64,000 nt of DNA from Paraglaciecola arctica BSs20135. Its GTDB lineage: Bacteria; Pseudomonadota; Gammaproteobacteria; Enterobacterales; Alteromonadaceae. This document shows positions 1 through 64,000 of the stretch, one piece after another; the first letter of the stretch is position 1; each line of letters begins with the position of its first letter. The notes under the pieces are model-generated. The model did no database searches, was not told the origin of the DNA, and saw only the letters and a list, made by a program, of their open reading frames with translations. The stretch is from positions 1-64,000 of the forward strand of contig NZ_BAEO01000024.1 of NCBI RefSeq assembly GCF_000314995.1, given 5' to 3'. A program made the translations under genes and the position numbers.

Positions 1-353
1 TTTCTGTCATTGATTATTCCGTCAGCTTAGGTGAACAAGAGGATTCTTATATTGGGACAGGAAAATCAGTTCGATTTCTAAGTCAAAATGAATTTGATTC
101 TTTTTATCAAATGATACTTAATTCAGGAAAAGATATTTGGGTTCGAGGAAATTCAAAACCTGATTTTGAAAAAAATCGTATGTATATTGAAGGTATTATT
201 ACAGATGAGATACATGCTCAAAGTTTCATTAAAAAACAAAGAGATTGGGTTTTGACTATGCAAAATAAGGAGCCTAAATTATTCGACGCGTTAGTGCATA
301 ATAAAGATCCTGAGTACTGGACTTGGTCGAAATTATCAGATAGCTATAAATAG
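1..353 (+). CDS. C-terminal part of an unrecognised protein
   Basis: The reading frame is open from base 3 to a TAA stop at 351-353 and has no start in the window, so this is the last ~116 residues of a gene that begins upstream. The sequence is rich in charged and aromatic residues (for example WVRGNSKPDF and YWTWSKL near the end). I see no membrane segment and recognise no family motif. It lies 39 bases before the APS-kinase-like gene on the same strand, so it probably belongs to the same surface-glycan operon. Its role cannot be read from this fragment; the upstream sequence would be needed to identify it. Confidence 0.6.
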   Translation, partial: SVIDYSVSLGEQEDSYIGTGKSVRFLSQNEFDSFYQMILNSGKDIWVRGNSKPDFEKNRMYIEGIITDEIHAQSFIKKQRDWVLTMQNKEPKLFDALVHNKDPEYWTWSKLSDSYK

Positions 354-392
354 TAAATTCAATAACTTAGAAATTATCCCCATGGAGTAAAA

Positions 393-902
393 ATGGTCGT
401 TTGGTTAATTGGTTTATCGGGATCCGGTAAAACAACAATAGGAAGTGCATTTTACCAGCGAGTAAAGTTAAAGAAAGAGGCAACTGTTTTAGTTGATGGG
501 GATGGTATTAGGGCTATATTTAAACACGAATCCTACCATGACTATTCTGTAAACGGACGACGTATCAGTGCTGAGCGACTGCAAGAAATATGTTTGTGGT
601 TAGATAAGCAAGGATTAGATGTGGTTTGTTGTAACTTAGGTATTTTTGATGATATTAATCTTAAAAATCGAGAAATATTTTCTGATTATAGAGAAGTATT
701 TATTGATGTATCGATTGATAAATTAATTGCTCAAGATAATAAATGTTTATATCAATCAGCATTACGCGGTGAACAAACTAATGTAGTAGGCATTGATATT
801 CAATATACACCTCCTTGCTCCCCTGATTTAACCATTAAAAACAGTCAAAAATTAGAGGATGTCAGCAGTTATGTTGATAAAATCATCTCTATTTGTAACT
901 GA
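393..902 (+). CDS. APS-kinase-fold kinase, probable cytidine diphosphoramidate kinase (Cj1415-like)
   Basis: A 169-residue P-loop kinase of the adenylylsulfate kinase (CysC) fold. Walker A GLSGSGKT is at residues 7-14 and a VDGDGIR segment at about 34-40 stands where CysC has its LDGDNVR motif. No sulfate-assimilation genes (cysD, cysN, cysH) are nearby. The neighbours are instead a PEP-synthase-like enzyme, a glutamine amidotransferase and a nucleotidyltransferase. That is the same set as C. jejuni Cj1415-Cj1418, where the CysC-like member phosphorylates the 3'-OH of cytidine diphosphoramidate. Length matches Cj1415 (about 170 aa). The fold is clear; the substrate is inferred from context only, and a genuine APS kinase cannot be excluded from sequence. 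The ATG start follows a GGAG at 384-387. Confidence 0.75.
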   Translation: MVVWLIGLSGSGKTTIGSAFYQRVKLKKEATVLVDGDGIRAIFKHESYHDYSVNGRRISAERLQEICLWLDKQGLDVVCCNLGIFDDINLKNREIFSDYREVFIDVSIDKLIAQDNKCLYQSALRGEQTNVVGIDIQYTPPCSPDLTIKNSQKLEDVSSYVDKIISICN

Positions 903-911
903 GGAAGGAAT

Positions 912-2357
912 GTGAGCGCTTATCCATATTGTAACGGTCCGTTACTTAATTTACCGCAGAGCTACATGTACACACCTTATTTAGGTTTGGGGTTCATCTT
1001 TGATTGGCATAAATCCCGATCTTCTTATCTGACCCAATGCCCTTCTCCTGTCTATCTAGAGCTCCCTTCAAATCCCCTTCATTTAAATGTTCCTGATACT
1101 AGTCAACATTCAACAGAGGATATTTTGGTACAGCTTTGTTTGGATCTCAGAACTGAAGCTAAAATGTCTAAACATGTTGTTTATTGGTTACCGCGGATAT
1201 TAAAAAAATTTGAAGTGAGTAAACGCCTCTATCAATTTTATGGGATTGAAGCACCACACAGAATAGTTAGCGAAAGTAGCTATGACAAATTAGAGCTTTA
1301 TTTACTGCTGGCTGAGTCCCTTATTCGTGCTTGGGCGATAAAGCCAATATCTCAATATATCAATGGATTATTAAAATTAGTAGATACATTGCTCTCGCAA
1401 AAATCGCAGTTGAATAGGAATCAATCGTCACATCTCGGGTGGCTTATTATTGCCGAACAAATGATTTTGGATACAGTTTTGAAGCAGTCTAATTTGAAGA
1501 AAGATAATGCTCATTCGATTGTTAGATTGAAGTGTGATTCACATTCATTTCTTGATTTTACTCAGTCCCTCACTAATAACTCTAATGAGTCACCGGTAGT
1601 TGATGGAACTTATGACGGTAAAATAGTCCTAGAAAAGAGTAAAAAAATACTTCTTTTATGTGGTCATACAACCCGATCTATAGCTTATGTTCAGGCCCTT
1701 TGTAGTGCAAATATTATTCCTTGTCAGATTATTGTCTATGGTACTTCTAAATCAAAATTCACATCAACTAGAACGCATAGCAACGTTTCGATTCAAAACA
1801 TGTTCACCCCAAATTTAGAATTAGATATTTTGCAAAGCCTAGATAATCATGGATTGAAATATACATCAACTGAAGAACAAGAACTCTCAGCTCCTGCTTT
1901 ATTAGCACTAATTAGAGAGGCTGATCCTGATTTAATCATTTACTCTGGATATGGAGGACAACTAGTGCCTGCTTCGATTTTGAGTGAATTCCCTGTATTA
2001 CATATCCATTCGGGTTGGTTACCTGACTATCGAGGAAGCACAACTTTGTATTATCAAATCCTTGATGAAAATTGTTGTGCTGCGAGTGCTATTTTATTAG
2101 ATGAGCAGATTGACACTGGAGTAATAGTTGCTCGTAAAAGGTACCCTATTCCAGAAAAGGGAATTGATGTAGATCATTTGTACGATAGTACAATTCGAGC
2201 TGATCTATTAGTGGAAACATTGAAGCAGTGGTTAGACCCATTTAAACAGTGGAATATAACGACTCAAACAGAAGACTCTTTGCCCTTTTTTATTATTCAC
2301 CCTTTGTTAAAACATTTAGCTCTGTTAAAGATTGATCAAGAGATGATAGATTTATGA
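912..2357 (+). CDS. Formyltransferase-fold protein with an unknown N-terminal half
   Basis: A 481-residue protein starting at GTG 912, nine bases after the kinase stop and preceded by GAGGAAGG. Residues ~1-240 match nothing I recognise. Residues ~245-440 have the Rossmann-type formyltransferase fold of Fmt, PurN and sugar N-formyltransferases: LLLCGHTTRS start, DLIIYSGYGGQLVP, then HIHSGWLPDYRG and DEQIDTGVIV. In the family the catalytic triad is Asn-x-His plus a downstream Asp. Here the His (IHS) and Asp (IDTG) are present but the Asn position is His (HIH). The protein therefore probably uses an altered chemistry or another acyl donor, or formylates a sugar amine poorly. It overlaps the next gene by four bases (ATGA), so the two are translationally coupled. 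It has no counterpart in the C. jejuni phosphoramidate set. Confidence 0.65.
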   Translation: MSAYPYCNGPLLNLPQSYMYTPYLGLGFIFDWHKSRSSYLTQCPSPVYLELPSNPLHLNVPDTSQHSTEDILVQLCLDLRTEAKMSKHVVYWLPRILKKFEVSKRLYQFYGIEAPHRIVSESSYDKLELYLLLAESLIRAWAIKPISQYINGLLKLVDTLLSQKSQLNRNQSSHLGWLIIAEQMILDTVLKQSNLKKDNAHSIVRLKCDSHSFLDFTQSLTNNSNESPVVDGTYDGKIVLEKSKKILLLCGHTTRSIAYVQALCSANIIPCQIIVYGTSKSKFTSTRTHSNVSIQNMFTPNLELDILQSLDNHGLKYTSTEEQELSAPALLALIREADPDLIIYSGYGGQLVPASILSEFPVLHIHSGWLPDYRGSTTLYYQILDENCCAASAILLDEQIDTGVIVARKRYPIPEKGIDVDHLYDSTIRADLLVETLKQWLDPFKQWNITTQTEDSLPFFIIHPLLKHLALLKIDQEMIDL

Positions 2358-4735
2358 GCAATCATCATTCTCAGTTTGTTTTTGGTACTAAATCGGAAAC
2401 ATTAACAAAGCTGCAGCCATTATTAACCCAAGCAAAAATCCTTCCTATTCTTTATTTCTCAGAAGGCGATTGGCGTAGGGATTCCGCTCAAGTTTTAAAT
2501 TCTATCCATGTTTTCTCGCCAGAAAATGACTTAATTATAAGAAGCAGTGCTAAAAATGAAGACGGACATGAAAATTCTATGGCTGGGGCTTTCCTTAGTT
2601 GCCTGAACGTTTCTGTGAATGATGAAGCAGGATTAATAAGCGCAATTGAGCAAGTTATCGATTCATTTAGTGACTTTTCTCAAACAGACAATCAAATATT
2701 GGTCCAACCTATGTTAACCGATATAAATATGTCTGGTGTTCTGATGACTCACGATCTAGAACGCGGTGCTCCATATTACATCATCAATTATGACGATGAG
2801 AGTGGTTTAACCGATACGATTACCGGTGGTATTGGTATACAAAAGACGGTTCTTATTTATCGAGAAACCGAGCTGGAAAAAGTTCACTCTCCTAGAATTC
2901 GTTCACTGTTAAAGGCTTGTGCAGAACTAGAAAATATCTGTGGAAATGTTCCTCTTGATATTGAGTTTGCTATCAATCAATCAGGGATTGTTTATATATT
3001 TCAAGTGCGACAAATTACCTTATTTAATACATGGCATCCGGTTACAGAGAGAAGAGTAGTAAGAACCTTAAAGCATGTTGTAGAATTTATTCAGCAAATA
3101 ATGAAAAGAAAGTCGGGTATTTATGGTGAAAAAACAATATTAGGTGTGATGCCCGATTGGAATCCTGCAGAAATTATTGGTACTACACCTAGACCTTTGG
3201 CTTCGTCACTCTACCGTTACCTTATTACCCAATCTACTTGGCGAGAGTCAAGAGCCGCTATGGGCTACTTTCATCCAAAAAACGAAGAACTAATGTTAAT
3301 GATTGACCATCATCCATATATTGATGTGCGAAATAGTTTTAATTCTTTTCTACCTAATAATTTGTCTAGTAATATAAAAGAGAAGTTACTTAATGGTTGG
3401 ATAACGAGGTTAGATAAATTTCCTGAATTGCACGATAAAGTCGAATTTGAAGTCGTTCAGACATGTATGAATTTCACTTTCGAGCATGACTTTGAAAACC
3501 GCTATAAGGATCTATTAAGTGAAAGGGAGTTTAAGGAATATCACACATCTATTCATTCGTTAACACTTGATGCTTTACTTATGCAAGATAGTGGATCGTT
3601 ATGCCAAGCAAGCATGATGATTGATGAATTGGCCGTTGTGCAGGTATCTCGCGTTTTAAGTCCTACCCCTGAATTATCTGTAGTTCGAGACTTGTTAGTT
3701 TCCTGTCGTGATAAAGGAACTTATCCTTTTTCAATTTTGGCACGTCATGCTTTTATTGCGGAGTCTTTATTACGTTCTGCGGTTGAACGAGGCGCATTGA
3801 GTGTAGAGCGATTGCAAACTTTCAAGCAATCTATTCATACGATTACGACTGATTTGGCTGAGGAATATGGTGAAGTGTGTGATGGTAGTAGAAAAAACAC
3901 GGAATTTCTAGATAGGTTTGGCCATCTGAGACCAGGAACTTATGATATTACATCTCTTCGTTATGATGAACGGAATGACCTGTTTACAGGTTCAGTTCAA
4001 AAGACGATTTTGGATGATAATTGCACATTTAAATTGCACCCTAGTGAACGAGAGAGCTTGCAATTATTGTTAAAAGAAGCCGGTTTTCCAATAGAAGTTG
4101 AAAATCTCATTGAGTATATGCGTAAAGCTATTATGGGGCGTGAATATGCAAAATTTGTATTTACCCGTGACTTGTCGGATGCGCTAGCTGTCTTAACTCA
4201 ATGGGGTGGGAAAGTGGGATTATCTCGAGAGGATCTTTCTTATCTCGATATAACATTATTACTCGATACTTTAACTAATCCACTGCTGGATGATATCGAC
4301 CGAGTTTTACTGAATAATGTAGAGAAAGCTAAACGAGATTGTGAACAAGCAAGGTCTTTAAAATTAGGGCACTTAATCTCAAATCCAGATGGTATTTATG
4401 TCATTCCTCTCCATCGTAGTGTGGCTAATTTTGTTACGGTTGAAACAGTTGAATCCGATGTGGTTGTACTTGATTTAGGTACACCTGCCACTATGGATTT
4501 AAGTAATAAAATAGTATGTATTGAAAATGCTGATCCCGGTTATGACTGGTTGTTTACTAAAGGAATTGCAGGCTTAATCACTCAATATGGAGGTACAAAC
4601 TCTCATATGGCTATTCGCTGTGTCGAGTTTGCTATTCCTGCTGCAATTGGTTGTGGTGAACAGCTATTTTCTCGTATTGTGAAGTCTCAAAAATTGATTT
4701 TAAATTGTCGAGACAAAAAGATTGAGTTGATGTAA
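2354..4735 (+). CDS. PEP-synthase-like phosphotransferase, probable L-glutamine kinase (Cj1418-like)
   Basis: A 793-residue protein with the two catalytic parts of the PEP synthase / PPDK family. The N-terminal ATP-grasp nucleotide-binding domain has LIIRSSAKNEDGHENSMAG at residues ~60-78 (the R-S-S...E-D...S-x-AG signature). The C-terminal swivelling phosphohistidine domain has GGTNSHMA with the catalytic His at about residue 751. There is no C-terminal PEP/pyruvate barrel, which true PEP synthase has after the His domain. This short form matches C. jejuni Cj1418, which uses ATP to phosphorylate the side-chain amide of L-glutamine, giving AMP and phosphate. Its stop overlaps the next start by one base. 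The substrate is inferred from the neighbours; the domain assignment is firm. Confidence 0.78.
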   Translation: MSNHHSQFVFGTKSETLTKLQPLLTQAKILPILYFSEGDWRRDSAQVLNSIHVFSPENDLIIRSSAKNEDGHENSMAGAFLSCLNVSVNDEAGLISAIEQVIDSFSDFSQTDNQILVQPMLTDINMSGVLMTHDLERGAPYYIINYDDESGLTDTITGGIGIQKTVLIYRETELEKVHSPRIRSLLKACAELENICGNVPLDIEFAINQSGIVYIFQVRQITLFNTWHPVTERRVVRTLKHVVEFIQQIMKRKSGIYGEKTILGVMPDWNPAEIIGTTPRPLASSLYRYLITQSTWRESRAAMGYFHPKNEELMLMIDHHPYIDVRNSFNSFLPNNLSSNIKEKLLNGWITRLDKFPELHDKVEFEVVQTCMNFTFEHDFENRYKDLLSEREFKEYHTSIHSLTLDALLMQDSGSLCQASMMIDELAVVQVSRVLSPTPELSVVRDLLVSCRDKGTYPFSILARHAFIAESLLRSAVERGALSVERLQTFKQSIHTITTDLAEEYGEVCDGSRKNTEFLDRFGHLRPGTYDITSLRYDERNDLFTGSVQKTILDDNCTFKLHPSERESLQLLLKEAGFPIEVENLIEYMRKAIMGREYAKFVFTRDLSDALAVLTQWGGKVGLSREDLSYLDITLLLDTLTNPLLDDIDRVLLNNVEKAKRDCEQARSLKLGHLISNPDGIYVIPLHRSVANFVTVETVESDVVVLDLGTPATMDLSNKIVCIENADPGYDWLFTKGIAGLITQYGGTNSHMAIRCVEFAIPAAIGCGEQLFSRIVKSQKLILNCRDKKIELM

Positions 4736-5352
4736 TGATTAATCAGACCACAAAGAAACCAATTATTTTAATTAGCCAGCGAGTTGAACGTCATGAACAA
4801 CGAAATGAGACAAGAGATTCGTTAGATCAGGCGTTAAGTCGATGGGTGGTTGCATCAGAAGCTATCCCAATCAATTTACCAAATACATTATTGCCAGAAA
4901 TGCTAAAGGAGTTATTAGTACAATTAATGCCGACGGGAATTATTCTTTCTGGAGGTAATAATGTTGGTGAGTTTTGTGAGCGTGATAAAACTGAAACAGT
5001 TCTTTTAGATTGGGCGAAATTACAGAATGTTCCTGTTTTAGGGATTTGTCGTGGAATGCAGTTCATTGGTATTTGGTCAGGCACTACATTGGAAAGGGCT
5101 AAGGGGCACGTGGCGGAAAACCATGAAATTTGTGGCGATTTAAACTCCATTGTAAATAGTTACCATGATTATTCTTTAAAAAGTGTTCCCAAAGGGTTTC
5201 GTCCATTGGCCTATGCTCAAGACGGTCATTTAGAAGCCATTACATCTGAAACTGATTGGCCATGCGAAGGCTGGATGTGGCACCCTGAAAGGGATACACC
5301 TTTCGATTTAACATGGTTAACTCGATTTCGTTTATTAATGAGATTAGATTAG
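4735..5352 (+). CDS. Class I glutamine amidotransferase, probable gamma-glutamyl-CDP-amidate hydrolase (Cj1417-like)
   Basis: A 205-residue stand-alone class I glutamine amidotransferase (peptidase C26, PuuD-like). The nucleophile elbow GICRGMQ carries Cys105, and the WHPERD segment supplies His183 and Glu185 of the triad. SGG at ~72-74 would form the oxyanion strand. No synthetase partner domain is present, so it is likely a hydrolase. In C. jejuni the equivalent enzyme cuts gamma-glutamyl-CDP-amidate to glutamate and cytidine diphosphoramidate. The gene starts at the ATG that overlaps the previous stop by one base and ends 7 bases before the nucleotidyltransferase. A generic gamma-glutamyl-GABA hydrolase role is possible but does not explain the context. 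Confidence 0.78.
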   Translation: MINQTTKKPIILISQRVERHEQRNETRDSLDQALSRWVVASEAIPINLPNTLLPEMLKELLVQLMPTGIILSGGNNVGEFCERDKTETVLLDWAKLQNVPVLGICRGMQFIGIWSGTTLERAKGHVAENHEICGDLNSIVNSYHDYSLKSVPKGFRPLAYAQDGHLEAITSETDWPCEGWMWHPERDTPFDLTWLTRFRLLMRLD

Positions 5353-5359
5353 GAAAAAG

Positions 5360-6073
5360 ATGAAAGCATTAATTTTAGCTGCTGGTCGAGGAAGTCGGAT
5401 GAAAGGGCTAACGGAGAATAGCCCAAAATGTTTAGTAAAGTTAAATGGAAAATCTTTACTTACCTATCAATTAACAGCTCTAAGAGAAGCTGGTATTACT
5501 GAAATCGGTATAGTGACAGGATATCGCCGTGAGATGCTTGTATCTTCTGAATTGATTGAGTTTTATAACGAGCGTTGGAATAAGACCAATATGGTATCTT
5601 CGCTTAATTGTGCTTATGAGTGGCTGCAAGCAGACGATTGTATTGTTAGCTACTCTGATATTTTTTATGACGCATCTGCAGTCAACTCTCTAATTGAAGC
5701 GCAAGCTGATATTGCAATTACCTATGATCCAAATTGGTTGGAAATTTGGAGTCGGCGTTTCGAGGACCCGTTATCTGATGCCGAAACCTTCATAATGAAT
5801 GATAAAAATGAATTATGCGAAATTGGTAATCAACCTAAATTAGTTGACCAAGTACATGGGCAATATATGGGGTTATTGAAATTTACGCCTAAAGGATTGG
5901 ATATAATTGCTAAATTGCATCAAGGTCTTTCAGCTGATTTACAAGATAAAATGCACATGACAGGTGCATTGCAGAAAGTGATTGAAAGTAAAGTATTAGC
6001 GATTAAAGCAGTACCTTATTTAGGTCGATGGGGAGAAGTCGATTCTGAAGATGATCTTGCGTGTTATCAATAA
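5360..6073 (+). CDS. NTP transferase, probable CTP:phosphoglutamine cytidylyltransferase (Cj1416-like)
   Basis: A 237-residue nucleotidyltransferase. The N-terminal signature LILAAGRGSRM, then SPKCLVKLNGK, is the G-x-G-S/T-R-M...P-K motif of sugar-phosphate and choline-phosphate (LicC) nucleotidyltransferases. YSDIFYD at ~100-106 supplies the metal-binding Asp. Size matches C. jejuni Cj1416 (about 250 aa), which joins CTP to glutamine phosphate. It is the last gene of the five-gene run, and the following 118 bases separate it from the convergent DUF115 gene. A choline-phosphate or sugar cytidylyltransferase role is the main alternative. Confidence 0.77.
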   Translation: MKALILAAGRGSRMKGLTENSPKCLVKLNGKSLLTYQLTALREAGITEIGIVTGYRREMLVSSELIEFYNERWNKTNMVSSLNCAYEWLQADDCIVSYSDIFYDASAVNSLIEAQADIAITYDPNWLEIWSRRFEDPLSDAETFIMNDKNELCEIGNQPKLVDQVHGQYMGLLKFTPKGLDIIAKLHQGLSADLQDKMHMTGALQKVIESKVLAIKAVPYLGRWGEVDSEDDLACYQ

Positions 6074-6191
6074 ATTTTGATTCTATATATTGTTGAACTT
6101 GTTAAGTTTGAATCGATTTATTTCCATAACCACTACGGCCTGAAAATAGCCATTTTTGATACACTTTAGTAATTGTATTGCCAGCTTGCCC

Positions 6192-9100
6192 TTAAATTTT
6201 AGAATCCAATAAATCTAGAACTTTTTGTTTATGTGTATAAAAGTCTGTTTCTGTCATTAATTGAAATATTAGCTGTCTCATTTTTAATGAACCGATTATT
6301 TTTTTTGTTCTGGTACCATTATTTGGTACTTTCTTGGATTGTTGACAATTACCTCTTAGAAACACGGAAATGTAACAACGATTGTCAAATGCTATATATC
6401 TTTCTGCGGGTATATTGAAGACATGTTCTTCCAAATCAATATTTTGTAGAGCCCTGTACTTAGGAAGTATTAGATTACATTTCTGTTCACTAAGGCAGGA
6501 TGAAATCGCGACTCTAGCTAAAAATAATGGACTATCAAATATTTTTTCATTTTTAATCGCTGGTGACTTTAAATATGTAATCCCATTATAATCGAGAGGG
6601 GGGGCTTCATCGGATTTCAAGGTGATTATGGTGTTTCTCTTTCCTAATACGCTGGCATGTTTCAAGTCTTCTAAATGATATATTGCATAATCTGGAGTTT
6701 TTTTATACGAATCTAATTGCTGAGTGCTTAAAAAGTCAATTTTGTTAATCCATGAGAATTCACTATCCAGAATAAATTTCAAACTTTTCGTAAATATTGA
6801 TGAGTCTGTAGCAATTAATATTGAACAATTGCCACAGTGGTTCTCTAGTTTTTTGATTTCTCTTTTAATTATATTGAAAGAGGATACATCAAAATCATCT
6901 TCTTCATTTTCTGTCATTAGGAATTTGATATTTCCAACAGTTTCTAACCATTTTTCTTTTGTTTGGATAAAAGCCTTTGGTACGGATTTGGAGTGCTGAG
7001 GTGTGTTTTGTAACTTACTCAACACTGCATTGGCAAAATTCACCGTCCCATACAAATAATAAAACAATAATGATTTGCCATTTTTATAAGAAGTAAACAA
7101 CATTTCTTTTTGTTTGTTGATTACCCGCTCGATATCTTCTTTGCAGGTCACGTCTTTTTCTAAAAGGGTTTGAAATGCACTTAGTTCTGAAATTAACAGA
7201 TCATGAGAAAACTGTTTTTCAAATCTCTCTGAGTAATTACTGAGTTCTTTAGTTGAAAAGATCTGCGTCTTTAGTTTTTCAACGACTTGTGTTTTTTGAT
7301 TTTCAGTGACTACTATTAACAATTCATCTGGTCTTATAGGCAAGGCGCCTTGGATCTTTGCCCCATCACTGCAGTTGTAAAAATCCTGCCCTTTAGGCTT
7401 TGCGCTGGTCACTTGTTCAATGACTTGCCTAGAGACTTTAAATTCGTGTTTAGTATTGACCCTAGGACGAAAATTTCCAGGTACTATTAAAGAGGTATTA
7501 GCACTCTTAGTAAAGTCATAGGTTTCTTCTCCATCTTCTTGATAATACCCAGATGATTTTGAATGGTGGTGCTTAACATCTACAAAACCGAGATCAACAC
7601 CAATTAAATAAATGCTAGTGAATCCTATAGTGCTGAATAGGTCGATGGCAAAATTACTTACAGTGGGGAAGGCGTTGAGTAGCGTGGTAAAGTTTTCTCG
7701 GCCTAATACACTTAACGCTGATACCGTTGATGATTCACCTTCTTTAAAAGCAATCAAAACATCTTTATATAAATCGCAGGTATCTGGGTGAATGCCGTTG
7801 CAGGATATCAGTGTGATATTTTTTAGGTAGTCTAAGTCGCCTATTAACACTGCCCAATCAAAGGTACTTCTGTTTTGTTCTATTTCGGCATGAAAGTCTG
7901 GCGTAATGCCATGTCTATGTAAGGCTTGTAGCGTGGTTCCACAGCTAACAATAATCGCTTGGCCTTGCCATTCTTTGATGGCTTCAATTGAGCTGTCTAA
8001 TGATGGGCCATTGCCAACAATAAATACCGGTACTTCTTTATCGTCATAACTTAATTGACTTGCAGGGTCTGCCGTTAGAACGGGAATTTTTCGGCGCATG
8101 CCTTCTTTGGTATGGGCAATGCCATAATAGGCATGATCGAAGTATTCGCCCATGGATATCACCACTTGCAACTGCTCTCTGAGCTGAGTGATAGCCGAAT
8201 TTAAAGAGGCGTTGTAGTAACTTTGATAAAAATAGGTGCTATTTAGAATGTAAGGACCAATGGCGTAGAACTGACTTAATAAATCTCTGAATAAATTCGT
8301 ACCGTCGTCGCCAATATTTAAGTAAATACGTGTTTCTGATTTTTCTACGGTTTCGAATATGTTTTGCCAATCGATCGCAAACAACGATGCATAAAAGAAG
8401 TCTGGGTTGGGTTCACATATAAAGAGTTTTTCTACTGTATGTTCTTCAAGTAACTTTTCTAGTTGATAACCCACACCCAAGCCAAACATGATGATTGAGG
8501 GCACATTGTTGGGTAAGGCACCCACTTCTTCTTCGGCTTGTTTAAGTAACTCTTCGGTTTCTTTAACAAATTGGTAATGAATGTAGTGGGCGAGTTTGTT
8601 GCCTTTATAGCCTAGTACTAAGCCATCTTTGTTAGGTTGTTCGTTAAAGTTGTCGAAGTTTAAGGTGCAATCTTGCTTAGGTGATGCACCGTACCATGAG
8701 TGTAAACTGTCAATTTTGACTAAATTAACTTCACCGGCTGTGTTGGCAATGGGTAGCCATTTTTTGGGTTTGTAGTTTTTGTATTCTTTATAGATGTCAG
8801 GAAAATACTTTTTAAATGCTCTGAGGTTGTTGGTCAACTTTTCGTTAGGTGTAACTAATAACGAATGATCCGCTAAGTCTATGTTGGGAGTCCAACTGGG
8901 TAAAAAATCTAAATAACTTTCTTGCGACTTAAGTTTAAAGCCACTTTCTTCAATTTCACTCCAACTGCGCTCGGATAAATCTTTATGTATTGAGTCGAAC
9001 ACTTGATGGTTATAGTGTTTGTACAGATGAAAACTAGAAATAGCGCAGTGCTCAACTAACTCATTGATGTCTTGAAGTAGGTCCCTGCCATCTTTTTCAA

Positions 9101-9734
9101 GTTGCAGAAAAATAGCGGTATTGTGTTCTTTTGCTAAGGTAAAAATGTCTTGCCATGATGTGGTCATAATCGAACATTGGAAGTACTGTAATTCTGGTTC
9201 GTAAATAAGTAGGTTTTTGATTTTGTGGCGTTTTAACAAATGACTTAAATGAATACCTAGTCCACATCCAAGTACTACCAAACATTCAATTTCATAAGGC
9301 ATGGGTTGTTGCTGGTTTCTAAGTTTTACACTTTCTAGTTCTTCAATACTTTTTACTTGGTGAGAATCATCATTATGGCTTGATATAGGTGTTTTAAATA
9401 CAACTTCAGGGCAGTGTTGCTCAATTCGTGATAATTGTTCGAGCACCTCTTCCTCTGGATGAAAACCATAAAAGGTGCGGCCCATACCGTAATCAACAAT
9501 ATTATTTTCACCATATTTATTGATGAAAATAGAATGGTTGGCAAGATTCGGGTTTTGTACATAAGGCAACAAAGAAGGGATGTTACGCTGAAATGTATTG
9601 ATATTGCTTTGGTGAGTGGTGAGTATGTGACTTGCTAGTTTTTCATCAAGCAGCGCTTGTTTTTGTTCATCTTTCTCAATATGTAAACGGATATTCTTCA
9701 GCATACTAACTCTAAACTCGTAATCGACAGGCAC
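6192..9734 (-). CDS. Very large DUF115 / Maf-type putative flagellin glycosyltransferase
   Basis: An 1180-residue protein (1170 if the ATG at 9704 is used instead of GTG 9734; neither has a strong ribosome site). The DUF115 / MptE-like core begins near residue 571 with FIVGNGPSLD and continues through a conserved PDFHAEIEQN stretch, as in motility-associated factor (Maf) proteins that add nonulosonic acids to flagellin. Ahead of it are two similar Rossmann-like segments, LVVLGCGLGIHL near residue 150 and IIMFGLGVGYQL near residue 415. Each is followed by an acidic EP motif and an SxxWQ(D/N)IF element, so the N-terminal domain seems duplicated. That explains a length well above the usual 600-700 aa. 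It is divergent from the flagellin gene, which supports a role in flagellin modification. No signal peptide was seen, so it should act in the cytoplasm. Confidence 0.8.
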   Translation of the reverse strand: MPVDYEFRVSMLKNIRLHIEKDEQKQALLDEKLASHILTTHQSNINTFQRNIPSLLPYVQNPNLANHSIFINKYGENNIVDYGMGRTFYGFHPEEEVLEQLSRIEQHCPEVVFKTPISSHNDDSHQVKSIEELESVKLRNQQQPMPYEIECLVVLGCGLGIHLSHLLKRHKIKNLLIYEPELQYFQCSIMTTSWQDIFTLAKEHNTAIFLQLEKDGRDLLQDINELVEHCAISSFHLYKHYNHQVFDSIHKDLSERSWSEIEESGFKLKSQESYLDFLPSWTPNIDLADHSLLVTPNEKLTNNLRAFKKYFPDIYKEYKNYKPKKWLPIANTAGEVNLVKIDSLHSWYGASPKQDCTLNFDNFNEQPNKDGLVLGYKGNKLAHYIHYQFVKETEELLKQAEEEVGALPNNVPSIIMFGLGVGYQLEKLLEEHTVEKLFICEPNPDFFYASLFAIDWQNIFETVEKSETRIYLNIGDDGTNLFRDLLSQFYAIGPYILNSTYFYQSYYNASLNSAITQLREQLQVVISMGEYFDHAYYGIAHTKEGMRRKIPVLTADPASQLSYDDKEVPVFIVGNGPSLDSSIEAIKEWQGQAIIVSCGTTLQALHRHGITPDFHAEIEQNRSTFDWAVLIGDLDYLKNITLISCNGIHPDTCDLYKDVLIAFKEGESSTVSALSVLGRENFTTLLNAFPTVSNFAIDLFSTIGFTSIYLIGVDLGFVDVKHHHSKSSGYYQEDGEETYDFTKSANTSLIVPGNFRPRVNTKHEFKVSRQVIEQVTSAKPKGQDFYNCSDGAKIQGALPIRPDELLIVVTENQKTQVVEKLKTQIFSTKELSNYSERFEKQFSHDLLISELSAFQTLLEKDVTCKEDIERVINKQKEMLFTSYKNGKSLLFYYLYGTVNFANAVLSKLQNTPQHSKSVPKAFIQTKEKWLETVGNIKFLMTENEEDDFDVSSFNIIKREIKKLENHCGNCSILIATDSSIFTKSLKFILDSEFSWINKIDFLSTQQLDSYKKTPDYAIYHLEDLKHASVLGKRNTIITLKSDEAPPLDYNGITYLKSPAIKNEKIFDSPLFLARVAISSCLSEQKCNLILPKYRALQNIDLEEHVFNIPAERYIAFDNRCYISVFLRGNCQQSKKVPNNGTRTKKIIGSLKMRQLIFQLMTETDFYTHKQKVLDLLDSKI

Positions 9735-9757
9735 TTCACAATAGTTACTATCTTATG

Positions 9758-9765
9758 CTATCGGC
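9758..9765 (-). promoter_or_regulatory. Possible sigma-28 (FliA) -10 element upstream of the DUF115 gene
   Basis: On the minus strand these bases read GCCGATAG, seven of eight matches to the FliA -10 consensus GCCGATAA, 23 bases before the GTG start. A matching TAAA -35 at the usual distance is not present, so this is only a candidate. Confidence 0.3.
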
Positions 9766-9970
9766 AGTACTAAAAAAAGAATAAGTCTTTGAATTTATTG
9801 TGAGAAGTTAATGTTATTTAGTTATGTCAGAGGGTTTATTGATAGTGGCCTGATTGAGTTTTAATCTATAACTATGTATTGCTTTTTATACCTTTATTGG
9901 CGTTGCTTATATTTTACACACTCATGGACACTCTGCTATTATACCAAGCAGGTAAATGAGGAAAAAACAT

Positions 9971-10774
9971 ATGATTAGTTTTAACACTGAATCAAATACA
10001 TCGTTGTTACAACAAGTTCAGAACAAGCAAGAGTCTATTCTCGAGAAGCTTTCTTCTGGTAAAAAAATTAATAGTGCGGCTGATGGCGCGGCTGCGCAGC
10101 AGATCATTGATCGTTTGACCACACAAGTTGAGGGTAACCGACAAGCTATTTCTAATGCTTACGATGGCGTTTCTTTGACTCAAGTTGCTGAAGGTGGCTT
10201 GTCTGGAATTAACGAAGACGTTAATAGGATCCGTGAACTGTCTATCCAAGCGGGTAACGGCATATTGAATGATTCGGATCGACAGGCAATTCAAGCCGAG
10301 GTCACGCAATTACAAGAAAATATTTCCCAAACCATTGAGCAAACTGAGTTTGCTGGCAAACCTTTGTTATCGGGCGACGGTAATATTGATTTTCAAATAG
10401 GTGCTAACGCTGGCCAGAAAATTGGCGTGGGTACGCAAGATGTTGCGGCCGGTTTGAGCGATATTCTTAATGTTGATTTAAGTTCGGCTCAAGGTGATGA
10501 AGATGCCTTGGCTGCGGCTGATGCTGCTTCAGAGTTTGTAGGTAATGCGCGTACCGATTTAGGTGCTACACAAAATCAATTTGAAAGTGCGGCGCGAAAT
10601 CTAACTCAATCTGATATTAATGTTTCAGCAGCCAGAAGCCGAATTCAAGATACTGATTATGCACAAGCTGCTTCTGAAAGTGCTGCCGCTGACATACTGA
10701 GTCAAACTAGTTTGGCTGTGCAAGGCATGGCAAATCAACAACAAGGTCAGGTGCTGTCTTTGTTAAATGGTTAA
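9971..10774 (+). CDS. Short atypical flagellin
   Basis: A 267-residue flagellin with both conserved ends (D0/D1) and almost no variable centre. N-terminal SSGKKINSAADGAAAQQI and C-terminal SRIQDTDYA are the flagellin signatures; it ends VLSLLNG. The first residues (MISFNTESNTSLL) differ from the usual MA-L/I-x-V-N-T-N start, and the C-terminal tail is also unusual. The ATG at 9971 is chosen over the in-frame ATG at 9956 because GAGG at 9958-9961 is a good ribosome site for it. The gene stands alone between the divergent Maf-type gene and flrA, followed by a strong terminator. fliD, fliS and flaG, often found here in relatives, are absent. I could not find a convincing sigma-28 or sigma-54 promoter in the 236 bases upstream. 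Confidence 0.85.
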   Translation: MISFNTESNTSLLQQVQNKQESILEKLSSGKKINSAADGAAAQQIIDRLTTQVEGNRQAISNAYDGVSLTQVAEGGLSGINEDVNRIRELSIQAGNGILNDSDRQAIQAEVTQLQENISQTIEQTEFAGKPLLSGDGNIDFQIGANAGQKIGVGTQDVAAGLSDILNVDLSSAQGDEDALAAADAASEFVGNARTDLGATQNQFESAARNLTQSDINVSAARSRIQDTDYAQAASESAAADILSQTSLAVQGMANQQQGQVLSLLNG

Positions 10775-10788
10775 AAAATTTGATGTGC

Positions 10789-10818
10789 AAAAAAGAGCGG
10801 CTGGTCTGCTCTTTTTTT
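10789..10818 (+). terminator. Rho-independent terminator after flagellin
   Basis: Inverted repeat AAAAAAGAGC / GCTCTTTTTTT with a 9-base loop, ending in a T run, 14 bases after the flagellin stop. Confidence 0.85.
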
Positions 10819-10972
10819 ATGCGTTACGTTTTTTCATTCTTGTGTTTTTTTGTATGAAAAATATACGACTTTAAAATTGCCTTAAATTATATTGCTATCC
10901 CACCTCGAATGGTTAAAATCATATACAATACAGTGAATTATAAGACCAACATAAGATAAGGCTGGAAGTGGA

Positions 10973-12412
10973 ATGAGCAATATTTTGATTATTAGTTCTG
11001 ACATAGCGCGGGCAAATAATCTGAGTACTATTCTGACCTTTCTTGGCGAGCCTTGTAGCAGCGTTTTATATACTTCTGCGATAGAAACTCTTAGAGACAA
11101 AATAGATATCAAAGCTGTTTTAATTGATGCAGATACACACGAACTAGCTTGCGATATCAGTGAAAAATTTCCTCATCAACCTTTTGTATTGGTTGGAGAC
11201 TATGAAACCTTTGAACCAAAGACAAATATTGTCGGCGCCATAAGTGAACCTATTACTTACCCTGCATTGACTCAAATGTTACACCGTTGCCAAGAGTACA
11301 AACGCAGCCAGCCCAATACCAAGACCAGCGTTCACAACAAAACCCGTCTATTTAGGAGCTTGGTTGGAAAAAGTAAACAAATTCAGGGTGTTAGACATTT
11401 AATTGAGCAAGTGGCTCCAACCGAGGCAAATGTTCTTATCCTTGGCGCGTCAGGCACAGGTAAAGAAGTGATTGCTCGTAATGTACATTTTTTATCTAAT
11501 CGCACTGACAGTATCTTTATCCCAGTAAACTGTGGTGCTATACCTGGTGAACTGCTCGAAAGTGAGCTGTTTGGTCATGAAAAAGGGGCCTTTACTGGTG
11601 CTATTAGTTCGCGAAAAGGGCGTTTTGAACTGGCGGAAGGCGGTACCTTATTTCTTGATGAAATTGGTGACATGCCATTACAAATGCAAGTTAAACTGCT
11701 GCGTGTATTACAAGAGCGAACCTACGAAAGGGTAGGTGGTACCAAACCCATTAAATGCAACGTAAGAGTTATTGCAGCCACTCATCGTAACCTAGAAATT
11801 ATGATCGAGGATGGGCAGTTTAGAGAAGACTTGTACTACCGTTTAAACGTATTTCCAATTGATAGCCCTGCATTGTGTGACCGAAAAGAAGACATTCCAT
11901 TATTACTTCAAGAGCTGGTATCGAGACTCGAGTTAGATAACTCACAAATAATGTTTACTGCTAACGCTATGGCCTCTCTGATGGAACACAAATGGGCGGG
12001 CAATGTTCGCGAATTATCGAATTTGGTTGAGCGTTTGATGATTTTATACCCTAATCAACTTATAGATGTAAGTGATTTACCCAGTAAGTATAAACATCTT
12101 GATGTTGAAGATTATGAACCCGATTACCCTGAAGAATTGTTAGAGCGTGACGCTATTAACGCTATGTTTGGTGGTGATAGTAGTGACGACGATAATGAAG
12201 AGGTTAATAATAGCTTCGATAATGTGTTATCGACTGAGTTGCCCGTTGACGGGCTAAATTTGAAAGAATACATTTCAGATTTAGAAGTTAATTTGATCAC
12301 TCAAGCCCTAGAACAACAAGATTGGGTGGTCGCCAGAGCGGCTGAAGCTCTTGGTATGCGTCGTACCACTTTGGTTGAAAAAATGCGTAAGTACAATATT
12401 AGTAAAGATTAG
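10973..12412 (+). CDS. flrA: FlrA/FleQ, sigma-54-dependent master flagellar regulator
   Basis: A 479-residue activator. Residues 1-110 form a FleQ-type receiver-like domain. The AAA+ domain has Walker A GASGTGKE at 158-165 and the sigma-54 contact loop GAFTGA at 205-210. A Fis-type helix-turn-helix ([19 protein letters not shown]) closes the protein. It sits at the head of the cluster and should activate the sigma-54 promoters in front of flrBC, fliE, fliK and flhA. The ATG has GGAAGTGGA just upstream. The spacer of 198 bases from flagellin includes the flagellin terminator, so flrA has its own promoter. Confidence 0.95.
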
Positions 12413-12518
12413 CGGTAACATTCTACGATCCCCTTGCTTAACCTCACTGTGTCATTTCATTGACGTCATGTTTTCATAATAATTCATTCTAACATCTTGA
12501 TTTAATTGTTAATTTTTG

Positions 12519-12535
12519 TTGGCATGGCATGTGCT
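12519..12535 (+). promoter_or_regulatory. Sigma-54 promoter for flrBC
   Basis: TTGGCATGGCATGTGCT has the -24 GG and -12 GC separated by exactly 10 bases and matches the RpoN consensus at most positions. It lies 47 bases before the flrB ATG. FlrA, encoded just upstream, is the likely activator. Confidence 0.75.
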
Positions 12536-12582
12536 TTACTCCACCTGTAATTATTCTGTCTAAGTTTTGACGTGAGGAATGT

Positions 12583-13842
12583 ATGGGTACTAGTAACATC
12601 TTGATTGAAGCATCGCGTGACTCCTTGTCTGCGCTTGGCGAAGTGGTTAGGCATGACGCGTTAAAGAAAGCGTCACATGGATCTAACACTCAAGAATTAG
12701 ACGCACTGCGTTTGCAAGCTAATCGTTTGGAGCATTTGCTACAAGTTATGCCCGCGGGAGTTGTGGTGATAGATGGTAAAGGATTTGTCAGACAGTCAAA
12801 TAATCTGGCTAAAGCTTTATTAGGTGAGCCTTTGGAAGGCCAACAATGGCGAACCATTATCGCTCGTTCATTTAAGCCCCAAGCTGATGATGGACATGAA
12901 GTCTCATTGCATGATGGACGTAAAGTCAAACTGTCGATAACACCTTTAGAAAAAGAACCTGGGCAGCTTATTGTACTCACTGATTTGACCGAAACTAGGC
13001 AATTACAGCAACGTATTGGACATTTACAAAAGTTATCTTCATTAGGAAAAATGGTAGCGTCATTGGCACACCAAATTCGTACGCCTTTGTCGGCAGCTAT
13101 GTTGTATGCGGCGAATCTGTCCAACAGCACCTTAAATAAAACTTCCCGTGAGAAGTTTAGTCACAAACTTGTTTCAAGATTGCGAGACTTAGAAAGCCAA
13201 GTAAATGATATGTTGTTGTTTGCCAAAAGTGGCGACGAACAAGTGATAAGTGAAATATCACTACAAAGCTTAATGCAAGAAGTACAGCAAGGTGCTGATG
13301 CCATGTTGCAAAGCCAGCAAGCTAGGTTAGTACTTTCTTTACCCGAGCCTGATGTTGTTATTTTGGGTAATAAAACCGCGTTAGCCGGAGCCTTACAAAA
13401 TCTTATACACAATGCGTTAACCGTTAAACCGCAAAATGCGCTGATTAAAATTGCTGTGAATCGCCAAAAAAACAACCCTGATTGGGTGGATTTATCTGTC
13501 ACAGACAACGGTCCTGGCATTAAAACTGAAAATCTAAATCGAGTTTTTGAACCTTTTTTCACTACTAAAAGTAATGGTACTGGATTAGGCCTAGCAGTGG
13601 TTAGGAGTGTTGCTCAGTCCCATCAAGGCAAGGTTCATGTGACCAATTCAGCTGAAGGTGGTGCCTGTTTTACTTTGTGTTTACCCACTTATGATGACAG
13701 ACAATCACCACATCAAGTGACTGTCTCAACACACCAAGCCATTGAACCAACAAAACAAGCCATTGCGCCAACAAAACAAGCCATTGCGCCAACAAAAAGT
13801 GTGCAGCCTCAACAATATTTTGCCGATGCGGCGGGGAGCTAA
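12583..13842 (+). CDS. flrB: FlrB, flagellar sensor histidine kinase
   Basis: A 419-residue soluble histidine kinase. A PAS-like region is at ~45-140 and the dimerisation/phosphoacceptor motif ASLAHQIRTPLSAA places the His at residue 163. The N, G1 and G2 boxes (NLIHNAL, DNGPGIK, GTGLGLAVV) follow in the ATPase domain. No transmembrane segment, so it senses a cytoplasmic cue, as FlrB/FleS does. It phosphorylates FlrC, whose gene follows after 3 bases. The last ~35 residues contain an AIAPTKQ-type tandem repeat encoded by 21-base DNA repeats, outside the catalytic core. Confidence 0.95.
   Translation: MGTSNILIEASRDSLSALGEVVRHDALKKASHGSNTQELDALRLQANRLEHLLQVMPAGVVVIDGKGFVRQSNNLAKALLGEPLEGQQWRTIIARSFKPQADDGHEVSLHDGRKVKLSITPLEKEPGQLIVLTDLTETRQLQQRIGHLQKLSSLGKMVASLAHQIRTPLSAAMLYAANLSNSTLNKTSREKFSHKLVSRLRDLESQVNDMLLFAKSGDEQVISEISLQSLMQEVQQGADAMLQSQQARLVLSLPEPDVVILGNKTALAGALQNLIHNALTVKPQNALIKIAVNRQKNNPDWVDLSVTDNGPGIKTENLNRVFEPFFTTKSNGTGLGLAVVRSVAQSHQGKVHVTNSAEGGACFTLCLPTYDDRQSPHQVTVSTHQAIEPTKQAIAPTKQAIAPTKSVQPQQYFADAAGS
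13735..13797 (+). repeat. Three tandem 21-base repeats inside flrB
   Basis: Unit CAAGCCATTGCGCCAACAAAA. Copies lie at 13735-13755 (two mismatches, GCG to GAA), 13756-13776 and 13777-13797. They are in frame and encode QAI(A/E)PTK in the non-catalytic tail of FlrB, so copy-number change would only alter tail length. Confidence 0.95.
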
Positions 13843-13845
13843 AGT

Positions 13846-15198
13846 ATGAGTCAAGCTAAAGTATTGATAGTAGAAGACGACGCAGGCCTAAGAGAAGCTT
13901 TAGTCGATACATTGTTGCTGGGTGGTTATCAAGTTATTGAAGCCGACAGTGGTGAACAAGCCATGGTTAAGTTGTCTGAACAAGCCGTTGACTTAGTAGT
14001 GAGTGATATACAAATGGGCGGTATGAGCGGTTTAACATTGCTCAAGAATATAAAAAACAAATATCCTAATTTGGCCATATTATTAATGACAGCTTACGCG
14101 ACTATTGATGATGCTGTGCAGGCAATGCGAGATGGCGCAACCGATTACCTATCTAAACCTTTTGCTCCAGAAGTGTTACTTAATTTGGTTGGCCGTTATG
14201 CGCCGGCACAAAAAGTAGAATCACGTACACCAGTAGCAGATGATCCTAGCAGCTTACAGCTACTCGCTTTGGCCAAAAAGGTGGCTAGATCAGAAGCAAC
14301 TGTCATGGTCTTAGGGCCTAGCGGATCGGGAAAAGAAGTCTTAGCCCGCTATATTCACGACCAATCTAACCGCAGCCAACAAACCTTTGTGGCTATCAAC
14401 TGTGCCGCTATTCCAGAAAACATGTTAGAAGCGACACTTTTTGGATACGAAAAAGGGGCATTTACCGGAGCAATACAAGCTTGTCCAGGTAAGTTTGAAC
14501 AAGCCCAAGGTGGCACCATTTTACTCGATGAAATTAGTGAAATGGACTTAAATCTTCAAGTTAAATTATTACGTGTTCTGCAGGAAAAAGAAGTCGAAAG
14601 ACTAGGTGGTCGTAAAACCATTGCACTGGATGTCAGGATCATCGCAACCAGCAACCGTAACTTAAAGCAAACCGTAGATGCAGGCGAATTTAGAGAGGAT
14701 TTATACTATCGCCTAAATGTGTTCCCACTTACTTGGTTGCCTCTTGATAAAAGAGGTGGTGATATTATTCCGTTAGCCGAACATTTAATCGAACGTCATT
14801 GCCAAAAACAAGGCTGCGAAATATCAAAATTGACTGCAGCCGGACGCAGTAAACTGTTACAACACAACTGGCCTGGTAATGTGCGAGAATTAGAAAATGT
14901 GATCCAGCGTGCCTTAATTTTATCTGATGGAAATCAAATTGATGCCCAAGACTTAATGATTGAGCAAGATACATCGGTATTGGCTCAGGCACCTCGGCTA
15001 GATTTTGAAAACATTGAAGAAGATAACAGCAAATTAGGGTCAGAATTGCGTCAGCAGGAGCATCAAATCATTCTTGATACCTTGCAAAGCTGCAAAGGTC
15101 GTCGCAAAGATGTGGCTGAACGGTTAGGCATAAGCCCTAGAACCTTACGTTACAAACTCGCCAAAATGCGTGAAGTAGGTATCGAACTTCCTGCATAA
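13846..15198 (+). CDS. flrC: FlrC, sigma-54-dependent flagellar response regulator
   Basis: A 450-residue NtrC-type regulator. The receiver domain has phosphoacceptor Asp54 in VVSDIQMGG. The AAA+ domain has Walker A GPSGSGKE near 154-161 and the GAFTGA loop. A C-terminal Fis-type helix-turn-helix is ERLGISPRTLRYKLAKM. Partner of FlrB; once phosphorylated it activates later flagellar sigma-54 promoters. The start follows GGGGAGCT at a good distance and the gene is coupled to flrB with 3 bases between. A terminator follows 35 bases after the stop. Confidence 0.95.
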   Translation: MSQAKVLIVEDDAGLREALVDTLLLGGYQVIEADSGEQAMVKLSEQAVDLVVSDIQMGGMSGLTLLKNIKNKYPNLAILLMTAYATIDDAVQAMRDGATDYLSKPFAPEVLLNLVGRYAPAQKVESRTPVADDPSSLQLLALAKKVARSEATVMVLGPSGSGKEVLARYIHDQSNRSQQTFVAINCAAIPENMLEATLFGYEKGAFTGAIQACPGKFEQAQGGTILLDEISEMDLNLQVKLLRVLQEKEVERLGGRKTIALDVRIIATSNRNLKQTVDAGEFREDLYYRLNVFPLTWLPLDKRGGDIIPLAEHLIERHCQKQGCEISKLTAAGRSKLLQHNWPGNVRELENVIQRALILSDGNQIDAQDLMIEQDTSVLAQAPRLDFENIEEDNSKLGSELRQQEHQIILDTLQSCKGRRKDVAERLGISPRTLRYKLAKMREVGIELPA

Positions 15199-15233
15199 CA
15201 ATCAGTTTATAGTGTCGCAGATGCGAATCCTTT

Positions 15234-15263
15234 AGCCACCTAGAACGGTGGCTTTTCTTTTTC
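15234..15263 (+). terminator. Terminator after flrC
   Basis: Stem AGCCACC / GGTGGCT with a 6-base loop, followed by TTTCTTTTT. It separates flrBC from the fliE operon. Confidence 0.85.
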
Positions 15264-15419
15264 CGTTGCTTTAAATAATGCCGCTAATTAATGAAAACTT
15301 ATTTATCAGTTTGTTTGATATCTCAACTGTCAAGAATATGACACCTCAACTTTTGTGATTATATGTATTTAAGTTGTTGAATTACATGCGTATTTTTTGT
15401 TGTGTTAGTTCGCTGCTAT

Positions 15420-15436
15420 TTGGCACTTACCTTGCT
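15420..15436 (+). promoter_or_regulatory. Sigma-54 promoter for fliEFGHIJ
   Basis: TTGGCACTTACCTTGCT has a perfect -24 TTGGCAC and -12 TTGCT with 10 bases between GG and GC. It lies 58 bases before the fliE start. This is the best RpoN match in the window. Confidence 0.88.
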
Positions 15437-15494
15437 AATGAAGTAGTTAGTTAACTCAAACGACAAAATATATCTTTTGCCAGCGGAGCGTCTT

Positions 15495-15821
15495 ATGGAC
15501 ATCAAAGCACAATCACTTTATCAAGAAATGCAAGGCATGGCCCAGCAATCAAAGTTGGGCATGGGTGAGGGAAATGCCATTCAAGGCAATCCTTCTTCAC
15601 AGAATTTTGCTGATTTACTGAGTAACGCTATAGGCACTGTTAATGACATGCAGTTAGAGTCTAAAGATATGGCTATGTCATTTGAGATGGGCGACAAAAG
15701 CTTAAGCTTAGCGGATGTCATGGTGGCGAAAGAGAAAGCTGGCATTGCATTTGAAGCAACGATCCAAGTACGTAATAAAGTACTTGATGCCTATAAACAA
15801 ATTATGAACATGCCAGTTTAG
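15495..15821 (+). CDS. fliE: FliE, flagellar hook-basal body junction protein
   Basis: A 108-residue FliE that connects the MS ring to the proximal rod. The C-terminal part (SLADVMVAKEKAGIAFEATIQVRNKVLDAY) carries the conserved FliE helix. The ATG at 15495 is chosen because GCGGAG lies 9 bases upstream; an in-frame TTG at 15477 is less likely. First gene of the basal-body and export-ATPase operon, with its own sigma-54 promoter. Confidence 0.93.
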   Translation: MDIKAQSLYQEMQGMAQQSKLGMGEGNAIQGNPSSQNFADLLSNAIGTVNDMQLESKDMAMSFEMGDKSLSLADVMVAKEKAGIAFEATIQVRNKVLDAYKQIMNMPV

Positions 15822-15831
15822 GAGCTAACTA

Positions 15832-17532
15832 GTGGCTGAAGCAGCAAGTACAGAACTGGCAATGAGTGATATGAGTACAGATATGTACCCAGAAGACTCG
15901 GGTGCAGAACAAAAATCTGGTTTTATGGACTCAATCGGCAGTACCGATATAGTGCGTCAAATTACCTTGATTATCGCCTTAGTGATATGTGTGGCGATTG
16001 CTGTGTTTATCTTGATTTGGGCCCAAGAGCCTGATTACCGCCCTTTAGGTAGCATGGAAACACAAGAGTTAATCGAAACCCTTGATTACCTTGATCAGGC
16101 GCAAATTGATTACCGTTTAGAAGGCAATACTGTCTATGTAAGCGGTGAGCATTATCAAAAAATTAAATTAGGTATGACTCGTCAAGGCATTACCCAAGGC
16201 GATTCGGCAGGTGTCGATATCATCATGCAGGACATGGGTTTTGGAGTCAGCCAACGAGTTGAAAAAGTACGTCTAAAACACGCCAGAGAAAAACAAATCG
16301 CCAGCACTATTGAAGAAATGACAGCGGTTTCAAGGGCGAAAGTACTTTTGGCCTTACCTAAAGAAAATGTATTTGCCCGCCGCGAAAAACAAGCTAGTGC
16401 CACTGTAGTGGTCACCACTAGGCGTGGGTCGATGATTTCAACTGGAGAAGTGAACTCCATAATCGATATTGTTGCTTCCGCGGTGCAAGGATTAGAGCCT
16501 GAACGAGTGACAGTGACTAATAGTAATGGGCGTTTGCTAAATTCAGGATCCCAAGGAGCCGAATCGGCGCGTTCGCGCAAAGAATACGAATTGGAGCAAA
16601 AGCGCGAAAGTTCCTATATCGAAAAAATAGATTCCATCCTTATCCCTGTCTTAGGCTTAGGTAACTATACCGCTCAAGCCGATGTGACTATGGACTTTAC
16701 TTCGGTAGAACAAACGCAGCGTAGCTACAACCCTGACTTACCTGCCATTCGCAGTGAAATGACGGTCGAAGATAACAGTATTGGTGGGGTTATCGCCGGT
16801 ATTCCAGGAGCACTAACCAATCAACCTCCTTTAGACTCGAATATCCCTGAACGCGCTAGTACTAGCTCAACTCAGCAAACGCCTGGACGAAATCATAAAG
16901 AAGAAACCCGTAACTACGAATTGGACACCACAGTCAGTCATACAAAACAACAAGTGGGTATGATCCGCCGATTAAGTGTTTCGGTTGCGTTAGATTATGT
17001 GAGCAGCACAGCTGCAGATGGTACAGTGTCAACTGCGCCTAGAGCTCAGGCTGAACTATTGGATATCCGTCGTTTGTTGCAAGGTGGGATTGGCTTTGAT
17101 GTGACTCGCGGAGATTCTTTAGAAGTAGTGAGCATTCCATTTAACCGTGAAGGTGAAGTAGAGCTGGCAGAAATTCCGTTTTGGGAAGACCCTAAATATT
17201 TACCATTATTTAAACTCGGTGGTGGTATCTTTATTATTGCTTTGCTTATTTTAGTGGTTGTGCGGCCTATGGTACGTAAACTGATTAATCCTGATGATAT
17301 GAAAGCAGATGAATTTGATGCTGATGAAGGGTTAGACTTAGGTGATGAGACTATTAGCTTATTAGCTGAAGAATTTGACGAATCTCAGGTAGGGTTTGCC
17401 GCAGATGGCACCTTTATGTTGCCAGATTTACATAAAGATGAAGATGTACTTAAAGCGGTCAGAGCACTAGTTGCAAATGAACCTGAGTTGTCTTCACAAG
17501 TAGTTAAAAACTGGATGATGCTTGATGATTAA
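15832..17532 (+). CDS. fliF: FliF, flagellar MS-ring protein
   Basis: A 566-residue MS-ring protein starting at GTG after GGAGCTAACTA. It has an N-terminal membrane segment (about residues 43-63), the periplasmic ring-building YscJ/FliF domains, and a second membrane segment near residues 460-480 (GGGIFIIALLILVVV). The cytoplasmic acidic tail binds FliG and ends in the usual VVKNWMMLDD-type sequence. Ten bases separate it from fliE. Confidence 0.96.
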   Translation: MAEAASTELAMSDMSTDMYPEDSGAEQKSGFMDSIGSTDIVRQITLIIALVICVAIAVFILIWAQEPDYRPLGSMETQELIETLDYLDQAQIDYRLEGNTVYVSGEHYQKIKLGMTRQGITQGDSAGVDIIMQDMGFGVSQRVEKVRLKHAREKQIASTIEEMTAVSRAKVLLALPKENVFARREKQASATVVVTTRRGSMISTGEVNSIIDIVASAVQGLEPERVTVTNSNGRLLNSGSQGAESARSRKEYELEQKRESSYIEKIDSILIPVLGLGNYTAQADVTMDFTSVEQTQRSYNPDLPAIRSEMTVEDNSIGGVIAGIPGALTNQPPLDSNIPERASTSSTQQTPGRNHKEETRNYELDTTVSHTKQQVGMIRRLSVSVALDYVSSTAADGTVSTAPRAQAELLDIRRLLQGGIGFDVTRGDSLEVVSIPFNREGEVELAEIPFWEDPKYLPLFKLGGGIFIIALLILVVVRPMVRKLINPDDMKADEFDADEGLDLGDETISLLAEEFDESQVGFAADGTFMLPDLHKDEDVLKAVRALVANEPELSSQVVKNWMMLDD

Positions 17533-17569
17533 GTTTAGAGCTAATATCTGGAATTTTGAGGATTAGATT

Positions 17570-18607
17570 GTGGCTGAAGAAGAACAAACCGAAGATACGG
17601 GTTATGACGTTAGTAAATTAGAAGGCGTTGATAAGGCTGCTATTTTACTACTAAGTTTGACCGAAGATGATGCGGCGCAAATTCTAAAACATTTAGAGCC
17701 AAAGCAAGTGCAAAAGTTAGGTCAAGCTATGGCTCAGATTGATGATATGACTCAGGCGAAAATTACTGCGGTTCATAAACATTTTATCGAAGAAATTCAA
17801 AACTACAGCACTATTGGATTCCAGAGCACAGATTTTGTGAAACGTGCGCTTACCTCTGCATTAGGCGAAGACAAAGCGGCGAACTTAATTGATCAAATTT
17901 TGATGGGCACAGGTGCCAAAGGCCTAGATTCATTAAAATGGATGGATTCAAAACAAGTGGCCAGTATTATTCGTAACGAGCATCCACAAATTCAAACTAT
18001 TGTTATGTCGTATTTAGATGCTGAGCAATCAGCGGAAATTCTCAGTCAGTTCCCAGAAAAAGTTCGTCTGGACTTAATGATGAGAGTCGCGAATTTGGAA
18101 GAAGTGCAACCTGCCGCATTACAAGAATTAAACGAAATTATGGAAAAACAGTTTGCTGGTCAAGCGGGTACACAAGCCGCGAAAATGGGCGGCTTAAAAT
18201 CTGCAGCTGACATCATGAACTACCTAGATACCAATATCGAAGGTCAGTTGATGGACGCCATCCGCGAGCAAGACGAAGAAATGAGCCAGCAGATCCAAGA
18301 CTTGATGTTTGTGTTTGATAACTTGGCTGATGTCGATGACAGGGCAATTCAAGCTATTCTGCGCGAAGTGCAACAAGACGCATTACTTAAAGCGATTAAA
18401 GGTGCAGAAGGCGAATTAAAAGAAAAAATCACCAAAAATATGTCAAAACGAGCGGCCGAAATGTTGCTTGATGACCTTGAAGCCATGGGGCCTGTGCGTA
18501 TTAGTGAAGTGGAAACAGCGCAGAAAGAAATACTCTCTGTGGCAAGACGTTTGGCTGACGCAGGTGAAATTATGTTGGGCGGCGGCGGTGGCGATGAGTT
18601 TTTGTAA
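17570..18607 (+). CDS. fliG: FliG, flagellar motor switch protein
   Basis: A 345-residue C-ring protein with GTG start. The N-terminal domain (VDKAAILLLSL) binds FliF, a middle domain has the EHPQ motif, and the C-terminal domain carries the charged torque helix (DDRAIQAILREVQQDALLKAIK) that meets the stator. Length is near the usual 330-350. It follows fliF after 37 bases in the operon. Confidence 0.96.
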   Translation: MAEEEQTEDTGYDVSKLEGVDKAAILLLSLTEDDAAQILKHLEPKQVQKLGQAMAQIDDMTQAKITAVHKHFIEEIQNYSTIGFQSTDFVKRALTSALGEDKAANLIDQILMGTGAKGLDSLKWMDSKQVASIIRNEHPQIQTIVMSYLDAEQSAEILSQFPEKVRLDLMMRVANLEEVQPAALQELNEIMEKQFAGQAGTQAAKMGGLKSAADIMNYLDTNIEGQLMDAIREQDEEMSQQIQDLMFVFDNLADVDDRAIQAILREVQQDALLKAIKGAEGELKEKITKNMSKRAAEMLLDDLEAMGPVRISEVETAQKEILSVARRLADAGEIMLGGGGGDEFL

Positions 18608-18637
18608 TATAGCCGTTAGTTTTAAGGCAAATAAAGT

Positions 18638-19420
18638 ATGACCACAGATGAGCAAGATGATGAATTCCAAGCATGGGATTTACCCTATGTTGAAGATATC
18701 AATCAAGATACGCTTGACAACAAAACCAATGCATTGAATCGTAAATCTGATTGGAAGTACGAGCCCCCTGAAGTAGAAATAGAGATATTACCCCCCACAG
18801 CTGAAGAAATCGAAGAGATTCGAGCTGCAGCCCATGCCGAGGGATTTTCTCAAGGTCAGCAAGAAGGTCATGCTCAAGGGGCCGAAGAGGGATTTGCCAA
18901 AGGGCACGAAGAAGGTTTAGCTAAAGGTTTAGAAGAAGGTACCCAACAAGGTTTAGTGACTGGCGAAGAGCAAGTTCAGCAACATGTGGCCAGTTGGATA
19001 TCCTTGCTTGATAGTCTTCAAAATCCAGTAGCGAATGTCGAGCAAGAACTTGAAAAAGAACTGGTGCTTTTAGCAGTGAGTCTAGCCAAAGGTGTGATAC
19101 GCAGTGAGGTAAAAACCAATACTGATCTTATCTTTCAGGCTTTAAGTGAGGGATTAAAAGCCTTACCGATCCAAGAAAAACATTACCAAATCCATTTGCA
19201 TCCCGATGATATTGAGTTAGTTAATAACCATTTTAGCCCTGAAGAAATCACTAAACATCGTTGGGATTTTATTGGATCTCCTGAATTATCAGCGGGGGGA
19301 TGTGAAATTGTCACTCAATCAAATGCTGTTGATATTACGGTAGAGCGGCGAGTCAAAGATATCATAGACAAATTCCTGTTAGAACAAGGTTTGAGTCATG
19401 TTAGCGAAAGTGACGAGTAA
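18638..19420 (+). CDS. fliH: FliH, regulator of the flagellar export ATPase
   Basis: A 260-residue protein with a central run of GxxxG-type repeats (about residues 65-110, such as GHAQGAEEGFAKGHEEG), the hallmark of FliH. The C-terminal FliI-binding domain follows. It holds the export ATPase FliI at the export gate. Three bases separate it from fliI. Confidence 0.93.
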   Translation: MTTDEQDDEFQAWDLPYVEDINQDTLDNKTNALNRKSDWKYEPPEVEIEILPPTAEEIEEIRAAAHAEGFSQGQQEGHAQGAEEGFAKGHEEGLAKGLEEGTQQGLVTGEEQVQQHVASWISLLDSLQNPVANVEQELEKELVLLAVSLAKGVIRSEVKTNTDLIFQALSEGLKALPIQEKHYQIHLHPDDIELVNNHFSPEEITKHRWDFIGSPELSAGGCEIVTQSNAVDITVERRVKDIIDKFLLEQGLSHVSESDE

Positions 19421-19423
19421 GTT

Positions 19424-20758
19424 ATGTCTACCGCTATGTTGGAACGGATAAAAAGGCTTAAAGATCAAGTACCGCAAGCGCCGATTGTTGCCTGTGGCAA
19501 ACTAGTACGCGGCATAGGGCTAACGCTCGAAGCTGTAGGTTGTCAAATGCCTGTCGGCAGTCAGTGCTTGATCCAAACAATGGAAGGTGAAATCGAAGCA
19601 GAAGTAGTAGGTTTTGCTGAAAATATTACTTATTTGATGCCGACAGAAGCTGTCAAAGGCATAGTGCCTGGCTCACGTGTGCAACCTCTCAATCGTGAAC
19701 AAGGATTGGCTGTCGGTATGGATCTACTTGGTCGTGTTGTAGATGGCAATGGTCAACCTTTGGATGGTTTAGGCCCTATCAAAGCAGAAAAACGTGTGCC
19801 CTTATCTAGGCCTCCAATGAATCCGCTACTGCGTAAACCTATTACCCAACCTTTAGATGTAGGGGTAAGAGCAATTAATTCTATTGTGACCGTTGGCTTG
19901 GGTCAGCGTATGGGCTTATTTGCTGGCAGTGGCGTAGGTAAAAGTGTGTTGATGGGCATGATGACTCGTGGCACCGCAGCTGATGTAGTGGTAGTTGGCT
20001 TGGTAGGAGAACGAGGCAGAGAAGTAAAAGAGTTTATACAAGATATTTTGGGCGAAGAAGAGCGGGCAAAATCAGTGGTGGTGGCAGCGCCAGCCGATAC
20101 GTCGCCGCTTATGCGTTTAAAAGGTTGTGAAACCGCCGTTACTATCGCCGAATATTTTCGAGATAAAGGTTTAAATGTATTACTACTGATTGATTCCCTT
20201 ACACGTTATGCCATGGCGCAACGTGAAATTGCCCTAGCTGTAGGTGAGCCTCCCGCAACAAAAGGTTATCCGCCCTCGGTATTCGCCAGATTACCAGCAC
20301 TAGTAGAGCGCGCGGGTAATGGTAGCGAAAACCAAGGGTCGATTACTGCTTTTTATACAGTATTAACTGAGGGAGACGATTTACAAGATCCCATAGCCGA
20401 TGCTGCAAGAGCAATCTTGGACGGACATATTGTGCTATCCAGAGATTTGGCAGATTCGGGTCATTATCCAGCAATTGATATTGAGTCCTCAATCAGTCGA
20501 GTCATGCCTATGGTGGTATCTGAAGAGCATGTGCTTGGGGCTAGACGTATTCGCCAAGTGTATTCAAATTACCAGCGTAACCGTGACTTAATCAGTATTG
20601 GTGCATACAGCAAAGGTACTGATCCTAGAATTGATTTAGCCATTAATGCAGAGCCTGCAATCAACGCTTTTTTACAGCAAGGTATGCAACAAATTATAGA
20701 TTTTGAGCACAGTATCGCTGACATGGCTACCTTAAGTGGTGGATTGGGTAAGGCATAA
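19424..20758 (+). CDS. fliI: FliI, flagellum-specific export ATPase
   Basis: A 444-residue ATPase related to the F1 beta subunit. Walker A AGSGVGKS is at 167-174, and the GERGREV and Walker [10 protein letters not shown] segments follow. It energises export of flagellar axial proteins with FliH and FliJ. Length matches the family. The end lies within 10 bases of the fliJ start. Confidence 0.96.
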
Positions 20759-20768
20759 TGATAAACTA

Positions 20769-21209
20769 ATGGCGCAATCTCAATTACAGATGGTCGCAGA
20801 CTGGGAGCGGCAAAAAGAACAGAAACTGGTGCAAGATTTTCAGTTGGCCCAACAGTTTGCCCAAGATAACAAGCAAAAACTTTCTGGATTAGAAAACTAC
20901 CGTTTAAATTATTTACGGGAAGCTCAATTACGGGCAAAACAAGGCGTTGGTAGTGTCATCTTTGGTCAACATCAACAATTTATTGGTAAGTTAGATAAAG
21001 CCTGTGAAATGCAATTGCATACTTTAAATCAGGCGGTAAGAGTGGCCGACCAAAGACGAATGTTATGGATGGCACAACAACGAAAACGTAAAGCCGTAGA
21101 AATGTTGCTGGATAAACAACACAAAGCCAAATTAAAGCGGGAAGACAAGCTTGAGCAAATAATGCTGGATGAACTGTCACTGCAAAAATTTATGCGCAAG
21201 AGAGGATAA
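20769..21209 (+). CDS. fliJ: FliJ, flagellar export chaperone
   Basis: A 146-residue, strongly charged, coiled-coil protein of FliJ size with Q-, K- and R-rich helices throughout. The ATG at 20769 is preferred to an upstream in-frame start that would overlap fliI. It is the last gene of the fliE operon, matching the gammaproteobacterial order fliEFGHIJ. Confidence 0.85.
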   Translation: MAQSQLQMVADWERQKEQKLVQDFQLAQQFAQDNKQKLSGLENYRLNYLREAQLRAKQGVGSVIFGQHQQFIGKLDKACEMQLHTLNQAVRVADQRRMLWMAQQRKRKAVEMLLDKQHKAKLKREDKLEQIMLDELSLQKFMRKRG

Positions 21210-21230
21210 TACAAGTTACCAAGGAAAAAG

Positions 21231-21247
21231 TTGGAATGTTCTTTGCT
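21231..21247 (+). promoter_or_regulatory. Probable sigma-54 promoter for the fliK operon
   Basis: TTGGAATGTTCTTTGCT keeps the -24 TTGG and -12 TTGCT with 10 bases between GG and GC. It is in the 183-base gap between fliJ and fliK. Confidence 0.6.
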
Positions 21248-21392
21248 GAGTCATACATACACACACAATATAATGGTTAATTTAAAGCTGAGCTTAGAGT
21301 GAAAATGTCAAGTTAAAATGGCATGGTAAAGAATAAATAGCTTATGAATCAGCAGTTTAACCTAAACGTCTCAGTTCGAGGGATAATAAATA

Positions 21393-23627
21393 ATGATGCA
21401 ACATGTTGCCACAACTAAATCAGAAATTGCCGCTTTTGCCACTGGTACGGGGTCAAATTCAATTAGTGGTACTGATTCTAATGAACAGTTTGGCAAGTTA
21501 TTGCAAGATCAAAACTCCCCAAATTCGTTTGCTGCTAAATCTGATGGACCACCTCCCCACTCGCCAAGAAAACTTATGTTGCAACAATCTCTTGACGAAA
21601 TGGAGAAAGCTCCTATTTCAGCTGATAAAGAGAGTAAAAAACTGCAGCAAAAAAACACTTCAAATGAGCTTATAGAAATTCAAGACGCACATAAATCAAG
21701 CTCATCACAACACAAAACTGCGGTGCAATCTGCCACTCAAGATAATGCTGCTGATAATAGTTTAGAAGGTCATGGTGAAGTAAATGGTGAACTAGAAGTT
21801 GCTAATACAGAAGCAGAGTTGCTTTTAACCTCAAAACAAAACGATTTTGAAGCAGATAATAATGATGCTCAAGAATGGGTAACATTAGTTGATAACCTGC
21901 AAAAACTGGTGGATATTTCGCGACTTACTAATACACCTTCAGTTGATAGTGAGGTTGAATCTTTAGATGTATTGGCGGATGAATTAATATTATCCCAAAA
22001 AGTTGCTCAAGATCTGTTGGAGCTTAGTGCCGATTCAGAGATGCCAGAACCTCTACAAACAGGTTTTGTAGATGACGAAAATGTCAGCAAGGATGATCTT
22101 GGATCCCTTGCTGCCAAAGAGGAAAACCAAGCTAGCCTAGCCATATTGATTCAGCAGGCATTAGAAAAATTGTCTGCCGAGGGTGATACTGGCCAAGAGT
22201 CGTCTAATGATATCCAACAAAAGACGGCTGAATTATTGTTAGCACAACCTGAAGTTTTACAAAGTTTGCTTAATCAACTGCAGAACGTCAGTCAAAAAAA
22301 TGGCTCTGACACTGCGGAGCAAAAAACGCTTGATACAACAATAGATAACGTTATTAAAAAAGACTCAGCGTTAGCAAATCAGCAAATTGAAACCAACGGA
22401 CAAGTAGACCTAACTTTAGGTGAAAATAAAGCGCTGCTGAGCACCTTATTAGATGGCTCTGAATTAGATGGCTCTGAAATTAACAAAAACGGTGTACAAG
22501 AAACCGTTAAATCGGCTAAGCCTGTTTTTTCTGATGCACCGGAAAAATTAGTGCAAGCCCAGCAAGTTGAGACGTTATTACCAAAATTAGGATCTGTATC
22601 CGAGCAAGACGATATACTTGAGCAAGATGTTCACGTTGCGCCTAATAATTCACTTAACTCGAATAAAACCGAGAAAGTAGCTAATAATAACGACATAAAA
22701 AACATTTTAAACTTGTCTGATAATAAGCTAGATAAGGTATTGGAGAATATTGCCCAGCGCGTGTTTGATACTAAAAATACTAACGAGACTATAAGCCCGG
22801 AACAGCTAGCTCAGCAGGCAGTTATGCCTAAGACGACTGAAATCACTAATTTAGTCGGATCTTCGTCAAAAGATTTTATTGCCGAGTTAAAGTCGAGCTT
22901 AGAAGAGTTTAAAAGTCAGTTATCTCAAGGCAGAGAGCCGGGTATGGATTTAAAAGCCTTAGTAGCAGATGCGTTAGCAAAAACAACCGACACCTCCGTT
23001 GTTAGCAAAGCCCCTGTAAACTTAGAACAGGCGCTTAACAATGTATCGCAATTACTCGATTTTGCACAAACAATGAACCGGGCGATTGAGCATCATCACG
23101 ACCAAACTTATAGTGCTTCATTAAGAGATGTCGCACAAATTCAAGGTGAACAAAGTAAACAAATTCAATTAAATCAGTTTGAGAGCAAATTCGATAAAGC
23201 CATTAATATAGCTAAACCAGAAGGCCATCAGCAGTTAGCTGAAAAAGTCCGCTGGATGGTGAATACTAAAAATCTAGTGGCTGAAATTCGACTTGACCCT
23301 GCTGAATTAGGGTCGGTGCATGTAAAAGTGGCAGTGTCAGGAGAGTCAGCAACGGTGAATTTTGTGGTTCAATCACAACTTGCACGAGATGCCGTTGACA
23401 ATGCCACTCCTAGATTAAGAGAAATGTTGGCTGAAAAAGGCATAGAACTAGGCCAATCTTCAGTGCGTCAAGAAAGTGATGGTCAGCAAGGCCAGGGGGA
23501 TGGTGAATTCTCCGGGCAGGGTGGCAGCGGTAATGAGGAGCTTGAAAATCTTGAGGGACCTGAGCAAGTTTTAGCCCAGCAAAATATTGTTAATGGTGCC
23601 TTAGGGGGAATTGATTATTTTGTCTAG
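21393..23627 (+). CDS. fliK: FliK, hook-length control protein
   Basis: A 744-residue FliK. The long N-terminal two thirds are acidic, low in complexity and rich in Q, N, S and D, acting as a molecular ruler. The C-terminal Flg_hook domain (about 625-700) includes VAEIRLDPAELGSVHVKV, the conserved segment that switches export specificity through FlhB. It is longer than the E. coli protein (375 aa), as is common in marine relatives. Two adjacent ATG codons (21393 and 21396) could start it. The tail is GQ/GE-rich. Confidence 0.92.
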   Translation: MMQHVATTKSEIAAFATGTGSNSISGTDSNEQFGKLLQDQNSPNSFAAKSDGPPPHSPRKLMLQQSLDEMEKAPISADKESKKLQQKNTSNELIEIQDAHKSSSSQHKTAVQSATQDNAADNSLEGHGEVNGELEVANTEAELLLTSKQNDFEADNNDAQEWVTLVDNLQKLVDISRLTNTPSVDSEVESLDVLADELILSQKVAQDLLELSADSEMPEPLQTGFVDDENVSKDDLGSLAAKEENQASLAILIQQALEKLSAEGDTGQESSNDIQQKTAELLLAQPEVLQSLLNQLQNVSQKNGSDTAEQKTLDTTIDNVIKKDSALANQQIETNGQVDLTLGENKALLSTLLDGSELDGSEINKNGVQETVKSAKPVFSDAPEKLVQAQQVETLLPKLGSVSEQDDILEQDVHVAPNNSLNSNKTEKVANNNDIKNILNLSDNKLDKVLENIAQRVFDTKNTNETISPEQLAQQAVMPKTTEITNLVGSSSKDFIAELKSSLEEFKSQLSQGREPGMDLKALVADALAKTTDTSVVSKAPVNLEQALNNVSQLLDFAQTMNRAIEHHHDQTYSASLRDVAQIQGEQSKQIQLNQFESKFDKAINIAKPEGHQQLAEKVRWMVNTKNLVAEIRLDPAELGSVHVKVAVSGESATVNFVVQSQLARDAVDNATPRLREMLAEKGIELGQSSVRQESDGQQGQGDGEFSGQGGSGNEELENLEGPEQVLAQQNIVNGALGGIDYFV

Positions 23628-23725
23628 TTCGCGAATAAATTTGCAAGTAAATAGCCTAAAGCACTTTGCCAAATTAACTTTGGAGCTGATACTAACGCCA
23701 CGGTTTGATAATTTGAGAATAAAGC

Positions 23726-24247
23726 ATGGCTGAAGAAGAATTAAAAATGGAAGAGGGCGGCAAAAAAAGCAAACTGATTATTATTATTGTTGCTGTTGTT
23801 GTGCTGATTGCAGGTGGCGGTGCCGCTTATTACTTTTTGATGGGGGATGATGGCCCGATGCCGGAAGCTGAAGGTGAAGCTTTAGTGCAAGGGGACGAGG
23901 GCGCTGACTCAACTATCGTTAAAACCGGCACTGCTTTGTATGTCGCTATGCCCAGACCCTTTGTATTTAATGTGCCGGGGTCAACTCGAGACCGCTTAGT
24001 AGAAATTAAAGTGCAGCTAATGATGCGTGGTTCCGATAACGAAGAACAAGCTAAGATGCATATTCCTTTGATTGAAGGTACTTTATTAAAAACCTTTAGT
24101 ACTGCCAATGCTGATGATTTAGTCACCGAGGCGGGAAAAATTGCGATTCGCGATAGCGCATTGAAAGAAGTACAAAAAACCATGATAGGTGTCAGCGGCA
24201 ATCAAACCGTGGAAGAAGTACTATTCACCGGTTTTGTAATGCAATAA
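23726..24247 (+). CDS. fliL: FliL, flagellar basal-body-associated protein
   Basis: A 173-residue protein with one N-terminal membrane segment (IIIIVAVVVLIAGGGAAYYF, ~18-37) and a periplasmic FliL domain (MPRPFVFNV onwards). It associates with the stator and supports torque. It lies 28 bases upstream of fliM. Confidence 0.93.
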   Translation: MAEEELKMEEGGKKSKLIIIIVAVVVLIAGGGAAYYFLMGDDGPMPEAEGEALVQGDEGADSTIVKTGTALYVAMPRPFVFNVPGSTRDRLVEIKVQLMMRGSDNEEQAKMHIPLIEGTLLKTFSTANADDLVTEAGKIAIRDSALKEVQKTMIGVSGNQTVEEVLFTGFVMQ

Positions 24248-24275
24248 CAACTGATTTGTTAATGAGAGAGTTAGA

Positions 24276-25334
24276 TTGAGCGATTTATTATCCCAAGACG
24301 AGATTGATGCACTATTACATGGTGTAGACGATGTTGAGGAAGAAGAAGTTGACAGTGGTGTGTCTGATGGCTCAGCCATGGAATACGACTTCTCTTCTCA
24401 AGACCGGATCGTTCGTGGGCGCATGCCAACCCTTGAAATCGTTAACGAACGTTTTGCTCGGCATATGCGGGTCAGTCTATTTAATATGATGCGTCGTTCG
24501 GCAGAAGTATCTATTAATGGTATCCAAATGATTAAATTTGGAGAGTACATTCACACCTTGTTTGTGCCTACCAGTCTGAATATGGTGCGTTTTCGCCCAC
24601 TCAAAGGCACTGGACTGATTACCATGGAAGCCAGACTAGTCTTTATTTTGGTTGATAACTTTTTTGGTGGTGATGGCCGTTATCACGCAAAAATTGAAGG
24701 CCGAGAGTTTACCCCAACTGAACGGCGTATTATTCAGATGTTATTGAAGCTTATCTTTGAAGATTACAAAGAGGCCTGGGCACCTGTTATGGATGTCTCA
24801 TTTGAATATCTAGACTCTGAAGTTAATCCAGCCATGGCCAACATTGTTAGCCCTACTGAAGTTGTAGTGATCAGCTCATTCCATATAGAGCTAGATGGTG
24901 GCGGTGGTGATTTCCATGTATCCCTGCCATATTCAATGCTGGAGCCAATACGAGAGCTTTTAGATGCCGGTGTACAAAGTGATAAAGAAGACACCGATTT
25001 GCGCTGGAGCAAGGCTTTAAGAGATGAAATTATGGATGTGCAGGTGTCTTTATCTACCCATATGATGGATCTGAAGTTGACTTTAGCAGACATCATGGAG
25101 CTGGAACCAGGTTATGTGATCCCCATCGAAATGCCTGAACATATTACGGTATTAATTGAAGATCTTCCTACTTTCAGAGCTAAATTAGGACGTTCAAGAG
25201 ACAATGTGGCACTTAAGATAATTGAAAAAATTCCGCGCCCGACTTCTGTGAAGTCTGAGCTGCAACTGTTAACTAAAGGTGGTCGAAGAATTGACAGCGA
25301 CGCCGAATTGCAAACCCTTGAAGATGATTGGTAA
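24276..25334 (+). CDS. fliM: FliM, flagellar motor switch protein
   Basis: A 352-residue C-ring protein with a TTG start after GAGAG. The N-terminal peptide LSQDEIDALLHGV is the classical CheY-P binding motif. The CheC-like middle domain and C-terminal SpoA domain follow. The N-terminal peptide is echoed by the repeats in CheA encoded downstream (see the repeat entry). Confidence 0.96.
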   Translation: MSDLLSQDEIDALLHGVDDVEEEEVDSGVSDGSAMEYDFSSQDRIVRGRMPTLEIVNERFARHMRVSLFNMMRRSAEVSINGIQMIKFGEYIHTLFVPTSLNMVRFRPLKGTGLITMEARLVFILVDNFFGGDGRYHAKIEGREFTPTERRIIQMLLKLIFEDYKEAWAPVMDVSFEYLDSEVNPAMANIVSPTEVVVISSFHIELDGGGGDFHVSLPYSMLEPIRELLDAGVQSDKEDTDLRWSKALRDEIMDVQVSLSTHMMDLKLTLADIMELEPGYVIPIEMPEHITVLIEDLPTFRAKLGRSRDNVALKIIEKIPRPTSVKSELQLLTKGGRRIDSDAELQTLEDDW

Positions 25335-25363
25335 TCCCTGTTATCCAGAGTATGGAGTAAATA

Positions 25364-25783
25364 ATGAGTGAAGAAGACGGTTTAGACGATTGGGCTGCGG
25401 CCATGGCTGAGCAAGCTGACGAAGAAGGTAAGACTGAAGGCGCCACTGATGAGTCAGGTTTGGGGGCAGAAGTAGCCGAACTTGAAGAGTTTGATGAAGA
25501 TCGTGAAATAACGCCCACAGAAAAACGTAAGCTCGACACCATTTTAGATATCCCAGTGACTATCTCTATGGAGGTTGGTCGCAGCAATATCAGTATTCGA
25601 AATTTACTGCAATTAAACCAAGGATCTGTAGTGGAACTTGACCGAGTTGCTGGAGAGCCATTAGATGTTTTAGTAAATGGCACGTTGATTGCTCATGGAG
25701 AAGTAGTAGTAGTCAACGATAAATTTGGTATTCGATTAACTGATGTTATTAGCCAACTGGAAAGAATCAAAAAGCTTAGATAG
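25364..25783 (+). CDS. fliN: FliN, flagellar motor switch protein
   Basis: A 139-residue protein with an acidic N-terminal extension and a C-terminal SpoA domain (about 60-135: LDIPVTISMEVGRSNISI and [11 protein letters not shown]). It forms the base of the C ring with FliM. Its end overlaps the likely fliO start by 41 bases. Confidence 0.95.
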   Translation: MSEEDGLDDWAAAMAEQADEEGKTEGATDESGLGAEVAELEEFDEDREITPTEKRKLDTILDIPVTISMEVGRSNISIRNLLQLNQGSVVELDRVAGEPLDVLVNGTLIAHGEVVVVNDKFGIRLTDVISQLERIKKLR

Positions 25784-26252
25784 ACAAATAGCTTATAAAA
25801 CATGGGCTTGGATAGCTCTCGGCTCATGTTTATGTATCTCATTTGAGGCCAATTCGGCGCCTCAAACTCTCTCAAACCCCACTTCAATAGTGTCAATTTT
25901 CCTGTCTTTATTGCTGGTTATTGGCGTTGTTTTTATGTTGGCGTTCCTGATGCGACGGTTTAACGTCACTCAATCTGGCACCTCAAATCTGAAAGTTGTT
26001 GCTTCAATGATGGCTGGAGCAAAAGAAAGGGTCATGGTTATTGAAGTGGCAGGTGAACAACATTTGATAGGTGTTACTGCTCACAATATTAATCATCTGG
26101 CGACCCTAACGACACCTATTGATAATTCGCCAGCATCCTTGTCGGGTAATGATAAGTTCAAAGATAAACTAGCGCTGTTTATGGCCGGTAAAATAAATCC
26201 GGCTATGGCTCCAAATGCTAAAGCAAAAGACACGAGTGGAGAGCAATCATGA
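25743..26252 (+). CDS. fliO: FliO, flagellar export apparatus assembly protein
   Basis: A 169-residue protein with a hydrophobic segment at ~22-38, a membrane segment ([20 protein letters not shown], ~49-68), then a basic cytoplasmic domain ([17 protein letters not shown]) typical of FliO. It helps FliP assemble. The ATG at 25743 gives a 41-base overlap with fliN; no other ATG lies ahead of the membrane segment. The stop overlaps the fliP start by four bases. Exact start uncertain. Confidence 0.85.
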
Positions 26253-27004
26253 AAAAAACATGTTTGAGTCTTTGTTTGATGTTGCTGCTAGGTATTGTTA
26301 GTGGACAGGTTTTGGCTGAACCAGGGATCCCTGCATTGACGCTTACCGATAATCCTGACGGTAGTAAAGATTATACAATGACCTTGCAGGTTGTCGCCAT
26401 CATGACGTCCTTAAGCCTGCTACCCGCATTTGTAATGATGATGACCTCATTTACAAGGATCATTATAGTTCTGTCTATATTGCGTCAAGCCATAGGTTTG
26501 CAGCAATCACCTTCTAACCAAATTCTAATCGGCGTGAGTTTGTTTTTGTCGATGTTTATCATGGCTCCTGTATTTGAAAAGATAAACGAAACAGCACTGC
26601 AACCTTACTTAAACGAAGAAATTACTTCAATTCAGGCCTATGAAATTGGTAAAGAGCCATTACGTGCTTTTATGTTGGCGCAAACTAGGGTTAAAGATTT
26701 GGAAACCTTTGTGCAAATTGGCGGTATGGATGGACAATTTCAAGATCCCGTCGATGTGCCAATGAATGTGCTGATCCCGGCTTTTGTGACCAGCGAATTA
26801 AAAACTGCGTTTCAAATTGGTTTTATGTTGTTTATTCCCTTTTTGATTTTAGATTTAGTGGTTGCCTCGATTTTGATGGCCATGGGTATGATGATGTTGT
26901 CACCGATGATCGTGTCATTACCTTTTAAACTCATGTTATTTGTTTTGGTGGATGGCTGGAATTTAGTTTTTGGTACCTTAGCCAATAGTTTTGGGATGGG
27001 TTAG
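26249..27004 (+). CDS. fliP: FliP, flagellar export gate protein
   Basis: A 251-residue membrane protein with a cleavable-looking signal peptide (residues 1-23, ending GQVLA-EP), then about four membrane segments and the conserved [19 protein letters not shown] stretch. With FliQ and FliR it forms the export channel. Length matches E. coli (245). Confidence 0.96.
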
Positions 27005-27054
27005 CGAATGTTACTTAGTCAAAATAATAGTCAAAAAATCAATAAGGTGCGCCC

Positions 27055-27324
27055 ATGAGCCCAGAAGTCTTTGTTGAAATACTCAAAGAAGCGTTGCAGA
27101 TGGTTATTCTGTTGGTTTCAGCGATTATTCTTCCTAGCTTATTTGTGGGGTTAATTGTTGCTGTGTTTCAAGCTGCCACCTCTATCAACGAACAAACTAT
27201 GAGTTTTTTACCGCGCCTCATTGTCACTTTATTGGCACTTAGTTGGGGAGGGCATTGGCTAGTACAAAAGCTTATGGACTTCTTTTTCACTATGGTAGAG
27301 CGTATTCCCGAAGTAGTGGGTTAG
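27055..27324 (+). CDS. fliQ: FliQ, flagellar export gate protein
   Basis: An 89-residue protein with two membrane hairpin segments. The central motif VGLIVAVFQAATSINEQT is characteristic of FliQ. It lies between fliP and fliR as in other flagellar clusters. Confidence 0.95.
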   Translation: MSPEVFVEILKEALQMVILLVSAIILPSLFVGLIVAVFQAATSINEQTMSFLPRLIVTLLALSWGGHWLVQKLMDFFFTMVERIPEVVG

Positions 27325-27357
27325 CGGTGTTAGTTTTTCAGGCTCGAGGCTAAAGTC

Positions 27358-28143
27358 TTGGATATTGCCACTACTACCATCATGCAGTACTTAGCGGACA
27401 TGCTGTTGCCTTTTATGCGCATCTCGGGGTTATTTGCCTCTATGGTGGGCTTGAGTGCTAAGACCGTGCCGCCAACCACTAGAGCGTTACTCACGTTATT
27501 TTTAACCCTTATTATTATGCCGGTCATCCCACCTGTGCCAATTCCAGCAGCAGAGGTTTTTTCTGTGGGGACTTTTTTATTAGTGATCCAACAGTTAATC
27601 ATTGGTATCGCCTTAGGTTTTTTGTCGAATATGGTACTTAATACTTTTGTGTTAGCGGGCCAAATCGTTGCCTTGCAAACGGGTTTGGGCTTTGCATCTA
27701 TAGTCGATCCTGTAAATGGCATTAATGTGCCAGCAGTGGGGCAGTTTTACCTAATTTTGGCAACCTTATTGTTTTGGGCTTTAGATGGGCACTTAGCCAT
27801 GATCCGTATGGTTGTAATGAGCTTTGAAGCTTTCCCTATTGGAGAAGCCTGGTTTGCCCCTGAACAATTTAGAGATATTGCCCATTGGGCAGGCTGGATG
27901 TTTATTTCAGCTGTGACTATATCTCTGGCGCCGATAGTGTCATTGCTTATTGTTAACTTAGCTTTTGGTGTAATGACCAAAGCGGCGCCGCAATTGAATA
28001 TTTTTAGTATAGGTTTTGCCATCGCACAAATTATGGGACTACTGATAATTTGGTTAACGTTAGACAACTTAACCCATCACTTTGAAGTGATGTGGGATCG
28101 GGCACAGCAGATGATGTGTCAGTTAGTGTTAGTTTGTCCTTAA
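27358..28143 (+). CDS. fliR: FliR, flagellar export gate protein
   Basis: A 261-residue protein with about six membrane segments and a FliR core (MRISGLFASMVGLSAKTVP, later NGINVPAVGQFYLILATLLF). The TTG start at 27358 has GAGG nine bases upstream; the next ATG (27382) would remove little. It completes the FliPQR channel. flhB follows after 17 bases. Confidence 0.93.
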   Translation: MDIATTTIMQYLADMLLPFMRISGLFASMVGLSAKTVPPTTRALLTLFLTLIIMPVIPPVPIPAAEVFSVGTFLLVIQQLIIGIALGFLSNMVLNTFVLAGQIVALQTGLGFASIVDPVNGINVPAVGQFYLILATLLFWALDGHLAMIRMVVMSFEAFPIGEAWFAPEQFRDIAHWAGWMFISAVTISLAPIVSLLIVNLAFGVMTKAAPQLNIFSIGFAIAQIMGLLIIWLTLDNLTHHFEVMWDRAQQMMCQLVLVCP

Positions 28144-28160
28144 ACAAAGGGAGGTAAATC

Positions 28161-29285
28161 ATGTCTGATGCAAACGAAAAAACAGAAGAACCCACAGCCA
28201 AAAAAACCGAGGACTCCCGTAAAAAAGGGCAGATTGCACGGTCTAAAGAATTGTCGACGGCCTTAGTGTTAATTGCTAGCGGTATTAGTTTTTTAGTTAT
28301 TGGCTCTCAGATTGCTAGCGCGGTATTTGAAGTGGCACAGCGTATGTTTACTTTGTCACGTGATGAAACTTATGATTTTACCCATATGTTTCAAGCTTGG
28401 GGATTCGCTTTAGATACTATTAGTATGCCGGTGTTACTATATATGATGATTGTGACTATCGCTGGAGTCTACGGCAATATTGCGTTAGGAGGGTATAATT
28501 TCACTTGGGATAGCACTAAGCCTAAAGCACAAAAAATAAGCCCAATTGCGGGCTTTAAACGTATGTTTGGTATGAACAGCGTAGTGGAATTATTAAAAGC
28601 CATAGCCAAGTTTGTGGTGGTGGCAATGATGGCCTATATAGCACTTATGATGTTTCAGGATGAGGCATTACATTTGGACTTAGAGTTATATCCTGGAAAC
28701 CTGTTTCATGCCATGGACTTAATTGCATGGGGCTTTTTAATTATGACTTTTGCACTGATACCTATTGCGGCTTTTGATGTGCCTTATCAGAGCTACAAAC
28801 ATAATAAAGAAATGAAAATGTCTATGCAGGAAGTCAAAGACGAGCGTAAAAATGCTGATGGCGACCCCCAAGTAAAAAGCAGAATTCGTAAGTTACAATA
28901 TCAAGCAGCCGCTAATCGTATGATGCAAGAAGTGCCCAATGCTGATGTGGTAGTGACTAACCCTACTCATTTTTCTGTGGCGTTAAAGTATGACCAGCTT
29001 GGTACTCGCGCACCAACTTTAGTGGCGAAAGGAGTCGATGAAATGGCCATGCATATTCGGACTATTGCCAATGCACATGAGGTACCTATTGTGGCGTCCC
29101 CCATGTTAGCTAGGGCTATTTATTATTCCACTGAAGCAGAACACGAAATTCCAGAAAAACTGTTTATGGCCGTAGCCCAAGTATTGGCTTATGTTTATCA
29201 ATTAAAAGCCTATAAAAAAGGTAAAGGTAAACGTCCTAAACCATTAAAAACTAACTTGCCTATCCCCCCAGAGCTAAGACGTTAA
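28161..29285 (+). CDS. flhB: FlhB, flagellar export substrate-switch protein
   Basis: A 374-residue export protein with four membrane segments and a cytoplasmic domain. The autocleavage motif NPTH is at residues 267-270. FliK controls its switch from rod/hook to filament substrates. The start follows GGGAGG. Last gene of the fliK operon, 122 bases before the next sigma-54 promoter. Confidence 0.96.
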   Translation: MSDANEKTEEPTAKKTEDSRKKGQIARSKELSTALVLIASGISFLVIGSQIASAVFEVAQRMFTLSRDETYDFTHMFQAWGFALDTISMPVLLYMMIVTIAGVYGNIALGGYNFTWDSTKPKAQKISPIAGFKRMFGMNSVVELLKAIAKFVVVAMMAYIALMMFQDEALHLDLELYPGNLFHAMDLIAWGFLIMTFALIPIAAFDVPYQSYKHNKEMKMSMQEVKDERKNADGDPQVKSRIRKLQYQAAANRMMQEVPNADVVVTNPTHFSVALKYDQLGTRAPTLVAKGVDEMAMHIRTIANAHEVPIVASPMLARAIYYSTEAEHEIPEKLFMAVAQVLAYVYQLKAYKKGKGKRPKPLKTNLPIPPELRR

Positions 29286-29407
29286 CCAAGTTAACCTGAT
29301 CTAAAATGGTTTAATACATTGTTTTTATTGGATTTATTTTAGTTGGCGGCGCGTCTTAACCTGAGTTTAGGTTCGTTAATACAAAAAATTCTGCTTTATC
29401 CAAAGAC

Positions 29408-29424
29408 TTGGCGCACTAGTTGCT
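29408..29424 (+). promoter_or_regulatory. Sigma-54 promoter for flhA and downstream genes
   Basis: TTGGCGCACTAGTTGCT carries -24 TTGGC and -12 TTGCT with 10 bases between GG and GC. It lies 50 bases before the flhA start. Confidence 0.8.
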
Positions 29425-29474
29425 TTTACTCCTTTTAAGGTTAACAAAATCAACAAAGCGTCAATATATCGTTT

Positions 29475-31574
29475 ATGCAATTAGCTTCCTATTTTAATCG
29501 ATTTGATAAAAACCATTTTAAGTCAGCGGCAACTGGTTTAGGCGCACCAATAGTCTTGTTAGCAATAATGGGTATGGTGATCCTGCCCATGCCTGCTTTT
29601 TTATTGGATATTCTATTCAGTTTCAATATCGCCTTGTCTTTAGTGGTTATCTTGGTGTCAGTATTTACTAAGAAACCCGTTGATTTTGGTATTTTCCCAT
29701 TAGTGTTACTTATTGCGACTGTATTACGACTTGCCTTAAATGTAGCGTCCACAAGGATAGTTTTACTTGAAGGCCACGAAGGGGGCGATGCAGCAGGTAA
29801 GGTGATACAAGCTTTTGGTGAAGTTGTTATTGGGGGTAACTATGCGGTAGGTATAGTGGTCTTTGCAATTTTACTGATTATTAACTTTAAAGTAGTTACC
29901 GCCGGCGCTGGGCGTATTTCAGAAGTCAGTGCACGTTTTACTTTGGATGCCATGCCCGGTAAACAAATGGCCATAGATGCAGACTTAAATGCAGGATTTA
30001 TTGATTCTGATGAGGCCCGTAAACGTCGTTTTGAAATCACCAGTGAAGCTGACTTCTATGGTTCTATGGACGGTGCATCCAAATTTGTAAAAGGTGATGC
30101 GGTAGCGGGTTTATTCATTATGTTGATTAACATAGTGGGGGGCTTGTTTATTGGCATGATCCAGCACGACTTGGCTTTTGGCGATGCCATTGAAATATAC
30201 ACCTTATTGACCATAGGTGATGGTTTAGTGGCACAAATTCCGTCGTTATTGCTGTCAGTTGCGACCGCCATTATTGTGACAAGAGAAAACGACTCACAAG
30301 AAATGGGCAAAGAATTAACTAGACAATTAGGTAATCAGCGAGCGCTTTATATTACCGCTGGTATCTTGTTTGTGATGGGTATTGTTCCCGGGATGCCTCA
30401 CGTTGCCTTTTTAGGTTTTAGTGCTGTGGTGGGTGGTTACGCTTATTACAGTAACTGGCGCCAACAGAAAATTGCCAATGAGCCAGAGATTGTTAAGTCT
30501 TTACCTGAAAAAAATCAACAACCTGCAGAAATAAAGGAGCTTGGTTGGGATGACGTTCAACATGTTGACACCATAGGTTTAGAAGTGGGTTATAGGTTGA
30601 TCCCATTGGTCGATAAAGCTCAAGGTGGTGAATTGCTTACACGTATTAAAGGTGTACGTAAAAAATTATCTCAAGAATTGGGTTTCTTGATCCCTCCGGT
30701 ACATATTCGCGACAATTTAGATTTAAGCCCGAATAACTACACTATTGCAATGTTAGGCGTCACAGTTGGTGAAGCTGAACTAAGTCACGATGATGAGTTG
30801 GCGATTAATCCCGGACAAGTATTTGGTAAATTAGAAGGTAAAGCAACTAAGGATCCTGCCTTTGGACTTGATGCCGTGTGGATCAGAGCCAATCAAAGAG
30901 AACATGCACAAACCCTTGGGTATACGGTAGTGGATGCCGCTACTGTTGTGGCTACACATTTAAGTCAATTGTTAACCAACAACGCGTATCAACTGTTAGG
31001 CCATGAAGAAGTACAGCAATTATTAGATTTGTTAGCCAAAAATAGTCCCAAATTAGTTGAAGGTTTAGTACCTGATATATTGCCCTTGAGTACTGTAGTT
31101 AAAGTCTTGCAAACCATGCTTTATGAAGGTGTGCCCATAAGAGATATGCGCACCATAGTACAGACCTTATGTGAGTTTGGTCCGAAAAGCCAAGATCCCG
31201 ACGTTTTGGTGTCAGCGGTGCGTATCGCACTTAAACGCTTAATTGTGCAAGAAATAAACGGAGGATTGGCGGAAATCCCTGTTATTACTTTGGCGCCAGA
31301 ATTGGAACAGATGTTGCACCAGTCTCTTCAAGCTGGTGGAGCAGATGGCGCAGGAATTGAACCTGGCTTAGCAGAACGTTTGCAAGGTTCGTTGAACGAT
31401 GCTGCGCAACAACAAGAATTAGCAGGTGAACCTGCAGTTTTATTGACCTCAGGTATGTTAAGGCCTGTATTGTCAAAATTCTTAAAACACTCAGTGAGTG
31501 GGTTACATGTATTGTCTTATCAGGAAATACCTGATGACAAACAAATTAAAATTGTCAGTGCCGTGGGTCAATAA
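29475..31574 (+). CDS. flhA: FlhA, flagellar export gate protein
   Basis: A 699-residue export platform protein with about eight N-terminal membrane segments (to ~residue 330) and a large C-terminal cytoplasmic ring domain that binds chaperone-substrate complexes. The conserved FHIPEP-type loop appears as RFTLDAMPGKQMAIDADLNA. The ATG lacks a strong ribosome site. Head of flhA-flhF-flhG-fliA-che. Confidence 0.96.
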   Translation: MQLASYFNRFDKNHFKSAATGLGAPIVLLAIMGMVILPMPAFLLDILFSFNIALSLVVILVSVFTKKPVDFGIFPLVLLIATVLRLALNVASTRIVLLEGHEGGDAAGKVIQAFGEVVIGGNYAVGIVVFAILLIINFKVVTAGAGRISEVSARFTLDAMPGKQMAIDADLNAGFIDSDEARKRRFEITSEADFYGSMDGASKFVKGDAVAGLFIMLINIVGGLFIGMIQHDLAFGDAIEIYTLLTIGDGLVAQIPSLLLSVATAIIVTRENDSQEMGKELTRQLGNQRALYITAGILFVMGIVPGMPHVAFLGFSAVVGGYAYYSNWRQQKIANEPEIVKSLPEKNQQPAEIKELGWDDVQHVDTIGLEVGYRLIPLVDKAQGGELLTRIKGVRKKLSQELGFLIPPVHIRDNLDLSPNNYTIAMLGVTVGEAELSHDDELAINPGQVFGKLEGKATKDPAFGLDAVWIRANQREHAQTLGYTVVDAATVVATHLSQLLTNNAYQLLGHEEVQQLLDLLAKNSPKLVEGLVPDILPLSTVVKVLQTMLYEGVPIRDMRTIVQTLCEFGPKSQDPDVLVSAVRIALKRLIVQEINGGLAEIPVITLAPELEQMLHQSLQAGGADGAGIEPGLAERLQGSLNDAAQQQELAGEPAVLLTSGMLRPVLSKFLKHSVSGLHVLSYQEIPDDKQIKIVSAVGQ

Positions 31575-31619
31575 TCTGACGGGATGAGCAAGCGTAGTGT
31601 TGGTATTTAAGGGGTATAT

Positions 31620-32927
31620 ATGAAAATCAGACGTTTTTATGGCAAAGATATGCGAGAAGCACTCAAACAAGTTAAAGACGAGTTGGGTGGTGAAGCGGTT
31701 ATTATGTCCAATAAAAAACATGCTGACGGTATCGAGATAGTGGCTGCCTACGACAAAGAGCCTGATGCACAGCTAATGCCTAATAAATCTGAGCCCACAA
31801 GCAAAGCTAGTCAAACTAGAAAAACACCGACTTTAAGTGAGATTATTGGTGATTCTGGACCTGATAGTTTAAAAGCATTGTTGGAAAAACAGTCTCAGTC
31901 TGCCTCTCCCACACAAATTAAAGACCTAAAGCAGGTACCCGAAAAACAGCAGCAAGTGTATTCAAGTAATGCGGTTGCTGCTCAGCAAAATAACCAGCAA
32001 CAAGATGCACTCAAAGAAATGCGTCAAGAGTTATCGTCTTTGCGACACATTTTGCAATTCCAAGTATCTGGCTTGATTGAACAAGAAAAGAATCGCAAAC
32101 ATCCACTGCATGGATATTTGTTGCAAAGGTTACAACAAATGGGGATCTCGGATGCCTTAGCTGAAGAAGTGGTGTCTTACGCGCCTGAAGAGGCCGATGA
32201 AAGACAATCTTGGTTGTTTCTTCTTAAACTTTTGGCTAATAGATTACAAACCAAACCTGATGATATCCTGTCCCAACCCGGAGTGGTGGCATTAATGGGA
32301 CCTACTGGTACAGGTAAAACCACTACTATCGCTAAACTCGCTGCTCAAGCTGCACATAAATATGGCGTTGAGCAAGTGGCTATTATTACTTTGGATAATT
32401 ATCGAATAGGTGCATACGAACAAATTGCTACCTATGGAAAAATTATTGGCTGCAGTGTTAAGCAAGCTCAAAATTCAAACGAACTATCAGATTTACTTTA
32501 TCAGTTTAGAAATAAGCGTTTGGTATTAGTCGATACCGCTGGTTTTAGTCAGAAAGATGCTAGACTAATCAAACAGTTAGAAACAATGAAACAGAACTCT
32601 TGTGCTAATATCAGAAATTATTTAGTGATGCAGGCTAACTGTCAGTATCGAGTCATGCAACAAACAGTAAATGAGTATCGACAGATTTCTTTACAAGGGT
32701 GTATATTGACTAAATTAGATGAGTGTTACAGTTTAGGAGAGGTAATCAGTGTGGCAATTGAGAACAAATTAAAAATTTGTTATTTGGCTGACGGGCAACG
32801 GGTACCTGAAGATTTACAATCTGCAAGCACTAAATTTTTAATTACTAGTGCTGCGAAGCTTTATAAAAAATACGGTTTAATTCATACTAGCGCTAATCAC
32901 GTTAATAACGCAGTAGTAGCAGTATGA
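31620..32927 (+). CDS. flhF: FlhF, SRP-type GTPase that places the polar flagellum
   Basis: A 435-residue protein. A basic N-terminus and a Q-rich linker are followed by an SRP-family GTPase domain with the P loop GPTGTGKT at 227-234, DTAGFSQKD, and a TKLDE guanine-specificity motif. It recruits early flagellar parts to the pole and works with FlhG. The end overlaps flhG by four bases (ATGA). Confidence 0.96.
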   Translation: MKIRRFYGKDMREALKQVKDELGGEAVIMSNKKHADGIEIVAAYDKEPDAQLMPNKSEPTSKASQTRKTPTLSEIIGDSGPDSLKALLEKQSQSASPTQIKDLKQVPEKQQQVYSSNAVAAQQNNQQQDALKEMRQELSSLRHILQFQVSGLIEQEKNRKHPLHGYLLQRLQQMGISDALAEEVVSYAPEEADERQSWLFLLKLLANRLQTKPDDILSQPGVVALMGPTGTGKTTTIAKLAAQAAHKYGVEQVAIITLDNYRIGAYEQIATYGKIIGCSVKQAQNSNELSDLLYQFRNKRLVLVDTAGFSQKDARLIKQLETMKQNSCANIRNYLVMQANCQYRVMQQTVNEYRQISLQGCILTKLDECYSLGEVISVAIENKLKICYLADGQRVPEDLQSASTKFLITSAAKLYKKYGLIHTSANHVNNAVVAV

Positions 32928-33790
32928 TTGAGGACCAAGCGAGTAGCTTAAGAAGAATGAATCAATCTAGATTAATAAAAGTAATAGCCGTGACAGGTGG
33001 AAAGGGTGGAGTGGGGAAAACAAATGTTACCCTCAATACTGCTATATCACTTGCGCAACAAGGCAAAAGAGTCATGGTGTTAGATGCCGATTTAGGCTTA
33101 GCTAACGTTGATGTGCTTTTAGGTCTTAGGGTAGAAAAAAATCTGTCTCATGTATTATCGGGCGAATGTACTCTAGATGAGGTGTTAGTTGAAGGTCCCT
33201 ACGGGATTAAAATTGCTCCAGCTACCTCTGGTAGCCAATCGATGACAGAGCTTACGCCCACAGAACACGCAGGTCTTATTCGGGCGTTTAGTGAATTACA
33301 ATCAAAAATTGATGTGCTAATTGTTGACACTGCGGCTGGTATATCAGACATGGTATTAAGTTTTTCCAAGGCATCACAGGACATTATGATGGTTGTCTGT
33401 GACGAACCAACATCCCTAACCGATGCTTATGCTCTGATAAAAATTCTGAATAAAGAACATGGCATATTTCGTTTTAAAATTGTTGCCAATATGGTGCGCA
33501 GTATGCGTGAAGGTGACGAATTGTTTTCCAAATTAACTAAAGTGACCAATAGATTTTTAGATGTGGCACTAGAACTTGTAGCCGTTATTCCGTTTGATGA
33601 AAATGTTCGCAAGTCGGTCAGAAAACAAAAAGCAGTAGTGGAAGCATTTCCTACTTCACCTGCAGCTATGGCTATTCGAAAGCTCGCCAAAAAAGCTATG
33701 GAGTGGCCCATTCCGAATCAACCAGGTGGTCATCTAGAATTTTTCCTAGAACAATTGGTCACCAAAAAAACAGTGGGTGACGACAGGTGA
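32924..33790 (+). CDS. flhG: FlhG/FleN, flagellar number regulator
   Basis: A 288-residue MinD/ParA-family ATPase with a deviant Walker A KGGVGKTN near 27-34 and Walker B VLIVDTAAG. It limits flagellar number by stimulating FlhF and, in relatives, by restraining FlrA/FleQ. The stop overlaps the fliA GTG start by four bases. Confidence 0.95.
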   Translation: MIEDQASSLRRMNQSRLIKVIAVTGGKGGVGKTNVTLNTAISLAQQGKRVMVLDADLGLANVDVLLGLRVEKNLSHVLSGECTLDEVLVEGPYGIKIAPATSGSQSMTELTPTEHAGLIRAFSELQSKIDVLIVDTAAGISDMVLSFSKASQDIMMVVCDEPTSLTDAYALIKILNKEHGIFRFKIVANMVRSMREGDELFSKLTKVTNRFLDVALELVAVIPFDENVRKSVRKQKAVVEAFPTSPAAMAIRKLAKKAMEWPIPNQPGGHLEFFLEQLVTKKTVGDDR

Positions 33791-34518
33791 GTAGTAAAGC
33801 TGCTGCTTATCAACAACTGGCCGATAAGAATGAGCTGGTTGAAAGACACGCGTCTTTAGTTAAGCGTATTGCTCATCATTTAATCGCGCGTTTGCCAGCT
33901 AGTGTGTTAGTTGATGATTTGATTCAAGCAGGTATGATAGGCTTATTAGAAGCCTCACGAAATTTTGATGGTAGTAAAGGCGCCAGTTTTGAAACTTTCG
34001 CAGGGATCCGTATTAGAGGATCCATGTTAGATGAAATACGTAAAGGTGATTGGACTCCTCGTTCTGTGCATAAAAATGGCAGGGCTATTACCGAAGCTAT
34101 TAATCAAGTTGAAAGAGAAACTGGTCGTGACGCCCGCGATTTAGATGTGGCAGAAAAATTACAAGTCAGTATCGAAAGTTACCACCAAATGTTGAATGAA
34201 GTGAATGCTGGAAAAATTATCGGCATGGAAGACTTAGGTGTAACGGAAGATGTGATCAGTACACAACAAACAAAAGGTTCAGACACACCCTTTGAAGATT
34301 TTCTTCAAGGTTCGTTTCAAAAGGCTCTGGCGCATGCCATTACAACGTTACCAGAGCGTGAGGCAATAGTATTGTCTCTATATTATGACGAAGAGCTGAA
34401 TTTAAGAGAGATTGGTGAAGTACTGGATGTTAGTGAGTCCAGAGTGAGTCAAATACATAGCCAAGCCATGCTGAAACTAAAGTCACGCATGCAATATTGG
34501 CGTTCAAACGACAAGTAA
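33787..34518 (+). CDS. fliA: FliA, flagellar sigma-28 factor
   Basis: A 243-residue sigma factor with region 2 (LVDDLIQAGMIGLLEASRNFD), region 3 and region 4 helix-turn-helix (NLREIGEVLDVSESRVSQIHSQAM). GTG start inside the flhG stop. It should drive late flagellar and chemotaxis genes. No flgM is visible in the window. Confidence 0.96.
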   Translation: MSSKAAAYQQLADKNELVERHASLVKRIAHHLIARLPASVLVDDLIQAGMIGLLEASRNFDGSKGASFETFAGIRIRGSMLDEIRKGDWTPRSVHKNGRAITEAINQVERETGRDARDLDVAEKLQVSIESYHQMLNEVNAGKIIGMEDLGVTEDVISTQQTKGSDTPFEDFLQGSFQKALAHAITTLPEREAIVLSLYYDEELNLREIGEVLDVSESRVSQIHSQAMLKLKSRMQYWRSNDK

Positions 34519-34574
34519 TTATCGTAATAAAGTTGGGTTTAACCTGAGCGTTAAAACTCTCACTGGAGGTGGTT

Positions 34575-34958
34575 TTGGATAAGAATATGAAGATCCTTGT
34601 TGTTGATGATTTTTCAACAATGCGAAGGATTATCAAGAACTTACTTAAAGATCTTGGCTTTGCAAATATACAGGAAGCAGATGATGGTAGTACTGCATTA
34701 CCTATGTTGCAACAAGGTGATTTTGATTTTGTAGTAACTGACTGGAATATGCCAGGTATGCAAGGTATTGATTTGCTTAGAGCTATACGCGCAGACGCCA
34801 ATTTAAAACATATTCCTGTTTTGATGGTGACTGCAGAAGCGAAAAAGGAACAAATTGTTGCTGCAGCACAAGCTGGGGTAAACGGTTATGTTATTAAACC
34901 TTTTACTGCTGCAACATTAAAAGAGAAATTAGCAAAAATCTTTGAACGACTTGGTTAA
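34575..34958 (+). CDS. cheY: CheY, chemotaxis response regulator
   Basis: A 127-residue single receiver domain with Asp56 in VVTDWNMPG and the conserved KPF lysine near the end. The TTG at 34575 is chosen because GGAGG ends 5 bases before it and the product begins [12 protein letters not shown], like Vibrio CheY. Phosphorylated by CheA, it binds FliM to reverse or switch the motor. Confidence 0.93.
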
Positions 34959-34991
34959 ATTCAGGCTAAGCTAATTGCGAGAAAAGACTGT

Positions 34992-35756
34992 ATGACGACC
35001 ATGAACACTGCGCCAATTTCTCTTGAAGACGCAAAAAAACTAGTGACGTTGATCGAAAGTGGAGATAACCAGGGAGCTCAAGAGTTATTTGACGCTGCTG
35101 GCGCTCGAAGTTCATTAGAGTTATTTGCTGAAGTCGGTAAATTGACGCGTCAACTCCATGATTCATTAAATAACTTTCAACTAGATCCTCGCATCATTAA
35201 TATGGCGAACGAAGATATTCCAGATGCACAAACTAGACTAACTTACGTCATAGAAGCAACTGAAGAAGCAGCAAATAAAACCATGGATTTGGTGGATTCT
35301 TGTATGCCTATTGCAGAGAACTTGCATGATGGGATAGTTAAGATCATGCCAGAATGGAATAAATTGCTTGCGCGAGAGTTGCTAGTGGGCGAATTTAATG
35401 TGCTTGCTAAAAAAATGGATGGTTTTCTGAAAAATGGTAGTGAAGATTCTGCTAAGTTAACTGGCCTGTTGACAGAAGTATTGATGGCTCAAGGTTATCA
35501 AGATTTGACTGGTCAAATTATTAGACGAGTTATCGAGTTAGTTAAAGAAGTTGAAGACAATTTAGTCTACATGCTCACTATGTTTGGCGGCGTTGAACCT
35601 AAAGATGGTGCCGAGGTTGTTGAAAAACCTAACAAATCTGAGAATGAAGCCGATAAGATAAAGGCTGAAGGTCCAATATTGGATGCCGACAGCAGAGAAG
35701 ACGTGGCGTCAGATCAAGATGACGTTGATGATTTGCTTTCGAGTCTGGGATTTTAA
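34992..35756 (+). CDS. cheZ: CheZ, CheY-phosphate phosphatase
   Basis: A 254-residue helical-bundle phosphatase. The catalytic stretch near 175 (MAQGYQDLTGQIIRRVI) has the Asp and Gln of CheZ, and the C-terminus QDDVDDLLSSLGF is the CheY-binding peptide. Between them is an acidic linker. It lies 33 bases after cheY. Confidence 0.95.
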   Translation: MTTMNTAPISLEDAKKLVTLIESGDNQGAQELFDAAGARSSLELFAEVGKLTRQLHDSLNNFQLDPRIINMANEDIPDAQTRLTYVIEATEEAANKTMDLVDSCMPIAENLHDGIVKIMPEWNKLLARELLVGEFNVLAKKMDGFLKNGSEDSAKLTGLLTEVLMAQGYQDLTGQIIRRVIELVKEVEDNLVYMLTMFGGVEPKDGAEVVEKPNKSENEADKIKAEGPILDADSREDVASDQDDVDDLLSSLGF

Positions 35757-35768
35757 GGGGGCTTTAAT

Positions 35769-37868
35769 ATGGCTTTTGATGTTGACGAGGAAATATTAGC
35801 CGACTTTCTGGTTGAAGCCGGAGAGATCTTAGAGTTATTACAAGAACAACTCGTTGAGTTAGAAAATAATCCTCAAGATTCGAATCTACTAAATGCTATT
35901 TTTAGGGGATATCATACCGTCAAAGGTGGGGCTGGGTTTTTATCACTGACTGAGTTAGTAGATATATGCCATGGCGCAGAAAACGTTTTTGATGTTATGC
36001 GTAATGGTCAACGAGCGCTTACGCCTGAACTGATGGATGTTATATTACAAGCCACAGATGAAGTCGTGCAAATGTTTGATCTTGTCAAGGCCGGAGCTCC
36101 TCTGGTCGCAGCTGATAAGAGCCTGATCGATACACTTACCAGACTCAGTAAACCAGAATCAGCCGAAGAAGCCGCGCCTAAAAGTGAGCCTGAATCTGCA
36201 GTTAATAAAGCCACAGCTAATGATGAAGTAGCAACCGCCTCCGGTGATTTTAGTGAAGATGAATTTGAGGCATTGCTTGATGAGTTGCATGGCAGCGGGG
36301 CTCCAGTCTCTAAGGAACCTTCTGCGGTAGAAGAAACAACTGCAAATGATCAAGATATTAGTGATGATGAATTCGAGGCGCTACTCGATCAATTGCACGG
36401 TAAAGGTCAATTTAAAGGTGAAGAAAAAACTGCTAGTGAGCCGGTAACAGAGACCCCAAAAACACCTGAGAAAAGTGTTTCTCCTGATGACATTTCTGAT
36501 GATGAGTTTGAAGCTCTTTTAGATCAACTTCATGGCAAAGGTAAAGGTCCAGTAGAGCAAGAGCCTGAAAAACCAACTGCTGTAAGCGAAACTAAACCTG
36601 CGGAAGTAAAACAAGCTGCCGCACCAGTTGAGAAAGAAGAACAAACTAAAGCTGTCATAGCTAAAACAGAGGAGAAAAAATCTGCGCCTCCTCCTCAGGC
36701 AGAGACAACCGTAAGGGTCGACACTAAGCGTCTAGATCAGATTATGAATATGGTCGGCGAATTAGTTTTAGTGAGAAACCGTCTACTCAGTCTTAGTACT
36801 AATGTTAATGATGAAAGTATGGCTAAGGCCATAGCCAATCTAGATGTGGTAACGGGTGACTTACAAGGCGCGGTGATGAAAACGCGTATGCAACCCATCA
36901 AGAAAGTATTTGGTCGTTTTCCTCGAGTTGTACGTGACCTTGCTAGAACATTAAAAAAAGAAATAACACTTGTACTTGAAGGCGAGGAGACTGACTTAGA
37001 TAAAAATTTGGTTGAAGCCTTAGCCGATCCTTTAGTGCATTTAGTCCGAAATTCAGTTGATCATGGTATTGAAATGCCAGAAGAAAGGAAGGCTGCAGGC
37101 AAACCCACTATGGGTACTGTTAAGTTGTCCGCATCTCAAGAAGGTGATCATATTCTACTGAGTATTATCGATGATGGTAAGGGCATGGATCCAGATAAAC
37201 TTAAGGAAATTGCGGTTTCCCGAGGGGTAATGGATGCTGATACAGCAGCAAGAATGACCGATGTTGAAGCTTTTAATTTGATTTTTGCCCCAGGATTTTC
37301 AACTAAAACTGAAATATCTGAAGTATCAGGCCGTGGTGTCGGTATGGATGTGGTAAAAACCAAAATCAATCAATTGAATGGTACCGTCAATATTGATTCC
37401 AAGATGGGCGTGGGCACTACACTTGAAATAAAAGTGCCTTTGACCTTGGCAATATTACCAACGCTGATGATAGTCATAGGTAAACAAACCTTTGCTCTAC
37501 CGCTAGGTTCTGTGAATGAAATCATCAACCTTGATATGAAAAAAACCAATACTGTTGATGGTCAGTTAACCATGATCGTCCGTTCTAAAGCTATACCATT
37601 ATTTTATTTGGGTGAATGGTTAGCAAGAGGGGAAGTTAATATTGATAAAACCACAGGACATGTTGTTGTGGTACAAATTGGTACTCAGCAGCTTGGCTTT
37701 GTAGTCGACGCACTGATTGGCCAAGAAGAAGTCGTTATTAAACCTTTGGATGAGTTGCTTCAAGGTACGCCTGGCATGGCGGGAGCAACCATAACAAGTG
37801 ATGGTGGGATTGCGTTGATATTAGATGTACCCGGATTACTGAAAAGGTATGCGGCCAAAAAAACATAG
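35769..37868 (+). CDS. cheA: CheA, chemotaxis histidine kinase with a repeat-bearing linker
   Basis: A 699-residue kinase. P1 (1-130) has the phosphoacceptor His49 in YHTVKGGAGF. P3 dimerisation starts near 315 (VDTKRLDQIMNMVGELV), P4 ATP-binding has NSVDHGIE and DDGKGMD, and P5 is the CheW-like C-terminus. I see no P2 CheY-binding domain. Residues 131-312 are instead an acidic, low-complexity linker with three copies of a 16-residue motif. The repeats may dock CheY, or form the LID-type region that in Vibrio CheA contacts ParP/ParC. Confidence 0.95.
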   Translation: MAFDVDEEILADFLVEAGEILELLQEQLVELENNPQDSNLLNAIFRGYHTVKGGAGFLSLTELVDICHGAENVFDVMRNGQRALTPELMDVILQATDEVVQMFDLVKAGAPLVAADKSLIDTLTRLSKPESAEEAAPKSEPESAVNKATANDEVATASGDFSEDEFEALLDELHGSGAPVSKEPSAVEETTANDQDISDDEFEALLDQLHGKGQFKGEEKTASEPVTETPKTPEKSVSPDDISDDEFEALLDQLHGKGKGPVEQEPEKPTAVSETKPAEVKQAAAPVEKEEQTKAVIAKTEEKKSAPPPQAETTVRVDTKRLDQIMNMVGELVLVRNRLLSLSTNVNDESMAKAIANLDVVTGDLQGAVMKTRMQPIKKVFGRFPRVVRDLARTLKKEITLVLEGEETDLDKNLVEALADPLVHLVRNSVDHGIEMPEERKAAGKPTMGTVKLSASQEGDHILLSIIDDGKGMDPDKLKEIAVSRGVMDADTAARMTDVEAFNLIFAPGFSTKTEISEVSGRGVGMDVVKTKINQLNGTVNIDSKMGVGTTLEIKVPLTLAILPTLMIVIGKQTFALPLGSVNEIINLDMKKTNTVDGQLTMIVRSKAIPLFYLGEWLARGEVNIDKTTGHVVVVQIGTQQLGFVVDALIGQEEVVIKPLDELLQGTPGMAGATITSDGGIALILDVPGLLKRYAAKKT
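36249..36539 (+). repeat. Three copies of a DDEFEALLDQLHG motif in the CheA linker
   Basis: CheA residues 161-176, 197-212 and 242-257 read FSEDEFEALLDELHGS, ISDDEFEALLDQLHGK and ISDDEFEALLDQLHGK. Spacers are acidic or Pro/Glu-rich. The motif resembles the FliM N-terminal peptide SQDEIDALLHGV and CheZ C-terminal QDDVDDLLSSLGF in this window. Confidence 0.9.
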
Positions 37869-37935
37869 GTATTTATGCTCTTAAATAAGCCTAACGTGAA
37901 ATTGATAATTATAGATACGGGTAAGATAGGCGAAG

Positions 37936-39048
37936 ATGGCATATAGGATTTTAATAGTTGATGATTCAACTTTTTTTCGCCGCAGAATAAAACAGATACT
38001 TGAGGATGACGCTGAATTAGAGGTGGTTGGTGAAGCCAAAAATGGTCAGGAAGCGTTAACCTTAGTTGCATCTTTAAAACCTGATGTTGTGACAATGGAT
38101 ATTGAAATGCCCGTCATGGATGGGATCACAGCGGTGAAGAGAATAATGGCCAGTAATCCTGTTCCTATTATTATGTTTTCATCACTTACTCAGGAAGGCG
38201 CGCAAGCAACATTGAATGCATTGGATGCCGGAGCATTAGATTTTCTCCCTAAGAAATTCGAAGATATTGCTCTAAACAGAAAAGAAGCCATTCTGTTGCT
38301 ACAAAACCGTGTTAAAGCTCTGTGTGGTAGAAAGTTGTTCGGTACTAGTTCATTGTCAAGAACAGGCTCCAATGCATTTAGATCTACAACATCACCACCA
38401 ATCAAAAATGTAAATAGAGTAGCAAGTACACTAGTTAAAAAGACCAAATTCGACGCTTCCGCTTCCAGTCACTATGCTTGTTTAGCTATAGGTACCTCTA
38501 CCGGGGGACCTGTGGCGTTACAGAAAATTTTGACTGAGTTACCGAGTAACTTCCCTATCCCAGTAGTGTTGGTGCAGCATATGCCAGGTACATTTACTCA
38601 GGCCTTTGCGAAACGCTTACATGAATTATGTGCTGTAACAGTTAAAGAAGCTGTTCATGGTGAAAGGTTGACCCCTGGGGTCTGTTATCTCGCTCCCGGT
38701 GGTAAACAAATGACCATTGAGGGCAGAGCGGGTAATGCAACAGTCACCATTTCTGAGCCCGAGCGTTTTCCTGATACAGCTTATAAGCCTAGTGTTGATG
38801 TGACTTTTGATTCTGTGGCGCAGGTTTATGCTGGTAATGTACTTGCTGTTATCTTAACGGGTATGGGGGCTGATGGTAGGGAAGGTTGCAAAACTTTAAA
38901 AGCCAAGGGTGCTAAAATATGGGCGCAAGATGAGCAGAGTAGCGTTGTATACGGGATGCCTCAGGCAGTAACTGTTGCCAATATATCCGAAGCAAATTAT
39001 GACATTGCTCATATGGCAAGTCATATAATTAGCGAAATATTAGACTAA
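37936..39048 (+). CDS. cheB: CheB, chemoreceptor methylesterase
   Basis: A 370-residue protein: an N-terminal receiver domain with Asp55 (VTMDIEMPVMDG), a linker, then the methylesterase domain with the Ser in GTSTGGP, the His in VQHMP and the Asp in GMGADG. It demethylates MCPs for adaptation. cheR is not present in the window. 67 bases separate it from cheA. Confidence 0.96.
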   Translation: MAYRILIVDDSTFFRRRIKQILEDDAELEVVGEAKNGQEALTLVASLKPDVVTMDIEMPVMDGITAVKRIMASNPVPIIMFSSLTQEGAQATLNALDAGALDFLPKKFEDIALNRKEAILLLQNRVKALCGRKLFGTSSLSRTGSNAFRSTTSPPIKNVNRVASTLVKKTKFDASASSHYACLAIGTSTGGPVALQKILTELPSNFPIPVVLVQHMPGTFTQAFAKRLHELCAVTVKEAVHGERLTPGVCYLAPGGKQMTIEGRAGNATVTISEPERFPDTAYKPSVDVTFDSVAQVYAGNVLAVILTGMGADGREGCKTLKAKGAKIWAQDEQSSVVYGMPQAVTVANISEANYDIAHMASHIISEILD

Positions 39049-39146
39049 GGCAAAGGAGCACTGTGAGTGTTGTTTCAAAATGAGAATGTTGAACTAAGTG
39101 TCTCTGGAATCTCTTTGACTCTCATTTTTGAAGGGTGGTTTTTAGT

Positions 39147-39926
39147 TTGGTAGTTTGGACTGTCGCGAATCATAAAGGTGGTGTAGGTAAAACTACTACA
39201 ACTGTTACCCTCGGCGGTTTGTTGGCACAAAGTGGACAACGAGTGATATTAGTTGATACAGATCCACAGGCCTCATTAAGTTATTATTTTGGTGTTGATT
39301 CAGAAGAATTATCTACAAGTTTGTATAATGTCTTTATGGCTGGGAAGTCGGTTACTAAAGATGATGTTTTAAACTGTCTTTGTTCGACTAAATTGGACTC
39401 TTTGTTTATTTTACCTGCGACAATGGCATTAGCTACTCTTGATCGAAAGTTAGGCACACAAAGTGGAATGGGATTAATTTTGCGGCGCGCCTTGGATCTT
39501 TTACGAGATGAGTTTGATTACGCAATTATTGATTGTCCGCCTGTTTTAGGTGTGTTGATGATTAACGCTTTGGCTGCGTGTGACAGGGTTGTTATCCCAG
39601 TACAGACCGAGTTTTTGGCGTTAAAAGGTTTGGAGCGAATGATGCATTCTATGGAAATCATGCAAAAATCTCTAGCAAAAACATTTGCTTATACTATAGT
39701 GCCAACAATGTACGATAAACGTGTTAACGCGGCAACTGAAGCATACAGTACCTTAATTCGCACCTATAAAGATAGAATGTGGGCTGGGTTAATTCCAATT
39801 GATACACGATTTAGAGATGCCAGTCAGGCGCAAAGCCCGCCATCAGTATATTGCCCGAAATCCCGAGGGGTTTTCGCCTATGCTAAATTATTGAGTTATT
39901 TACAAAAATTGGAAACACAAAAATGA
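39147..39926 (+). CDS. parC: ParC-type ParA-like ATPase for polar chemotaxis arrays
   Basis: A 259-residue ParA-family ATPase with deviant Walker A HKGGVGKTTTT near the start and Walker B DYAIIDCPP. The TTG at 39147 is preferred to GTG 39135 because AAGGGTGG precedes it at a usual distance and the product then begins MVVWTVANHKGG, like Vibrio ParC. In vibrios ParC places chemosensory arrays at the old pole. The stop overlaps the parP start by four bases. Confidence 0.85.
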   Translation: MVVWTVANHKGGVGKTTTTVTLGGLLAQSGQRVILVDTDPQASLSYYFGVDSEELSTSLYNVFMAGKSVTKDDVLNCLCSTKLDSLFILPATMALATLDRKLGTQSGMGLILRRALDLLRDEFDYAIIDCPPVLGVLMINALAACDRVVIPVQTEFLALKGLERMMHSMEIMQKSLAKTFAYTIVPTMYDKRVNAATEAYSTLIRTYKDRMWAGLIPIDTRFRDASQAQSPPSVYCPKSRGVFAYAKLLSYLQKLETQK

Positions 39927-40628
39927 GCGGTAATCCCTTCGCTAACGAAGATGTGATGGAAGATTACATGTCAGCTTTGTTGACAGAAGAGCCTATTATT
40001 GAAGATGTTCAACGTCAGTCTGTTGAACAGTTGCTGAAGACTGCGCCTATTCCTAGAACTAAGCCTTTTATTCAACCAATAGAAGAATCTGTTCCAGTGA
40101 TTGCTAAAGTTCTAGAGTCTCAGGTCGAAAAAAAAGCAAGTAACTGATAAAACACTAACAAAAGTTGTCATACCTGTTATTCCTAAAGGGGAATTTCAAG
40201 TGTTACTGTTTGAAGTGGCAGGATTAACATTAGCTGTGCCTTTGACTGAATTAGGTGGCATACATCAGATTGAGACTGTTAATCCTCTGTTTGGTAAACC
40301 TGCATGGTTTAAAGGTGTTTTGCTACATCGTGACGAAAAGTATAATGTGGTTGATACAGCAAAATGGGTAATGCCAGAAAAAGCTCTTGAAAAGCTGGCA
40401 GAAACCACAAAATATCAATATCTTATAGTATTAGGTGAAAGTGGTTGGGGGTTAGGCTGTGAAAGTCTGATTACCACCGAGACATTGTTACCAGATGAAG
40501 TGAAATGGCGAAATGTTGAAGCTAGTCGCCCATGGTTATCTGGGATGGTTAAAAAGAAAATGTGTGCTTTGGTGAATGTTCCACAGTTTATTAACATGTT
40601 GAACCAAGGTTTAAGCAGTAACGATTAG
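39923..40628 (+). pseudogene. parP: parP-like CheW-domain gene broken by a +1 frameshift at an A8 run
   Basis: The frame starting at ATG 39923 encodes MSGNPFANEDVMEDYMSALL and ends at a TGA at 40145-40147. The +1 frame is open across the same place: from the A8 run at 40128-40135 it reads KKQVTDKTLTKVVIPVIPKG and continues without a stop into FEVAGLTLAVPLTELGGIHQ, a CheW-like domain ending at 40628. Removing one A joins them into a ~234-residue protein with the ParP plan: acidic N-terminus plus C-terminal CheW-like domain. In Vibrio, ParP links ParC to CheA and MCPs. It may be a disrupted gene, a sequencing error, or slippage-dependent expression. A GTG at 40200 could restart translation. Confidence 0.75.
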
Positions 40629-40653
40629 CCTATTTAAGGCCGGAGCAATGGGT

Positions 40654-41148
40654 ATGAGTAACGACAGAAATTCAAGTAATGCAGCAGCCGCGAACGGTGA
40701 TGAAGTCTTGCAGTGGGTTACCTATAAATTAGGCGACGAGACTTACGGTATTAATGTTATGCAAGTACAAGAAGTACTGCGTCATACCGAAATCGCTCCA
40801 GTACCAGGTGCTCCCGATTATGTCCTGGGGATAATTAATCTAAGAGGAAACGTTGTTACCGTTATCGATACGCGTTCTCGTTTTGGGTTACCCGCTTCTG
40901 GTATTACAGATAGCACCCGTATCGTCATTATCGAGTCAGAAGAACAAGTGGTTGGTATTCTCGTCGACAGTGTCGCTGAAGTAGTGTATTTACGCTCTTC
41001 AGAAATCGACAGTGCACCTAATGTGGGTACAGAAGAAAGTGCGAAGTTTATTCAGGGGGTGAGTAACAGAGATGGAGAATTGCTTATCCTTGTTGACTTA
41101 AATAAATTGCTCAATGACGAAGAGTGGACCGAAATCACCAATATTTAA
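40654..41148 (+). CDS. cheW: CheW, chemotaxis coupling protein
   Basis: A 164-residue CheW. The core has LGDETYGINVMQVQEVLR, VLGIINLRGNVVTVIDTR and GELLILVDLNKLL. It couples CheA to receptors. ATG 40654 is chosen over 40648 because GGAG lies 8 bases before it; the other start would be only 2 bases away. Confidence 0.95.
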   Translation: MSNDRNSSNAAAANGDEVLQWVTYKLGDETYGINVMQVQEVLRHTEIAPVPGAPDYVLGIINLRGNVVTVIDTRSRFGLPASGITDSTRIVIIESEEQVVGILVDSVAEVVYLRSSEIDSAPNVGTEESAKFIQGVSNRDGELLILVDLNKLLNDEEWTEITNI

Positions 41149-41239
41149 ATGTGGAATTTAGGCAGCACTTTTCTCTTAGGCGTAATTTTCCAGCCTACGT
41201 TATAGTGAGATGTATTTTGTTGTCCTTTTAGAGATAATT

Positions 41240-41662
41240 ATGAGTTTTCCATTATTACTAAGTTTAATAGCATTGATTGTCTCCATTGTTTGTTTAACTT
41301 TTTTGATCGTGTTGTTTAAGCGCTATAACACCCAGCTTGAAATCATTGTGTCGCAGAGTAGTTCACTGTCAGAATTAAGCAAAACAGTGAATAACCTCAA
41401 TGAAGCATTACATGAAATCCGTAGCGGTAATTATGGAGTTAGTAGCCGTGTCAAAGAATTAGTTCAGCAAGTCGATAATTTACAGGCAGCTCAACAAAGT
41501 TTAGTTGAAAATTTAGTCGAACAAGATCCGCAAAGCCGTTTCTATAGCAAAGGTACTAAACTTATTAGTCAAGGCGCTAGTCTTGAAGATGTGATGCGAG
41601 AATGTGATATGCCTGCCGCAGAAGCTGAATTATTGTTTAATCTTCATAAAAGCCAAAAATAA
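41240..41662 (+). CDS. DUF2802 membrane-anchored protein of the chemotaxis cluster
   Basis: A 140-residue protein with one N-terminal membrane segment (~3-25), a coiled-coil region rich in Gln and Leu (~30-95), and a C-terminal domain resembling a small helix-turn-helix (LISQGASLEDVMRECDMPAAEAELLF). This matches the DUF2802 proteins that follow cheW in gammaproteobacterial polar flagellar clusters. Function unknown. ATG 41240 has a nearby GAGA site and removes a hydrophobic 10-residue upstream extension. Confidence 0.75.
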   Translation: MSFPLLLSLIALIVSIVCLTFLIVLFKRYNTQLEIIVSQSSSLSELSKTVNNLNEALHEIRSGNYGVSSRVKELVQQVDNLQAAQQSLVENLVEQDPQSRFYSKGTKLISQGASLEDVMRECDMPAAEAELLFNLHKSQK

Positions 41663-41686
41663 CCCCCCCCCAAAAAAAAGAAAAAA
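41663..41686 (+). other. Homopolymer tract C9-A8-G-A6 directly after a stop codon
   Basis: Nine C, eight A, one G and six A follow the TAA of the DUF2802 gene without a gap. No terminator hairpin is associated with it. Such runs are prone to length errors in some sequencing methods. Confidence 0.85.
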
Positions 41687-41754
41687 TTACAGTTTAATTT
41701 GTGGATCACTTTGTCTATCTAAGACTGATTTTTATATTTCTATAATTTTTGTTT

Positions 41755-41770
41755 AGACGTCTAGACGTAA
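41755..41770 (+). promoter_or_regulatory. MetJ operator (two tandem met boxes)
   Basis: AGACGTCT followed directly by AGACGTAA: one perfect and one 6/8 match to the met box, in the tandem arrangement that two MetJ dimers bind. It lies 66 bases before metA, so metA (and possibly metH) should be repressed by MetJ with S-adenosylmethionine. Confidence 0.85.
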
Positions 41771-41835
41771 AGATGTTGACTTTTTTAGCGTATTGAGCCA
41801 AATTTGTTGGTATCACTTTTAGCCTTAGATCTGTT

Positions 41836-42756
41836 ATGCCGATTAGAATTCCAAGTAACTTGCCCGCACAAAATGTGCTAAACAAGGAAAATATTTTTTT
41901 TATGGATACCGAGCGTGCCGCGACGCAAGATATTCGGCCAATGGAAGTGGGTATCTTGAATTTGATGCCTAATAAAATGGAAACTGAAGAGCAGTTTTTA
42001 CGTTTGCTCTCAAATACTCCTTTGCAGGTAAATATCGATTTAATTCGTATTGATAACCAAGCCCCTAAAAACACTCCTGCAGCGCACATGGATAATTTCT
42101 ATGTGGAATTTGATGACGTGGCAAATAAAAAATATGACGGATTAATTGTAACAGGCGCGCCACTTGCACATCTTGCCTATCAAGATGTGAAGTATTGGGA
42201 AAAAATGACTCTCATTATGGATTGGGCACGTCGCCATGTGCAGTCTACTTTATTTTCATGTTGGGCCGCTCATGCAGCTATTTATCATTTTTTCGGTAAA
42301 AATAGGCAAATTCGTGACCATAAGTTAAGCGGTGTTTATCGCCACTTCGTACAAAATGAGCATGATGAATTACTCAGAGGTTTTGATCCTGCCTTTTACG
42401 CTCCGCAATCACGCTATGGTGAAATAAGCTTGGCAGACTACGCTTCCATACCTGAACTGAATGTATTGGCTAAGTCAGATGAAGGTGGTGCTTATATAGT
42501 CGCATCTGAAGATAAACGTTTAGTGTTTGTGACTGGTCATCCTGAGTACGACCCCGATAGTTTAAAACAAGAATACCAAAGAGATTTATCGACTAATGGT
42601 CAGCCGCAAATCCCAGTAAACTACTTCGTGGATAATGATCCAAATAAAGATCCTATGGTTAATTGGCGAGCCCATGGAAGTTTATTGTTTACTAATTGGT
42701 TGAATTATTACGTTTACCAAAATACCCCTTATGACTTGGATCAGCTTTCTGAGTAA
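41836..42756 (+). CDS. metA: MetA, homoserine O-acyltransferase
   Basis: A 306-residue enzyme that acylates homoserine in methionine synthesis. The triad is visible: Cys142 in FSCWAAH, His235 and Glu237 in GHPEYDP. Residue 111, known to set donor choice (Gly in E. coli succinyl form, Glu in Bacillus acetyl form), is Ala here (TGAPLAHL), so succinyl-CoA is more likely but not certain. A MetJ operator lies upstream. metH-like genes follow after 41 bases. Confidence 0.93.
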   Translation: MPIRIPSNLPAQNVLNKENIFFMDTERAATQDIRPMEVGILNLMPNKMETEEQFLRLLSNTPLQVNIDLIRIDNQAPKNTPAAHMDNFYVEFDDVANKKYDGLIVTGAPLAHLAYQDVKYWEKMTLIMDWARRHVQSTLFSCWAAHAAIYHFFGKNRQIRDHKLSGVYRHFVQNEHDELLRGFDPAFYAPQSRYGEISLADYASIPELNVLAKSDEGGAYIVASEDKRLVFVTGHPEYDPDSLKQEYQRDLSTNGQPQIPVNYFVDNDPNKDPMVNWRAHGSLLFTNWLNYYVYQNTPYDLDQLSE

Positions 42757-42797
42757 AAAAATTAATTTATATAGTGTAAGAGTGAAGAGGAAATACA

Positions 42798-43868
42798 TTG
42801 AGTCAGCGAATGGCCCCAAAACAATTAAAAGAACAACTGATTGACGCTGCAAATAAACGTATTTTGTTGCTTGATGGTGCCATGGGCACCATGATCCAAG
42901 AACACAAACTAGAAGAAGCGGATTATCGAGGTGAGCGTTTTGCTGATTGGCATTCTGATGTGAAAGGCAACAACGATTTATTAGTTTTGAGTCAGCCTAA
43001 GATCATCTATGACATTCACTGTGCGTATCTTGAAGCGGGTGCCGATATTATTGAAACCAACACATTCAACGCTACCACTATCTCCATGTCTGATTACAAT
43101 ATGCAAGACTTGGCAAAAGAGATAAATATTGAGGCAACTAAGTTAGCTAAAAAAGCAGCAGATAAATTTACCGCACTAACACCGGATAAACCTAGATTTG
43201 TAGCAGGTGTTTTAGGGCCGACTAGTCGCACCGCCTCGATTTCTCCTGACGTAAACGACCCCGCCAAACGTAACGTTACCTTTGATGAATTGGTTGCAGC
43301 TTATGTGGAAGCGACTCATGGATTGATTGAGGGTGGCGCAGATTTGATCATGGTGGAAACCATTTTTGATACCTTAAATGCTAAAGCAGCAGTGTTTGCG
43401 GTACAGACAGTTTTTGATGAGCTGGGATTCAGTTTACCTGTGATGATTTCTGGCACTATTACCGATGCCTCTGGGCGCACATTATCTGGTCAAACGGCTG
43501 AAGCTTTTTATTATTCAATGAACCATGTAGAACCCTTTTCTTTTGGCTTAAATTGCGCATTAGGTCCTGATTTATTGCGCCAATATGTAGAGGAAATATC
43601 TCAAATATCCGAATGTTTTGTCTCCGCCCATCCTAATGCGGGTTTACCTAATGAGTTTGGTGAATACGATATGGAAAGTGACGAGATGGCTGCGCACATT
43701 AAAGAGTGGGCAGAGTCAGGTCTATTAAACATTGTGGGTGGCTGTTGTGGCAGCACGCCAAAACACATTGCGGCCATAGCCGATGCGGTAAAAGATTTCG
43801 CACCTCGTAAAATAGTCCAAAGAGAGGTGAAAATGCGCCTGTCTGGTTTAGAACCTTTTGTCCATTAG
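42798..43868 (+). CDS. metH: MetH homocysteine-binding module as a separate gene
   Basis: A 356-residue protein equal to the N-terminal module of E. coli MetH (residues 1-353). Zn-binding Cys residues are in NCALGP and GGCCGSTP. The TTG start follows GAGG at 7 bases. It ends at TAG 43866-43868, right after the RLSGLEP motif that in full-length MetH leads into the folate module. The next gene is in the same frame with only GCG GTT between the stop and its first possible start codon (GTG). On its own this module would need the partner for cobalamin-dependent methyl transfer. Confidence 0.9.
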
Positions 43869-43874
43869 GCGGTT

Positions 43875-46541
43875 GTGATGAGTATTAATGAAGTAGATTT
43901 AGAACAAGATATTCTCGTCGAAGCGAAGACCTCTGCAAACTTTATCAATGTAGGTGAACGCACCAACGTCACTGGTTCCGCCATGTTTAAGCGTTTGATC
44001 CTTAACGATGAGTACGAAAAAGCCTTGGATGTTGCTCGCCAACAAGTTGAAAATGGTGCGCAAATCATAGATATCAATATGGATGAGGCCATGTTGGACT
44101 CTGAAGCAGCGATGACGCGCTTTTTAAATTTAATTGCCTCTGAACCCGATATTTCTCGGGTGCCTATCATGATTGATTCATCTAAATGGACAGTCATCGA
44201 AGCAGGTTTAAAGTGTGTGCAAGGCAAAGCTATTGTTAACTCAATTAGTTTGAAAGAAGGCGAGGAAAACTTTCTGCATCAAGCTAAGTTGTTAAAACGT
44301 TATGGTGCCGCCACAGTGGTCATGGCGTTTGACGAGAAAGGACAAGCAGATACAGAAGACCGCAAATTTGAGATATGTGAACGTAGTTATAAATTACTCA
44401 CTGAAAAAATTGGCTTTCCACCTCAAGACATTATCTTTGACCCAAATATTTTTGCCGTGGCAACCGGCATCGAAGAACATAATAATTATGCAGTAGATTT
44501 TATTAATGCCACTAGGCGAATTCGCCAAAATCTGCCCCATGCTCACGTCTCGGGCGGATTATCAAACGTCTCTTTTTCATTTCGTGGCAATAATCCCGTT
44601 CGTGAAGCTATGCATTCTGTATTTTTATATTATGCGATCAAAGCTGGTATGGATATGGGGATTGTGAATGCTGGCCAGTTAGAAGTGTATGACCAGATCC
44701 CCGCAGAATTAAAAGATGCGGTGGAGGACGTGATCCTAAATCGTCATGATCAAGCTACAGATAAACTTTTAGAGCTAGCACCTAAATATCAAGGTGACGG
44801 TAAAGCCCTAGTCAAAGACAACCTTGAATGGCGTGAATTGCCCGTCAATAAACGTCTAGAACACGCGTTAGTGCGCGGTATTATGGACTTTATAGAGGAA
44901 GACACCGAAGCTGCTCGCCTAGCAGCAGAAAAACCGCTACATGTTATCGAAGGGCCATTGATGGATGGCATGAATGTAGTCGGGGATTTGTTTGGTGAAG
45001 GAAAAATGTTTCTGCCCCAAGTGGTCAAATCTGCCCGCGTGATGAAAAAGGCGGTATCTTATCTTAATCCCTATATTGAGCTTGAAAAAGACCAGGGCAG
45101 CAGTAACGGTAAAATTTTGCTGGCGACTGTAAAAGGTGATGTGCACGATATTGGAAAAAATATTGTAGGTGTGGTGCTGCAATGTAATAACTTTGAGATC
45201 ATCGACCTTGGTGTGATGGTGCCTTGTGCAAAATTATTGCAAGTGGCCAAGGACGAAAATGTCGACATGATCGGTTTATCAGGACTAATCACCCCTTCAC
45301 TTGATGAAATGGTGCATGTTGCAAAAGAAATGCAACGCTTGGACTTCGACTTGCCTTTGCTGATTGGTGGTGCAACTACTTCAAAAGCACATACTGCAGT
45401 GAAGATTGAGCATAACTATCAACATCCAGTGGTGTATGTTCCTAACGCCAGTAGAGCTGTTGGAGTTTGTCAGAAACTGATCACCGCAGAAAATCGTGCC
45501 ATCTATGCAGAAGAATTAAAACTCGATTATGAAAAAGTGCGGGTACAACACGCCAAGAAAAAGCCGCGCACTAGACCCGTTACTTTAGAGCAAGCCCGTG
45601 AAAATGGTTTTAAGTTTGATTGGGATAACTATCAGCCACCTGTACCCAAACAGTTGGGCGTGACAGCTGTGAGTGTAGGACTGGCAGAATTGGTTGAATA
45701 CATTGATTGGACACCGTTTTTCTTAACCTGGTCTTTGGCGGGTAAATATCCGCGCATTTTACAAGACGACGTTGTTGGTAAAGAAGCACAGATTCTTTTT
45801 GATGATGCACAAGCCATGTTAAAAACCTTATGCAATAACCCTGAGCTTAAGGCTAGCGGTGTTATAGGTATATTTCCCGCTAATCGAGTGCAAGACGATA
45901 TTCAAATTTATACGGACGAAAGTCGTAATCAAGTGGCACACATAGCTCACCATCTGCGCCAACAAACAGAAAAACCTAAAGGGGCAAATAATTGTTTAAG
46001 TGATTTTATTGCGCCTAAGTCTTCAGGCAAAGCCGATTATATTGGCGCATTTGCTGTGACAGCAGGAACCTGGGAAGATGGATTCGCCAAAGCTTACGAA
46101 GATGATGGTGATGATTATAATTCTATATTGGTTAAATCTCTCTCTGATCGATTTGCAGAAGCTTTTGCAGAATATTTGCATAAAAAAGTACGTAAAGAAA
46201 TTTGGGGCTACGTACCTGATGAGCAATTATCTAACGAAGAACTTATTCGTGAGAAGTATCAAGGTATTCGACCTGCCCCAGGTTATGCGGCTTGTCCGGA
46301 ACATTCCGAAAAACAACTGATTTGGGATTTGTTGGATGCGGAAAAAAATACAGGTATGAAACTCACAGAAAATTACGCCATGTGGCCTGGAGCTGCTGTA
46401 TCAGGTTTTTATTTTTCTCATCCAGAATGTCGTTATTTTGCAGTGGCACAAATACAAGAAGATCAATTACTCGATTATGCTGCGCGTAAAAACTGGGACA
46501 GATTAGAAGCTGAAAAATGGCTAGGGCCTAACCTGCAATGA
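43875..46541 (+). CDS. metH: MetH folate-, cobalamin- and activation modules as a separate gene
   Basis: An 888-residue protein covering the rest of MetH. The folate domain begins [11 protein letters not shown], the cobalamin domain has VHDIGKN, and the SAM-binding reactivation domain has [12 protein letters not shown]. Start GTG 43875 or ATG 43878, with AGGCGG upstream. About 20 residues extra precede NVGERTN compared with E. coli. It catalyses methionine synthesis only together with the separately encoded homocysteine module. It overlaps the next gene by four bases. Confidence 0.92.
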
Positions 46542-47131
46542 CATTGAGCAAAAAACCTTTTAGCCAAGCATGTGAAAATAATAAGCAGCCTATTTTAGAG
46601 GTCTTGCATAGAATTTTGGCGGATAGAAAAAAACTGTTAGAAATTGGTTCTGGCACAGGTCAACATGCCGCACATTTTGCTCCTAGGCTGACACATTTAG
46701 AATGGCATACTAGCGATATGCCTAATAATCATAGTGGCATAAAAGCTTGGCTCAACGATGTTCCAGTTAAAAACCTGCATCAACCTATGCCATTTACAAT
46801 CGGTGTTAACGATTGGCCTTTAGGTACTTTTGATGCCGTGTATACGGCGAATACAACACACATAATGCAACCTTCTGAAGCGCAACTTATGATGCAACTT
46901 GTGGCCGATAACTTGCCTGTTGGTGGGGTGTTTTGCCAATATGGCCCTTATAAGTTTGATGGGCAATATACCAGTGAGTCTAATAAAGCCTTTGATCTGC
47001 ATCTAAGAGAACAAGGATGTGGTGGTATTCGTGATATTGATGAGCTGACCCTTTGGGCTAAACCTCTGGTTCTCATTGAGAAAGTGGCAATGCCTGCAAA
47101 TAACTTCATGTTGATCTGGCAAAAACAATAA
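46538..47131 (+). CDS. DUF938 SAM-dependent methyltransferase-like protein
   Basis: A 197-residue protein with class I methyltransferase motif [15 protein letters not shown], then an acidic loop (HTSDMP) and [13 protein letters not shown]. This is the DUF938 family; no substrate is known to me. It overlaps the metH second gene by four bases (ATGA), so it is expressed with it. Convergent to the following gene. Confidence 0.8.
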
Positions 47132-47201
47132 CCTGAATTCGGGGGATGGCTTGTACTGAGTTCAGGGTAAATAACCTTTGAGCACTATAAGCCTATCCAA
47201 C

Positions 47202-48365
47202 TTAGGCTTCTGACTGTCTAAAAGGTAAAAGTTTTTCAGCATCATTTTTGTATTGTTCGATTTGGGTATTTTCTTGTTGAATAAATCGCTCAACTGCCTC
47301 GTGAAATGCCAATTCTTTGAGTGAATGGTTTGAGTAGCAATAAATAGGCTCAAAACCCCTTAAAATTTTATGTTCACCTTGCGTGCCGGGGTTAAACCGA
47401 GCAATATTTTGTTCAATACAAAATTCGATGCCTTGGTAGTAACAACACTCGAAATGCAAGTTATGTATCTCTTCTAAGGCACCCCAGTAGCGACCACAAA
47501 GTTGATTTTGATCAAATATAAATAATGCACTGGCAATAGGTTGCCCATCTTTTAATGCAATGACTAACATTAAGTTGTGATGTAAGTCTCTAAAAATTTG
47601 TTCGAAAAACATTTCAGTTAAATAACCGTTATGACCACTACGTTTTAAATAGGTTTGTTTATAGCAATGATAGAAAAATTGCATGTTTTCTTCGGTTAAA
47701 TGCTCGCCGTGAACGCGAACAACTTTTATTCCTTCGGTGGTGACTTTAAGGCGTTCTTTTTTCACATTCTTTCTTTTACGTGAATTAAAGTGCGTCAAAT
47801 AATCTTCAAAAGATGAATATTGCCGATTAAACCACTGGAATTGCACAGAATGGCGTTGTATTTGACCATGTTCATGGAGTAACTGGCTGATGTCTTGTTC
47901 AACAAATAACCAATGCATGGAAGACATGCCAGTCAATTTTAATTGATTAGTAATTTCTTGGCATAAAATAGGTAATAGTTGCTGTTTACCTACTCTTTCG
48001 TCGAGCATTAACCTCGCGCCAGTGACGGGGGTAAAAGGAATGGCTGCGACTAATTTGGGGTAATAGTTCACGCCATATTGTCGATATGTGTTTGCCCACG
48101 CGAAATCAAACACATATTCTCCGTAACTATGTGTCTTTTTGTATAATGGTAAGATGCCAACAGCCATGGAATTTTGGTAGATTACTAAATGAAACGGCTG
48201 CCAACCTGATTTTCCGCCAACTGACCCCGAGGTTTCTAAAGCGTGCAAAAAAGGGTATTGACAAAATGGGCTGCTGTCTTTAGCTAAATTATCCCAAATT
48301 GTTTGACCAATTTGTTCAATTGAGGTGCTAAATTTGAATGTATATTTTGAGCTTGATATTGACAA
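47202..48365 (-). CDS. DUF482 / FemAB-like acyltransferase-fold protein
   Basis: A 387-residue protein of the DUF482 family (GNAT-like, often called peptidogalycan biosynthesis protein). Conserved pieces visible include FLHALETSGSVGGKSGWQP at ~43-61, NSRKRKNVKKER and ARFNPGTQGEHKILRGFEP. It starts at TTG 48365 with AGG upstream. It lies on the opposite strand between the metH group and the recX remnant. The substrate is unknown. Placed where recA would usually precede recX. Confidence 0.75.
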   Translation of the reverse strand: MSISSSKYTFKFSTSIEQIGQTIWDNLAKDSSPFCQYPFLHALETSGSVGGKSGWQPFHLVIYQNSMAVGILPLYKKTHSYGEYVFDFAWANTYRQYGVNYYPKLVAAIPFTPVTGARLMLDERVGKQQLLPILCQEITNQLKLTGMSSMHWLFVEQDISQLLHEHGQIQRHSVQFQWFNRQYSSFEDYLTHFNSRKRKNVKKERLKVTTEGIKVVRVHGEHLTEENMQFFYHCYKQTYLKRSGHNGYLTEMFFEQIFRDLHHNLMLVIALKDGQPIASALFIFDQNQLCGRYWGALEEIHNLHFECCYYQGIEFCIEQNIARFNPGTQGEHKILRGFEPIYCYSNHSLKELAFHEAVERFIQQENTQIEQYKNDAEKLLPFRQSEA

Positions 48366-48403
48366 TATTTGGCCTAACCTTTTGCTAAGTTTACTTCCCT
48401 AAT

Positions 48404-48859
48404 ATGGCAGATAATGACGTTAAGATCATTAAATATACCATCACAAGATTACTTGCTGGGCGTGAGCACGGTAAACATAAATTACTCAAGAAGCTATTGC
48501 AACGGGACTTTGAGCGTCATCTTTACCTCTAATGGATAGATAAATTTAATCAGCATAATTTACAAAGTAATGAGAGGTTTGCTGAATCTTTGATCCGCGG
48601 TCGTGCTAATTAGGGCATAGGTGAATCAAGAATAGGCAATGAGTTAAAAGAACATCATATTTCTGCATAGATAGTGACCGCAGCAATAACTGAGCTTAAT
48701 CTTGATTGGTTCGAATTGGCTGTTAAAGTGTTTGAGAAAAAATATGCTAATAAGCCTGCTAAAGATTTTAAAGATCAACAAAAACAGCAGAGATTTTTAT
48801 ATTATCGTGGTTTTACTCATGAACAAATTCACTATGCAATTGAATCAACAAAAGATTAA
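48404..48859 (+). pseudogene. recX: recX with three in-frame stop codons
   Basis: From ATG 48404 one frame of 151 codons to TAA 48857-48859 reads as RecX over its whole length, for example DFERHLYL, RGRAN-x-GIGESRIGNELKE and QQRFLYYRGFTHEQIHYAIE near the end. It contains TAA at 48530, TAG at 48611 and TAG at 48668, but no frameshift. Each is one base change from a Gln codon. RecX regulates RecA. recA, normally just upstream, is not here; alaS follows as usual. A short product from a GTG after the last stop is possible but would lack most of RecX. Confidence 0.85.
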
Positions 48860-48987
48860 CAGACTTTAGTGTTAACGCTAGCCTTAACAAAAGACAACTA
48901 AACTGATATCTTTGGCGCCACAAGCCGTATTTATGCCGCTTAGGGCATATTTGAACCCCATTAATTATTAACACTTCAGGATTGTAA

Positions 48988-51585
48988 ATGAGTAAAACAA
49001 CCGCCGAGATCCGGTGCGCATTTTTAGATTTCTTTGCCGCTAGAGGACATCAAAAAGTATCCAGTTCATCTTTAGTTCCAGCAAATGATCCAACACTTTT
49101 GTTTACAAATGCTGGAATGAACCAATTTAAAGATGTGTTTTTAGGTACAGAGTCTCGTAGTTACGACAAAGCGACATCTTCGCAACGTTGTGTACGAGCA
49201 GGTGGTAAACATAATGATCTTGAAAATGTAGGTTATACAGCCCGGCACCATACTTTTTTCGAAATGTTAGGTAACTTCAGCTTTGGTGATTATTTTAAAA
49301 CCGAAGCAATTCAATATGCGTGGGATTTTTTAACCACAGAATTAGGCCTGCCGAAAGATAAATTATTGGTCACCATTTACCACGAAGACGACGAAGCTTT
49401 TGATATTTGGGCCAATAAGATAGGTCTGCCAGAAGATAGAATTATCCGTATTAGCACTTCAGACAATTTTTGGTCTATGGGCGATACTGGCCCTTGTGGA
49501 CCTTGTTCAGAAATTTTTTATGACCACGGTGAACATATTTGGGGTGGCCCGCCTGGCTCTCCGGAAGAAGACGGCGACAGATTTATTGAAATCTGGAATC
49601 TGGTGTTTATGCAGTTTAATCGTCAAAGTGATGGCACTATGCAGCCTTTACCTAAACCTTCTATCGATACGGGAATGGGCTTAGAGCGGATCTCAGCGAT
49701 TTTACAAAACGTACATAGCAACTACGAAATTGATATTTTTCAGAATTTAATCGAAGCAACTGCCACAGTGGTTGGCACAACCGATAAACAAGATAAGTCA
49801 TTACGTGTTATTGCTGACCATATCCGTTCATGTAGTTTCTTGATTTGTGACGGTATTATTCCCTCAAATGAAGGCCGCGGATATGTATTAAGACGTATTA
49901 TACGCAGAGCGGTAAGACATGGTAATAAACTCGGAGCCAGTGAGGTGTTTTTCTATCGTTTGGTGGAAGCATTAGTAACTCAAATGGGCGATGCCTATCC
50001 TGAATTAGCTGCCAACCGAGAACTTATTGAGAAAGTATTAAGAACTGAAGAAGAACAGTTCTCTCGTACCCTTGAGCGCGGCATGAGTATCCTTAATGAT
50101 GCTCTTAACGAATTAACATCCAATGTGGTGCCAGGTGAATTGGTCTTTAAACTATACGATACATATGGTTTCCCTGCAGACTTAACCAATGACGTTGCCC
50201 GTGAAAAAGAACTGAGTATTGACGAAGAAGGTTTCCAAGCTGCTATGGCGGCTCAGCGTAAACGTGCTCAACAAGCTAGTCAATTTGATACGGATTATAA
50301 TGAGCAACTAAAGTCTAATAGCACTTCTGAATTTACAGGTTATGATCAGGTTACTAATCAAGCAGAAATTGTTGAATTGTTTGCCAACGGCCAACAGGTA
50401 GAAAAATTAAGTGCGGGTGAAGAGGGCGTTATTGTGCTTGATAAAAGCCCTTTTTATGCTGAGTCAGGCGGACAAATTGGAGATACTGGCGTACTCAAAA
50501 CGACTAGCGGTAGTTTTGAAGTAAGAGATACGGTTAAGTTGGGTAATGCTATTGCTCATAAAGGAAAGGCTGACGCTGATTTTAAATTGGGTGACGTGGT
50601 GCAAGCTGAATTCGATGTTGCACGCCGTGAAGCTATAAAGTTGAACCACAGTGCCACGCATCTTATGCATGCAGCTTTGAAACAAGTATTGGGCGAGCAT
50701 GTTAACCAGAAAGGCTCGCTTGTATCTGCGGATCGCTTTCGTTTTGATTTTTCACATTTTGAAGCTGTCACTAATGTCGAGCTTCAAAGTGTTGAGACGC
50801 TAGTTAACCAGCAAATTCGTGCCAACCATAGTTTACAAACCAAGTTAATGAATTTGGATGAGGCTAAAGATGCAGGCGCAATGGCTTTATTTGGTGAAAA
50901 ATATGCAGAAGACGTGCGTGTTGTCACTATGGGAGACTTTTCTATGGAACTGTGTGGCGGAACACATGTCAATAGAACAGGTGATATTGGACTGTTTAAG
51001 ATTGTGTCAGAAAGTGGTATTGCTGCCGGTGTCAGAAGGATAGAAGCGGTCACTGGAGGTAAAGCCCTTGATGTAGTGCAAAGCCAAAGTCAACAACTGA
51101 GTCAAATGGCTAGCCTATTAAAAACTGATCCTCAAGGCTTATTTATCCGTATAGAACATGTATTAGAACAAAATAAAATAGTAGAAAAAGAATTAGAAAA
51201 GTTAAAACAACAACTCGCCAGTAATGCCACGACAGACGTATTGTCTGAGGTATATGAAATAAAAGGCGTCAAAGTACTGTCAACTGTATTACAAGGCATT
51301 GAAGCTAAAGCACTGAGAACTATGGTCGATGACTTTAAGAACCAGTTAGCTAGTGCGATCATTGTTTTAGGAATAGCTGAAGAAAATAAAGTCAGTTTGA
51401 TAGTGGGGGTGACCAAAGACTTAGTGTCTAAGGTTAAAGCAGGTGAGTTGGTTAACTTTGTTGCCCAGCAGGTTGGCGGTAAAGGAGGAGGACGTCCTGA
51501 TATGGCTCAGGCAGGTGGTTCTCAACCTCAAAACTTAGATTCAGCCATTGCTTCAGTGCAAGCTTGGCTAGAAGAAAAGTTGTAA
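48988..51585 (+). CDS. alaS: Alanyl-tRNA synthetase
   Basis: An 865-residue class II synthetase. Class II motif 1 region at the N-terminus ([27 protein letters not shown]), the editing domain Zn site HSATHLMH and [11 protein letters not shown], and a C-terminal C-Ala oligomerisation region ending [12 protein letters not shown]. Length matches the family (875 in E. coli). It also represses itself in E. coli. It sits in the recX-alaS-csrA order. Confidence 0.97.
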
Positions 51586-51741
51586 AAGTATAAAGGTAGT
51601 AAAACAAGAATTTTTCGGTTGTTTTTTGTGGTGACAACAAAAATAGGGAAAAACCGATAGGGTAAATTTTCTGGCTTAGCTGGTAATTTACACTAACTTT
51701 AACGAAGGGATCGTGTTTTTAACGGAAATAGGAGCAATAGA

Positions 51742-51957
51742 ATGCTAATTTTAACTCGTCGTGTTGGAGAAACCCTAATGGTTGGTGATGACGTCACCGT
51801 GACAGTATTAGGGGTAAAAGGGAATCAGGTAAGAATTGGTGTGAATGCGCCTAAGGAAATATCTGTGCATCGTGAAGAAATTTATATGCGCATCCAAGCT
51901 GAAAAGAACGTGCAACTTGCCGCCCATGAACAGGAAGCAAGTCCAGACGAAAACTAA
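51742..51957 (+). CDS. csrA: CsrA, RNA-binding post-transcriptional regulator
   Basis: A 71-residue CsrA starting [20 protein letters not shown] with Arg44 ([11 protein letters not shown]) for RNA contact. It binds GGA motifs in mRNA leaders and in relatives controls carbon storage and motility. GGAG is 7 bases before its own ATG, so self-repression is plausible. A terminator follows immediately. Confidence 0.97.
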
Positions 51958-51971
51958 TAGCAATTGGACTT

Positions 51972-52000
51972 AAAAAAAAGCTGGGTAACCAGCTTTTTTT
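51972..52000 (+). terminator. Terminator after csrA
   Basis: Stem AAAAAAAGCTGG / CCAGCTTTTTTT with loop GTAA, 14 bases after the csrA stop. Confidence 0.9.
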
Positions 52001-52253
52001 ATGGATGATGAATTTATATTTTCTTTCAAATCTGACAAAAAATAAGCACTTAGCCAATAATCGTTTAAAATCCCAGCAAGCCGTCATTAACTTCATAAAA
52101 AGTGTTTGACTTACTCATGTGGATCGGTAAACTTCGGCTCCTCATTTAGGAGACGTTAACCCTAAGTCAGGGTGACTAAAGCGAAGTGCTTAGAAATATA
52201 ATCTAAGTAAATTAGCCAGAAAAATCTGAAGATGAGTGTAAGATCTAAGTTCC

Positions 52254-52345
<92 letters not shown>

Positions 52346-52370
52346 AGGTTTTGATGTGAAAGTTTTCAAT

Positions 52371-52447
52371 GCGCGTGTAGCTCAGCTGGATAGAGTACCT
52401 GGCTACGAACCAGGTGGTCGGAGGTTCGAATCCTTCCACGCGCACCA
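52371..52447 (+). tRNA. tRNA-Arg (anticodon ACG), copy 1
   Basis: 77 bases with acceptor stem GCGCGTG / CACGCGC, anticodon stem CCTGG / CCAGG with loop CTACGAA, T arm GGTTCGAATCC and encoded CCA. The wobble A should be edited to inosine by TadA. Confidence 0.96.
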
Positions 52448-52511
52448 TATTTCAAAGATTTTTTAGAAGATAGTTAAATGTTAGTTATACTTCTAAAGCA
52501 AACCGGTTTAA

Positions 52512-52588
52512 GCGCGTGTAGCTCAGCTGGATAGAGTACCTGGCTACGAACCAGGTGGTCGGAGGTTCGAATCCTTCCACGCGCACCA
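52512..52588 (+). tRNA. tRNA-Arg (anticodon ACG), copy 2
   Basis: Base-for-base identical to the copy at 52371-52447, 64 bases downstream. A tandem duplication, like the argVYZQ repeats after serV in E. coli. Confidence 0.96.
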
Positions 52589-52594
52589 AATAAT

Positions 52595-52625
52595 AAAGCC
52601 CATAAAATTTTATGGGCTTTTTTAT
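52595..52625 (+). terminator. Terminator after the tRNA cluster
   Basis: Perfect palindrome AAAGCCCATAAAA / TTTTATGGGCTTT followed by TTTTATT, 7 bases after the second tRNA-Arg. Confidence 0.9.
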
Positions 52626-52704
52626 TGTCTCGAAATTCTAAATCCTTTTTGATAAATCAAATTAACGGTTAGCCAATTGAATTGGACTCTCTTTGGAGTG
52701 TTTT

Positions 52705-52727
52705 ATGATACTTCATGTAAGTATCAT
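52705..52727 (+). promoter_or_regulatory. Inverted repeat upstream of oadGAB, possible operator
   Basis: ATGATACTT-CATGT-AAGTATCAT: perfect 9-base arms with a 5-base spacer, 152 bases before oadG and with no T run. The symmetry suits a dimeric repressor or activator, but the protein is unknown. Apart from this and the tRNA terminator I see nothing else in the 291 bases between the tRNA and oadG. Confidence 0.5.
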
Positions 52728-52879
52728 GTTAATGGTTTACTTGAAGTGGGTAAATATTCACAATATCCGAATATTTTATTATTCTTTATGCACTTTTCCT
52801 CTTGGCCTTTTGTTGTGTTTTCTTAGGCTGCATGGTACTTATCACCTACTAAATTGTTTAATATTGAGATCACGTTTGT

Positions 52880-53146
52880 ATGCAGCCTGAAGTCGCAAAT
52901 GCTCTTGTCGAAGCCGCTAATTTATTAGTTGTTGGAATGGTAGTGGTATTTCTGTTTTTATCGATGTTAATTGGTGCAGTTACTTTGATTGCTTGGATTA
53001 ATAAACTTATTCCCGATGAGTCGCTAAACACTATAGAAAACCACTCAAAATTTACTAATAACACTTTGCCTAATAACCAAGGCGTTTCTCCAAAGATTGT
53101 GGCTGTGATTAGCTCAGCTATCGTTCAGCACAGACAGCCACACTAG
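52880..53146 (+). CDS. oadG: OadG, gamma subunit of the oxaloacetate decarboxylase Na+ pump
   Basis: An 88-residue protein with one N-terminal membrane segment (LLVVGMVVVFLFLSMLIGAV) and a hydrophilic C-terminal tail that ends near HRQPH, where the Zn-binding His residues of OadG lie. It joins OadA to the membrane subunit OadB. oadA follows after 25 bases. Confidence 0.88.
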   Translation: MQPEVANALVEAANLLVVGMVVVFLFLSMLIGAVTLIAWINKLIPDESLNTIENHSKFTNNTLPNNQGVSPKIVAVISSAIVQHRQPH

Positions 53147-53171
53147 TTTAAAATTTTAAGGAAGTATCCTC

Positions 53172-54962
53172 ATGCGTAAACCACTAGCGATTACAGATGT
53201 TGTATTGCGTGACGCTCACCAATCATTGTTTGCAACCAGAATGCGTCTCAAAGACATGTTACCGATAGCAAGTAAATTAGACGATATTGGCTATTGGTCT
53301 CTAGAAACATGGGGTGGCGCGACTTTTGATGCTTGCATTCGTTACTTAGGAGAAGACCCATGGGATCGCATTCGTCAACTTAAAAAGGCGATGCCTAAAA
53401 CTAAGCAGCAAATGTTGTTACGTGGCCAGAATCTTTTAGGATATCGTCATTACGCCGATGATGTAGTAGAAAAATTTGTAGAGCGAGCACATACAAATGG
53501 TGTTGATGTGTTCCGTATATTTGATGCGATGAACGATATTCGTAACCTTCAAACTGCAGTTAAAGCAGCTATTAAACAAGGTGCACATGCTCAAGGAACC
53601 ATGTCTTACACAGTGTCACCTGTGCATTCCTTGCAAACTTGGTTGGATATGGCCAACAAATTACAAGACATGGGTGTGCATTCAATTTGTATAAAAGACA
53701 TGGCAGGTTTGTTAAAACCATACGAATGTGAAGAACTGGTGACTAGATTAAAAGAATCCATCGAAGTACCTATTGCTTTGCATTGTCATGCAACGACCGG
53801 CTTGAGCGCCGCTACCTATCAAAAAGCGATTGATGCAGGTATCGATATTTTAGACACCTCTATTTCATCGATGAGTATGACCTATGGTCATACAGCGACT
53901 GAAACTATAGTATCTATAGTTGAAGGTACTGAGCGTGATACTGGTTTGGCTTTGCCAGCCTTTACTGAAATTGCTAGTTATTTCCGTGATGTACGTAAAA
54001 AGTATGCAGAGTTCGAAGGTAGCCTCAAAGGTGTTGATGCACGTATTTTGATAGCACAAGTTCCTGGTGGCATGTTAACCAACATGGAAAGTCAGCTGAA
54101 AGAGCAGGGTGCTGAAGATAAAATGGATGAAGTGCTTTTAGAAATTCCGAGAGTAAGAGAAGATCTTGGTTTTATTCCGCTAGTTACACCGACCTCGCAG
54201 ATAGTTGGCACTCAATCTGTTATCAATGTAATAACAGGTGAACGTTACAAAAGCATCAGTAAAGAAACTGCCGGTGTACTCAAAGGCGAATATGGGGCCA
54301 CTTCTGCACCTGTGAACAAAGAATTACAACTGCGAGTATTAGATGGTAAAGAAGCCATTACATGTCGCCCAGCAGACCTTATTGAAGACGAGTTAGCGGC
54401 GCTTACCTCCGAACTTACAGATATTGTCAAAAAAGAATCTATCCAAACAGCAGATGATTTGGTGGATGACGTGTTGACCTATGCATTGTTCCCACAAATC
54501 GGCTTAAAGTTTATTAAAAATAGAAATAACCCTGATGCGTTCGAGCCAGCGCCGAGTCAAACACCACAAGTTGCTGCTAGCAATGTTGTTGCGACTGAGG
54601 CTACAAGCTCTGGTGCTGCGATGTATTCAGTGCGTGTAGACGGTCAAGTGTTTGAGGTTGAAGTGGCGAAAAGTGGTGAGTTAACCAATGTGCAAGTAGC
54701 TTCTAGTTCCGGGCCTGTAGCACAAGGGGCTAGTTCTTCTTCAGCAACAGGACAAACATTAAATTCACCTTTGGCAGGGAATATTTTTAAAGTGCTGGTC
54801 AAAGAAGGTGATGTAGTTAATACAGGTGATGTTGTCATCATTATGGAAGCTATGAAAATGGAAACTGAAATTCGTGCCTCCGTTTCGGGTGCTGTATCCA
54901 ATATTTCAACTAAAGAAGGTGATGCCGTGCAAACGGGACAACCTTTATTAGTTATAGGATAA
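53172..54962 (+). CDS. oadA: OadA, biotin-containing alpha subunit of oxaloacetate decarboxylase
   Basis: A 596-residue carboxyltransferase. The pyruvate carboxylase-like TIM barrel starts [17 protein letters not shown] with metal-binding His residues in HCHATTG. A Ser/Ala-rich linker leads to a biotin-carrier domain with EAMKMETE and biotinylated Lys562. It moves CO2 from oxaloacetate to biotin; OadB then decarboxylates it and pumps Na+. Confidence 0.96.
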
Positions 54963-54971
54963 GGAACACAA

Positions 54972-56102
54972 ATGGAAAAGCTCGAATTATTATGGCAAAG
55001 CACCTCATTGGCTCATTTTGAGTTAGGTCAGGTGATCATGATGAGCGTTGGTGCATTATTACTTTATTTAGCTATTGTTAAAAAGTTTGAACCTTTGCTA
55101 CTGTTACCTATTGGTTTTGGTGCTGTATTAACCAACATTCCGTTGGCCGGTTTTAGTGATCCTGGTGGATTGCTTTACCTTGTTTATCATGTTGGTATCG
55201 ATACTGGGGTCTTCCCATTGCTGATTTTTATGGGCGTTGGAGCAATGACGGACTTTAGCGCATTGATTGCCAACCCTAGAATGTTGCTACTTGGCGCTGC
55301 AGCCCAATTTGGTATCTTCGGTACACTATTTGGTGCGATAGCCTTGAACATGGTTCCAGGCTTTGAATTTTCACTACAAGATGCCGCAGCCATCGCCATT
55401 ATCGGTGGTGCTGATGGACCTACTGCTATATTTTTAGCCTCAAAACTAGCGCCTGATCTTCTCGGTGCTATTGCGGTAGCCGCTTATTCCTACATGGCGT
55501 TAGTGCCTCTTATTCAACCACCTATCATGCGTTTATTAACTAGCGAAGATGAAAGAAAAATAGAAATGCCACAGCTTAGGACTGTGTCTAAGCGTGAGAA
55601 AATTGTATTTCCTCTAGCGGTACTATTGCTTTGTATTTTGTTTTTACCTACAGCTACTCCTTTAGTTGGAATGTTTTGTTTGGGTAACTTAATGAAAGAG
55701 TCAGGTGTAGTAGATAGGCTCAGTAATAGTGCACAAAACGAATTAATTAATGTTGTAACTATCTTTTTGGGCTTAGCGGTTGGCTCGAAATTATCAGCCG
55801 ATAAGTTTTTAACAGTAGAAACGTTAGGTATCTTGGCGCTAGGTGCTATCGCGTTCTCTATAGGTACATCAGCAGGCATATTAATGGCAAAAGCAATGAG
55901 TAAGCTTAGTAGCCAAAAGATCAACCCATTGATTGGGGCTGCGGGTGTATCTGCGGTGCCTATGGCTGCAAGGGTGGTTAACAAAGTTGGACTAGAGGCA
56001 AACCATCATAACTTCTTGTTGATGCATGCTATGGGGCCTAATGTAGCTGGAGTCTTAGGCTCAGCAGTCGCCGCTGGAATTTTGTTAGCTTTGGTAGGGT
56101 AA
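54972..56102 (+). CDS. oadB: OadB, Na+-pumping beta subunit
   Basis: A 376-residue polytopic membrane protein. Characteristic helices include [22 protein letters not shown] with the Asp used for Na+ transport. It couples decarboxylation of carboxybiotin to Na+ export. Nine bases after oadA; no terminator seen after it. Confidence 0.96.
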
Positions 56103-56111
56103 AATAACTAA

Positions 56112-56246
56112 ATTGATTTCGGACTGAGGAATGTCGAAGAATTAAATATTAATTTATATTTCAAAGAGACAATCGATATCAATGGCATTTATCAGGTATT
56201 TGATGGGCCACAAATAGCGGTGCTGACAGGCACTGCTTATTCCTAA
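56112..56246 (+). pseudogene. Possible C-terminal remnant of an unidentified gene
   Basis: A 44-codon open stretch without a start codon ends at TAA 56244-56246 and reads naturally near its end (INGIYQVFDGPQIAVLTGTAYS). It follows the oadB stop by 9 bases. I do not recognise a family, and a chance frame is possible. It fills most of the 214-base gap between the convergent oadB and sapF; the rest shows nothing. Confidence 0.25.
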
Positions 56247-56316
56247 CAAAGGTTACTAAATATGGTGCTAATTTTACTCATTCGATTTAGTGCCATTCCC
56301 TATGTGCCACCCAGTG

Positions 56317-57102
56317 TTAATTATTCTGTCTATTAACCAATGCTTGATGAGAATCTACTAACTTTTTAGTGTATTCATCTTTAGGCCAATTGAATATCAC
56401 ATCTGTTTTTCCCGACTCGATTACTTTTCCATCTTTCATGATGATCACTTTGTCAGAGATATGCCTGACAATACCTAAATTTTGGGAAATAAAAATAAAC
56501 CCTAATCCCAAATCACGCTGTAATTTCATTAGCAGATTAACTGCCTGAGAACGTACCGATGGATCTAATGCAGCAAAGGGTTCATCTGCAACTATCACCT
56601 TGGGATTAAGTATCAGAGCGCGGGCTAAGGCTATTCTTTGACGCTGTCCATCCGACAGCATATGCCGATAAAAAAAACGGTGCTCTGTCATTAGCCCAAC
56701 TTGTCTTAAGGTGTGTTCTATAAGGGATATACGTTCTTGAGCATTAAGTTTAGTGTTGAGGCGCAACGGTTCTTCCAGAATAGTGCCTAAGGTCAATCCC
56801 GGGTTTAGAGACTCATTAGTATTTTGAAAAATCATTCTGATATCGAGGCATCTGACATTAATATTCGATTTATTTAGCTCCACTCCATTCATAAAAATCT
56901 TGCCACTTTTGGGTGTTTCTAAACCCACAAGTAGTTTGGCCAATAAGGACTTACCCGAGCCGTTGTTGCCAACAATAGCCAAGGTTTCACCTGCTTTAAA
57001 ATTAAAGCTTACAGGCCCTAAATCAAAAGTTATCTTCTTTTTTGACCACATGCTTTTTATGGTATTTTGAAAAGTTAAGTCTTCAACTTCGATAAGATCC
57101 AT
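56317..57102 (-). CDS. sapF: SapF, ABC transporter ATPase
   Basis: A 261-residue ATPase. Walker A GNNGSGKS is at 45-52, signature LSDGQ (one change from LSGGQ), Walker B VIVADEPFA. The ATG at 57102 overlaps the sapD stop (TAATG) and is preferred to an ATG five codons upstream. With SapD it powers SapBC. Linked to antimicrobial-peptide resistance and, in E. coli, to putrescine export. Confidence 0.92.
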   Translation of the reverse strand: MDLIEVEDLTFQNTIKSMWSKKKITFDLGPVSFNFKAGETLAIVGNNGSGKSLLAKLLVGLETPKSGKIFMNGVELNKSNINVRCLDIRMIFQNTNESLNPGLTLGTILEEPLRLNTKLNAQERISLIEHTLRQVGLMTEHRFFYRHMLSDGQRQRIALARALILNPKVIVADEPFAALDPSVRSQAVNLLMKLQRDLGLGFIFISQNLGIVRHISDKVIIMKDGKVIESGKTDVIFNWPKDEYTKKLVDSHQALVNRQNN

Positions 57103-58097
57103 TATTTGGCTTTCCAATGCAGCGGAAAATGACAGCTATAAAAATGTGTATGAACCCGTCTAATTTGAGGTATTGCCACGCACTCTCTGCGAGCTCGTGG
57201 GCACCTTGGGCCTAATCTACAGCCAATTGGTAAGTGATACAGAGTCGGGATAGTGCCATCAAGTGAGGTGAGTGGGGACTTTGGTGGTAAGTCTTTGCGA
57301 AAGCTTGGGGCACTATCTAGCAGAGCTTGAGTATAGGGGTGGAAGGCGCGTTTTCTTAGTTGCTGTAACTCACCACTTTCAACTGTTTGTCCACAATACA
57401 AAACTGTCATATAACTAGCCATATTCGAGATAGCTAACAAATCGTGACTGACGAATAAAATACTCATATTTCTTACTTGGTTAACCCTACTAAGTAATTT
57501 TAATATTTGTGTTTTTGCGATTACTTCCATGCCTCTAGTGGGATCATCGGCAATAATTAACTTAGGTTCAGAAGCAAGAGCCATGGCAATCATAAACTTC
57601 TGCACTACATCGTTGCTAATTTGGTGAGGATAACTATTGAGGCATATTTGATGATTTTTAATACCCACTTTATGCAACAGTTTTATCGCTAACCCTTGTT
57701 TTTCAGCATTGCGTTGCCAAAACCAGGTTTTAGTTAACTTGTCAGTAGGAAGCATTTCTTTTAGTTGCTGGCCTAAGGTTAATAGCGGATCAAGTGAATT
57801 AATTGGGTTTTGGAAAATCACCGAAATATCTTTACGAATGATCTTTCGTCTTGCTTTGACCGACATGGTCAATAAGTTTTGTCCTTTCCAGGTCATACGG
57901 TCGGCAGTAATTCGCCAGCGCACAGGCAGCGCCCCAACAATGGCTTTAACTATCAAACTTTTGCCTGAGCCGGATTCACCCACCAAGGCATGAATTTGAC
58001 CTTCATGGATCACCATGTTGATTTTATCTAGCGCCTTTACCCAGCCGCCAGATATATCAATTTCCAACGTGAGGTTTTTGATATCAAGTAGGACCAT
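57102..58097 (-). CDS. sapD: SapD, ABC transporter ATPase
   Basis: A 331-residue OppD-type ATPase with Walker A GESGSGKS and a C-terminal oligopeptide-transporter extension (GCRLGPRCPRARREC) whose Cys residues may bind an iron-sulfur cluster. The signature is degenerate (HQISNDVVQ) and the Walker B ends ADDPT, with Asp where Glu is usual. It overlaps sapC and sapF by one base (TAATG). Confidence 0.92.
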   Translation of the reverse strand: MVLLDIKNLTLEIDISGGWVKALDKINMVIHEGQIHALVGESGSGKSLIVKAIVGALPVRWRITADRMTWKGQNLLTMSVKARRKIIRKDISVIFQNPINSLDPLLTLGQQLKEMLPTDKLTKTWFWQRNAEKQGLAIKLLHKVGIKNHQICLNSYPHQISNDVVQKFMIAMALASEPKLIIADDPTRGMEVIAKTQILKLLSRVNQVRNMSILFVSHDLLAISNMASYMTVLYCGQTVESGELQQLRKRAFHPYTQALLDSAPSFRKDLPPKSPLTSLDGTIPTLYHLPIGCRLGPRCPRARRECVAIPQIRRVHTHFYSCHFPLHWKAK

Positions 58098-58990
58098 TAG
58101 TGTAATAACCTATTTCTAAGGGCTGATCGCAGACCGTCACCAACTAAATTAATGGAAATTATCATGACAAACAAGGCACCACCGGGCACGGCAATAGTCC
58201 AAGGTGCAATGTAAGCGACTTCAATACCTTCCAAGAGCATTGCCCCTAATTCAGACGACGGGGCTTGAGCGCCTAGTTTGAGAAATCCTAATGCACTGAT
58301 ATCTAAGATCGAAACGGATAGTGCTAGGGTCGCCTGTACCACTAACATTTCACCCATATTCGGTAATATGGAATGGATAAATATATGCCTTTTGCTGGCT
58401 CCGTCGAGTTTGGCAGCCATAATGTATTCTTTCGATAGTTCACGTCTTATAAAGTCGCGAGTTTGGTGCACAAATTGCGGTATTAACGACAGGGCGATGG
58501 CCCACATGCTATTAACTAATCCCGGACCTAAAATAGCAATAATAATGATGGCGATAAGTAGTGTTGGAATGGCTTGAATGGAGTCTAAAGTATGGTTAAT
58601 AAAACTTGAGCGGAATCCTTTGCTCATCCCTGCTAGAGCGCCTAATCCAACTCCCAGCAACATTGCTACTATAACCAGCAATATACTAATACCAAAGGTC
58701 ATTCTGCAGCCATATATAATCCGAGATAATAAATCACGGCCTAAGGCGTCTGTTCCAAATAAGTGGCTAATGCCACCGTTGGGATACCAAGAGGGGGGGA
58801 TCAGTAAATCACCTATTTGTTGCATATTTGGATCAAAGGGCGCTAATAAAGGACAGAAAATGGTGATTATTAGAAAAAACGTAAAACAAAAAAAGCCAGC
58901 GACAGCGATATGATTTTTTTTGAATTCCATCCAAGTGTACTGCAGCGGAGAGGGATGGTGTTCTTCTTGATATAAGCTAGGTTGTGGCAC
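58097..58990 (-). CDS. sapC: SapC, ABC transporter permease
   Basis: A 297-residue permease starting at GTG 58990 (MPQPSLYQEEHH, like E. coli SapC) with GAAGGG upstream; it overlaps the end of sapB by 14 bases. It has about six membrane segments and an EAA-type loop (MAAKLDGASKRHIFIHSILP). Confidence 0.9.
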   Translation of the reverse strand: MPQPSLYQEEHHPSPLQYTWMEFKKNHIAVAGFFCFTFFLIITIFCPLLAPFDPNMQQIGDLLIPPSWYPNGGISHLFGTDALGRDLLSRIIYGCRMTFGISILLVIVAMLLGVGLGALAGMSKGFRSSFINHTLDSIQAIPTLLIAIIIIAILGPGLVNSMWAIALSLIPQFVHQTRDFIRRELSKEYIMAAKLDGASKRHIFIHSILPNMGEMLVVQATLALSVSILDISALGFLKLGAQAPSSELGAMLLEGIEVAYIAPWTIAVPGGALFVMIISINLVGDGLRSALRNRLLH

Positions 58991-60008
58991 GTTCAGCCCT
59001 TCTGCGTCTTGGATCGGTGAGACGAATAGTGAGATCAATCGACATAGTGAAAATGACAACCAAAACGGATACAGCTAACATTCCTGCTCTAATCGCTGGG
59101 TAATCTTGTTGATAAATGGCCTGAATGAGCCAATTACCTATACCTGGCCAAGAAAATATACTCTCTACTATCATGGCGTTGGTTAACAATGTGGGAAATT
59201 GCATGGCTAGTAGTGGCAGAATGGGTATCAGCGCATTCCTTATTCCATGGCGCATTAACACTTGCCTAGGGGTTAAACCTCTAGCGTAGGCAGCTAAGAT
59301 AAACTCACTATTTAAAGTTTCAATTACAGAACGTCTTGTGATGCGCAATATGAGGGTTGTTGTGACAACGGCAATTGATAAAGTTGGTAAAATAAGGTGC
59401 CTAAACGCACTAATGAGTGCTGCCTGTTTATCGATAGAATCAGATAATAAAATATCGATTATAATGAAATCTGTGATGCTAGGGATCTCAAATAATAAAC
59501 TAATACGTCCAGATAGTGGAAACCATCCAAGTTGCAGGGAAAATACTAAAATCAAGAGCAATGCGAGCCAGAATACTGGTATGGAATAACCCAATAAGCT
59601 CACCGAAAGCAGACTATAGTCCGTAAGTTTATGGTGTCGTAAAGCAGCTATAAAACCTAATGGTAGTCCAATGAAAAAAGACAGGAAAAGCGCATAAGCA
59701 CTAAGCTCTATGCTAGCCGGAAGGTAATGGCCAACATCTTCATATAGTGGTAATCCAGAACTAAAACTGACTCCCCAGTTGCCAGCAAATAGTTCACCTA
59801 TATAATGCCAATATTGGACAAAAATATTGTCATCAGCAGAATACATTAATGCACTATTTTGCATTGCCGTTAATTCATTCAGCCGTAAGCCCGTAAGATT
59901 TTCTACTGCTTCCCCAGGAAATAAATAAGCCAAGATAAAAGACAATAAACTCAAAATAAAAAGGGTCACAAGAACAAGATTTGTATAACGCAACAAAACA
60001 TTAGTCAT
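58977..60008 (-). CDS. sapB: SapB, ABC transporter permease
   Basis: A 343-residue DppB/OppB-type permease with membrane segments through its length and an EAA loop (LAAYARGLTPRQVLMRHGIR). The ATG overlaps the sapA stop by one base (TAATG). Pairs with SapC. Confidence 0.92.
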   Translation of the reverse strand: MTNVLLRYTNLVLVTLFILSLLSFILAYLFPGEAVENLTGLRLNELTAMQNSALMYSADDNIFVQYWHYIGELFAGNWGVSFSSGLPLYEDVGHYLPASIELSAYALFLSFFIGLPLGFIAALRHHKLTDYSLLSVSLLGYSIPVFWLALLLILVFSLQLGWFPLSGRISLLFEIPSITDFIIIDILLSDSIDKQAALISAFRHLILPTLSIAVVTTTLILRITRRSVIETLNSEFILAAYARGLTPRQVLMRHGIRNALIPILPLLAMQFPTLLTNAMIVESIFSWPGIGNWLIQAIYQQDYPAIRAGMLAVSVLVVIFTMSIDLTIRLTDPRRRRAERATT

Positions 60009-61645
60009 TAGTGCTTTTTCACTCCACCAAAACGCACACCGCCATATGGATTAATCACTAACCCATCCAGTTCTTTTCTATGGGCTTGGTATCGAGATGC
60101 ATGAGCAATGGGGATCAAAGGCAGTTGTTCTGCTAAAAGTTCATTGGCCTTGCCATAAAAATAGGTCCGTTCACTGATCTCAGTATACTGTAGCGCTTTA
60201 TTAATCAATAAGTCATATTCGTCAGAACACCACATTGCTCTGTTAGTGCCTGACTCTATGGCCGCACATGATAATAGTGGTCGGTAAAAATTATCTGGAT
60301 CGCCATTGTCTGCAGACCAGCCAATTAATACAGAGTCATGTAATCCCTCGGTTAAACGTTCTCTAAATATTGACCATTCGTAACTGATAATATTGACTTG
60401 TATGCCGACAACTTGCAGATAGGCTTGGATTAGCTCTGCCATTTTCATGGCATTTGGATTATAAGCTCGTTGCACTGGCATGGCCCAGACCGTCATTGAA
60501 AAGTCCTCAGGGATCCCTTCCTCACGCAATAGTTTTATTGCTGCGATTGGATTATAACTAAGAGGTCTAACATCCGCTAAGAATGCCCAGGATGTTGGTG
60601 GAACTATGTTCTTTGCTGGAATAGCACTATTAAAATAAATGGCTTCAATCAAGGCATTTTTATCGATTGCCATACCTAACGCTCGGCGCACTTGCGGGTT
60701 ATTAAAGGGCGGTTTCGAGGTGTTAAAAGCCCAAAAACCTATGTTTAAGCCAGGTTTTTCATCTAATACTAAATTTTCTTGTTGACGTATCACTTCTAGT
60801 TCACTGTGAGCTGGTAAAGCAATCGCATCACATTCCCCAGTAAGCAGTTTAGCCAGCCTAAGTGAGCTGGAAGGGGTGATATCAAATATGAGCTTGTCGG
60901 TTAGCTCAACTTCGCGCCAATATTCTGGATGTTTTGTATAGCGTATATAACGGTCTTGGCGAAAGCTGGCCAACTGATATGGACCAGTGCCTACTGGCTT
61001 ATAATCTATTAGTTCTTTTTGATTCCGAGATATTAATTTGTCCGCATATTCAGCGGATAATATCACCGCAAAATCTGTCGCGAGGTTAGCTAAAAAAGAA
61101 CTTTCTGGATTATGAAGGGTGATTTCTATTCGATAACCATTTATTCGCTTAACCTGTGATATCAATCCGCGAAGATTCAAGCTATCGGTATAAGTATATC
61201 TTCCACCAGAAATGTCGTGATACGGGTGATCAACCAGACGCCAACGATTAATGCTAAACAATACGTCGTCTGCATTAAAAAAGCGTGTTGGTGTAAAGGT
61301 CTGAGTTTGATGAAAAGAAACCTCTTGTCTCAATTGAAAGGTATAAGTTTTACCGTCATCACTGACTAGCCAACTGGTGGCTAACGCGGGGACGATATCT
61401 CCAGTCACTGGGTCAAAATCTATTAATCGATCATAAATTTGGTGGGACGAAGCATCGACCGTCGTGCCTGAGGTATCTAATTGTGGATTAAAGTTGGAGG
61501 GACTTCCTTCCGAGCAATATATAATACCATTGGGGTCTGTTTTTGATTGAAGAAGTGCATCACATGCACACAATAAGGTACAGACCAAAATAATTAAAGG
61601 TGTCTTGAATCCAGTATTTTTATTGTGCTTTTTGAGAATATTCAC
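60008..61645 (-). CDS. sapA: SapA, periplasmic peptide-binding lipoprotein
   Basis: A 545-residue solute-binding protein of family 5 (DppA/OppA type), with RFFNADDVLFSINRW and the conserved VRRALGMAIDKNALIEAIYF. The N-terminus has a hydrophobic run ending LLCAC-D, a lipobox with Cys28, so it looks lipid-anchored. Asp at +2 predicts retention in the inner membrane, unlike soluble E. coli SapA. First gene of sapABCDF, 9 bases after pspF on the same strand. Confidence 0.92.
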   Translation of the reverse strand: MNILKKHNKNTGFKTPLIILVCTLLCACDALLQSKTDPNGIIYCSEGSPSNFNPQLDTSGTTVDASSHQIYDRLIDFDPVTGDIVPALATSWLVSDDGKTYTFQLRQEVSFHQTQTFTPTRFFNADDVLFSINRWRLVDHPYHDISGGRYTYTDSLNLRGLISQVKRINGYRIEITLHNPESSFLANLATDFAVILSAEYADKLISRNQKELIDYKPVGTGPYQLASFRQDRYIRYTKHPEYWREVELTDKLIFDITPSSSLRLAKLLTGECDAIALPAHSELEVIRQQENLVLDEKPGLNIGFWAFNTSKPPFNNPQVRRALGMAIDKNALIEAIYFNSAIPAKNIVPPTSWAFLADVRPLSYNPIAAIKLLREEGIPEDFSMTVWAMPVQRAYNPNAMKMAELIQAYLQVVGIQVNIISYEWSIFRERLTEGLHDSVLIGWSADNGDPDNFYRPLLSCAAIESGTNRAMWCSDEYDLLINKALQYTEISERTYFYGKANELLAEQLPLIPIAHASRYQAHRKELDGLVINPYGGVRFGGVKKH

Positions 61646-61654
61646 GAGTTGAGC

Positions 61655-62755
61655 TTAAACCATATCTTCATTAGTTTGTTCTAACAAATTATACTTTTTC
61701 AAATAACCACGTAATTGATGATAAGTTAATCCAAGTTTTTCAGCGGTCTTTTTTTGATTAAATTGGCTGTCTGCCAATGCTTGCTTTATTAAATCAATCT
61801 CAAAATCTTGGGAAAGTTCTTTTAAATCAACTGGAAAATCAAAAGATGAGCTTGTTTTAAGCTCAGAAGTGACTGGAACTTGTGGTAAAGGTTCAACTGA
61901 TGCAGTCGCAGCAGCAGAAACCACTTCTGATTGCATAATTCTGTCCTGTGTTTTGATTCTTTTTTGTGGTCGGTAAATAGACTCAAAAGGATCCAAAACA
62001 ATATTATGCACAGGTAAGTTGGGATTATTACTTCGATATACTGCACGTTCGACTACATTTTTTAATTCACGAATATTACCAGGCCAGTAATAGTCCAACA
62101 AAGTGCGTTTGGCTTTTTCTGTAAAACCGCTGAAGAGTTCCATATCCAGCTCTCTGGCCATATTAATCGCAAAGTGTTCCGCTAACATCATTATGTCTTC
62201 TCTACGTTCCCGTAGAGGGGGTAGGGTAATAACGTCAAATGCTAACCTGTCTAGCAAGTCAGCTCGGAATTCGCCTGAGTCAGCCAAGGCGGGTAAATCT
62301 TCATTGGTTGCTGCTACTAATCGAACATCGACTTTGACACTGCGAGACCCACCCACACGTTCAAACTCTCCATATTCAATCACACGCAGCAGCTTTTCTT
62401 GTACCATGCCAGAGGTATTGGCCAGTTCATCTAAAAATAGGGTGCCGTTATGTGCTGTTTCGAATCTCCCTTCTCGGCGTTTGGCCGCGCCAGTAAATGC
62501 ACCTGCTTCGTAACCAAACAATTCACTTTCTAACAAACTTTCGTTTAGAGCTGCACAATTTAGTGTTAGATAATTTTGTTCCCAGCGTTTTGACAAAAAG
62601 TGCATGCGGGCGGCTACAAGTTCCTTACCTGTGCCTCTTTCACCAATAATTAATACGGGTTTATTTAAAGGCGCAATTTGTGAAATTTGCTCTAATACCT
62701 CTAAAAAGTTATTAGAGTGTCCTAGCAAATTATCTTGTTGGCGAAAGCGGCTCAT
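61655..62755 (-). CDS. pspF: PspF, sigma-54 activator of the phage-shock response
   Basis: A 366-residue AAA+ activator without a receiver domain, as in E. coli PspF. Walker A GERGTGKE is at 38-45, GAFTGA at 85-90, and the Fis-type helix-turn-helix (KLGLTYHQLRGYLKKY) ends the protein. Start at 62755 (MSRFRQQDNLLG) after GAGGA. Between ~265 and 320 the linker is longer than in E. coli. It activates pspA from the divergent promoter and is restrained by PspA. sapA follows on the same strand after 9 bases. Confidence 0.95.
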   Translation of the reverse strand: MSRFRQQDNLLGHSNNFLEVLEQISQIAPLNKPVLIIGERGTGKELVAARMHFLSKRWEQNYLTLNCAALNESLLESELFGYEAGAFTGAAKRREGRFETAHNGTLFLDELANTSGMVQEKLLRVIEYGEFERVGGSRSVKVDVRLVAATNEDLPALADSGEFRADLLDRLAFDVITLPPLRERREDIMMLAEHFAINMARELDMELFSGFTEKAKRTLLDYYWPGNIRELKNVVERAVYRSNNPNLPVHNIVLDPFESIYRPQKRIKTQDRIMQSEVVSAAATASVEPLPQVPVTSELKTSSSFDFPVDLKELSQDFEIDLIKQALADSQFNQKKTAEKLGLTYHQLRGYLKKYNLLEQTNEDMV

Positions 62756-62879
62756 CAATATCCTCAAAAAGTGGTCTAAACGACTAACTAATAGTCTGCT
62801 TACTAATTATTGTAGATCTCAGGGGTCGGCGTGTAAATTAATATTTCTTTAAAATCAATAATTTAGTTAAACCATGATG

Positions 62880-62896
62880 TTGGCCTGTAAATTGAA
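62880..62896 (+). promoter_or_regulatory. Sigma-54 promoter for pspABC
   Basis: TTGGCCTGTAAATTGAA has -24 TTGGC and -12 TTG at the right distance; the -12 is GA instead of GC, as E. coli pspA has GT. It lies 91 bases before the pspA start, in the pspF-pspA intergenic region where PspF would bind upstream. Confidence 0.65.
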
Positions 62897-62987
62897 TAAC
62901 AATAGTAAATAGTAGTTTGGTAAATAAAACCAATAATCCAGTTAAGTAACAGTATTTAACTAACATTTGATAAAAGAGGTAAAGACT

Positions 62988-63665
62988 ATGGGTATCTTCT
63001 CGCGTTTCACAGACATAGTGAACTCAAATATTAATTCCATTTTAGACAAGGCCGAAGATCCTGAAAAAATGGTGCGTTTAATCATTCAGGAAATGGAAGA
63101 CACTTTAGTTGAAGTGCGCTCTGCTTCTGCGAAGACCTTAGCTAGTAAAAAGGAGATTTTTTCGCAAATCAGTAAAATGCAAAACGAAGCCAAGGATTGG
63201 AAAGCGAAAGCGGAGTTAGCTATCAGTAAAGATAGAGAAGACTTGGCTAGGGCTGCGTTGCAAGAAAAGAAAAAATGTGACGAACATGCCAGAGCTTTGT
63301 CGTCTGAGCTTAATATAGTCGATGAGCAAATCACTAAATTACAAAGTGAAGTAGGTCAGTTACAAGATAAACTGGCGGATGCTAAAACACGTCAAAAAGC
63401 CATTATGCTACGTCAGAAAACGGTTAGCTCTAGGCTTGAAGTCAAGAAGACCTTAGACAGTGGCAAAGTCGATGCTGCAATGGGACGTTTTGAGCAATAT
63501 GAGCGCAAAATTGATGATTTAGAGTCACAAGTTGATGCGTACGACTTAGGTAAGAAAACCTTAGCTGATGAATTTGCTGAACTTGAGTCAGATGAAGAAA
63601 TCGATGATGAACTGGCTGCGTTGAAGAAAAAAATGCAAAGCAAATCTACAGCTAGTAAAAAATAA
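62988..63665 (+). CDS. pspA: PspA, phage-shock membrane-stress protein
   Basis: A 225-residue coiled-coil protein of the PspA/Vipp1 (ESCRT-III-like) family. It starts MGIFSRFTDIVNSNINSILD; ATG 62988 follows GAGG and removes a 7-residue extension. It inhibits PspF and mends membrane leaks. First gene of pspABC. Confidence 0.96.
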   Translation: MGIFSRFTDIVNSNINSILDKAEDPEKMVRLIIQEMEDTLVEVRSASAKTLASKKEIFSQISKMQNEAKDWKAKAELAISKDREDLARAALQEKKKCDEHARALSSELNIVDEQITKLQSEVGQLQDKLADAKTRQKAIMLRQKTVSSRLEVKKTLDSGKVDAAMGRFEQYERKIDDLESQVDAYDLGKKTLADEFAELESDEEIDDELAALKKKMQSKSTASKK

Positions 63666-63694
63666 TACCTATTCGAGTTAGAAGGAGATAAATT

Positions 63695-63931
63695 GTGGAA
63701 GACGTGATTGGAATCATAATAGCACCTATCATTATATTTATGATCTTTGTCGCTCCGATATGGTTGATAATGCATTATCGGAGCAAAAAGCAAATGAGTC
63801 AGGGACTGACTGAAGCCGAATATGGTACTTTGCAAGAATTAGCTGACAGAGCGGAAAAAATGGCAGATCGCATCCATACCTTAGAGGCAATTTTGGATGC
63901 CGAGGCACCAGAGTGGAGGAATAAAGTATGA
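63695..63931 (+). CDS. pspB: PspB, inner-membrane phage-shock signal protein
   Basis: A 78-residue protein with an N-terminal membrane segment (IIIAPIIIFMIFVAPIWLIM) and a C-terminal charged helix with a short leucine-zipper-like pattern. GTG start after AAGGAG. With PspC it frees PspF from PspA. Its stop overlaps the pspC ATG by four bases. Confidence 0.93.
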   Translation: MEDVIGIIIAPIIIFMIFVAPIWLIMHYRSKKQMSQGLTEAEYGTLQELADRAEKMADRIHTLEAILDAEAPEWRNKV

Positions 63932-64000
63932 AGACATTTGGCACTTTACATCGTGACCCGAGCAAAGGGAAAATTGCTGGAGTATGTGCTGGTATTGCAG
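63928..64000 (+). CDS. pspC: PspC, N-terminal part (runs off window end)
   Basis: The first 24 codons, MKTFGTLHRDPSKGKIAGVC, match the PspC N-terminus, where R-D-x-x-x-G-K-I-A-G-V is conserved. The gene continues beyond base 64000. Overlaps pspB by four bases. Confidence 0.88.
   Translation, partial: MKTFGTLHRDPSKGKIAGVCAGIA

Follow-up and report, generated by a model that had tools for sequence, protein, structure and literature searches.

The window, that is, the whole stretch of 64,000 nucleotides of Paraglaciecola arctica BSs20135 DNA analysed here, opens with a compact gene cassette on the forward strand, followed by a Maf-type glycosyltransferase gene and a flagellin gene. An earlier note on this DNA had described these two downstream genes and four enzyme ORFs upstream of them, and all six were found in the places given. 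It had also described the cassette as tightly packed, which holds for five genes and not for four: the note had missed an ORF of 481 amino acids at 912–2357, and because this ORF lies between them, the kinase and the PEP-synthase-like gene are not adjacent. The gaps in the five-gene series are 9, –4, –1, and 7 bases. A sixth gene, cut by the contig start, was also absent from the earlier note. The features are listed below.

3–353, + strand: 3′ part (116 aa) of a cut ORF; the fragment matches neither Pfam nor NCBIfam families
393–902, + strand: APS-kinase-like kinase, proposed CDP-amidate 3′-kinase, Cj1415-like (Pfam, NCBIfam, tree)
912–2357, + strand: fused helical domain (residues ~1–190) and formyltransferase-fold domain (~240–481), with HxHxG replacing NxH (alignments, predicted models)
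2354–4735, + strand: ATP-grasp and phosphohistidine-domain enzyme (GLNK), proposed glutamine kinase, Cj1418-like (Pfam, NF004508)
4735–5352, + strand: class I amidotransferase-fold hydrolase (GAT), proposed gamma-glutamyl-CDP-amidate hydrolase, Cj1417-like (Pfam, NCBIfam, alignment)
5360–6073, + strand: MobA/NTP-transferase-like nucleotidyltransferase (NTP), proposed phosphoglutamine cytidylyltransferase, Cj1416-like (Pfam, PDB match)
6192–9734, – strand: Maf-type flagellin glycosyltransferase (PF20157, 392.6 bits)
9956–10774, + strand: short divergent flagellin (family search)
10973–12412, 12583–13842, and 13846–15198, + strand: three flagellar-regulator-like genes (translations), which we take to be FlrA, FlrB, and FlrC, named by eye only

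The remaining 5′ part of the cut gene (202 aa) belongs to another contig of this genome, C17. Its homologue at L018:6116–7060, which is 46% identical, matches Methyltransf_15 at E 0.036 only, below the cut-off, a faint hint of a methyltransferase. HMM comparison gave no support for the cut gene as a PF04464 transferase. A scan for promoters and terminators gave no signals above those of shuffled sequences.

In Campylobacter jejuni, Cj1415–Cj1418 belong to the pathway for the O-methyl phosphoramidate (MeOPN) group of the capsule, with Cj1421 and Cj1422 as the transferases, and cj1418-1417-1416 run in this order. The window encodes enzymes of the same four kinds, as judged by family models. The 2354–4735 protein carries PPDK_N and PEP-utilizers domains and scores 951 bits against NCBIfam NF004508 (cut-off 501), a family of which Cj1418 itself is presumably a member. 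Pfam gave no match to a pyruvate/PEP-barrel family at E 0.01; the protein has the GLNK-type architecture, an ATP-grasp and a phosphohistidine domain without the barrel, and identity as a PEP synthase was rejected. The phosphohistidine site reported earlier, GGTNSHMA, is present, and His751 is invariant in the 11 proteins aligned.

The 4735–5352 protein is a Peptidase_C26/GATase member whose proposed catalytic residues, Cys105, His183, and Glu185, do not vary among 39 aligned amidotransferases (65 were found). Its best NCBIfam model is that of the gamma-glutamyl-CDP-amidate hydrolase (NF045546), which all 39 match; at 85 bits, it does not reach the equivalog cut-off of 250 bits. The nucleotidyltransferase at 5360–6073 is MobA-like according to Pfam and passed no specific NCBIfam model. 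Among PDB sequences, a CTP:phosphocholine cytidylyltransferase matches it best (E 3e-13, a stretch of 60 residues). The NTP profile was built from 57 of 67 sequences. Of 14 long GLNK ORFs, 7 include such an NTP domain as a fusion.

The kinase at 393–902 scores 82.5 bits against Pfam APS_kinase and 139 bits against NCBIfam NF004041 (cut-off 127), and general CysC models also match all 44 cassette kinases examined. The tree sets these 44 (of 52; five of at least 260 aa and three of L042/L072 were left out) apart from 11 true CysC proteins in separate clades with support of 100/99. The window kinase thus lies outside the clade of the same genomes' CysC, and a true APS kinase was ruled out. A separate CysC-type protein is encoded in 10 of 11 cassette genomes, and the host genome has one; the cassette-type kinase is absent from 3 of the 11. 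The earlier note had named grouping of the kinase with true CysC enzymes as a refutation of its proposal, and the tree shows no such grouping. The proposal of a phosphoramidate operon is partly supported, by the kinase and by the flagellar setting described below, and not by the amidotransferase at equivalog level.

The earlier note had suggested a search upstream of base 1. This search led to contig C17, the contig most likely abutting the window start, which carries flagellar genes including flgK/L-like genes, four flagellins, and PseBCFGHI. PseB, C, F, G, and H are above their NCBIfam cut-offs, and the island holds the only NeuB match of the genome. Pse biosynthesis genes, Maf, and flagellin are thus combined in one region, given the C17/C49 adjacency, which is deduced from one gene split between contig ends. 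These genes on the abutting contig place the cassette inside a flagellin-glycosylation island, most likely with flagellar genes on both sides. The island also encodes two LicD-family proteins (PF04991, 52.5 and 38.9 bits, cut-off 22.6), a KpsS-like protein (PF05159), and CmcI-type and C-methyltransferases. A 632-aa protein encoded upstream appeared GT-B-like by eye only; as a distant PF04464 relative it was dismissed, with an hhalign probability of 0.3 percent.

The case for a flagellar setting goes beyond what the earlier note could draw on, owing both to the probably abutting contig and to recurrence in other genera. Ten other cassette genomes of the order were found, by the PEP-synthase-like gene only, and in 5 of these a flagellin lies within 22 kb of the cassette (0.36 expected, P about 5e-6), with such proximity seen in several genera. 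Four of the 10 have no flagellin on the contig of the cassette. For the Pseudomonas locus L026, in a search of the genomes of named loci that covered 30 of 80 loci, the nearest flagellin-type match is apparently about 310 kb away. The acceptor is therefore not always a flagellar glycan. Only 7 of the 90 loci retrieved have flagellar genes close to the cassette, and sugar genes for FdtA, DegT, or NeuB occur in many. With the window, these 90 give a set of 91 loci, retrieved by way of the GLNK family, in which L022 and L029 are apparently the same contig counted twice; as the 91 include cut contigs, absences weigh less than presences. Since L024–L103 are the best 80 of at least 540 relatives, the shares hold for the closest relatives of the window rather than for the whole family. 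None of these 80 is a Campylobacter record.

The gene that the earlier note missed encodes a fused protein. In the predicted model, its C-terminal 243 residues resemble E. coli Fmt (1fmt) with a VIA Z score of 19.7 over 211 residues (rmsd 3.5), which places this domain in the formyltransferase fold shared by sugar N-formyltransferases and methionyl-tRNA formyltransferase. The Asn of the formyltransferase NxH motif is catalytic. Unlike those enzymes, the window protein has HIHSG in place of the Asn-x-His motif; of 39 family matches, 37 have His where the Asn would be, and Asn is kept in the other two (27 of the 39 sequences were used in the alignment). The helical domain of 200 residues is modelled at a pLDDT of 89.8 (alignment of 17 of 33 sequences). 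Its best Foldseek E is 0.099, and its best VIA Z score, 10.3, to glycosidase/epimerase-type helical folds, falls in the range rated unspecific by the tool when models are helical.

The formyltransferase-fold gene is found in 37 of the 91 loci, and the 18 loci with methyltransferase cluster 6 all lack it, an exclusion whose hypergeometric value of 2e-5 overstates the case because cluster 6 was chosen post hoc. The states of the two changed at least nine times on the GLNK tree. Beside methyltransferase cluster 18, the gene is present in 6 of 10 loci; clusters 6 and 18 together overlap with it in 6 of 28 loci (P 0.011), and the cluster 6 profile has weaker matches in two loci that carry it. The window cassette holds no gene of cluster 6 or 18. 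The idea that the formyltransferase-fold protein strictly takes the place of methylation was rejected, given the co-occurrence with cluster 18 and the methyltransferases in the island.

Compared to the Campylobacter MeOPN pathway, the window cassette shows several differences. It lies in a flagellin-glycosylation island and not in a capsule locus, it includes the HxHxG formyltransferase-fold protein with its helical domain, and its kinase gene comes first, whereas an excerpt of PMC3907429 places cj1415 downstream of cj1416. Given that placement, the GLNK-GAT-NTP order of the window fits cj1418-1417-1416. The same excerpt reports that 4 of 13 Campylobacter strains with the genes gave no MeOPN signal (PMC3907429). 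The flagellar glycosylation island types of Aeromonas, as set out in part of PMC7874193, likewise combine pse genes, Maf, and flagellins with variable modification genes between them, among which methyl-, acetyl-, and phosphotransferases are named; the terms kinase, amidotransferase, nucleotidyl, phosphoenolpyruvate, and formyl are absent from its main text. For Aeromonas piscicola AH-3, this source reports a +80 Da group and a 284.1 ion; by our mass sums, these fit phosphate and not phosphoramidate, which ruled out AH-3 as ready evidence of phosphoramidate.

We consider it likely, judging from the sequence, that the cassette encodes a variant phosphoramidate-donor pathway that would feed a flagellin glycan via CDP-amidate and its 3′-phosphate. 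Built on the gene content, families, order, island context, and recurrence observed above, the proposed reactions, acceptor, transferase, and capping would be as follows. The 2354–4735 enzyme would phosphorylate the amide nitrogen of glutamine from ATP via its phosphohistidine; the 5360–6073 enzyme would couple the N-phosphorylated glutamine to CMP from CTP; the 4735–5352 enzyme would take off glutamate to give CDP-amidate; and the 393–902 kinase would add the 3′-phosphate. A transferase encoded in the island would then attach the P-N group to a sugar of a pseudaminic-acid-based flagellin glycan. CDP-activated phospho-groups are used by CDP-glycerol glycerophosphotransferases (PF04464) and by LicD phosphocholine transferases (PF04991). 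The candidates are the two LicD-like proteins of the island or the 632-aa protein just upstream. Among 24 loci that have the kinase together with the formyltransferase-fold gene, the gene immediately upstream of the kinase comes from a PF04464-containing cluster in 10; the neighbour of the kinase in the window itself is not PF04464-like. The formyltransferase-fold protein would probably cap or transfer the P-N group. A bolder version, in which this HxHxG enzyme and its new helical domain define a second phosphoramidate branch, acylating or transferring the P-N group to give an undescribed group on the flagellin glycan, is doubtful.

Other readings share much of this evidence. The phosphoramidate donor could serve a cell-surface polysaccharide, either O-antigen or capsule, having sugars in common with the flagellar island, as the cassette genomes of the order without a flagellin on the same contig, the scarcity of flagellar genes across the 90 loci, the frequent FdtA, DegT, or NeuB genes, and the KpsS-like protein would suggest; the Maf gene, the probable flagellar flanks, and the recurrent proximity to flagellins in several genera make this rather unlikely. 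About as unlikely is a related but different pathway, with another phosphorylated amide activated or the product differently capped, so that the end group is not that of Campylobacter. The amidotransferase score and the distribution of the formyltransferase-fold gene relative to cluster 6 speak for it, while the company that cluster 18 keeps with that gene, the joint overlap of both clusters, and the weaker cluster 6 matches weaken the second point, and the core families, like the fusions, are in line with the Campylobacter set.

That housekeeping enzymes (a PEP synthase, a CysC, a glutamine amidotransferase, and a sugar nucleotidyltransferase) came together by chance is suggested by the general Pfam names only. 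This reading, which also conflicts with the missing PEP barrel, is highly improbable, and was rejected on the co-occurrence of GAT and NTP in 59 of the 91 GLNK loci, the separate CysC of the genome, and the kinase tree.

The likely flagellar phosphoramidate pathway suggests that P-N tags like that of Campylobacter occur more widely than assumed, and perhaps on flagella. In the excerpts of open-licence literature searched, no phosphoramidate or glutamine-kinase set beside flagellin genes was found outside Campylobacter; a paper on the Clostridium botulinum flagellar island was discarded as a precedent, the part at hand naming phosphoramidate only in a reference title, and an excerpt of PMC9561416 speaks of a "jejuni-specific glutamine kinase." Should flagella carry the group, it would be worth re-examining flagellin mass spectra at high resolution, as phosphoramidate adds 78.98 Da and phosphate 79.97 Da by our own sums. 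Rare P-N chemistry would also be tied to motility and perhaps to phage binding. In Campylobacter, MeOPN has been linked to phage binding. For the late steps, the formyltransferase-fold protein with its altered motif provides a concrete candidate enzyme.

Relatives of GLNK, the key kinase, are encoded in at least 540 genome stretches from bacteria and archaea; within one order, they lie repeatedly near flagellins. Among mobile elements, 14 of 72,556 plasmid records carry a relative of the kinase, and one was found among 73 candidate stretches of viral contigs.

The cassette at the start of the window is best read as a phosphoramidate-donor pathway serving a flagellin glycan, a reading that, judged from sequence, we favor with moderate confidence when both parts are taken jointly. 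The window begins at base 1 of contig C49, in a draft genome of 5.96 Mb, and the genes concerned are as follows.

3-353, cut gene preceding ATK
393-902, plus strand, ORF of ATK, the APS-kinase-like kinase
912-2357, plus strand, ORF of a 481-aa protein between ATK and GLNK
2354-4735, plus strand, ORF of GLNK, the PEP-synthase-like protein
4735-5352, plus strand, ORF of GAT, the class I amidotransferase-type protein
5360-6073, plus strand, ORF of NTP, the nucleotidyltransferase

The earlier note described four tightly packed enzyme genes; these are present and closely packed (gaps along the cassette of 9, -4, -1, and 7 bases), but a fifth gene, at 912-2357, had been overlooked. Family searches found both neighbors placed just downstream of NTP, a Maf glycosyltransferase on the opposite strand and then a flagellin. 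This flagellin (9956-10774) is short and divergent (272 aa, 99 bits to Flagellin_N) and stands apart from the four main flagellins; a stray flagellin of similar score lies on the far side of the cassette in another genome of the family, G204 (C1:352998-353396). The G+C content is 34.5-37.6% in the first 10 kb versus 41-44% in the following 10 kb, as in an acquired island.

The families present make the phosphoramidate-donor chemistry probable. GLNK carries PPDK_N and PEP-utilizers domains, with no pyruvate-barrel domain reported by the Pfam search, and belongs to NCBIfam NF004508 (951 bits, cut-off 501), a family that we take to include Cj1418. At its proposed phosphohistidine site, a GGxNSHM block with His751 is invariant in all 11 aligned family members, as are the MPDWNPAE and HLRPGTY blocks. 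Of the NCBIfam models, the gamma-glutamyl-CDP-amidate hydrolase model NF045546 matches GAT best, with 85 bits, far below the equivalog cut-off of 250. In the 39 GAT relatives examined, of 65 found, this model is always matched and the proposed triad Cys105, His183, and Glu185 is always retained.

The family name of ATK carries little information (NF004041, 139 bits versus a cut-off of 127), because general CysC models also match all 44 relatives examined. The possibility that it is a true CysC is opposed by the kinase tree, in which 44 cassette kinases separate from 11 CysC proteins of cassette genomes (support 100/99), and the CysC blocks DGDN, ENIRR, and AFISP are altered in the cassette kinases displayed. 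CysC-type proteins (at least 210 bits) occur in 10 of 11 cassette genomes and cassette-type kinases (66-109 bits) in eight.

Linkage was counted over the window and 90 loci collected by the GLNK family, including the best 80 of at least 540 relatives. GAT is found in 65 of these 91 loci and NTP in 67, with 59 holding the two together; ATK occurs in 51. Among the 14 GLNK ORFs that exceed 930 aa, seven have an N-terminal NTP domain; these fusions are in L014, L015, L076, L089, L093, L097, and L099. The Campylobacter genes presumably run cj1418-1417-1416. The order GLNK-GAT-NTP fits this, since one account places cj1415 downstream of cj1416 (PMC3907429); compared to that set, the kinase of the window cassette is shifted to the front. 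No Campylobacter records are among the best 80 of at least 540 loci, and the likeness to Cj1415-Cj1418 is one of families and gene order. The cassette would be a variant of the known pathway, differing in its location, its formyltransferase-fold partner, and its wide distribution.

Given this chemistry, a flagellar acceptor is probable. With a homologue as query, the cut gene is recovered in two pieces, its 5′ part on the minus strand of contig C17 at base 5 and its 3′ part on C49 at base 6; the single gene is divided as C17:5-565 and window 3-353, with few homologue residues uncovered. The two contigs thus very likely abut, and the window most likely continues C17 read in reverse. The look upstream of base 1 that had been proposed was made in this way and met flagellar, Pse, and LicD-family genes. 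C17 encodes flgHIJKL-like and FliD-like genes (assigned by eye), four flagellins, PseB, PseC, PseF, PseG, and PseH above NCBIfam cut-offs, the sole NeuB match of the genome, CDP-glucose genes (TIGR02623 and TIGR02622 above cut-off), an ordinary NxH formyltransferase, CmcI-type methyltransferase(s), C-methyltransferases, and a KpsS-like protein. With this content leading into the window, the cassette is most likely flanked on both sides by flagellar genes.

C17 also encodes two LicD-family proteins and a 632-aa protein that matches no known family and has relatives close to the cassette at L018, L021, and L035. These three are transferase candidates by position and, in the case of the LicD-like pair, because LicD proteins use CDP-activated groups. 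The two LicD-family genes adjoin each other (L108:13359-15422, minus strand). Elsewhere, a protein cluster that includes a PF04464 protein (CDP-glycerol glycerophosphotransferase family) has a member encoded directly 5′ of the kinase in 10 of 24 loci with kinase and formyltransferase-fold gene; three of these genes have weak TarF/TarB matches only and one has none. No gene of this cluster type lies immediately upstream of the window's kinase.

A search of the order's 295 genomes finds NF004508 in 11, the window's included; it is absent from the single same-genus genome listed. In six of the 10 other genomes the nearest same-contig flagellin is 12.3, 13.9, 13.9, 20.1, 21.5, or 39.5 kb away, and in four the contig has none; five are no more than 22 kb away, where 0.36 would be expected (P 5.4e-6, treating genomes as independent). 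Flagellar genes lie within about 10 kb at seven of 90 loci (L019, L020, L028, L030, L032, L034, L038). The glycans served by the cassette are presumably of more than one kind, since the closest flagellin-type match at L026 is apparently some 310 kb off and many loci are surrounded by other sugar genes.

A predicted model (pLDDT 91.1; Z 19.7 to 1fmt) gives the C-terminal part of the 912-2357 protein a formyltransferase fold. The Asn of the NxH motif is replaced by His (HxHxG) in 37 of 39 family members and kept in the other two. Residues 1-190 form a helical domain with no Pfam match in the window or L018; present in 33 of 91 loci, it is stand-alone, joined to the kinase (L057, L069, L101), or, in the window, L030, L032, and L049, joined to the formyltransferase-fold part. 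The formyltransferase-fold gene, found in 37 of 91 loci, tends to occupy the place of one methyltransferase family: it is in none of 18 loci carrying methyltransferase cluster 6 (hypergeometric 2e-5, too strong a figure given that the cluster was chosen post hoc), with at least nine changes of state on the GLNK tree. It is not a general substitute for methylation, because cluster 18 accompanies the gene in six of 10 loci, clusters 6 and 18 combined overlap with it in six of 28 (P 0.011), and the cluster 6 profile has weaker matches in two loci having the gene.

GLNK relatives and GAT genes also occur in archaeal metagenome assemblies (L100, L103), where binning errors are possible. A GLNK relative is carried by 14 of 72,556 plasmids (e.g., NZ_CP140104.1 and NC_016588.1), four of them predicted conjugative, with a GAT match beside it in 10 of 10 among those listed.
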